From: Hyphomicrobium sp.
GTDB taxonomy: Bacteria; Pseudomonadota; Alphaproteobacteria; Rhizobiales; Hyphomicrobiaceae
Length of the DNA stretch: 32,773 nt
Assembly: GCA_022841965.1 (NCBI GenBank)
Contig: JALHQM010000002.1
Coordinates: 103,594-136,366, forward strand
Direction of reading: 5' to 3'
The notes below the pieces were generated by a model. The model did no database searches. It was not told the DNA's origin and saw nothing but the letters and a program-made list of their open reading frames with translations. The position numbers and the translations under genes are program-made. Below, one piece after another: positions 1-32,773 of the stretch; within the stretch, counting starts at the first letter, position 1; the number at the start of each line of letters is the position of its first letter.

Positions 1-182
1 ACGAACTGGCGGGCGATTGGGCCTGAGGGATCGTGCGGGTCGATGAGGGCTGCCATCGCGGGCGTTATGGCGACGGCGTAGCGTTCGGCGACGGCTGCAA
101 GCATGTCGGCGGTGGACGGTGGTGCGAAGCCGGCTGATACGAGATCAGCGGCGGAGCGCAGTGTTTTTTCGCGTGCGGTCAC
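1..182 (-). CDS. Lysine 2,3-aminomutase family radical SAM protein, N-terminal part (cut by window edge)
   Basis: About 60 residues are visible, reading from a GTG start at 182: MTAREKTLRSAADLVSAGFA, then an Ala-rich stretch ending ITPAMAALIDPHDPSGPIARQFV. This matches the N-terminal region of the KamA/EpmB family as I know it. These enzymes isomerise L-lysine to beta-lysine with an iron-sulfur cluster, SAM and PLP; EpmB-type members supply the beta-lysine attached to elongation factor P. The radical SAM CxxxCxxC motif lies beyond the left edge, so activity cannot be checked. The start is set by a 4-base GTGA overlap with the stop of the upstream GFA gene, which implies translational coupling. 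EF-P modification or lysine catabolism are both possible roles. Confidence 0.8.
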   Translation of the reverse strand, partial: MTAREKTLRSAADLVSAGFAPPSTADMLAAVAERYAVAITPAMAALIDPHDPSGPIARQF

Positions 183-649
183 AGGAGCGGCCACGCGTCG
201 GTGTCGTGGTCGGGGTGCTGGTGCGAGACGAGTTGGGCGAGGAACGGGGCTGCGATGGGATCGTCCATCGTGTGTAGCGAGGGAAGGGACGCGATGCCGT
301 CGACGTAGGGGATTTTGCCTTCGATGCCGAACTGGACGGTGGGGGCGATCTTCTCGGGGTGGTCGAAGGCGGCGATGGAAAGGGCTACGCCATCGGGGGC
401 TTCATAGGTGAGGGGCGTGCCGCAGTTTTCGCAAAAGCCGCGGTTGACGAAGTTGGACGACGCGAAATGCTTGGGCTTGCCGCGTGTCCAGGTGAGCATT
501 GTGCCCGACGTGTTCACAAGAGGCGCGTAGAAGGCCCCGAAGGCCTTCTGACACATGCGGCAGTGGCAGACGGAGGCATCCTTGAGGGTGCCCTCGACGC
601 GGAAACGGATCGCACCGCATTGGCAACCGCCGGTCAAAACCTCAGTCAT
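179..649 (-). CDS. GFA family (glutathione-dependent formaldehyde-activating-like) zinc protein
   Basis: This 156-residue protein has the full GFA/Mss4-like zinc pattern: Cys9 and Cys11 in GGCQCGA, Cys28/Cys30/Cys33 in CHCRMC, and Cys73/Cys76 in FCENCGTPL. The founding member was described as speeding the condensation of formaldehyde with glutathione, but most homologues, this one included, have no proven substrate. The ATG at 649 has a GGAG eight bases upstream that falls just after the stop of the MoxR-type ATPase gene (16-base gap). Its own stop overlaps the start of the lysine aminomutase gene. The three therefore look like one transcript, although no common pathway is obvious. The family assignment is strong; the function is open. 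Confidence 0.9.
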   Translation of the reverse strand: MTEVLTGGCQCGAIRFRVEGTLKDASVCHCRMCQKAFGAFYAPLVNTSGTMLTWTRGKPKHFASSNFVNRGFCENCGTPLTYEAPDGVALSIAAFDHPEKIAPTVQFGIEGKIPYVDGIASLPSLHTMDDPIAAPFLAQLVSHQHPDHDTDAWPLL

Positions 650-665
650 GGCGGCAACTCCAGGG

Positions 666-1514
666 CTATTGCTCGCCCTTACGGCGGCTCATGAAGGCGA
701 TGCGTTCGAAGAGGTGGACGTCCTGCTCGTTTTTGAGAAGTGCGCCAGCCAGCGGCGGGATCAGTTTGCGGGTGTCGGTTTCCTTCAGGGTCGCAAAGTC
801 GATGTCTTCGGCGAGGAGAAGCTTCAGCCAGTCGATCAATTCGGACGTGGAGGGCTTCTTCTTCAGGCCGGGGACGTCGCGCATGTCGTAGAAAATGCGC
901 AGAGCTTCCGCGACGAGGCGGCCTTTCAGGTTGGGGAAGTGGACGTCCACGATTTTCTGCATGGTGTCGGGATCGGGGAATTTTATGAAGTGGAAGAAGC
1001 AGCGGCGCAGGAAGGCGTCGGGCAGTTCTTTTTCGTTGTTGGAGGTGATGATGACAATCGGGCGCTGGGCGGCCTTGATGGTCTCGCCGGTCTCGTAGAC
1101 GAAGAACTCCATGCGATCGAGTTCCTGCAAGAGATCGTTGGGAAACTCGATGTCGGCTTTGTCGATTTCGTCGATGAGCAGGATGGGGCGGCGCTCCATG
1201 AGGAACGCCTCCCAGAGTTTGCCCTTCTTAATGTAGTTGCCGATGTCCTTGACGCGTTCATCGCCGAGTTGGCTGTCGCGGAGGCGCGAGACGGCGTCGT
1301 ATTCGTAGAGGCCCTGCTGCGCCTTGGTGGTGGACTTGATGTGCCACTCGATGATGGGTGTTCGAAGCGCGCGGGCGACCTCCAGGGCGAGGACGGTTTT
1401 GCCGGTGCCAGGTTCGCCCTTGATGAGGAGGGGGCGTTCGAGCGTGATGGCGGCGTTGACGGCGACCTTGAGATCGGGGGTCGCGACATAGTTTTTCGTG
1501 CCGTCGAATTTCAT
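666..1514 (-). CDS. MoxR-type AAA+ ATPase
   Basis: From the ATG at 1514 (MKFDGTKNYVATPDLKVAV) the product has 282 residues, the usual length of this MoxR subgroup. An in-frame TTG at 1604 would add 30 Pro-rich residues and is less likely. Walker A GEPGTGKT lies at about 33-40, Walker B ILLIDEID has Asp115-Glu116, and sensor 1 is ITSNN at about 156-160, followed by the conserved ELPDAFLRRC. MoxR ATPases are chaperone-like remodelling enzymes that usually act with von Willebrand A domain proteins to mature metalloenzymes or other complexes. Here the usual VWA partner is not the next gene: a GFA protein and a lysine aminomutase follow. A partner could lie elsewhere or left of the window. Confidence 0.93.
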   Translation of the reverse strand: MKFDGTKNYVATPDLKVAVNAAITLERPLLIKGEPGTGKTVLALEVARALRTPIIEWHIKSTTKAQQGLYEYDAVSRLRDSQLGDERVKDIGNYIKKGKLWEAFLMERRPILLIDEIDKADIEFPNDLLQELDRMEFFVYETGETIKAAQRPIVIITSNNEKELPDAFLRRCFFHFIKFPDPDTMQKIVDVHFPNLKGRLVAEALRIFYDMRDVPGLKKKPSTSELIDWLKLLLAEDIDFATLKETDTRKLIPPLAGALLKNEQDVHLFERIAFMSRRKGEQ

Positions 1515-1624
1515 GGGGGCTTCATGGGTCCGGTTCCAGGGAGGTGGACCGTAAGGCGGCGCGGCGAGCCGGGGAAGGGGGCCGAACGCCACTTCAGGTT
1601 TCAATCGGCATCTTTGGTGGCATG

Positions 1625-1666
1625 AAAAAGAAAGCGCCGCCCATGGGTGGGGTCCATGGGCGGCGC
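1625..1666 (-). terminator. Strong Rho-independent terminator on the minus strand
   Basis: The arms GCGCCGCCCATGG (1634-1646) and CCATGGGCGGCGC (1654-1666) form a perfect 13-bp stem with a 7-base loop. On the minus strand the stem is followed by TTTCTTTTT. On the plus strand no T-run follows, so it acts on minus-strand transcription. No convincing protein gene lies upstream of it on that strand: the next feature is the divergent dksA. It also separates whatever is transcribed there from the MoxR operon starting at 1514. Confidence 0.85.
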
Positions 1667-1863
1667 AGGCCGGTGGATGTTGCCGGCCGGGTGTTCGGGA
1701 AGGGCCGTGCCGTATTTTGCAAATCCGGGCCAGGATGTGGGGACAATGGGGCCCGGCTTGCGTGGATCGGCGCCGTGTGGGAGCGGTTGGCCTTCCAAGA
1801 GCGATGACGCAACACTCGAGAGACTGGCGTGTGCTCTCTGGTTGTTTTGTCGCTCCTGAACAA
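1625..1863 (-). ncRNA. Candidate small RNA under a CtrA-box promoter
   Basis: A transcript starting about seven bases after the -10 element TACAAT (1875-1870) would run to the terminator at 1625, giving an RNA of roughly 240 nt. The open frames crossing this interval run through the terminator stem, have no well-placed ribosome binding site and resemble no family I know, so a non-coding RNA fits better than a protein. It does not show the conserved parts of SRP RNA that I can recognise, and I could not identify it as 6S RNA, RNase P RNA or tmRNA. The call rests on promoter, CtrA box and terminator together, and is inference. Confidence 0.4.
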
Positions 1864-1869
1864 CCATAG

Positions 1870-1900
1870 ATTGTAATAGATTGGTTAATCGGGCGTTAAC
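1870..1900 (-). promoter_or_regulatory. Consensus CtrA box with adjacent -10 element
   Basis: Read on the minus strand, TTAACGCCCGATTAACC (1899-1883) matches the full alphaproteobacterial CtrA recognition sequence TTAA-N7-TTAAC without mismatch. Eight to nine bases downstream is TACAAT (1875-1870), a good -10. The distal half of the box overlaps where the -35 would lie, the usual layout of CtrA-activated promoters. The box is also roughly palindromic enough to be read on the plus strand, but there it is 225 bases from the dksA start. CckA, the kinase at the top of the CtrA phosphorelay, is encoded in this same window. Confidence 0.55.
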
Positions 1901-2124
1901 GGCCACGTTGGCGTGAAATTGCTCTGCGCAGTGGTCGTCCCGTGGGCGGTCAACCTACGGAATTCACGAGAAAAATAAAAAGTCCGGCGAGGCGGGTGCC
2001 GCTTGCCTTGACTCCGACACTTGCCCGCGACAATAGGATCGCGTTCCTCCGGGGTCGTGAGCACGAGTCGTGCTGGACGCCGGTTTTTTTGAGTGCGCGA
2101 CGGTGCCTTAAGCGGAGACCGGCC

Positions 2125-2874
2125 ATGGGCAAACGCGACGACAAACCAAAAGCTGGCAGAGCGGCACCTGCCGCCGCCCGGGCGAAGAGTTCGGCCTCGG
2201 CGAAGGCGCGTCAGCCCGCGCGGGCTCAGAAAAGCCGGGTGGCTCCTCCCACAGCCGCTTCAAAGACTGCTGCGAAGCCGGCGGCCAAGGCCGTGGCGAA
2301 ACCTGCCGTCAAGGCCGTCGCCAAGGCCGGAGCTGCCAAGCCGTCCGGCAAGGTGGTCGCGCGCGCGCCCGTCGCCGCTGTCGCGGACAAGGTTCGGTCG
2401 GTAACGAAGGCGGCTCAAAAGCAGTCTGACAAGAAGCTCGTTGATCGCGCTAAAGCGTCGGCCATCGTTCTGACGCCGGATTACCGTCCGTCGGAAGACG
2501 AGCCGTTCATGAACGAATATCAGCGGCTTTACTTCCGGCAGAAGCTCCTTACCTGGAGAGAGGACATTGTCCGGCAGACGAAAGAGACGCTGGAGGGGTT
2601 GCACGAGGACAGCGTGCAGCATGCGGACTTGGCCGACCGGGCGACGTCGGAGACCGACCGCGCGCTGGAACTCAGGGCGCGTGACCGGCAGCGCAAGCTT
2701 GTCTCGAAGATCGATGCCGCGTTGGCGCGGATCGAGGATGGAACGTATGGCTATTGCGAAGAGACCGGCGAGCCGATCGGGCTAAAGCGGCTCGATGCGC
2801 GGCCGATCGCGACGTTGTCGCTGGAGGCGCAGGAGCGCCATGAGCGCCGCGAGCGGGTTTACCGCGAGGATTGA
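2125..2874 (+). CDS. dksA: DksA/TraR-family RNA polymerase-binding regulator with degenerate zinc finger and basic Ala/Lys-rich extension
   Basis: The ATG at 2125 is chosen for the GGAG about eight bases upstream and gives 249 residues. Residues 1 to about 112 are a Lys/Ala/Pro-rich low-complexity tract resembling histone H1 tails. Residues 113-249 form a DksA core: a coiled coil carrying the tip motif DxxDxA (Asp168, Asp171, Ala173) that probes the RNA polymerase secondary channel, then GTYGYCEETGEPIGLKRLDAR. Of the four zinc Cys of E. coli DksA only Cys211 remains, the others being Thr, Ser and Ala. Single-Cys, zinc-independent DksA proteins are known in alphaproteobacteria. It should act with ppGpp in the stringent response. 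A weak promoter (TTGACT at 2008) may lie upstream. Confidence 0.88.
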   Translation: MGKRDDKPKAGRAAPAAARAKSSASAKARQPARAQKSRVAPPTAASKTAAKPAAKAVAKPAVKAVAKAGAAKPSGKVVARAPVAAVADKVRSVTKAAQKQSDKKLVDRAKASAIVLTPDYRPSEDEPFMNEYQRLYFRQKLLTWREDIVRQTKETLEGLHEDSVQHADLADRATSETDRALELRARDRQRKLVSKIDAALARIEDGTYGYCEETGEPIGLKRLDARPIATLSLEAQERHERRERVYRED

Positions 2875-2913
2875 GTGGCCGCTGTCTCGAATCGGGGCGG
2901 CTGTTAACCTCGG

Positions 2914-2929
2914 CTCAACATTTGCGGAT
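2914..2929 (+). promoter_or_regulatory. Near-consensus CtrA site
   Basis: TTAACCTCGGCTCAAC fits TTAA-N7-TTAAC with one mismatch (TCAAC in the second half). It lies 51 bases upstream of the small exported-protein gene that starts at 2980 and just after the dksA stop. No clear -10 was found, so direct control is only a suggestion. Confidence 0.3.
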
Positions 2930-2979
2930 CACACTTTGAGATAGCCGCGCGGTTGCCGCGGTGTTTTGGAGTGTGTTTC

Positions 2980-3270
2980 ATGCTGTCGATGCTCAAGTTC
3001 AGCGGAAAGCATTGGTCCCGTGCGGCGCTTTTGTGGATTTTACTCGCGGTTGCGGTTGATGGACTGGCGAAGGCCGGTGCAGAGGCGGCGGATGCGAAGC
3101 TTTCGGCTTACAACGCGGCCGTGGCGCTCGGCGTGGTTGATGCGGCCGAGCGGATTGGCCGCCAAGGCCAATATCAGGTGGCGCGGGTGGCTGTGACGAC
3201 ATTGGATCTCAACACGATTGATCCGGCGGTATTTGCTGATGCCGACGACGCGGGCGCTGGGTCGCGCTGA
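2980..3270 (+). CDS. Small exported or membrane-anchored protein, unknown function
   Basis: This 96-residue product starts at an ATG with a well-placed GGAG (2968-2971). A basic start (KFSGKHWSRA) is followed by a hydrophobic run AALLWILLAVAV at about 15-27, then a possible processing region rich in Ala. The remaining about 65 residues have no Cys and no motif I recognise. It could be a secreted protein or a type II anchored one. It converges on the DUF3772/MscS channel gene, leaving a gap of only 12 bases. A near-consensus CtrA site lies upstream. I do not recognise the family; the ribosome site and signal-like start support it as real. Confidence 0.55.
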   Translation: MLSMLKFSGKHWSRAALLWILLAVAVDGLAKAGAEAADAKLSAYNAAVALGVVDAAERIGRQGQYQVARVAVTTLDLNTIDPAVFADADDAGAGSR

Positions 3271-3282
3271 GCGTGGTGGCTG

Positions 3283-6120
3283 CTATTTCCGCTTTTTGAA
3301 TTCGAACGCCGCGCTGGGTTCCGTGGCAATCGGCGCCGTGGGCGGGGTGTCGTCCTGGGCTGGGGGTTTTTGTGCCGGCTCGGCGGTCCGGACCTCTTGC
3401 ACGCGCTGGAGGAGCGTTTTGACGAAGTCGAGGTCGCGCAGGTGCACATCGTGCTGCGCGTAGGGCATCTCGATGCCTTCCTCGCGGAAGGCGCGGACGA
3501 TGCGGTGGCGCAGATCCGAAGTGGCCGTACCGCGCTTGCCAAAATCGGAGACACTGGCCGACAGGCTGAACTCAAAGCCGTTGGGACCGAAGGCGTCGAA
3601 GGAGGCGCCGGGTTTGGGTTGCTGCAGGATCAACGGGCAGTCCGCTGCAACCTTGTCGAGGATGTCGCGGACGTGGTCGGGATCGGCGGCGTAGCTGGTT
3701 TTCACGGGTATGGAGATGCTGGAGAGCGCGTTGCGGTGCGTCCAGTTGAGGAATGAATTCGTGATCAGTTCGGAATTTGGAACGATCAGTGTGGCGCGGT
3801 CACCGGTTTCGATTTCGGTGGAGCGGACGGAAATGTTACGGACGCGGCCGGTTTGACCGTTGACCACGATGAGATCGCCGACTTTCAAAGGCCGCTCGAA
3901 GAGCAGGATGAGGCCGGATACGAAATTGTTGATGATGGATTGCAGGCCGAAGCCGATGCCGACGGAGAGGGCACCGGCGACAATCGCGATGTTGGTGATG
4001 TCGAGGCCGGCGTAAGAAAGCGCGACCAACATCGCGAGAGCAAAGCCGGCGTAGCCGATGGCCTTGTGGATCGAATTGGCGAGGCCGGGATCAACGCGGG
4101 CCGTGGCGAGGAAGGTTCCGCTGGTCCAGCGCTGAACAAGTCGCGTGACGAATAGCAGAGTTGCGAAGAGCGCGATGGCGGCGGCGATCTGGACGAGTGA
4201 AATGCGCACATGCCCGATTTCGAAGCCGAAGATGAGGGATTTCAGCCAGGCCAAGGTGTCGGGAAGCGCAAAGCCCCATGTGACGAGAATGAAGGGGAGC
4301 GCGACGAGCGCGAGGACGCCATCGAGAGCGAAGGCGGCGATCTTTGTCACGGTGCGGGACTGGGTGTCGTCCAATCCCAGGCGCTGGTTCATGACGCGGC
4401 CCAGCGCGCGCTGTTCATTTGAATCGGTTTCGATGAGTGCGCGGATCGCGAGGTGGAGAAGAATAACGAGGACGACGACGCTGCCGGTGACAATGACCTG
4501 TCCGGAGACGAAGCGGCCGAGTGCGACGTAGCCCGCCAGCGACGCGCCCAGGATGAAGAGGGCTACGGCCAAGAGCGGGATCTTGAGGAGCCGCGGCGCC
4601 AGCCACGTCACGTCGAAGGCGTTGGGATCGTTCGGCGGGGCGTCCTTGGGGACGGCGGTCAAGGCATCGGAGGGCTGCTCGGTGTCGCGCGGGCGGGCCG
4701 GCCGTGGCGTGAAGCGTGTGCGAACAATTTTGAACAGGAGTGCGGCCATTGTGACGCTGGCGAGCGTCGCTGTCGCGACGCTGACTGACAGCGGCATGGC
4801 GAGGATACGGATGGCTTCCTTGGCCAGCAGGTCGAGCGCATAGACGGCGCCGATCCACGTCATGGCTCGGGTCAGAGAGGCGGCCGGCTTGTCGTCGAGA
4901 TCGACGAGGCGCCATTGTGGGCGCTGGGGCTGCAGGATGGCGCGCGCCAGTGCGCGGACGGCGATGAAGACCAGCGCCGCTGGGAGAACGGTGAAGACGA
5001 TGCGGCCGCTGTCGAGGAACCACAGGCCGAGATTGTCAAAGCCAAAGGCGATCAGCCCGAGCGCGAGGGCGGGAGGGAGCACGGTGAGACTGGCGACCCA
5101 TCCGGCCGTACCGGCGCGTTTGAAGAAGTCCGGTTCGGTCTCGAGCGGCACATCGAGGCGGGACGCAAACACGCGGCGGCGAATGCGGGCCAGCGCGATG
5201 TACAGTGCTGCGGCGCCACCCAGAAGTGCGAAAATGGCAAAGAGGTTGTTTTCTGCCGAGCGGCGCCAGCGCCAGACCGTCCAATTTAATTCGGTCCAAG
5301 CCGGAGGCATGGCCTCGGCGACGTTGGACCAGGTGTCGAGGCTCAAGGGGGACGCATTGCGCCGGAAAAGCTGGGTGGTGAAAATGCCAGTTCGGTATTC
5401 TTGCACGCGCGTGAGGAGTTCTCGGGCGCGATATTGGACGAGGCCAGTCGTCTTGATGGCGCCGTCGACTTCGGCGGAGAGCGAACTCAGGCGTTGGCGC
5501 TCGGCTTGGATGGCGACGGCTTCGGCTGGTTGATCCTTTGCCGGGAGGGGGCCCAGCTTTTCGATTTGAGACGCGATCGCCCGATAGCGAGGTTGCAGGC
5601 TTTCCAGGAATTGATCCGAGGCCCCAACAAGGCCATCGATATCAAGGCGCAAGCGCGCCAATCCTTCATCGTTTTCACGAGAGGCTTCGACGTCGGTCTC
5701 AAGGGTATCGATGGTGGCGCGCAGGTTTGCTGCTGGCTCGCGGATTTCTGCGATGGTTGCCTGATCGGCGGCGTTGTCGGGCGGGGGCGCAGGCGCGGCC
5801 GCCGGTGGTGCGGGTTGCTGCCCCGCCGGTGTCGCGGCTGTGGGGGGCTGTTGGGCATCGGTCGCGGGCGCTGGCGGTGCGTCGGCTGCGGGTGGAGTGA
5901 CGGCGTCTGGGGCTGGCGCAGCGTCAGTGGCGGCGGGACCCGTTGCGGGCACCGGTGCCGGTTCCGTTTCCGGTGAGGTGGCCTGTGCCAAAGCTTTAGC
6001 GGTCTGGCCAACGGCGTCGAACAGCGCTTGGGCTGAGGCGTCGTTGCGTCCCGGTGCGAAGCCCAGGATCACCGTTGCCAGCAGCGCTACCGCGCTGATC
6101 CGTTTGGCCAAAGACATCAT
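3283..6120 (-). CDS. Large DUF3772 / MscS-type mechanosensitive channel
   Basis: This 945-residue protein has a signal peptide (MMSLAKRISAVALLATVILG, about 1-30), a Pro/Ala-rich low-complexity linker (about 45-120) and a periplasmic helical DUF3772 region (about 125-270). A multi-span membrane region follows. A canonical MscS pore and cytoplasmic domain occupies about 695-900: the Gly/Ala-rich pore helix ALSVGIGFGLQSIINNFVSG near 710-735, then FERPLKVGDLIVVNG, VRSTEIET and VPNSELITNSFLNWT. The family opens under membrane tension to release solutes on osmotic downshock; the large N-terminal part recalls MscK. The C-terminal tail is Pro-rich and charged. The MscS assignment is certain; the trigger is not. 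It is 121 bases downstream of the FliO-like gene on the same strand. Confidence 0.92.
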   Translation of the reverse strand: MMSLAKRISAVALLATVILGFAPGRNDASAQALFDAVGQTAKALAQATSPETEPAPVPATGPAATDAAPAPDAVTPPAADAPPAPATDAQQPPTAATPAGQQPAPPAAAPAPPPDNAADQATIAEIREPAANLRATIDTLETDVEASRENDEGLARLRLDIDGLVGASDQFLESLQPRYRAIASQIEKLGPLPAKDQPAEAVAIQAERQRLSSLSAEVDGAIKTTGLVQYRARELLTRVQEYRTGIFTTQLFRRNASPLSLDTWSNVAEAMPPAWTELNWTVWRWRRSAENNLFAIFALLGGAAALYIALARIRRRVFASRLDVPLETEPDFFKRAGTAGWVASLTVLPPALALGLIAFGFDNLGLWFLDSGRIVFTVLPAALVFIAVRALARAILQPQRPQWRLVDLDDKPAASLTRAMTWIGAVYALDLLAKEAIRILAMPLSVSVATATLASVTMAALLFKIVRTRFTPRPARPRDTEQPSDALTAVPKDAPPNDPNAFDVTWLAPRLLKIPLLAVALFILGASLAGYVALGRFVSGQVIVTGSVVVLVILLHLAIRALIETDSNEQRALGRVMNQRLGLDDTQSRTVTKIAAFALDGVLALVALPFILVTWGFALPDTLAWLKSLIFGFEIGHVRISLVQIAAAIALFATLLFVTRLVQRWTSGTFLATARVDPGLANSIHKAIGYAGFALAMLVALSYAGLDITNIAIVAGALSVGIGFGLQSIINNFVSGLILLFERPLKVGDLIVVNGQTGRVRNISVRSTEIETGDRATLIVPNSELITNSFLNWTHRNALSSISIPVKTSYAADPDHVRDILDKVAADCPLILQQPKPGASFDAFGPNGFEFSLSASVSDFGKRGTATSDLRHRIVRAFREEGIEMPYAQHDVHLRDLDFVKTLLQRVQEVRTAEPAQKPPAQDDTPPTAPIATEPSAAFEFKKRK

Positions 6121-6241
6121 TCGTTCAATATCACTTTCTGGTCGCGCACGGCACGATCTGCTGGCGCGGTGGAGGCGGCGGTTCTAAGGGGCGCGCTGGA
6201 CTTGCTTGGGGCGAGAGCAGCGGACCGATTGTCGCGCGCGG

Positions 6242-6601
6242 TCATTTTTCTCCGCTCGAAGCCTGCCCGAATGTGCGGGCTGGGCGGGTGAAAACCGCCT
6301 GAGGTTCAACCGGTTCGCTACGCGGGGTTGAGCGCTGGGCGATCCCTGTTTCGATCACCACATCGACGGGGCCGCCAGTCATAATGAGGTGCTCGACGTT
6401 GTCGCGGCGAACGAGGATCAGGCGGCGGCGGCTATCGACGGAAGCGTGCTCCACAACATCAAGGCGGCGATCTGGTTTTGGTCCGAAGAAGCCGTCGAGA
6501 GGGGATGAGCCCTGCATGGCGCTGCGCGCGACGAGAGCGGCCGCGATGAGGGCGCCGGCGATCAGGATGATCAGGACCAAGTAAGTGAGGATATCCCACA
6601 T
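6242..6601 (-). CDS. Small FliO-like single-span membrane protein
   Basis: The ATG at 6601 (MWDILTYLVLIILIAGALIA) gives 119 residues with a GGGAG about ten bases upstream; an in-frame earlier start would add nine polar residues before the membrane helix. Residues 4-26 are one membrane span. The soluble part contains RRLDVVEHASVDSRRRLILV followed by RRDNVEHLIMTGGPVDVVIE, which resembles the FliO domain (a flagellar export accessory protein) in length and in the RLxLVxxD..HLxxxGG pattern. No other flagellar gene is in the window, so this may be a stand-alone relative with another job. The C-terminal 40 residues are polar and probably disordered. Confidence 0.6.
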   Translation of the reverse strand: MWDILTYLVLIILIAGALIAAALVARSAMQGSSPLDGFFGPKPDRRLDVVEHASVDSRRRLILVRRDNVEHLIMTGGPVDVVIETGIAQRSTPRSEPVEPQAVFTRPARTFGQASSGEK

Positions 6602-6938
6602 CGTGCAGCGTCTCCCTGTCGGCCGCAAGGGCGGGCCAATTGTTTGCCGGCCAAGCCGCGGGCTGAGCTTCGGAGTGAAGTCGCGACGCGGAGGCTATTG
6701 AATCTGCGCCCCATTTTCGGATCGTGATTGAGGCATTCGAAAGCCGTCGTACCTGTTTCGGTCTTCTGGTTCCCAAAGTGGGGCGCCGCTAAGGACGACC
6801 TATACCGCGAAGTTCACGGCAATTTAACCCAGATGATCGAAGTGTTGACAGTGTTCCTGCCCTCTCGACCCCGATCTCCACAGGCGGTTGCAGACATGCG
6901 GCGACAACCATTGTGACCTGCGTAACGAGGCCGTTGAT
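6602..6938. other. Divergent intergenic region between the FliO-like gene and cckA
   Basis: This 337-base stretch must hold promoters for both genes. A perfect -35 hexamer TTGACA is at 6845-6850 pointing to cckA, but no recognisable -10 lies at 16-18 bases from it. A TTTAACCC at about 6825 is at most a CtrA half-site. I see no coding frame of substance, RNA gene or repeat. Confidence 0.4.
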
Positions 6939-9536
6939 ATGCCGCCACTTGAGGCCGCCCACACTTCGAATCAGATACCCTTCGACTTCATGAGCGACAG
7001 TGGTGGTGCGGTCTATCGCGGTCCGGTTTCGTCCGGCTCCCCGGTATCCCTCGCGGACGGAGCGATGTCCTATTTGCCTGTGCTTGGTGCGGTCTTCGCG
7101 CTGGGCGTTGTTGCGGTCACTGTTGCCGCGAGCACAGCGGGAACGCCTGTGTTGCTCGCGGTGCTCGCCTCGTTTGCCATTCTCGGGGTGTTCTTCGTGC
7201 TCGGGTGGTTGGCTGGTCATATTCGAATCGGCGACCGGTTGCTCTCCGACGATATCGCGCGCAGCATCAGCGACGGAATTGATCGCGGTTTGATGGTCGC
7301 GCGCCTCGATGGTTCGGTGCTGTTCGTCAATCACAAGCTTGAGGAACTCGTCGGCCGCCTCTCGTCGCGGGAGGTGTCGGCCCTGGATATGGCTTTCGGT
7401 CCCGATCTCGCGGTGCGGGAGGCGTTCTTCCGACTTAACCGGGCGGCGGATCGCGGCGACCGGCATGGCGAGGATTTCCGGCTGGCTGCGGGTGGCGCGC
7501 TGCCGCAGCGCATTTTGCGCATCGATGTGGCGCCGCTCGATCTGGGGCGCGGCCGGGAGACGGGCCGCACGGTTTTGTGGTCGGTGCAGGATGTGACCGA
7601 AGACCGGATGCGGACGGCGGCGGCCCGGCAAAGCTTGGTCGATACGCTGGGGTTCTATGACGCTTCTCCGGTCGGCTTGCTGACTGTCGACCAGGGCGGC
7701 ACGGTGCGCCACATCAACGGAACGCTGGCGCGCTGGCTTGGTTATCCCAACCAACCGCTGGTGAGCCGCGTCGTGCGGCTGTCCGATATTCTGAGCATCG
7801 AAACCGTTGCTCTGATCGAAGGCGCGCGGCAGGCGGGCGCTGAAGACATGATTTCGCTCGACATCGATGCGACGCGGGAAGACGGCCGGCTGCTGCCGGT
7901 GCGTCTCGTGGCGCGGACGCATCGCGATGGGCACCGGCTGATTGCCTTCATCAACAGAGAAGCTGATCACGGTCTGGGCTTTGATGCCCCGGCGAGCGAT
8001 GTTCGCTTCGCACGCTTCTTTCAGTCGGCTCCGTTCGGTATTGCCAGCGTCTCGGCCGACGGCCGGGTGACAAGTTCCAATGGCGCGTTTGCGCGGCTGA
8101 TGCTCGACGGCACCGGTGGCATCGGCAAGCGGGCCGTGGATGTTCTGGCGACCGTTGACGACAAGGCCGGGCGGATTGAGATCGAGGATCAGTTGCGCCG
8201 CGTTCTTGCGGGCAAGGCCGCGGGGCAGCCGCTGGAGACGACGTTGTCGCCGACCCATGTTCGGCGGGTTTACATGAGCCCGATGGTGGAGCAGGCGACT
8301 GACCGCGAGGCGGCCATGCTCTATGTGGTCGATGCGACAGAGCAGAAGGCGCTTGAGGTTCAGTTTGCGCAGTCGTCAAAGATGGAGGCGGTGGGCAAAC
8401 TCGCCGGTGGCATCGCGCACGACTTCAACAATGTGTTGACCGCGATCATCGGCTATTCCGATCTGCTTTTGCAAACGCATGCGATTTCTGATCCCGCGTA
8501 CATGGACATCAAGAATATCCAAGGTAGCGCCTATCGGGCGGCGGGAATGGTGCGGCAACTGTTGTCGTTCTCGCGCCGGCAGACGTTGCAGGCGGAATCG
8601 CTTCTGCTCGACGAGGTGATCAGCGAGAACACGTCCATGCTGCGGACGTCGCTGGGCGAAAAGATCACGCTCAAAGTACAACCGAGCCGCGATCTTTGGT
8701 ACGTTAAGGTCGACAAGGGTGAGTTCTCGCGCGTTATCGTCAATCTGACCGTGAACGCGGGCGATGCGATGCCTGTCGGCGGTGTGCTTTCGATCAAGAC
8801 CCGGAACATCACAGAACGCGAAAGCCAGAAACTCGGGCGCGAGGGGATGCCGGTCGGGGAATATGTGGGTGTCGAAGTGTCCGATACTGGCACGGGAATG
8901 CCGGCAGAGGTTCTCGAGAAAATTTTCGAGCCGTTCTTCACGACCAAGGCGATTGGTAAGGGGACGGGCCTGGGGTTGTCGACGGTTTATGGCATCGTGA
9001 AGCAGTCGGGCGGGTTTATTTACTGCGATAGCGTGATCGGTCGCGGGACATCGTTCCATATCTATTTGCCGCGCTATATCCCGGAACTGGAAGACGAGGA
9101 CGCCATTGTCGCGCTGGCTCCGGCAGTTCCGGCCAAGGAACCCGTGGCATCGAAGGCGTTGGATCTCACCGGCACCGGGCGCGTGCTGCTTGTGGAAGAC
9201 GAGGATGTCGTGCGGTCGTTCGCGGTGCGGGCATTGACGCGGCAGGGTTACGAGGTTCTGGAAGCCTCCGACGGGCAGGAAGCCCTCGATATCGTGGCGG
9301 CACACAACGGGGAGATCGATATCGTCGTGACCGACGTCGTGATGCCCGAGATGGACGGGCCAACGATGTTCCGCGAACTGCGCAAGACCAACCCGTCGAT
9401 CAAGGTCATCTTCGTCTCGGGCTATCCGAATGAAGCCTTCCGCGAAACGCTGGGCAGCGAAGAAGTGGCGTTCCTGCCGAAGCCGTTCTCGCTGCCGCAG
9501 CTGGCTGAGAAGGTGAAACAGGAATTGGCGCGCTAA
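6939..9536 (+). CDS. cckA: Cell-cycle hybrid histidine kinase CckA
   Basis: CckA feeds phosphate through ChpT to CtrA and CpdR, controlling replication and division in alphaproteobacteria. The ATG at 6939 has GAGG eight bases upstream and gives 865 residues; an in-frame TTG at 6888 is less likely. Two membrane helices (about 45-65 and 70-92) are followed by PAS-like regions (about 110-460). A HisKA domain has the phosphorylated His494 in GGIAHDFNN. The ATPase domain has the N box around Asn606, the DTGTGMP box with Asp649 and the [13 protein letters not shown] box. A C-terminal receiver has phospho-acceptor Asp799 in [10 protein letters not shown]. The receiver and membrane helices separate it from simple PAS kinases. 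The gene ends at a bidirectional terminator. Confidence 0.95.
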
Positions 9537-9556
9537 GATCCCGCCGGACAGGATAC

Positions 9557-9588
9557 AAAAAAACGCCCGGGGATTACCCGGGCGTTTT
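9557..9588. terminator. Bidirectional Rho-independent terminator
   Basis: ACGCCCGGG (9563-9571) and CCCGGGCGT (9577-9585) form a 9-bp stem with loop GATTA. It is flanked by seven A on the left and TTTT on the right, so it can stop transcription from both sides. It sits between the convergent cckA and the small membrane protein gene ending at 9609. Confidence 0.9.
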
Positions 9589-9608
9589 GCATTTCAGGTG
9601 GTGTTGGC

Positions 9609-9899
9609 TCAGCGACGGTTGCCGGATGACGACGGCTTATCCCAGTGCAGGTAGAGCACTGTCACGATGGCGGTGAGCAGCATGGTGCCGATCACCTCGG
9701 GGCGCTGGATGAAGGCGAGCCAAGTCGAGAAACCGGCGGCCGATCCACCCTTGGCGGTGAGCATGCTGTTGGCTGCGATGATGCCAAGCGTCAGCAGGGC
9801 GGTGAGCCCCATGGCGGTCAAGATCTGCAGCGCGCGCTTGGCGAGGCGTGGAACGAGCAGGGTCTTGCCTGCGACATCAATCATGGTGCGGTCCGACAT
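9609..9899 (-). CDS. Small membrane protein, unknown function
   Basis: This 96-residue protein starts at an ATG at 9899 (MSDRTMIDVAGKTLLVPRLA) and has two hydrophobic segments, about 27-46 (LTAMGLTALLTLGIIAAN) and about 62-85 (WLAFIQRPEVIGTMLLTAIV), ending in a short basic tail SSSGNRR. A membrane protein with both ends probably in the cytoplasm is likely. No family is recognised. The coordinates are supported by the shared terminator just past its stop and by the gene-like spacing from recA upstream (divergent). Confidence 0.65.
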   Translation of the reverse strand: MSDRTMIDVAGKTLLVPRLAKRALQILTAMGLTALLTLGIIAANSMLTAKGGSAAGFSTWLAFIQRPEVIGTMLLTAIVTVLYLHWDKPSSSGNRR

Positions 9900-10101
9900 G
9901 TGTGTCCGTCTCCTCCCTTGGAGTTGATGACCTCCGCCACGGACAAATTGGTCCCCCCGGCGACGGAAATCGAATCATTCGACGTTAGTCCGACACTGGG
10001 GCATTCCCGGGGCAGGGGTCCGATGATGCGGGTCAGGCTGTAAGCGCCTTGGCGTAGCTAAGTGCATGGAATCGATATAGGCAGATGAGAACAAAACGTG
10101 A

Positions 10102-10131
10102 TTGACGGGTGAGAACGAATAGGGTACGAAC
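10102..10131 (+). promoter_or_regulatory. recA promoter with probable LexA (SOS) box
   Basis: TTGACG (10102-10107) and TACGAA (10125-10130) are 17 bases apart. GAATAGGGTACGAAC (10117-10131) fits the alphaproteobacterial LexA box GAAC-N7-GAAC with one mismatch and covers the -10. LexA bound there would block RNA polymerase, as expected for recA. The site is 45-59 bases upstream of the start codon. Confidence 0.6.
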
Positions 10132-10175
10132 TAGGTAAATTGTAGCTCTGCAACTTTAAACCTAAGGTGCGCCCG

Positions 10176-11333
10176 ATGACGACCAAGCCCGACTTTAAAG
10201 TGATCGAAGGGGGATCGGCCAAAATGGATAAGAAGCAGGCGCTCGAAGCGGCCCTGGCACAAATCGACAAGAATTTCGGCAAGGGCTCAATCATGCGATT
10301 GGGCACCAACGACAAGTCGATCGATGTGGAGGCGATCTCAACGGGATCGATTGGGCTTGATATTGCGCTGGGTATTGGCGGTTTGCCGAAGGGGCGCGTC
10401 GTTGAAATCTACGGGCCGGAATCGTCGGGCAAGACAACGCTGACGCTGCATGTGATTGCGGAGGCGCAGAAGAAGGGCGGCACGTGCGCGTTTATCGACG
10501 CTGAACATGCGCTCGATCCGGTTTATGCCCGCAAGCTTGGCGTTAATGTTCAAGACCTGTTGATCTCGCAGCCTGATACGGGCGAGCAGGCTTTGGAAAT
10601 CGCCGATACGCTGGTGCGCTCTGGGGCGGTCGACGTGCTGGTGATCGACTCGGTGGCGGCGTTGACGCCGAAGGCCGAACTTGAGGGCGAGATGGGCGAC
10701 AGCCTGCCTGGCCTGCAGGCGCGGCTGATGAGTCAGGCGCTGCGCAAGTTGACGGCCTCGATCTCGAAGTCGGGCTGCATGGTCGTCTTTATCAATCAGA
10801 TCCGCATGAAGATCGGCGTCATGTTCGGCAATCCGGAGACGACGACGGGCGGCAATGCGCTGAAGTTTTACGCATCTGTGCGTCTTGACATTCGCCGCAT
10901 CGGGCAGATCAAGGATAAGGACGAGCCGGTCGGCAACCAGACGCGCGTCAAGGTGGTGAAGAACAAGGTGGCGCCGCCGTTCAAACAGGTTGAATTCGAC
11001 ATCATGTACGGCGAGGGGATCTCCAAGGTGGGCGAACTCGTTGATCTCGGCGTCAAGGCCAACATCATCGAAAAGTCTGGCGCTTGGATGTCGTACAACG
11101 GCGAGCGCATCGGGCAGGGGCGTGAGAATACCAAGGAGTTCCTGCGCACCAATCCGAAGGTGGCCAACGCCATCGAGGCTGCGGTGCGAGCCAATGCGGG
11201 GCTGATCGTGGATAAGATGCTGGTGGCACCCGAGGCCGGGGAGGCCGATGAGGAGACCCCGGACGAGGACGGCGTGCTGCCGGATGTCGATGATGCGCCC
11301 AAGAAGGGCGCTCGGGCCAAGCGCTCGGGCTGA
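10176..11333 (+). CDS. recA: Recombinase RecA
   Basis: RecA forms filaments on single-stranded DNA, drives homologous pairing and triggers LexA self-cleavage. The ATG at 10176 has AAGG eight bases upstream; the GTG nine bases earlier is less well placed. The product has 385 residues. Walker A GPESSGKT is at 80-87, and the family signatures [20 protein letters not shown] and [16 protein letters not shown] are intact. The C-terminal tail is acidic ([10 protein letters not shown]-like) and then ends in [10 protein letters not shown], as is common in the family. A terminator follows 28 bases after the stop, so the gene is monocistronic. Confidence 0.99.
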
Positions 11334-11361
11334 GGCAACTGGAACGCAAATTTCTGACGGG

Positions 11362-11387
11362 ACGGGGGTCTTTGGTGCCCCCGTTTT
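11362..11387 (+). terminator. Rho-independent terminator of recA
   Basis: ACGGGGG (11362-11368) pairs with CCCCCGT (11378-11384) across a 9-base loop and is followed by TTTTCGTTTG. It stands 28 bases after the recA stop. The roughly 215 bases between it and alaS hold no gene that I can see. Confidence 0.8.
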
Positions 11388-11603
11388 CGTTTGTGGGCGC
11401 CTGGGGGCTACAAGGTTGACGGACGTTGAAGGGCTATCGGTGTTGCGGCGGCGCGGTTTCTGGACAAGGGCGCCGGGTGGCGGTTAGAACCGGCCAACTC
11501 GTATCAAAGCCTGGGGGGTGGGGTCATCGGGGTACAGTGCGATTGCGCTGTCTCGAGACTGGCCACTCACTCAGGGTAAGTTACTCGGGAAAGTTTGGGA
11601 CCT

Positions 11604-14288
11604 ATGAGCGGCAGCGGCGTCAACGAGATCAGAACGGCGTTTCTCGATTACTTTGAGCGAAACGGTCACGCGGTCGTGCCGTCGTCGCCATTGGTGCCAC
11701 GCAATGATCCGACGTTGATGTTTACCAACGCGGGCATGGTGCAGTTCAAGAACGTCTTCACGGGGCAGGAGACGCGGCCCTATGCGACGGCGGCGTCATC
11801 GCAGAAGTGTGTTCGGGCGGGTGGCAAGCACAATGATCTCGACAACGTCGGCTACACGGCGCGGCATCACACGTTCTTTGAGATGCTCGGCAATTTCTCG
11901 TTCGGGGACTATTTCAAGGAGCGGGCGATCGAACTGGCCTGGAACCTGATCACCAAGGATTATGGACTCGATAAGAAGCGCCTGATGGTGACGGTTTATC
12001 ACGATGACGATGATGCGTTCCGGATCTGGAAAAAACTGACGGGCTTTGCCGATAGCCGGATCATTCGGATTCCGACTGCCGATAATTTTTGGGCGATGGG
12101 CGACACGGGGCCGTGCGGACCGTGCTCGGAAATTTTCTATGACCACGATCCGGACGGGAAAAAGGGAATTTTCGGCGGGCCTCCGGGGACAGCGGACGCG
12201 GATGGCGACCGGTTTATCGAAATTTGGAATCTCGTTTTCATGCAGTATGAGCAGCGGGGGCCGGGTGACCGGGTGTCGCTGCCGAAGCCCTCGATCGATA
12301 CGGGCATGGGGTTGGAGCGCATTTCGGCTGTTCTGCAGGGGGTGCATGACAACTACGATACCGATCTCTTCAAGGCGCTGATTGCGGCGTCCGTCGATGC
12401 GACGGGTGTGAAGGCTGAGGGCGAGGCGCGCTTTTCGCACCGGGTGATCGCGGATCATCTGCGATCGACGAGTTTTCTGATTGCCGACGGCGTGCTGCCG
12501 TCGAACGAGGGGCGCGGTTACGTGCTGCGCCGGATCATGCGGCGCGCGATGCGGCATGCGCATCTGTTGGGGGCGCAGGATCCGCTGATGTACCGGTTGG
12601 TGCCGGCTCTCGTCCGGCAGATGAGCGATGCCTATCCGGAGTTGTCACGGGCGCAGGCGCTGATTTCCGAGACGTTGAAATTGGAAGAGACGCGGTTCCG
12701 CAAGACGCTTGAGAACGGGCTCAAACTGCTCGGCGATGCATCGGCGAAGCTGACCAAGGGCGCCGTGTTTCCGGGCGACGTGGCGTTCAAGCTCTATGAC
12801 ACGTTTGGTTTTCCGCTCGACCTGACGGAAGACGCGCTGAAACCACGCGGGATTGCGGTTGATACAGCAGCGTTCAACACGGCGATGGAGAAGCAGAAGG
12901 AGGATGCGCGCCGGGCCTGGAAGGGGTCAGGGGAAGCGGCGACCGAGACCATCTGGTTTGAGATCAAGGAAAAGACCGGCGCCACGGAGTTCCTCGGCTA
13001 CGACACGGAGAGCGCGGAAGGCGTCGTGGCTTCGATTGTGTCTGGCGGCAAAGAAGCGAAGGCGCTGAAAGCTGGAGACGAGGGCGCGCTGATCCTCAAT
13101 CAGACGCCGTTTTACGGCGAGAGCGGTGGTCAGGTCGGTGATCGTGGTGTCATTCGCGGGCCCAAGGGCGCGTTGTTCCGGGTGACCGAGACGCAAAAGA
13201 AGCTTGGCGACCTCTTTGTGCATGTGGGTTCGGTGGAGACGGGATCATTCAAGGCTGGCGATGCGGTCGAACTCGAGGTCGATCATCAGCGGCGGACGGC
13301 GACGCGGGCCAATCACTCGGCGACGCATCTGTTGCATGAGGCGCTGCGGCAGGTGCTGGGCGAGCATGTGGCGCAGAAAGGCTCGCTGGTGTCGCCCGAC
13401 CGGTTGCGGTTCGATTTCGTGCATCAGAAACCGATGAGCCTTGACGAAGTGAAGCAGGTGGAAGCGCTGGCGAACGCGCTCGTCTTGCAGAACTCGGCCG
13501 TTGAGACGCGGCTGATGGCGCTCGACGATGCCAAGGCGTCGGGCGCGATGGCGCTGTTCGGGGAGAAGTACGGGGACGAAGTCCGTGTTGTCTCGATGGG
13601 TGATCCGCAGGCGGGTGCCAACAAGGCCTGGTCGGTTGAGTTGTGCGGCGGCACGCATGTGCGGCGCACGGGTGACATCGGGCTTGTGAAGGTTGTCGGC
13701 GAAAGCGCCAGTTCGGCCGGTGTGCGGCGCATCGAGGCGCTGACGGCGGATGGTGCGCGCGGCTATCTTGCGGAGGCGGATGAGCGGCTGAAGGAAGCCG
13801 CTGCCATTTTAAAGACGCGGCCGGACGATGTGGTCGAGCGGTTGCGGATCCTTGTCGAGGAACGCAAGGCGTTGGAGAAGCAGTTGGCGGATGCCAAAAA
13901 GCAGATGGCGCTTGGGGGCGGGACCGGAGGAGCTACTGGCGGGCCGTCGCCGTTGGCCAAGGTTGGTGACACGACGTTCTTCCGGCTCTCGGTGGCGGGG
14001 GTGGAGATGAAGGATCTCAAGGCAATGGCGGACGAGGGGCGCGCCAAGGTCGGGTCCGGTGTTGTCGCGATCGCAAATGCATCGGCCGACGGCAAGCTTG
14101 GGATTGTGGTCGCTGTAACGCCTGACTTGACGGGGCGGTTCAATGCGGTTGATCTCGTGCGGGCGGCGGCGGAGACGGCTGGCGGCAAGGGGGGCGGCGG
14201 TCGGCCGGATATGGCGCAGGCCGGCGGTCCGGACGGCAGTAAGGCCGATGAGGCCTTGGCGGCCGTGGAAGCGTTGATCGGCGGCTGA
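11604..14288 (+). CDS. alaS: Alanyl-tRNA synthetase
   Basis: The enzyme charges tRNA-Ala and clears mischarged Ser/Gly-tRNA-Ala. The ATG at 11604 ([17 protein letters not shown]) gives 894 residues, within the normal range. The class II catalytic domain carries [38 protein letters not shown] (motif 2) and [17 protein letters not shown] (motif 3). The editing domain has the metal site His571/His575 (NHSATHLL) and Cys681/His685 (CGGTH). The C-terminal part has the coiled coil and the Gly-rich C-Ala domain ending [18 protein letters not shown]. No frameshift or missing residue was seen. A weak GGGA-type ribosome site lies close to the start. The next gene follows after 66 bases. Confidence 0.98.
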
Positions 14289-14354
14289 GATCGGGGGCTG
14301 ACCGGCTAACGTAGAATCTGAAAGCTCAACACCATATTCCAAGGGAGTGCGCCT

Positions 14355-14720
14355 GTGACGACGTCGATTGTGAGGCTGATCGCGGCCGGATTTGTTCTGA
14401 TGGCTACGTCGCCGGCGCGGGCGGAGACACCGGCCAGTTTATGCGGGACGAAGCCGGAAATGGTCGACATCATGATGCGCTTGATCGACGAGGGTGTTGA
14501 GAAACTCTACAGCGACAGCAAGATGTTTGTGAGCCGGGACAATCGCGACGGGTCGATGTGGGCGGTGACCTTGCCCCATACGACGGCGCACCCGTCTGCC
14601 GCTTGCCGAACCAAGACGAAAGACGTGGCCTTGCTGTGCAGCGCGGGCGACAAGGCTTGCACGTCCTTCCAGGCGCAAGCCACAGCGCGGATGGACAAGC
14701 TCGAAGCTGGGGCGCCGTAG
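14355..14720 (+). CDS. Small periplasmic protein with four cysteines, unknown function
   Basis: A GTG start at 14355 is preceded by an excellent AAGGGAG seven bases away. The 121-residue product has a signal peptide ending at about ARA-ET (residue 23). Four Cys follow (30, 84, 95, 102), which could form two disulfides in the periplasm. The rest is a mixed polar sequence with a helical stretch MVDIMMRLIDEGVEKLY. I do not recognise the family. It is 66 bases after alaS and about 100 before the antiporter gene, all on one strand, so it may be read through from alaS. Confidence 0.7.
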   Translation: MTTSIVRLIAAGFVLMATSPARAETPASLCGTKPEMVDIMMRLIDEGVEKLYSDSKMFVSRDNRDGSMWAVTLPHTTAHPSAACRTKTKDVALLCSAGDKACTSFQAQATARMDKLEAGAP

Positions 14721-14822
14721 AGCGTTTCACGAGAGCATCGGGCGCGGCGCGATCGCGGGTTGCGCTCATGGCTGATAAGCCCGAATGTGCCGCTCTATTG
14801 GAAAACCAATGAGGCGGGATGA

Positions 14823-16628
14823 ATGGCAGGAGCGGCGCTCGACATCGCTGCCTATAAAGACGGCATCGTGATCTTAGCGACAGCCGCAATTGCGGTTCCG
14901 CTCCTGCAGCGTTTGCGCATCAGTCCGGTGCTGGGCTACCTGCTGACGGGGATGTTGCTCGGCCCGCACATGATGGGGTCGCTGACGCAGTCTTTTCCCG
15001 CAGCTGACTGGTTCACGATTTCAAATCCTGAAAACCTAGTGCCGGTCGGTGAACTGGGTGTCGCGTTTCTGCTGTTCATCATCGGGCTTGAGCTGGCGCC
15101 GCAGCGCCTCTGGATTATGCGGCGGTTGGTGTTCGGGATGGGGTCGCTGCAGATCTTTGTCAGCGCTTTGGTGCTTGGCACTGTCGCTACGCTCTTGGGG
15201 CAAGGACCGGCGGCGGCGCTCATCATCGGGTCGTCGCTGGCGCTCTCATCTACGGCGATCGTGGTGGAATTGCTGTCGCAGCAGAATCGGATGTCGCTGG
15301 GCACGGGGCGGACGAGTTTTTCTATCCTGCTGATGCAGGATCTGGCTGTCATTCCGCTCTTGATGCTCGTTCCAGCGTTGGCGCCTGGTAATGATGGTGC
15401 GCTCTGGTTGAGCATCGCACAGGCCTTCGCGCAGGCCATGCTCGCCGTCGGGCTCATCGTGGTGGTGGGCTACCTTGTGCTGAGACCGCTGTTCCGGTTG
15501 GTGGCTAATACGGAGAGCGGGGATCTCTTTGTCGCCGCGGTGCTGCTTGTTGCGGCGGGGTCCGGCATCGTGACGGCGGCGGCGGGATTGTCGATGGCGC
15601 TGGGCGCGTTCGTGGCCGGATTGCTGCTGGCGGAAACGGAGTTCCGGCGGGCAATCGAGGCGACGATCGAACCGGTCAAGGGGCTCTTGCTCGGCTGCTT
15701 CTTCTTTACGGTCGGGGCGGGGCTCGACCTGAGCGTGATCATCAACAATCCCGGGTCGGTGCTCTTGGGGCTCGCGGCACTGTTGGTCATAAAGGGTGTG
15801 ATTATCGCGGGGGTCGTGCGCGCGTACGGGTTCAGCGCGGTGGTGGCTGGGCGGACGGCTGCGCTGTTGGGCCCGGGCGGAGAGTTTGCCTTCATCGTTT
15901 TGGGACTAGCAGCGGCATCGAAGATCATTGAACCGGATGTGACGGCGTTTGTGCTGGCGTTGACGTCGTTGTCGATGGCGCTCATTCCGTTGCTTGACCG
16001 GGTGGCGCAGTCGCTGTTTCCGGTCCCGGTGAGTGTGTCGACCGATCCGGCGCTCTCAGCGCTTCCAGAACCGCAAGAAGCTGTCACAGCCATCGTCATC
16101 GGGTATGGGCGCGTCGGCGCGCTCGTCTCGGACATGTTGAACGTTCACAACATCACACATGTCATCACAGAGAAGCGTCCTGATCTTGTGTCGGAGGGGC
16201 GCAAGGACAGCCGGCCGATCTATTACGGGGATGCGTTGAATACGAGTTTTCTGCAGCGGTGCGGATTGATGCGCGCGAAGGCGGTGATCATCACGATCCA
16301 CGACTGGGAGGCGACCGACGACATTGTGACGACGATCCGGGGATTGAGCCCGCAGATCACGATTGTCGCGCGCGCGCGGGATGCGGATCACGCGCGTTAC
16401 CTGTACGAGATCGGTGTTTCGGATGCGGTGCCGGAGACGATCGAAGCCAGCCTGCAACTCTCAGAGGCGGCACTGGTGGATCTGGGCGTGCCGACCGGGC
16501 CGGTGATCGCGTCGATCCATGAAAAGCGCGATGAGTTCCGGGCTGCGCTGCAGACGGCCGCAGGCAAGGCGGGGCGGAAAGAGAGCCACGGCGTGCGGTC
16601 GAAGTCGCGGGATACGGCGGCCCGTTAG
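14823..16628 (+). CDS. KefB/YbaL-type monovalent cation:proton antiporter with RCK domain
   Basis: This 601-residue CPA2-family antiporter starts at an ATG with GAGGCGGG upstream. About 12 membrane helices (residues 10-385) include the family stretches LRISPVLGYLLTGMLLGP, GVAFLLFIIGLELAP and LLMQDLAVIPLL. A cytoplasmic TrkA-N/RCK domain follows, with the Rossmann motif GYGRVG at 427-432 and GDALNTSFLQRCG, so a nucleotide should gate transport. The order antiporter-RCK matches KefB/KefC and YbaL, which extrude potassium; the exact cation cannot be told. A basic tail ends the protein. Its stop overlaps the stop of the convergent DUF4241 gene by four bases. Confidence 0.92.
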   Translation: MAGAALDIAAYKDGIVILATAAIAVPLLQRLRISPVLGYLLTGMLLGPHMMGSLTQSFPAADWFTISNPENLVPVGELGVAFLLFIIGLELAPQRLWIMRRLVFGMGSLQIFVSALVLGTVATLLGQGPAAALIIGSSLALSSTAIVVELLSQQNRMSLGTGRTSFSILLMQDLAVIPLLMLVPALAPGNDGALWLSIAQAFAQAMLAVGLIVVVGYLVLRPLFRLVANTESGDLFVAAVLLVAAGSGIVTAAAGLSMALGAFVAGLLLAETEFRRAIEATIEPVKGLLLGCFFFTVGAGLDLSVIINNPGSVLLGLAALLVIKGVIIAGVVRAYGFSAVVAGRTAALLGPGGEFAFIVLGLAAASKIIEPDVTAFVLALTSLSMALIPLLDRVAQSLFPVPVSVSTDPALSALPEPQEAVTAIVIGYGRVGALVSDMLNVHNITHVITEKRPDLVSEGRKDSRPIYYGDALNTSFLQRCGLMRAKAVIITIHDWEATDDIVTTIRGLSPQITIVARARDADHARYLYEIGVSDAVPETIEASLQLSEAALVDLGVPTGPVIASIHEKRDEFRAALQTAAGKAGRKESHGVRSKSRDTAAR

Positions 16629-17467
16629 GGCGCTGTTGCCGCTTCTGGCGCGGGTGCGGGAGGCGGTGCGGGTTCGTCCCGAGGGCGCTCAGTGGGTGGC
16701 AAATCGGTGACCTTGGACCAATCGAGGATGTCGAAGTCGATCAAAAGAGCGGCAAGGGCTCGGCTGGCATCGTAGCCGGCGTAGACGGTGTAGGTGCCTT
16801 CGCCCCAACCTGTATCAAAGGCGACAACGTTGCCGGGGCCAACATCGGCGGCAAGGCGGAAGGCGCCGCTGGCGCCCTTGTCTTTGTAGCCCGCGTTCTG
16901 CCCACGCTCGAGCCAGCTATCGAAGAACGTTTCGTCGGCGGCTACGGCTGCGCTGGCTGCGATGCCGGCGGCTTGATCGAAGAACGCGGCGACGCCGCTG
17001 TCGACGCTCACGCCCCAGGTCCCTCCAGGGTTCTCTGCGTCGCGCTGCATGTCGATGGATTTGGTTGCTTCCCAACGCACGACGGGGCGGTCGCTGATCT
17101 CGGTACGGGCGAAGGCGACGCGGCCGCGGCCCATGGAGCCTTGCAGGACCGCGAGGCGGACAGGGTGCTCGCCGGACGGTACATCGAGCGCGAGGGGCGG
17201 TTCATCCGTGCTGACGAACGGGTCGGCGACAGTGACCTTGCCGGAGGAGATTTTCAGTTTGCCGAGGTCTGTGACGCGGAAGAAAATCTTGACGGGGCGG
17301 GGTTGTTCGCCGGGAAGACTGTCGTCGGCCGAGCCGACAAAGTCGGGGGAGAAGACCCGGGTGAAGTAGTCGGCGTGCAGGGGCTCGGCGGCGCGGGCAG
17401 GCTGCGGCGCGCCCAGCGCGGCGGCGCAGAGAAGGAGGGTGGTGAGCAGGGGATGAACTGGGCGCAT
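16625..17467 (-). CDS. Exported DUF4241 protein
   Basis: This 280-residue protein starts with a clear signal peptide (MRPVHPLLTTLLLCAAALGA, cleavage near ARA-AE, residue 27). The body matches DUF4241 as I know it: KVTVADPFV, then VPSGEHPVRLAVLQG, RVAFARTEISDRPVVRWE, GVSVDSGVAAFFD and the closing VVAFDTGWGEGTYTVYAGYDA with LLIDFDILDW. The role of DUF4241 is unknown. A Pro/Ala-rich tail of about 25 residues (PRDEPAPPPAPAPEA) has low complexity. Most DUF4241 proteins I know of are not obviously exported, so the signal peptide is notable. The gene overlaps the antiporter's stop by four bases and is convergent with it. Confidence 0.8.
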   Translation of the reverse strand: MRPVHPLLTTLLLCAAALGAPQPARAAEPLHADYFTRVFSPDFVGSADDSLPGEQPRPVKIFFRVTDLGKLKISSGKVTVADPFVSTDEPPLALDVPSGEHPVRLAVLQGSMGRGRVAFARTEISDRPVVRWEATKSIDMQRDAENPGGTWGVSVDSGVAAFFDQAAGIAASAAVAADETFFDSWLERGQNAGYKDKGASGAFRLAADVGPGNVVAFDTGWGEGTYTVYAGYDASRALAALLIDFDILDWSKVTDLPPTERPRDEPAPPPAPAPEAATAP

Positions 17468-17610
17468 GAGGGATCAGGTCTGGGGATTGAACGTTTTGTA
17501 TTCGGGCGGTCAGTAGCACGTCCCTGCGGCGGTGGCATGGAGAGGCCAGCCACAGCGTCAACGGGACTGGAAAGAATAGTTTGTGCTCCTGCAACTTGAT
17601 GTTGTGCTCG

Positions 17611-17644
17611 CGGACGGCGATCTCGAATATTCGATCGCCGTCCG
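17611..17644 (-). terminator. Hairpin after the pirin gene
   Basis: CGGACGGCGATC (17611-17622) and GATCGCCGTCCG (17633-17644) form a perfect 12-bp stem with a 10-base loop. It lies nine bases past the pirin stop on the minus strand. No T-run follows, so it is either a transcript-end stabiliser or a terminator that needs Rho. Confidence 0.45.
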
Positions 17645-17653
17645 GAGGCTTCA

Positions 17654-18520
17654 TCACGCGGACACGCCGCCAAATTTGCCGGCGTTAAAGTCGGTGACGG
17701 CTTGGCGGATTTCCGCTTCGGTGTTCATCACGAAGGGGCCGTAGGCGACGACCGGTTCGTTGATGGGGGCGCCGGAGAGCAGCAGGATCTTAGCGTCGTT
17801 GTTCGCCTCGATGCGCACCGCTCCACCTTCGCGAGACAAGACAACGACCTGGGCTTCGCGCGCGATGTCCTCGTCGTTGACGAGGATGGTTCCCGACAAC
17901 ACCGCAAGGGCGAGTGTGTGCCCTTCCGGCAATGAGAACTGCGCGTGCTTGCCCGCGTTCAGGCGGACATCCCAGATGTCGAGCGGCGTGAAGGTTCGGG
18001 CCGGACCATTGTGCCCCTCGTAGTCGCCGGCGATGACGCGCACGGTTCCAGCTCCATCGGGCAACTGCGCGACGGGGAAGTCGCCGGCCATGAGAGTCTG
18101 GTAGCCGGGCGGGTGCATCTTGTCCTTGGCGGGCAGGTTCACCCACAGCTGCACGACCTCGAAGGTGCCACCCTTCGCGGTGAAATCGCCGGAGTGATAC
18201 TCCTGGTGGACGAGACCGGACGCCGCCGTCATCCACTGGACATCGCCGGGACCGATCTTGCCACCCGCACCCGTGGAGTCGCGGTGCTCCAACTCGCCGT
18301 CGTAGACGATGGTGACCGTCTCGAAGCCGCGGTGGGGATGCTCGCCGACGCCGCGCGGGATGGCGGCAGGCTTGAAGCTGTGCGGGCCGGCATAGTCGAG
18401 CAGCAGGAACGGGTCGATGGCCGCGCCGTGGGCGTAGTGGGACAACAGCGAGCGGACGGGGAAACCGTCGCCAACCCAGTGCGGGCGTGGGGCGTCGAGG
18501 ACGCCAATGATCGTGCGCAT
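17654..18520 (-). CDS. Pirin family protein
   Basis: The ATG at 18520 follows AAGGAGG at five bases, the best ribosome site in the window, and gives 288 residues. A much longer open frame runs upstream but lacks this support. The N-terminal cupin holds the iron ligands of pirin: His61 and His63 in GEHPHRGFETVT, His105 and Glu107 in LVHQEYHS. The C-terminal cupin ends PVVAYGPFVMNTEAEIRQAV. Bacterial pirins include quercetinase-like dioxygenases and regulators of metabolism. The substrate cannot be read from sequence. The hairpin just beyond the stop suggests a single-gene transcript. Confidence 0.95.
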   Translation of the reverse strand: MRTIIGVLDAPRPHWVGDGFPVRSLLSHYAHGAAIDPFLLLDYAGPHSFKPAAIPRGVGEHPHRGFETVTIVYDGELEHRDSTGAGGKIGPGDVQWMTAASGLVHQEYHSGDFTAKGGTFEVVQLWVNLPAKDKMHPPGYQTLMAGDFPVAQLPDGAGTVRVIAGDYEGHNGPARTFTPLDIWDVRLNAGKHAQFSLPEGHTLALAVLSGTILVNDEDIAREAQVVVLSREGGAVRIEANNDAKILLLSGAPINEPVVAYGPFVMNTEAEIRQAVTDFNAGKFGGVSA

Positions 18521-18612
18521 CGTGCCTCCTTTTGTGTGAGGTTTCGTTCGCCGCATATGTGTTGATGCAAGGCTTGTGCTGCAATAGGCCGCGACAAAGG
18601 CCGCCACCGCAC

Positions 18613-19065
18613 TTAGGGCAAGAGGCGGGCGCCGTAGAAGAGGGCGATGGCGACGGAGACGAGGGACATCGCGAAGCCGGCGATGGAGAGGCCGAAGCTC
18701 CACCAAAAAGTGTTGAGGCGCAGTTTCATATATTCGGAGCGCAGTGCTTCCATTTCGGGATTGCGCTGGCGTCCGCCGCCGCTGGATGGGGTGGCGCTGT
18801 CGTCTTTCAGATAGGCGAGGTAGCCGCCGTGGAGGGCCCAATAGCGGCCGGCGTTGGTGAGGGTGAGTTGGGTGCGGCTGTCGTCGTCGAATTTGGCGAG
18901 GCGCGTGCGGACGAGAAGATCGGCGGCATCCTTGGCGATCGAGAGCTTGGTGTCTTCGTCGGCGAAGACGGTGTCGGGCTGGTCGAAGATTTCGGCTGGC
19001 GGCGATTTGTAGGCCGCCGCCAGCAAACGGTCTGCAGTGTGTTCGATCGTGGCGGGATCGCTCAC
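18613..19065 (-). CDS. Membrane-anchored protein, coupled to icd, unknown function
   Basis: The GTG at 19065 overlaps the icd stop as GTGA, giving 150 residues. The N-terminal part (about 1-85: [20 protein letters not shown] ... [20 protein letters not shown]) has a helix-turn-helix-like feel, with [11 protein letters not shown] recalling the end of winged-helix domains. A Ser/Gly linker follows, then a C-terminal helix pair with a hydrophobic segment (about 120-147, [20 protein letters not shown]). It ends 92 bases before the pirin start on the same strand. A tail-anchored sensor is conceivable; no family is recognised. Confidence 0.7.
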
Positions 19066-20276
19066 GCCGCCATCGCTTTCTTGAGGTTGTCGTCGACTTT
19101 GTCGAGGAAGCCGGTGGTGGAGAGCCACTTTTGGTCGGGGCCGACGAGCAAGGCGAGGTCTTTGGTCATGAAGCCGCTTTCGACGGTATCGACGCAGACA
19201 TTTTCGAGTGTTTCAGCGAAGCGCTTCAGGTCGGCGTTGTCGTCCAGCTTGGCGCGGTGGATGAGGCCGCGTGTCCAGGCGAAGATCGACGCGATGGCGT
19301 TGGTGGACGTTTCCTTGCCCTTCTGGTGTTCGCGGTAGTGGCGCGTGACGGTGCCGTGGGCGGCTTCGGCTTCCATGGTTTTGCCGTCGGGGGTGATGAG
19401 CACCGACGTCATGAGGCCGAGCGAGCCGAAGCCTTGCGCGACCGTGTCGGACTGCACGTCGCCGTCGTAGTTTTTGCAGGCCCAGATGTAGCCGCCCGAC
19501 CACTTGAGGGCGGAGGCGACCATGTCGTCGATGAGGCGGTGTTCGTAGACGAGCTTGCGCTTTTCGAACTCGGCCTTGAACTCGGCCTCGTAGACTTCTT
19601 GGAAGATATCCTTGAAGCGGCCGTCGTAGGCTTTGAGGATGGTGTTCTTCGTCGAGAGGTAGACGGGGTAGTTGCGGTTGAGGCCGTAGTTGAGGGACGC
19701 GCGGGCGAACTCGCGGATGCTGTCGTCGAGATTATACATGGCCATCGCGACGCCGGCGCCGGGGGCTTTGAAGACTTCCTTTTCAATCACCTTGCCGTCT
19801 TCGCCGACGAACTTGATGGTCAGCGTGCCCTTGCCGGGGAACTTGAAGTCGGTGGCCTTATACTGGTCGCCGAAGGCGTGGCGGCCGACGATGATCGGTT
19901 GCGTCCAGCCCGGAACGAGGCGCGGAACGTTCTTGCAGATGATGGGTTCGCGGAAGATGACTCCGCCGAGGATGTTGCGGATGGTGCCGTTGGGCGACTT
20001 CCACATTTCCTTCAGGTTGAATTCCTTCACGCGGGCTTCGTCGGGCGTGATGGTGGCGCACTTGACGCCGACGCCGTGCTTTTTGATCGCGTGGGCGCTG
20101 TCGATCGTGACCTGATCGGAGGTCTTGTCGCGGTTCTCGACGGAGAGGTCGTAGTATTCGAGGTTCACGTCGAGGTAGGGGTGGATCAGCTTGTCCTTGA
20201 TGAGCTGCCAGATGATGCGGGTCATCTCATCGCCGTCGAGTTCCACGACGGTGCCGGTCACCTTGATTTTGCTCAT
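19062..20276 (-). CDS. icd: NADP-dependent isocitrate dehydrogenase, eukaryotic type
   Basis: It converts isocitrate to 2-oxoglutarate and CO2 with NADP in the citrate cycle. The ATG at 20276 ([20 protein letters not shown]) gives 404 residues; the upstream in-frame extension is rejected. The sequence is of the homodimeric eukaryotic-like type common in alphaproteobacteria: [20 protein letters not shown] at about 94-113, [14 protein letters not shown], the metal site [20 protein letters not shown] and the nucleotide site [20 protein letters not shown]. No essential residue appears missing. The 150-residue membrane protein gene is translationally coupled behind it. The divergent gap to the TrmJ-like gene is 208 bases. 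Confidence 0.97.
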
Positions 20277-20484
20277 TGGGCTGGGCCTGCTGGTTCGTTG
20301 CTTGGGGAAGAATGATGCGGCGCACCATAGGTCGCGGTTCGGCTGTCGCCAAGGGCCGCTGGGCCGCACCTGGACGAAAGGGTATGGGATTGTGCGTGGG
20401 TGAGATCAGTTGGCGGGGCGGCGGCGCTTCGCTATAGCCGGGCCAGTGGCGGGTGCGGCCCGTGGCGTTGAGCGGAAAGATAAG

Positions 20485-21711
20485 ATGCAGATTGAGATTG
20501 CCGATGGGACCCCGTGCGTTCAGGGCCTGCCGGTCGGCGCCATCGTGCAGGCGTGCCACGAGAAGACGGTGGATGCGGGGCTGGAAAGTTTGGCGGTCCC
20601 AGGTCTTGACCGGGAGACGCTGGAGCCGGTGCTGACCTATTGCGCGGAGCTGCGCTGCGAGGCGGATCAGGTCACGTGCCCGGGATGCAAGCGGAGGACG
20701 GAAGCGGAGGGGATTGCCACGCTCGACGATTTTATTGCCCGGCACGAGGAGATCGTGGTTGGCGATGGGTCGGTGCGGCTGAAAGGTTCGGGCACGGGGC
20801 GGCTGACCACGCCGGCCTTGGCGGCGCTGGAGAAGACGTGGTCGGGAGAAAATTATTGGTTCTGGGCGCGGCGCGTGTTGCGCAAACTCAGGCATGGCAT
20901 TCGGCGGGCGCACATACGCGGCAACGCCATCGCGCCGCCGGGGACGACGCCGTCGGTTATTTTGATTGAACCGCAGTTGCCCGACAACATTGGCATGGTG
21001 GCGCGGGCGTGTGCAAATTTCGGGTTGGACGATCTGCGGCTGGTGGATCCGCGCGATGGGTGGCCGAACGAGAAGGCGCGGATTGCGGCCTCGGGGGCGA
21101 ATTACGTTATCGACGACGCGGCGGCCTATGAGACGTTTGAGGCGTCACTCGGCGACCTGAATTGGGTTTGTGCGACGACGGCGCGGCAGCGGGATCTGAG
21201 AAAGCCGGTTCTGACGCCGGAGGAGGCCGTGGCGGAGATGCGCCGCCGGATAGGGGCGGGGCAACGGTGCGGGGTGATCTTCGGGCGGGAGCGGAATGGA
21301 CTGGAGACACACGAGGTGGCGCGGGCGGACGCGGTGGTCATGATCCCGGTGAACAGCCGCTTTGCCTCGCTCAATCTGGCCCAGGCCGTTTTGATTCTCG
21401 GGTACGAATGGATGCGCAGTTCAGGGCTGGCGACGCTCGGGCGGGTGACGACCTTCGAGCAGCCGCTGACATCTGGTCTTTATCTTAACGACCAAGCGCC
21501 CGCGACCCGGGAGGAACTTTTCGGGCTTTTTGAGCACTTAGAACGGGAGCTGGAAGCGCAGGGGTTCTTTTCATCGCCTGATAAACGTCCTTCTGTCGTC
21601 AATAACTTGCGGACAATGTTCGTGCGTGCGGAGCCAACGGGGCAAGAGGTGAAGACCTTGCGTGGCATAGTTGCCACTCTGGTGAAGGCCAAGGGACAGG
21701 GCCGAAAGTGA
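20485..21711 (+). CDS. TrmJ-like SPOUT RNA methyltransferase fused to an N-terminal DUF433-like and CxxC region
   Basis: The ATG at 20485 is preceded by GGAAAG and gives 408 residues; an in-frame start at 20410 is less supported. Residues from about 155 are a SPOUT methyltransferase: VILIEPQLPDNIGMVARACA, ANFGLDDLRLVDPRDGWPNE, GVIFGRERNGLETHE and the knot signature SRFASLNLAQAVLILGYEW. TrmJ modifies the 2'-hydroxyl at position 32 of tRNA. Residues 1-150 are foreign to TrmJ. GTPCVQGLPVGAIVQACHEK with GLDRETLEPVLTYCAE fits DUF433, a small HTH-like domain found in antitoxin-like proteins. VTCPGCKRRTEAEGIATLDD then carries a CxxC, and about 45 basic residues lead to the methyltransferase. There is no frame break. 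Confidence 0.88.
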   Translation: MQIEIADGTPCVQGLPVGAIVQACHEKTVDAGLESLAVPGLDRETLEPVLTYCAELRCEADQVTCPGCKRRTEAEGIATLDDFIARHEEIVVGDGSVRLKGSGTGRLTTPALAALEKTWSGENYWFWARRVLRKLRHGIRRAHIRGNAIAPPGTTPSVILIEPQLPDNIGMVARACANFGLDDLRLVDPRDGWPNEKARIAASGANYVIDDAAAYETFEASLGDLNWVCATTARQRDLRKPVLTPEEAVAEMRRRIGAGQRCGVIFGRERNGLETHEVARADAVVMIPVNSRFASLNLAQAVLILGYEWMRSSGLATLGRVTTFEQPLTSGLYLNDQAPATREELFGLFEHLERELEAQGFFSSPDKRPSVVNNLRTMFVRAEPTGQEVKTLRGIVATLVKAKGQGRK

Positions 21712-21932
21712 TCCACAATCGTTGCCTTGTTCTGGCCAAGTTTTGAGCCGAGCGATGCCCGGGAAAGCGTCACCGGCCGCTCGATCGATCGGCGCCGATT
21801 TGTGGGTCTTGCGGGCCCCCCAAAGACGCGCGCGGACGGTTCGTTCGGTCGTCCGGTGGATGAGCCGGGCCGGCGTGCTGACCGATGAAGCGGGCTCGCC
21901 AGGGCTCAAACGAAAAAACAGGGGCAATTCAA

Positions 21933-22622
21933 ATGCGAATGACGGTCTGGGCGGGGACGATCGGGGCGTGTGTGGCGGCGGCGACGCTGGCGGGCGCTGT
22001 TCAGCCGGCTATGGCGCAAGAGCTCAGCGAAAAGTCAGTTCGCTCGTTCATGGATTATGCGTGGTCGTTGACGCCACAGCAGTTTTCCAAGCAGGACGGC
22101 ACGGTCATTGTCATCGACAAGAAGAAGCGTGAAGACGTGATGGTGCCGATGGATGTGGCGCGCGAAGTGATCCGCGTCGGCCGGTTGTCGGCGCATGCTC
22201 AGATCTGCAGCCTGCCGGACCATCAGGTGATCAATCACCGCTCGCTGATGAAGCGGGAGGAAGAGAAGAAGTCGTGGTCGGATCAACAGATAGTCTACAT
22301 TAATCAGCTGCACCTGACGACGGTCATGCTGCTGACGGGTCGCATCCGTGTGGTTGAGAGCGAGGGCGACAAGGAGGTCGTCGTCGACGACGGCAAGGCC
22401 ACCCAGAAGACCTGCACGGAGGAGGAGCGCACCAAGGTGCGCGATACCATTACAGCTTACGTGCAGTCTGGGCCGAACTTCAAAGTCAACGTTGCTCCGA
22501 TTGCCGGCGCCCCGGCGGGCGGTGCTGCTGGCGCAGCACCTGCTCCGGCTGCTGCGGCAGCACCTGCCGCTGCGGCTCCAACGGCCACTGGCTCGACGAC
22601 ATCGGTGCCGAAGTCGCCGTAG
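21933..22622 (+). CDS. Exported protein with Ala/Pro-rich tail, unknown function
   Basis: The ATG at 21933 follows AGGGGC at about nine bases and gives 229 residues; longer in-frame starts extend into non-coding sequence. A signal peptide ends at AMA-QE (residue 28). The mature part (to about 185) is helical and polar, with two Cys (AQICSLPDHQ and QKTCTEEERT) that could pair. It contains the conserved-looking DVMVPMDVAREVIRVGRLSA. The C-terminal 45 residues are an Ala/Gly/Pro low-complexity tail. It is probably a periplasmic protein conserved in Hyphomicrobiales, but I do not recognise it. A terminator lies 70 bases past the stop. Confidence 0.75.
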   Translation: MRMTVWAGTIGACVAAATLAGAVQPAMAQELSEKSVRSFMDYAWSLTPQQFSKQDGTVIVIDKKKREDVMVPMDVAREVIRVGRLSAHAQICSLPDHQVINHRSLMKREEEKKSWSDQQIVYINQLHLTTVMLLTGRIRVVESEGDKEVVVDDGKATQKTCTEEERTKVRDTITAYVQSGPNFKVNVAPIAGAPAGGAAGAAPAPAAAAAPAAAAPTATGSTTSVPKSP

Positions 22623-22689
22623 TCCGTGCCGTTCAGCCGATCCACCGCAGTTGACGGGCGGGCCGATTGCACTTAGGACACCACTACGT

Positions 22690-22717
22690 CGCGGGCCTTT
22701 GGGGCCCGCGTTCGTTT
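22690..22717 (+). terminator. Rho-independent terminator before rpsD
   Basis: CGCGGGCC (22690-22697) pairs with GGCCCGCG (22703-22710), and TTCGTTTT follows. It ends the transcript of the exported-protein gene and isolates rpsD. Confidence 0.85.
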
Positions 22718-22749
22718 TGCGCACCCGCGGTGCCTGGCCGTCACGCCGG

Positions 22750-22791
22750 GGACCTGTCGGTCCGGGGCCCTGAAATCAGGGACTTAGACAG
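22750..22791 (+). promoter_or_regulatory. Structured rpsD leader
   Basis: GGACC/GGTCC (22750-22763) and CCCTG/CAGGG (22768-22781) form two small stems, while CTGTC (22754-22758) can instead pair with GACAG (22787-22791). These alternatives lie 70-115 bases upstream of the rpsD start. S4 represses its own mRNA in other bacteria, so an autoregulatory leader is plausible; it matches no leader class I know. Confidence 0.3.
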
Positions 22792-22863
22792 AGGAGGGGG
22801 CGCTCCAACCGGACCCGGCGCTGGTCGCGCTGTGTCTGCAACTTAACAATGGAGTGCTCGACC

Positions 22864-23481
22864 ATGACCAAGCGCCATAGCGCTAAGCATAAGATTGACC
22901 GCCGCCTGGGTGAAAACATCTGGGGCCGGCCGAAGAGCCCGCTCAACAAGCGCGAGAGCCGTCCCGGCCAGCACGGCGAGCGCCGCGTGTCGAAGCTGTC
23001 GGACTTCGGACAGCAACTCAAGGCCAAGCAGAAGCTGCGCGGGTATTACGGCAATATTTCGGAGCGCCAGTTTCTCCGTCTCTTCAAGGAAGCAACGCGC
23101 CTCAAGGGTTCGACGTCGGAGCAGCTGATCGGTTTGCTCGAGCGGCGCATTGATGCGGTTGTCTACCGCGCCAAGTTGGTGCCGACTGTGTTCGCTGCCC
23201 GCCAGTTCGTCAGCCACGGCCACGTTTCAGTGAACGGTCGCCGCGTGACGATCCCGTCCTACCGTCTGCGCATCGGCGATGTGGTCGAGGTCAAGGAAGC
23301 CTCGCGCCAGTTGCCACTGTTGCTTGAAGCGATCAAGAGCTCCGAGCGTGACGTTCCCGATTACGTCGATGCCGATCACTCGAAGATGACCGCGAAACTG
23401 TCGCGCATTCCGGGTCTGGCCGATGTGCCGTATCCGGTTGTCATGGAACCCAACCTCGTGGTCGAGTTCTACTCGCGCTAA
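22864..23481 (+). CDS. rpsD: 30S ribosomal protein S4
   Basis: S4 is a primary binder of 16S rRNA that nucleates 30S assembly. The ATG at 22864 ([20 protein letters not shown]) has GGAG nine bases upstream and gives 205 residues. The S4 RNA-binding domain is intact ([20 protein letters not shown] at about 112-131, then [11 protein letters not shown]). The protein has no Cys, so it is the zinc-free form. The C-terminus [15 protein letters not shown] is typical. It stands alone between two terminators rather than in the ribosomal protein alpha operon, the usual situation in alphaproteobacteria. Confidence 0.98.
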
Positions 23482-23506
23482 GCGGGTCACATTTGCTATT
23501 GGGATG

Positions 23507-23538
23507 CGGCCGGGCGGCTTGCCCGGCCGTTTTCGTTT
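23507..23538 (+). terminator. Rho-independent terminator of rpsD
   Basis: CGGCCGGGC (23507-23515) and GCCCGGCCG (23521-23529) form a 9-bp stem with loop GGCTT, followed by TTTTCGTTT. It lies 26 bases after the rpsD stop. Confidence 0.88.
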
Positions 23539-23553
23539 GTGGGGGAGTACCCG

Positions 23554-23892
23554 ATGCAAAATCCGATGTGGCTAGCGGCCGGTGGCGTTCTCGCGCTGAT
23601 CGGCGTGCTGTTGATGCGCTGGGCGTCGCGCTATGACGCGGCTGGGATTGCGGTCGATGCGGCGTGGCGGATGGCGAAGACTGGCAGTGGCGCTGGCGCA
23701 CGCGACGAACTGGGGCGTGTGGTCGATGAGCAGTTGGCCGAAGTTCGTGCCGATGCGGCGCGCATGGGGCACACGCGCACGGCCGTGAAGCATGGGGCGC
23801 GGTTCTTCATTGCGCGCTTTGTGAATTTTGCGGGGCTGATTTTCATTGTGCTTGGGCTGGCTGCGGTGGCGGCGGCTTTTCTTTGGGTTTGA
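23554..23892 (+). CDS. Small two-span membrane protein, unknown function
   Basis: The ATG at 23554 has GGGGGAG directly upstream and gives 112 residues. A membrane helix at about 4-21 (MWLAAGGVLALIGVLLMRW) is followed by an acidic/Ala-rich soluble part (GARDELGRVVDEQLAEVRAD), then a second helix at the C-terminus (FVNFAGLIFIVLGLAAVAAA). No family is recognised. The gene begins right after the rpsD terminator and ends seven bases before the convergent PqiA-like gene. Confidence 0.7.
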   Translation: MQNPMWLAAGGVLALIGVLLMRWASRYDAAGIAVDAAWRMAKTGSGAGARDELGRVVDEQLAEVRADAARMGHTRTAVKHGARFFIARFVNFAGLIFIVLGLAAVAAAFLWV

Positions 23893-23898
23893 GCGGCG

Positions 23899-24993
23899 TC
23901 AGGTGCGCCAGCGGCGGGCTGGGTGGGTGGCGAGCGGGACGGGCTCGCCGGCGATGGGCTGGGGCTCGGGAGCCGCGCCAGGTTGGGCTGGCTGTTCGCT
24001 CGGATAGCTGGCGGAACGGCGGGCTGGAACGGTGTTGGCCCAGCCATAGGCGAGCATGGTGATCAACGCGCTGGCGGCGAAAAAATAGACACCGGGGAGG
24101 ACCTGGGCTTCGGTGTAGCCGGACGAGTTCACATAGAAAATCATCAGAGCCAGCACCATGACGTCGGTCATGGAATAACGGCCCAGCCATTCCATGGTGG
24201 CAATCGACTTCTTGCGGAATTCGGGCGGAATGTCGGGTGATGCCACGAGCGTGAGCAAGTAGAGCAGCTTCAGGAATGGGAAGAGAATGGAGAACAAGAA
24301 CAGCACGACGCACAGGAAGACCTCGTCCTGATCCCACAGAGCCCAAATGATGGTGCCGATGGAGTGTTCGTTGGTCCAGACGTAGATTGTCGTAAAGCGG
24401 ATCGAGGGCAGGATAATGCCCAGCGCGAAGAAGACGGTCGCGACAATGATGAGGAACGACAGCACGAAGTTGCGGAAGGGTGAGGCGCGGCTCGGGGGCT
24501 CGGGTTCGGGGAGGGCGCTGGCGGCGAGGCCTTCGTTTCTGAGCCAGGCGTAGGAGAGGATCATCAGGACGACGGCGGCGGTGAAGAAGTAGACGCCGGC
24601 TAAGCTCGCCGCATCGTAGAGCCCTTGCGCTTTGATGAAGAAGATCGTGAGCGAGAGCACGAGGACGTCGTGCATGGACCATTTGCCAAGCCACTCGAGC
24701 GCGCGCAGGCGGCGATGTTGGCGGACGAGTTCAGCGGCGGGCAGGGTGGAGATCAATAGCAGGTAGAGCAACTTTAGGACCGGCAATACGATCGAGAAGA
24801 TGAGCACCGTTAGTCCGAGAAAGACCTGGCCATCGCGGATCAGGACTTCGACGGTTGAAAGGAGAGAGTGCTCGGTCGACCAGAAGACGTATTTGGTGAG
24901 GCGTATAATCGGAAGGGTGATGCCCAGCGCCAAGCAGACGGCGGCGCCGATGATAGCAAAGCTCAACAGGAAGCGCCGTCCGCCGAGCCGCAT
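23899..24993 (-). CDS. PqiA-domain membrane protein, internally duplicated
   Basis: From the ATG at 24993 the product has 364 residues. Two PqiA (paraquat-inducible protein A) units repeat in order: about 30-165 and 190-320, each with a WSTEHS/WTNEHS stretch, LPVLKLLYLL / FPFLKLLYLL, a LEWLGKWSMHDVLVLSL / MEWLGRYSMTDVMVLAL segment and a GVYFF helix. PqiA proteins work with MCE-domain partners in lipid transport across the envelope; no MCE gene is present here. The Cys motifs of E. coli PqiA are absent. An in-frame ATG at 25014 would lie six bases past a strong hairpin, so the downstream start is preferred. The tail is Pro-rich. Confidence 0.88.
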   Translation of the reverse strand: MRLGGRRFLLSFAIIGAAVCLALGITLPIIRLTKYVFWSTEHSLLSTVEVLIRDGQVFLGLTVLIFSIVLPVLKLLYLLLISTLPAAELVRQHRRLRALEWLGKWSMHDVLVLSLTIFFIKAQGLYDAASLAGVYFFTAAVVLMILSYAWLRNEGLAASALPEPEPPSRASPFRNFVLSFLIIVATVFFALGIILPSIRFTTIYVWTNEHSIGTIIWALWDQDEVFLCVVLFLFSILFPFLKLLYLLTLVASPDIPPEFRKKSIATMEWLGRYSMTDVMVLALMIFYVNSSGYTEAQVLPGVYFFAASALITMLAYGWANTVPARRSASYPSEQPAQPGAAPEPQPIAGEPVPLATHPARRWRT

Positions 24994-25011
24994 GATGCCG
25001 CCTGTCCCTCG

Positions 25012-25051
25012 CATGAATAAGCCCCGGCGCGCCAATGGCGCATCCGGGGCT
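25012..25051 (-). terminator. Hairpin terminator between grxD and the PqiA gene
   Basis: AGCCCCGG (25020-25027) pairs with CCGGGGCT (25044-25051), and GCGCC (25029-25033) pairs with GGCGC (25037-25041) inside it, giving a long stem. On the minus strand TTATTC follows. It is 39 bases past the grxD stop and abuts the PqiA reading frame. Confidence 0.65.
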
Positions 25052-25089
25052 ATCCTATCGGTCTCAGCCGTGGCGAAAAGGGGGCTCGA

Positions 25090-25434
25090 TCACCCGTGGT
25101 GGTGTTGATGCGCGATGCCCTTTGCGCAGATCAGGTCGTGCAGTTCGCCGGCCTCGAACATTTCGCGCATGATATCGCAGCCGCCCACGAACTCGCCCTT
25201 GACGTAGAGCTGAGGAATGGTCGGCCAATTCGAATAGCTCTTGATGGCTTCGCGGATACCCTGATCATCCAGCACGTTCACGTCCTTGAAGGGCACGCCC
25301 AGGTGTTGAAGGATTTTGGTGGCGGTGGCTGAGAAGCCGCACTGGGGAAAGCGCGCATTGCCCTTCATGAACAGCACGACGTCGTTGCTGTTGATCGTTT
25401 CCTTAATCCAGGCGTTCAAGTCTTTTTCGGTCAT
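25090..25434 (-). CDS. grxD: Monothiol glutaredoxin, Grx4/GrxD type
   Basis: CGFS glutaredoxins bind a glutathione-ligated 2Fe-2S cluster and pass it to other proteins, often with BolA. The ATG at 25434 has AGGAGA eight bases upstream and gives 114 residues. The active site CGFS is at 32-35 inside FMKGNARFPQCGFSATATKIL; the usual Thr-Pro before it reads Asn-Ala, a mild change. SNWPTIPQLYVKGEFVGGCD and the closing region are conserved. The tail ends HQHHHG, a His cluster that might bind metal. bolA lies 122 bases upstream on the same strand. Confidence 0.96.
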   Translation of the reverse strand: MTEKDLNAWIKETINSNDVVLFMKGNARFPQCGFSATATKILQHLGVPFKDVNVLDDQGIREAIKSYSNWPTIPQLYVKGEFVGGCDIMREMFEAGELHDLICAKGIAHQHHHG

Positions 25435-25556
25435 CGTGACATCTCCTGACGGGGCTGGATGGGAGCACTCGGCCCGGTGTTTTTTGTTAGATGGGGGGCG
25501 TGATGTTCGAAAGTCAATGGCGGGGTGTGGCGGCCGTCGGGCGCGCTTGGCGCAGG

Positions 25557-25793
25557 TTACTCAGGCGGCGCGGCGGTGGTGAGCTGAAGGGCGTGGAGCA
25601 CATTGCCCATTTCGCCGCCGAAGGCTGCGTAGACCAATTGATGCTGGCGCACGCGCGGGAGGCCTTTGAAGGCGGATGAGACGACATGGGCGGACCAGTG
25701 GTCATTGTCGCCGGCGAGGTCGGTGAGCTGGACTTCGGCATCAGGTAGCTTGGCCTTGATCCGGCGTTCGATTTCGGCAGCGGACATGGGCAT
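25557..25793 (-). CDS. bolA: BolA-family protein
   Basis: The ATG at 25793 has AAGG about eight bases upstream and gives 78 residues; a second ATG six bases in is possible, and an upstream open stretch is unlikely to be coding. The BolA fold is visible: IERRIKAKLPDAEVQLTDLA, then DNDHWSAHVVSSAFKGLPRV with the His of the DHW motif, RVRQHQLVYAAFGG and the C-terminal HALQLTT. BolA-like proteins partner CGFS glutaredoxins in iron-sulfur handling and iron regulation, matching grxD next door. Confidence 0.93.
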   Translation of the reverse strand: MPMSAAEIERRIKAKLPDAEVQLTDLAGDNDHWSAHVVSSAFKGLPRVRQHQLVYAAFGGEMGNVLHALQLTTAAPPE

Positions 25794-25843
25794 GGGGCGA
25801 TCCTTCTCTCCCTGTTCGGGGAGCGCTATGCACGCTTGTCTAT

Positions 25844-25869
25844 GGAGTTTCAAGGGGGAGTTTCAAGGG
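25844..25869 (-). repeat. Tandem 13-bp repeat upstream of bolA
   Basis: GGAGTTTCAAGGG occurs twice without a gap (25844-25856, 25857-25869). On the minus strand each unit supplies CCTTGAAAC, whose TTGAAA can be a -35. The proximal copy has CATAGC 17 bases further on, a weak -10. The position, about 51-76 bases before the bolA start, fits a duplicated promoter or regulator site. Confidence 0.5.
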
Positions 25870-25956
25870 CTTGTGTTTTGAGACCGCGGTTCCAATTGGA
25901 GGATGACGGGGTCTGATCGTTGGAACCGCCATACGTGAGGCGGCGTTGAACACCTG

Positions 25957-26901
25957 ATGATAATTCATGTCGTTGTAAATAGCCGGGCCGGAACGGTGCT
26001 CGATTGGGACAGTGGGCCGCTGAAGGAGGCAATCCTGGCGGCATTCCGGGCACAGGGGCATGAGGTGACTTTGCACCTCATTTCACCGGACGCAGTGTTG
26101 CCGACAATTCAGCGCGCTTTGGATCAAGGCTGTGACGCTCTGGTCGTCGGCGGAGGCGATGGCACGGTGCGAACGGCGGCCAGTGTCTTGTTGGGGACCG
26201 ATGTCCCGTTGGGTATCCTGCCGCTGGGCACGCTGAACAGGCTGGCGCGGGACTTAAAGATTCCGCTGGAGGTTCATGCGGCGGCTGCGGCACTGGCGAA
26301 CGGGCGGGTGGCGGCGATTGATGTCGGCGACGTCAATGGGCGGATATTTCTCAACAATTCGGTTCTTGGTTTGACGGTTGTTTATTCCCAGTACCGGCAG
26401 TCGGTGCGGGGGCGGCCGTTTTTCGAGCGCATGCGCGGCTATGGCTCGGCGTTGCAGGACATTCTGAAAAGCCGGCGGCGGATGGATGTCGACATCGATC
26501 ATGGGCAGTCGCGGATGCGCCTTAGGGTTCTGTCGATGGCGGTTTCCAATAACCGGTATATCGAGAAGGCGAGCTTGATGTTGGAGAAGGAGGCGCTCAA
26601 CGACGGTGTGCTGGCGGCTTACATTTCGCAACATCCGTCGGGTTGGGCATTGGCGCGTGCCATTATCCGGGCGATGTTCGGGCGGTTCAAATCCGATCCG
26701 AATGTGGTTCACATCGAGGCGCATGAAATCAATGTTTCGGCGCGGCGGTCGCGGCTGAGACTGGCCAACGATGGGGAATTGGAGATTGTGGAGATGCCGC
26801 TCAGGTATCGCATCCGGCCTCGCGCTCTTAAGGTTCTCGTGCCCGCCTCAGAAGGTCTCTCCGATGCGCAACGATCCCACGACGCCATCCTCGCCCGCTG
26901 A
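25957..26901 (+). CDS. Diacylglycerol kinase-family lipid kinase
   Basis: This 314-residue protein has the DAGK catalytic core: VVVNSRAGT near the start, the nucleotide-binding GGGDGT at 65-70 and GTLNRLARDL at 91-100 (the GTxN motif). The second lobe carries the variable lipid site, then LEKEALNDGVLAAYISQHPS and a closing NVSARRSRLRLANDGE. Bacterial members phosphorylate diacylglycerol or related lipids. The PAP2 gene overlaps its 3' end by 38 bases, so kinase and phosphatase are likely co-expressed in lipid turnover. The ATG at 25957 starts directly at MIIHVVVNSR; no strong ribosome site is seen. Confidence 0.93.
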   Translation: MIIHVVVNSRAGTVLDWDSGPLKEAILAAFRAQGHEVTLHLISPDAVLPTIQRALDQGCDALVVGGGDGTVRTAASVLLGTDVPLGILPLGTLNRLARDLKIPLEVHAAAAALANGRVAAIDVGDVNGRIFLNNSVLGLTVVYSQYRQSVRGRPFFERMRGYGSALQDILKSRRRMDVDIDHGQSRMRLRVLSMAVSNNRYIEKASLMLEKEALNDGVLAAYISQHPSGWALARAIIRAMFGRFKSDPNVVHIEAHEINVSARRSRLRLANDGELEIVEMPLRYRIRPRALKVLVPASEGLSDAQRSHDAILAR

Positions 26902-27616
26902 GGCTCAAGCAAAGAGGGGGCGTGCTAAGACGTGGCGCGAGCGGTGGCCGGTGGAAGCAGAGGTTCTGCTGGCTCTTAGCGGGGCTGCGACGGGGCTGTT
27001 GGCGTTTTTGCTGATCGCAGGTAGCGTTTTCAACGGCGGATTTCGCGGCATCGATGAGGCGCTGCTGTTGGCTTTGCGCAACCCGGCGGATCGGTCCGAT
27101 CCTTTGGGACCGGCGTGGTTTGAAGAGGTCGTGCGGGATGTGACGGCACTCGGGTCGACGGTGGTGCTGACGCTTGTTGTGTTGGCGGTGTGGGGCTTTC
27201 TGACGCTCTCAGGTAGGCCCCGCAAGGCGCTGGCTGTTTTGGGGTGGAGTGCGGCAGGCGCTCTCCTTAGCACGATTGCAAAGCTCGGATTTGCAAGACC
27301 GCGGCCGGATCTGGTGCCGCACGGGGCTGAGGTTTACACGCACTCGTTTCCCAGTGGGCACGCCTTGTCGTCGGCGGTGATTTTTCTGACGCTGGGCGCC
27401 ATGATTGCATTGGTGCAGGACGACCGGCGGATCAAATTCTACGTCTTGGCCTTCGCGGTGCTGTTGACGCTGCTGGTGGGGCTGAGCCGGATTTATCTCG
27501 GCGTACATTGGCCGTCCGACGTGCTGGCCGGATGGGCGCTGGGGGCGGCATGGGCTACGATTGGCTGGCTTGTTTTTCGGCGTATGGACTTTGCGCCGCC
27601 CGGCCCGCGTCAGTGA
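26864..27616 (+). CDS. PAP2-family phosphatase
   Basis: The ATG at 26864 follows AGAAGG by eight bases and lies inside the end of the lipid kinase gene; the product has 250 residues. All three PAP2 motifs are present: K(x6)RP with Lys140 and Arg147, PSGH at 163-166 and SR(x5)HxxxD with Arg209, His215 and Asp219. About six membrane helices surround them. It should dephosphorylate a lipid phosphate such as phosphatidic acid or undecaprenyl pyrophosphate, reversing or complementing the kinase. Its stop overlaps the stop region of the convergent HlyD gene (seven bases). Confidence 0.95.
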   Translation: MRNDPTTPSSPAEAQAKRGRAKTWRERWPVEAEVLLALSGAATGLLAFLLIAGSVFNGGFRGIDEALLLALRNPADRSDPLGPAWFEEVVRDVTALGSTVVLTLVVLAVWGFLTLSGRPRKALAVLGWSAAGALLSTIAKLGFARPRPDLVPHGAEVYTHSFPSGHALSSAVIFLTLGAMIALVQDDRRIKFYVLAFAVLLTLLVGLSRIYLGVHWPSDVLAGWALGAAWATIGWLVFRRMDFAPPGPRQ

Positions 27617-28842
27617 CCCCCGCTCAACACGAGCACTTTGACCGGCATTTGTAGGGCCTGCGAGCGCAAGATTGCAGCATGCACGACGCCGACGGTGTCG
27701 ATGGCGTGCAGGGCAAAGCGCTTGAAGAGGTTCGGCTCGGTTTGGATGCGCTCGTGGTTGCTGGAATAGGCGTTCACGATGCAACTGGAGCCGGGTGTCA
27801 CAGCATCCAACCCGCCTTCGTACAATGGCTCAAGGTAAACGGTGATGGAGCCTGGGGCGCGGGCCTGTTGCAGGTCAACGAGTTGTTCGCCAGCGCGGAA
27901 CTGGCCGGACGAAATCACGTCCTGCACATCGACGATGACGAGGGGGATGATCGAGAGCGGCTTCGACATGCAGGTCGCTTCAGCGGCCATGCCAACTTTC
28001 ATGACCTGCGCCTCGATCTGGCCGAAGCCAGCGTGAAGCTGGCGGCGGCCGGTGCGTTTTGGGATAAGAATGCCAGCAGGCCGCATGATGGAGCTGACGA
28101 AGTCGCCTCGCTTTAAAACAAACTGCTCGAGGCGGCCGTCGAGACCGGCGTAGATGATGGTCTTGTCGAGATCAACCTGGGCCTGATCAAGGGCCGCCTT
28201 GGCGCTCTCCTTCTGGGCCGGGAGGAGTGTAGAAATCTTGGTTTCCGCTGCTTGGAGCCCGGCTTGGGCGGCGGCGAGTTGGCCTTGGCGTGCATCGACA
28301 GTCACCTGGAGTTTTTCCAGATCGCGGGCGGCGACGATGCCGGCGTTGCGCTGGGCGAGATCCTGCTTGGTGCGCAAATCATCGAGTGCTTGCTGCAGCG
28401 CGCCTTGGGCCTCCTTGATCTGGCCGTTGGCGGCAGCAATGTCGGCTTTGGCCATTTCCATTTGTGCATCGATTTCGGCGACACGGCGTTTGGAGGTTTC
28501 GAGGGCGGCTTCCTGCTTGGCGCTGTCGAGCTTGAAGAGTTTGTCGCCCTGCTTCACTTCACCGGTGACGGGGACGTAGACCTCTTCGACGCGGCCGGGG
28601 GTTTCGGGGAGGATGGGGACGGTGCGGTAGAACATCACCGCGTTGGACGTGGAGGGATGGTTGTAGAAAATGATCGTGATGAGCAGGACGGTCAGGAGAA
28701 TGCAACCGGTGATGCCCCAGCGCAGTTCGTACCAGACGGAATAAAGCGTGATCTCGTGGCCGAAGCGTTTGCCCTGCTGGTAGTGGCGATAAAGATAGTC
28801 GGGCAGGATCGTGAACATGGAACAGATGAGAATTTCCAGCAT
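27610..28842 (-). CDS. HlyD-family membrane fusion protein (YibH/YiaV-like)
   Basis: This 410-residue inner-membrane adaptor has a short N-terminal part, one membrane helix at 43-60 (GITGCILLTVLLITIIFY) and then the family pattern: FYRTVPILPETPGRVEEVYV, VKQGDKLFKLDSAKQEAALE, a long Ala/Gln coiled coil (about 110-230) and a beta barrel. It ends with a short helix region NLFKRFALHAIDTVGVVHAA. This lay-out and its pairing with a DUF3302-like membrane protein match E. coli YiaV-YiaW and YibH-YibI, of unknown transport role. It follows its partner after three bases. No outer membrane factor or ABC gene is nearby. Confidence 0.88.
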   Translation of the reverse strand: MLEILICSMFTILPDYLYRHYQQGKRFGHEITLYSVWYELRWGITGCILLTVLLITIIFYNHPSTSNAVMFYRTVPILPETPGRVEEVYVPVTGEVKQGDKLFKLDSAKQEAALETSKRRVAEIDAQMEMAKADIAAANGQIKEAQGALQQALDDLRTKQDLAQRNAGIVAARDLEKLQVTVDARQGQLAAAQAGLQAAETKISTLLPAQKESAKAALDQAQVDLDKTIIYAGLDGRLEQFVLKRGDFVSSIMRPAGILIPKRTGRRQLHAGFGQIEAQVMKVGMAAEATCMSKPLSIIPLVIVDVQDVISSGQFRAGEQLVDLQQARAPGSITVYLEPLYEGGLDAVTPGSSCIVNAYSSNHERIQTEPNLFKRFALHAIDTVGVVHAAILRSQALQMPVKVLVLSGGH

Positions 28843-28845
28843 GTC

Positions 28846-29289
28846 TCACACTCCCGTCGACGGTGAGGCGGCGGGTGCGAGGGCAGCCGGTGGCGGTTCG
28901 GGGGTGGCGTGATTGTTTTCTTGATCGGCGGGCGCTTCGTCGGGCGGTGGTGGAACCCCTGCGTGTTTTTCGAGGGCAGCAGCCATGCGCTTGAGCGGAG
29001 AAATGAAATCCGGCAGATCGATCAGGGCGAGGAGGAGGGCCGCTACCCAGAACGCATGAATGTGGGTGAAGAGCGAGAGCAGGCCGAGCACGGCGACGAT
29101 CTCGAATTGCAGCTTTTTGTGCCCCATGCGCTCGGGGAGGGAATGCAGGGTGAAGAACAGGACGCCAAGCCCGATGACCCCTGCGAGTACGATCAGGGTG
29201 ACGATGACATAGAGGGGATCGCCTTCGCTCGGTCCGCTGATGAAGGATGGCAGATGATGCGGGGCCATCGGATGTAGACCGTCACTCAC
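28846..29289 (-). CDS. DUF3302-like membrane protein
   Basis: This 147-residue protein has two to three membrane helices (about 25-48 YVIVTLIVLAGVIGLGVLFF and about 62-92) and a Pro/Ala-rich cytoplasmic tail. LHSLPERMGHKKLQFEIVAV with LGLLSLFTHIHAFWVAALLL fits the YiaW/YibI DUF3302 pattern. It precedes the HlyD gene with only a three-base gap, so the two are co-translated. The tail (about 55 residues of PPPPDEAPADQ type) is longer than usual in E. coli homologues. The function of the pair is unknown. Confidence 0.75.
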   Translation of the reverse strand: MSDGLHPMAPHHLPSFISGPSEGDPLYVIVTLIVLAGVIGLGVLFFTLHSLPERMGHKKLQFEIVAVLGLLSLFTHIHAFWVAALLLALIDLPDFISPLKRMAAALEKHAGVPPPPDEAPADQENNHATPEPPPAALAPAASPSTGV

Positions 29290-29480
29290 GGCAGCCCCCT
29301 GTGAGAGTTCTCGTTGGCGAAAAATTGGAAACGAAAAGCGATTCTATCGCGTAGCATCATGGAAGAGCTGGTGCCGTCAAGCGGTTCACTGATGATATTG
29401 CCCGGCATCATTGTGGATATACTTGCGCAAGGATGGACATGTGTCCCATGCGGGTCAACCGACGGGCAGTACGAGGCAGT

Positions 29481-29930
29481 ATGGTTAGCACGATGTGGCA
29501 CAGGGCGATTGCGATCGGTGTGGTGTTGAGTGCTGGTGTGACCCGTGACGTGGGTGCAGCGGGCCCTGCGATTGTCCTCGCGCAAGCGGTGCCTCGACCG
29601 TTCGAAAGCCGCCCACCGACGGGCGCGCCGACGCCGGCGCCTCGCTCCTCGAGCGGGGGCACAATGGTGCTACCGCGCGTGCCCTACGATCATCGGATAG
29701 ATGGGCTTGGCCGTCCTGGAGGGGATGGGCGGTCTGACGGGCGGCTACGGCCGGGCCCCGAAAGTCAGAGTGTTGTGCCCAAGGCTCCGGGTGCGGGTGG
29801 CGATCCGGCAAAGTTTTTCGACAAGCCGGCGGGCAGCGCGCTCAGTTGTGAAAACTTGCGGCGGCTGGCGGAGCGCACGGGGCGGCTTTATTGGCGCAAT
29901 CGTTACGACCGATGCCTTGGGACGAAGTAG
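29481..29930 (+). CDS. Putative exported protein, unknown function
   Basis: The ATG at 29481 has GAGG just upstream and gives 149 residues. A signal-like start (MVSTMWHRAIAIGVVLSAGV) leads to a Pro/Gly/Arg-rich low-complexity middle (residues 30-115) and a better-ordered C-terminal end, GSALSCENLRRLAERTGRLY with two Cys (SCENL and DRCLGTK), which could be a small disulfide domain. It ends one base before the convergent TonB-like gene. I cannot name a family, and composition bias lowers certainty. Codon usage in the C-terminal part looks ordinary. Confidence 0.5.
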   Translation: MVSTMWHRAIAIGVVLSAGVTRDVGAAGPAIVLAQAVPRPFESRPPTGAPTPAPRSSSGGTMVLPRVPYDHRIDGLGRPGGDGRSDGRLRPGPESQSVVPKAPGAGGDPAKFFDKPAGSALSCENLRRLAERTGRLYWRNRYDRCLGTK

Positions 29931-29931
29931 C

Positions 29932-30981
29932 TCAGCGATAAATATACGTGACGAAGAAGACGAGATCGGCCGGCACGGCGTTGTGTGGCGGGAAGGGGAA
30001 GCTCGACTGCTTGGTGGCGAAGACAACGCTCTGGTCGAGGCCGCCGACGTTGGATGGTTTGAGAACGGTGGTGCGGACGAGGTTGCCCTTCATGTTGAGT
30101 TCGATGCGGACGGTGACACGGCCGAAGGTGTTTCTCAGCTGAGGCATCGTTGTCTGCAAGGCGCGTATGACCCCGCGCGCGAAATCGTCATTCTCACCTG
30201 ATCGCGTGATGCCGGCGGGACGCTGCAGGCCTGCGCCACCGCCGCCGACGGGAGCTTGGAACACTGCGGGAGGCGTTAAATCGAGTTTGGCCGTTTCGGT
30301 GGTCTTCTGCGCGGGCTTTGGCGGTGCGGGAGTTTTGGGTTTTGCTTCGGCCGGTTTTTCGGCGGGTTTGTTGATCTTTGACGGATCGGGCAGTTCAAGA
30401 AGTTTGGCCGTTTCGTCGGTCAGTTCGGCCTCTTTGCTTTCAGTTTCGGTGGGCTTTTGCTGTTCGGTTTTTTCCTGAGATGGCTTCGCTTGCGTTTGCT
30501 TGGGTGCCGGGTCGGTTGAGTCTTCGGGCAGCGTCGGGCGCAGTGATGCCGGGGGTGCTGGCTGTTCGGCGGGGGCGGGTTCAGCGGCTGCAGGCGGCGG
30601 TGGAGCGGGCGCTGCGGCGGGTGGCTCGGCGGGCTGGGGTTGCTCGACGGGAGGGGCGGGTGTTGGCGGCGGGGTGGACTGCTCTGTGGGTGGAGTTGGC
30701 GGGGGCGCAGGGCGGCCAGCGGCAGTATCTTCGACCGTGGCGCGGCCTTGCAGATCTTTTGCGGTGATGATCGAGACGCTGATGGCGTCGTCGGCGCCGC
30801 CGTCGGCACCCAGGCGGCGCGGTTCGCCCGTGTTGATGCGCACCAGCAAGAGGGCGTGCAGGATGATCGCGATCAGCAGGAATCGGAAGAAACGGCGGTC
30901 GTCGTCCGACGTGCGCATCCGGCTTTCGCCACCGCCGACGGCGGAGAGGGCGGCGGTCAGGTTTGATGCTTCAATCGCCAT
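29932..30981 (-). CDS. TonB-like protein with long Pro-rich spacer
   Basis: From the ATG at 30981 the product has 349 residues: a cytoplasmic N-terminus, one membrane helix at about 31-48 (FFRFLLIAIILHALLLVRI), then some 160 residues of Pro/Ala/Glu/Lys-rich spacer. A TonB/TolA-type C-terminal domain follows (TFGRVTVRIELNMKGNLVRT, then STVLKPSNVGGLDQSVVFAT-like and SSFPFPPHNAVPADLVF). TonB proteins transmit proton-motive energy across the periplasm. ExbB/ExbD and receptor genes are not nearby, so this is an orphan energiser or a TolA-like envelope link. A downstream ATG (MRTSDDD) is an alternative start. Confidence 0.75.
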   Translation of the reverse strand: MAIEASNLTAALSAVGGGESRMRTSDDDRRFFRFLLIAIILHALLLVRINTGEPRRLGADGGADDAISVSIITAKDLQGRATVEDTAAGRPAPPPTPPTEQSTPPPTPAPPVEQPQPAEPPAAAPAPPPPAAAEPAPAEQPAPPASLRPTLPEDSTDPAPKQTQAKPSQEKTEQQKPTETESKEAELTDETAKLLELPDPSKINKPAEKPAEAKPKTPAPPKPAQKTTETAKLDLTPPAVFQAPVGGGGAGLQRPAGITRSGENDDFARGVIRALQTTMPQLRNTFGRVTVRIELNMKGNLVRTTVLKPSNVGGLDQSVVFATKQSSFPFPPHNAVPADLVFFVTYIYR

Positions 30982-31172
30982 GACACTTGATTTAGCGCGA
31001 TTTGCTGCGCTGCGGAACGTTGTGTTGAAAGGCAACGGCCGTCGCCGGCCTAGACGTGTTGCAGAAAAGTGCTTTTCAAATCCGTGGATAATTGTAGCTT
31101 AGGATTTGAAATGTGAGCGATTGGGGTATCGCGCACGCTGTTTTGTATTTTGTACGCGTGGAGTAACCTCAG

Positions 31173-31397
31173 ATGTCCGAGTTCAGCCTTGTATTCGCTG
31201 TCACAGCCGCCGTTTCGGCTGCTTATGTCTCGTGGGGTGTTTACCGCCTTTATATGGCTTTAGGTCAGTGCCCGCGGTGTCATCGCCGCCTGAACCGTGC
31301 CGTTGCGATCTGCCCCGGTTGCGGCTGCCGCCGTCATGAGCACGCGGATCAGCGGGCGAGGGTGCCTTCCGCGCCGCGACGGCCTGTAACGGGCTGA
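31173..31397 (+). CDS. Membrane/zinc-ribbon microprotein, copy 1
   Basis: The ATG at 31173 has GGAG nine bases upstream and gives 74 residues. One membrane helix (about 5-31, SLVFAVTAAVSAAYVSWGVY) is followed directly by a ribbon: CPRC, then RRLNRAVAICPGCGCRRHEH, with Cys-x2-Cys pairs and a Cys-Gly-Cys. It should sit in the membrane with the zinc ribbon outside the bilayer; side unknown. A paralogue lies 226 bases downstream on the same strand (RLYMALGxCPxC and RLNRAV shared). A weak TTGGGG-17-TGTATT promoter precedes it. No family is recognised. Confidence 0.72.
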   Translation: MSEFSLVFAVTAAVSAAYVSWGVYRLYMALGQCPRCHRRLNRAVAICPGCGCRRHEHADQRARVPSAPRRPVTG

Positions 31398-31495
31398 GCA
31401 TCGTCGTCGATCGCCCGCTTCGGTTGGGATGGCCAGGATATCATTCAGACATTTCTGGAGAGTGCCGCCGCGAGCCGATTTCGCACAACACACGT

Positions 31496-31523
31496 TTGGC
31501 GGGAATTTATTGCACACTACAAT
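31496..31523 (+). promoter_or_regulatory. Candidate promoter for copy 2 microprotein
   Basis: TTGGCG (31496-31501) and TACAAT (31518-31523) are 16 bases apart, about 100 bases upstream of the GTG start. This suggests copy 2 is transcribed on its own, with a leader of about 95 bases. Confidence 0.35.
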
Positions 31524-31623
31524 TTAAAGCTCATTGGGGCGTGTTCGGCTCTATAACGTGCTATGCTCGACGCGCATTTAACGTTGATATTGGGATGTTC
31601 TCTCAGCGAGTACAGAGGGGTCC

Positions 31624-31821
31624 GTGGCTGTCTTCGCGCACTATGGCCTGCTCGCTGGCGTCGCACTTGCGGTAGCCGCGGCTTACGCGGCGTGGCTAGC
31701 GTATCGGCTGTACATGGCGCTGGGGAGCTGTCCGCAGTGTTTGCACCGGTTAAACAGAGCCGTGGACGTCTGCCATCGGTGTGGCTGCCGGCAACACGAG
31801 CATCACACCCGCCGCCGATGA
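31624..31821 (+). CDS. Membrane/zinc-ribbon microprotein, copy 2
   Basis: The GTG at 31624 follows AGAGGGG and gives 65 residues. The layout equals copy 1: membrane helix (about 5-32, YGLLAGVALAVAAAYAAWLA), then YRLYMALGSCPQCLHRLNRA, VDVCHRCGCRQHEHH and a basic end. The four ribbon Cys and HEH are kept while linker residues differ, so the cysteines are under selection. It clearly arose by duplication with copy 1. Copy 2 lacks about ten residues at the C-terminus. Function unknown. Confidence 0.7.
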   Translation: MAVFAHYGLLAGVALAVAAAYAAWLAYRLYMALGSCPQCLHRLNRAVDVCHRCGCRQHEHHTRRR

Positions 31822-31946
31822 TGCGTTGAGGCATATCGGGGAGAGCGGGGTTCAATCACCGTGCGTTTCTATCCCTCTGCGTGCTTGCACATTGACAGCT
31901 GGCCATTTCGACCTAGAACCCGGGTCACACACAGGAGATTGACCCC

Positions 31947-32069
31947 ATGCCGACGATGTCGAATTCGCGCCGCCGTAAGATCCAGGCCCGCCAGCGCAAA
32001 GCGAAAAATGCGGAGATGCGCGTCGCCAAGATCGTCAAGAAAGTGCGCAACGCCAAGCCTGCGGGTTAA
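31947..32069 (+). CDS. 40-residue basic microprotein
   Basis: An ATG at 31947 with AGGAG about ten bases before it encodes 40 residues (MPTMSNSRRRKIQARQRKAK ... VRNAKPAG), roughly 40% Arg/Lys with no aromatic residues. It is predicted as one basic helix, possibly nucleic acid- or ribosome-binding. A longer open frame on the same strand starting at 31861 is out of frame with it and lacks this ribosome site. It ends 14 bases before the convergent sugar dehydrogenase. No family is recognised. Confidence 0.6.
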   Translation: MPTMSNSRRRKIQARQRKAKNAEMRVAKIVKKVRNAKPAG

Positions 32070-32083
32070 TCGCCTGAGTTGGC

Positions 32084-32773
32084 CTAGCGGCTCGCGTCTT
32101 TGGCGTGCGGCCTGAGGTGCATGAGGCCGCCGTCTTCACCGTCTTTCAAAACATAGAGGCTGCCATCGCTCGCTTCGGCGACATCGCGAATGCGCATGCC
32201 CATGTCGACGCGATCGACTTCGCGCGCGGTTTCGCCTTTCACCTCGACAATGACCATCGCTTTGGAGCTCAGTCCGCCAATGAGCGCGGCACCGGTCCAA
32301 TCTGCAAAGCGGGTGCCGGTGTAAAACGTGAGGCCGGCAGGTGAGATGACGGGCGTCCAACTGATGACTGGCTTTTTGAATTCGGGCCGTGTGTCGTGGC
32401 GCGGGATCGGCTGTCCGTCATAGTGATCGCCGTTGGAGACGGCAGGCCAGCCGTAATCGGCTCCGCGCTCGATGAGGTTGAATTCATCGCCGCCGGCTGG
32501 GCCCATCTCGTGGATCCAGAGTTTGCGGGTGGCCGGATCGAAAGCGAGCCCAAGCGGGTTGCGGTGGCCGGTGCTCCAAACATCCTTGCGGGCGTTCTTG
32601 GCGTTTTGATCCATGTTGTCGGCAGGCAGCGAGCCGTCGGGATTGATGCGCACGATTTTACCGGCGTTGGTGGCGGGATCGTGAGAGAGGAAGCGCTGAC
32701 GATCGCCATTGGTGATGAAAAGTTTCTCGTCGCCGGAGAACGCCATGTGGCCGCCGAAGTGGCCGCGGCCGAT
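32084..32773 (-). CDS. PQQ-dependent sugar dehydrogenase (YliI/Asd-like), C-terminal part
   Basis: About 230 C-terminal residues are visible; the start lies beyond the right edge. The fragment begins IGRGHFGGHMAFSGDEKLFI and continues with HDPATNAGKIVRINPDGSLP, VWSTGHRNPLGLAFDPATRK, GPAGGDEFNLIERGADYGWP and SPAGLTFYTG, the signature blades of soluble aldose dehydrogenases. These oxidise sugars in the periplasm with PQQ and calcium, passing electrons to the respiratory chain. A signal peptide cannot be checked. It is convergent with the basic microprotein gene. Confidence 0.93.
   Translation of the reverse strand: MGRGHFGGHMAFSGDEKLFITNGDRQRFLSHDPATNAGKIVRINPDGSLPADNMDQNAKNARKDVWSTGHRNPLGLAFDPATRKLWIHEMGPAGGDEFNLIERGADYGWPAVSNGDHYDGQPIPRHDTRPEFKKPVISWTPVISPAGLTFYTGTRFADWTGAALIGGLSSKAMVIVEVKGETAREVDRVDMGMRIRDVAEASDGSLYVLKDGEDGGLMHLRPHAKDASR

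Follow-up and report, generated by a model that had tools for sequence, protein, structure and literature searches.

The stretch between the genes of a MoxR-type ATPase and DksA in Hyphomicrobium sp. probably encodes a small RNA of about 235-240 nt (1625-1865, minus strand). The reading that we favour is that of a CtrA-activated, separately terminated and trans-acting RNA whose C-rich loops would mask ribosome-binding sites, a CcnA-like mode of action for which no homology is claimed. A CtrA-controlled small RNA had been proposed at this place in a first-pass annotation, and the sequence-level tests described here mostly favour it.

The window, i.e. the whole stretch of 32,773 nucleotides that was analysed, is part of contig C2 of a 3.05-Mb draft genome that is 88.8% complete. 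This genome (G000) and five others (G001-G005) make up the genus set. The gene for the MoxR-type AAA ATPase (666-1514, minus strand, 282 aa) starts at 1514 and the divergent dksA (2125-2874, plus strand) at 2125, with 610 bases between them; moxR is the downstream neighbour of the candidate gene, and its start is found about 110 nt past the end of the candidate RNA. DksA scores above the cut-off of TIGR02420, while the top NCBIfam match of the MoxR-type protein is a MadB-type ATPase at 111.6 bits, under the cut-off of 475. The window also holds a cckA-type gene, recA (10167-11333) and alaS. The candidate gene is supported by its fold, by comparison within the genus and by DNA matches in G002 and G003. 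The box, the promoter layout, the terminator, the fold, the absence of a reading frame, the conservation within the genus and the position in some other genera are all read from the sequence alone, and by these the candidate appears to have a promoter of its own, a Rho-independent terminator and no reading frame. Rfam 15 gave no match at the gathering threshold in the window or in 18 related loci, in agreement with the earlier statement that no known RNA could be matched; at E <= 10 nothing credible was found, the top rhizobial match being BjrC68 with 14.2 bits against a threshold of 39. No small RNA at dksA-moxR is reported in the titles and abstract openings of the papers that searches of the open-licence PMC literature listed, preprints excluded.

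The CtrA box TTAA-N7-TTAAC is found at 1884-1899 on the minus strand and is free of mismatches, as had been noted. Being palindromic, it is also exact on the plus strand (1885-1900). Two exact matches to the box occur in the window against 0.02 expected, and one of 100 shuffles reached two. The sole sigma-70-like match within 1000-2800, where 0.2 were expected, is TTAACG-N18-TACAAT at 1899-1870. The TACAAT earlier taken as the -10 element is thus present at 1870-1875, but it is not conserved in the congeners, where the same columns read CGCAAT (G002 and G003), TGCAAT (G001) and TACAAT (G004). The conserved promoter word is instead CAATCTANRGTTGTTC (1873-1858), with an exact match in five of the six genus genomes. 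Since TACAAT varies while CAATCTANRGTTGTTC is conserved, the -10 element is placed at AATCTA (1867-1872, minus strand) inside this word, and transcription is predicted to start within 1858-1865, a zone that follows the geometry given in PMC4287350. In the account of the Caulobacter ctrA promoters given there, P2 is activated from a full CtrA box with its 5' nucleotide at -39, while the CtrA sites at -14 of P1 and P3 repress (PMC4287350). A box at -39 would set the start at 1860, with a gap of 6 nt after AATCTA, and the CtrA assignment would fit the published activating geometry if transcription does start there. A possible 5' hairpin, GGTTGTT...AACAACC (1840-1865, minus strand, by eye), needs a start at or before 1865 and would form if transcription began at 1865 instead of 1860. 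Its ends vary together in the congeners (GGTTG/CAACC, AGTTG/CAACT and AGTTGT/ACAACT, by eye), and it competes with the minimum-energy fold of G000.

CtrA is encoded in G000 (NF045991, 422.6 bits against a cut-off of 350), and so is GcrA. The window had been said to contain cckA, and a CckA-type kinase gene is indeed found at 6888-9536, its best match being NF046020 with 835.9 bits, under the cut-off of 1000. A CtrA-like box with one mismatch, TTCACGGCAATTTAAC (6813-6828), is located about 60 nt before this frame, which lies upstream of recA, and could be a feedback site. Another CtrA-like palindrome with one mismatch, TTAACCTCGGCTCAAC, is found just past dksA (2904-2919).

The predicted RNA ends in an intrinsic terminator, a stem-loop of 13 bp with 11 G-C pairs (1634-1666, minus strand) and a U-rich tail (1625-1633); the stem at 1666-1634, as described from the start, is followed by TTTCTTTTT. 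The scan gave three terminator-like sites where 1.7 were expected, a number without significance by itself; they have 13, 6 and 5 pairs, and the stem at 1666-1634 is the longest. The stretch 1863-1625 folds with -108.7 kcal/mol, compared to -75.1 +/- 4.7 kcal/mol for shuffled sequences (z -7.2), and none of 200 shuffles was as good. The fold is less pronounced in two congeners (z -4.0 in G001 and a weak -2.0 in G004), and G004 combines its weak fold with a poor U tail and a box with two mismatches. Double changes that preserve pairing are found at four terminator pairs across five genomes, and at seven of the 73 predicted pairs in the consensus fold of the three close species. A conserved fold ending at the terminator had been named as a sign in favour of an RNA; the double changes in the terminator speak for it, but the RNAalifold covariation terms (-0.1 for three sequences and +1.08 for five) give no overall support.

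The same interval contains overlapping open frames of 89 and 101 aa, and for about 243 nt no stop interrupts any of the three minus frames of G000, which might point to a small protein encoded at 1625-1865. C-rich DNA yields open frames cheaply. The substitutions relative to G000 are spread over the three codon positions (13/10/14 and 16/15/18; 9/15/7 between G002 and G003), and no codon periodicity was found against G000. Single-base insertions or deletions occur at four internal places, and the frames of G002 and G003 contain stops. A small protein is therefore very improbable. The conserved coding frame across relatives that would have spoken against an RNA was looked for and not found, and the view that no convincing protein gene lies here holds.

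Within the genus, a DNA search with the candidate RNA matches G002 (82% identity) and G003 (81%), while the moxR-upstream regions of G004 and G001 share the promoter word and likewise contain a stretch that ends in a hairpin. The promoter and a hairpin-ended RNA are thus kept in five of the six genomes. In G005 dksA is closer to moxR; the RNA is absent from the moxR-upstream region, and neither the promoter word nor the full layout is found in the genome. The boxes, which stand at the same place, read TTAACGCCCGATTAAC (G000), TTAACGTGAGATTAAC (G002), TTAACAAAATCTTAAC (G003), TTAACTGCAGGTTGAC (G001) and TTAAGGAAATATTATT (G004). Those of G002 and G003 are exact and that of G001 has one mismatch; the N7 spacer differs in all five, while the half-sites are intact or almost so. 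In all five RNA-bearing genomes CAATCTANRGTTGTTC follows 26 nt after the start of the box. The RNA stretches of G000 are 0.74-0.81 identical to those of G002 and G003, compared to 0.51-0.67 upstream of the box and before moxR; between G002 and G003 the values are 0.86-0.87 for the RNA and 0.70-0.80 for the flanks. A block of 38 nt (1759-1796, minus strand) is identical in G000, G002 and G003. Conservation of the RNA body in G004 and G001 (0.33-0.45) does not exceed that of the flanks and mostly falls below it, and only the box plus promoter stands out (0.65-0.68). A covariance search of related genomes had been suggested. Such a model of a 133-position core, run against 103 family genomes and filtered in a way that misses weak matches, found G000, G002, G003 and G004 and not G001; since the model was built from those same four genomes, it gives no information on other genera.

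Of the 103 family genomes, 89 contain a MoxR match (E <= 1e-100). The regions upstream of moxR were read in 70 of these, and that of G079 was added as locus L186. A divergent dksA lies within the stretch in 54 of the 70 regions, a number that misses more distant copies as the stretches are about 1.2 kb. As an independent pattern, TTAA-N7-TTAA-N11-CAATCTA was taken from this genus alone and compared to 200 shuffles of each region (p <= 0.02). Seven of the 64 regions outside the genus, belonging to five genera, are positive, compared to one of 64 for the reverse strand. A G+C-rich stem of at least 13 bp is found 60-330 nt before moxR in all seven, but in only nine of the 57 others (Fisher 1.8e-5, for genomes that are not phylogenetically independent). 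With a looser promoter score 16 of the 70 regions, in nine genera, are positive and 54 negative, and when L186 is added the stem is found in 17 of 17 regions with the promoter and in five of 54 without it (Fisher 2.5e-12). This association is partly circular, because the weights were written after reading several of the loci then scored, some of which had been chosen for their stems. The line was likewise drawn after inspection (G029, p 0.030, was kept in and G117, p 0.035, left out), and a stem with one internal mismatch was accepted in L129, while the longest stem was used in L121, downstream of the U-tailed one. The genus-only pattern, under which G018, G029, G020 and G122 leave the positives, is the test to trust. 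In a set of 80 named loci that includes some from family members, L047, itself from a family member, is the only one to reach p <= 0.02 with the looser score.

By eye, the stems are of the GCGCC/GGCGC kind in 13 of the 17 loci. The 17 stretches before the terminators contain C-rich and G-rich motifs in a ratio of 97:12, compared to 105:60 in the 54 regions lacking the promoter. The z values of the fold range from -0.9 to -7.9 with the terminator included; when it is left out, five of the 17 are above -1. Since the core model finds only its own four genus genomes, the evidence for putative relatives of the RNA outside the genus is one of position and architecture without alignable sequence.

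That promoter and stem go together in other genera also argues against the view that a CtrA-like palindrome and a terminator have come to lie by chance in spacer DNA devoid of function, as does the conservation of the box halves, the promoter word, the fold and the terminator over diverged species. The absence of the RNA in G005 and the restriction of the core model to four genomes would agree with such an origin, which we regard as quite improbable. Somewhat more weight, though still little, is given to the possibility that the transcript is a CtrA-driven 5' leader of the moxR operon that starts near 1860, acts in cis and uses the hairpin as an attenuator or partial stop. The candidate lies on the same strand as moxR and about 110 nt before its start, and all 17 promoter-positive loci have the stem before moxR, with a poor tail in about six (G004, G001, G018, G017, G011 and G079, by eye). 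However, about 11 of the 17 loci have a clear run of U after the stem, and a separate block, GTGGCGTTC... then CCGTACGGT-like letters, lies between the terminator and moxR and looks by eye like a promoter of moxR itself. The GTGGCGTTC block can be recognised also in G005, which has no RNA.

The full layout (box, CAATCTA and GTTGT with at most three mismatches) is found 17 times in the 103 family genomes, compared to two in the backward control. Nine of these matches are upstream of moxR and, by eye, seven of the other eight are placed before open frames, with starts roughly 80-170 nt past the box where they can be placed. These frames include adhesin-like repeat proteins (L187, L198 and L200) and membrane proteins (L196 and L202); the eighth match, L197, precedes a tRNA. 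Such positions are what would be expected of a generic CtrA-activated promoter. In an order-wide scan seven of 397 genomes match the layout; three are known loci, and of the other four L203, L204 and L206 were inspected, none being taken as a homologue. In G077 (L155), between genes that read by eye as topA and dprA, the promoter word CAATCTAAGGTTGTTC is followed by CGCTCCCTCC and TTGTCCACATCCGGGC; these sequences recall the RNA core and might represent a relocated copy lacking the CtrA box. The promoter word was rejected as a mark specific for the RNA, given this occurrence without a box and the full layout before coding genes elsewhere, and is read as the CtrA promoter of the family.

The RNA could be real but repressed by CtrA, or the box could serve dksA on the other strand. 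In favour of this are the exact match on both strands and the repression of Caulobacter ctrA P1 and P3 from CtrA sites at -14 as given in PMC4287350. We consider it unlikely, and a little less so than a chance assembly, since the distance from the box to the -10 word is a constant 26 nt in the genus and also in G022, G096 and G097, as in the layout before coding genes, and since the reverse strand was positive in so few of the regions scanned above.

The part of the RNA that varies least is a proposed C-rich seed, CCG-CUCCCACA-CGG (1773-1786, minus strand), which is complementary to ribosome-binding sites of the GGGAG type. All 14 nt are identical in G000, G002, G003 and G004, and CUCCCAC is kept in G001. 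The seed forms a hairpin in the three-genome consensus and is mostly paired otherwise in the minimum-energy fold of G004. Among possible targets, the start of gcrA is preceded by GGGAG or GGGGG in five genomes; in G000 GGGAG is missing close to the start of ctrA. Duplex energies of RNA segments with the leaders of both genes were computed without a control and are left out of account. The pattern TGTGGGAG-N3-11-ATG gave 54 matches in five genus genomes against 20 in the backward control, an excess that is attributed mostly to the composition of ribosome-binding sites. Thirty of the 54 matches were made into loci and 27 of these read, L217 being identical in position to L212. Orthologous sites turned up repeatedly in three cases, one of them at the start of a gene for a TPR lipoprotein that we call TadD-like, its Pfam and NCBIfam matches being to general TPR families and none above the cut-off. 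The other two, L209/L227 and L219/L236, seem by eye to be codons within longer genes. In G000, G002 and G003 the leader of the TadD-like gene contains GTGTGGGAGC, which is complementary to the loop over 10 nt; in G001, G004 and G005 it has GGGAGC only, although G004 has the same loop and G005 no RNA. This gene is a weak lead, as a rough hand estimate puts the chance expectation at about one gene of this sort, and the loop complements could be due to chance in a genome with G-rich ribosome-binding sites. The TadD-like gene (G000:C8:69635, L237; also L238, L247, L253 and L256) is preceded by TTAA-N7-TTGA or variants of it, e.g. TTAAACCTTTATTGA, seen by eye in G000, G003, G110, G022 and G020, and is possibly CtrA-regulated in itself. 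A match to the RNA core in G014, a genome of another genus (43 nt, 86%; L004 1501-1541), by eye at the start of lipA, was set aside as probably due to chance, since it has the same sense as the RNA and the own genome gave no second match.

Taken as a CtrA-activated small RNA, the locus could work as follows. Phosphorylated CtrA would bind the box at 1884-1899 and activate the promoter with the -10 element AATCTA. RNA polymerase would then start near 1860, and its stop at the 1666-1634 hairpin would yield a folded transcript of about 235 nt that is independent of moxR and presents CUCCCACA in a small hairpin. In trans, CUCCCACA and other C-rich stretches would pair with purine-rich ribosome-binding sites of mRNAs, and a pulse of CtrA activity would thereby lower the translation of chosen cell-cycle or surface genes, or raise it by freeing the site. 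Transcription, activation by CtrA, action in trans, the masking of ribosome-binding sites and the targets are what we infer here; action on translation starts is proposed by analogy, because CcnA uses a CCCC loop on GGGG sites.

We put forward more tentatively, and would rate as somewhat short of an even chance, that the Hyphomicrobiaceae have here an undescribed, CtrA-driven small RNA whose age would account for its presence in several genera and whose place between dksA and moxR is fixed. Its body would evolve fast, only the promoter, the terminator and the C-rich stretches directed against ribosome-binding sites being kept; it would form a post-transcriptional arm timed by CtrA, similar to CcnA but placed independently, and possibly control surface-attachment genes such as that of the TadD-like lipoprotein. 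CtrA is the master regulator of the cell cycle in alphaproteobacteria; few small RNAs have been linked to it directly, and CcnA is the best described one that was found. If the reading is true, there would be a second CtrA-tied small RNA, with a fixed position in a different family, and this would point to control of translation as a common part of what CtrA does. The locus provides exact coordinates, a promoter, a seed and a set of genera to look in, and is a new lead on RNA joining cell-cycle control in this bacterial family.

The first-pass annotation had referred to small RNAs of a CctA type; a Caulobacter RNA of such a type was found, but under the name CcnA. In C. crescentus CcnA is described as an RNA of 182 nt with a CtrA box in its promoter and a CCCC loop whose pairing partner is GGGG at the 5' end of both ctrA and gcrA, on the basis of pull-down, probing and mutant data (PMC8959179). 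The candidate RNA, likened to it by description, shares the CtrA box and the C-rich loop and is longer (about 235 nt). While the ccnA locus is found in the replication origin, the candidate lies between dksA and moxR. EcpR1 of Sinorhizobium meliloti is likewise a rhizobial trans-acting small RNA with a strongly conserved loop and a link to the cell cycle (dnaA and gcrA); unlike the candidate, it is stress-induced and encoded near divK, and no CtrA box is described in the account consulted (PMC4414408). The Caulobacter SisA-D RNAs (alphaR8) resemble the candidate in having a Rho-independent terminator and a single-stranded C-rich seed, UUUCCUCCCU in their case, that pairs upstream of the start codon (PMC12559287). 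They differ in that the seed is another one and the promoters of the four copies are unrelated, and the word CtrA does not occur in the main text of that paper (PMC12559287). Six non-coding RNAs are named among the promoters discussed under CtrA motifs in PMC4287350. CtrA-linked small RNAs are thus a kind already known, and what distinguishes the present candidate is its fixed locus and the fast turnover of its sequence.
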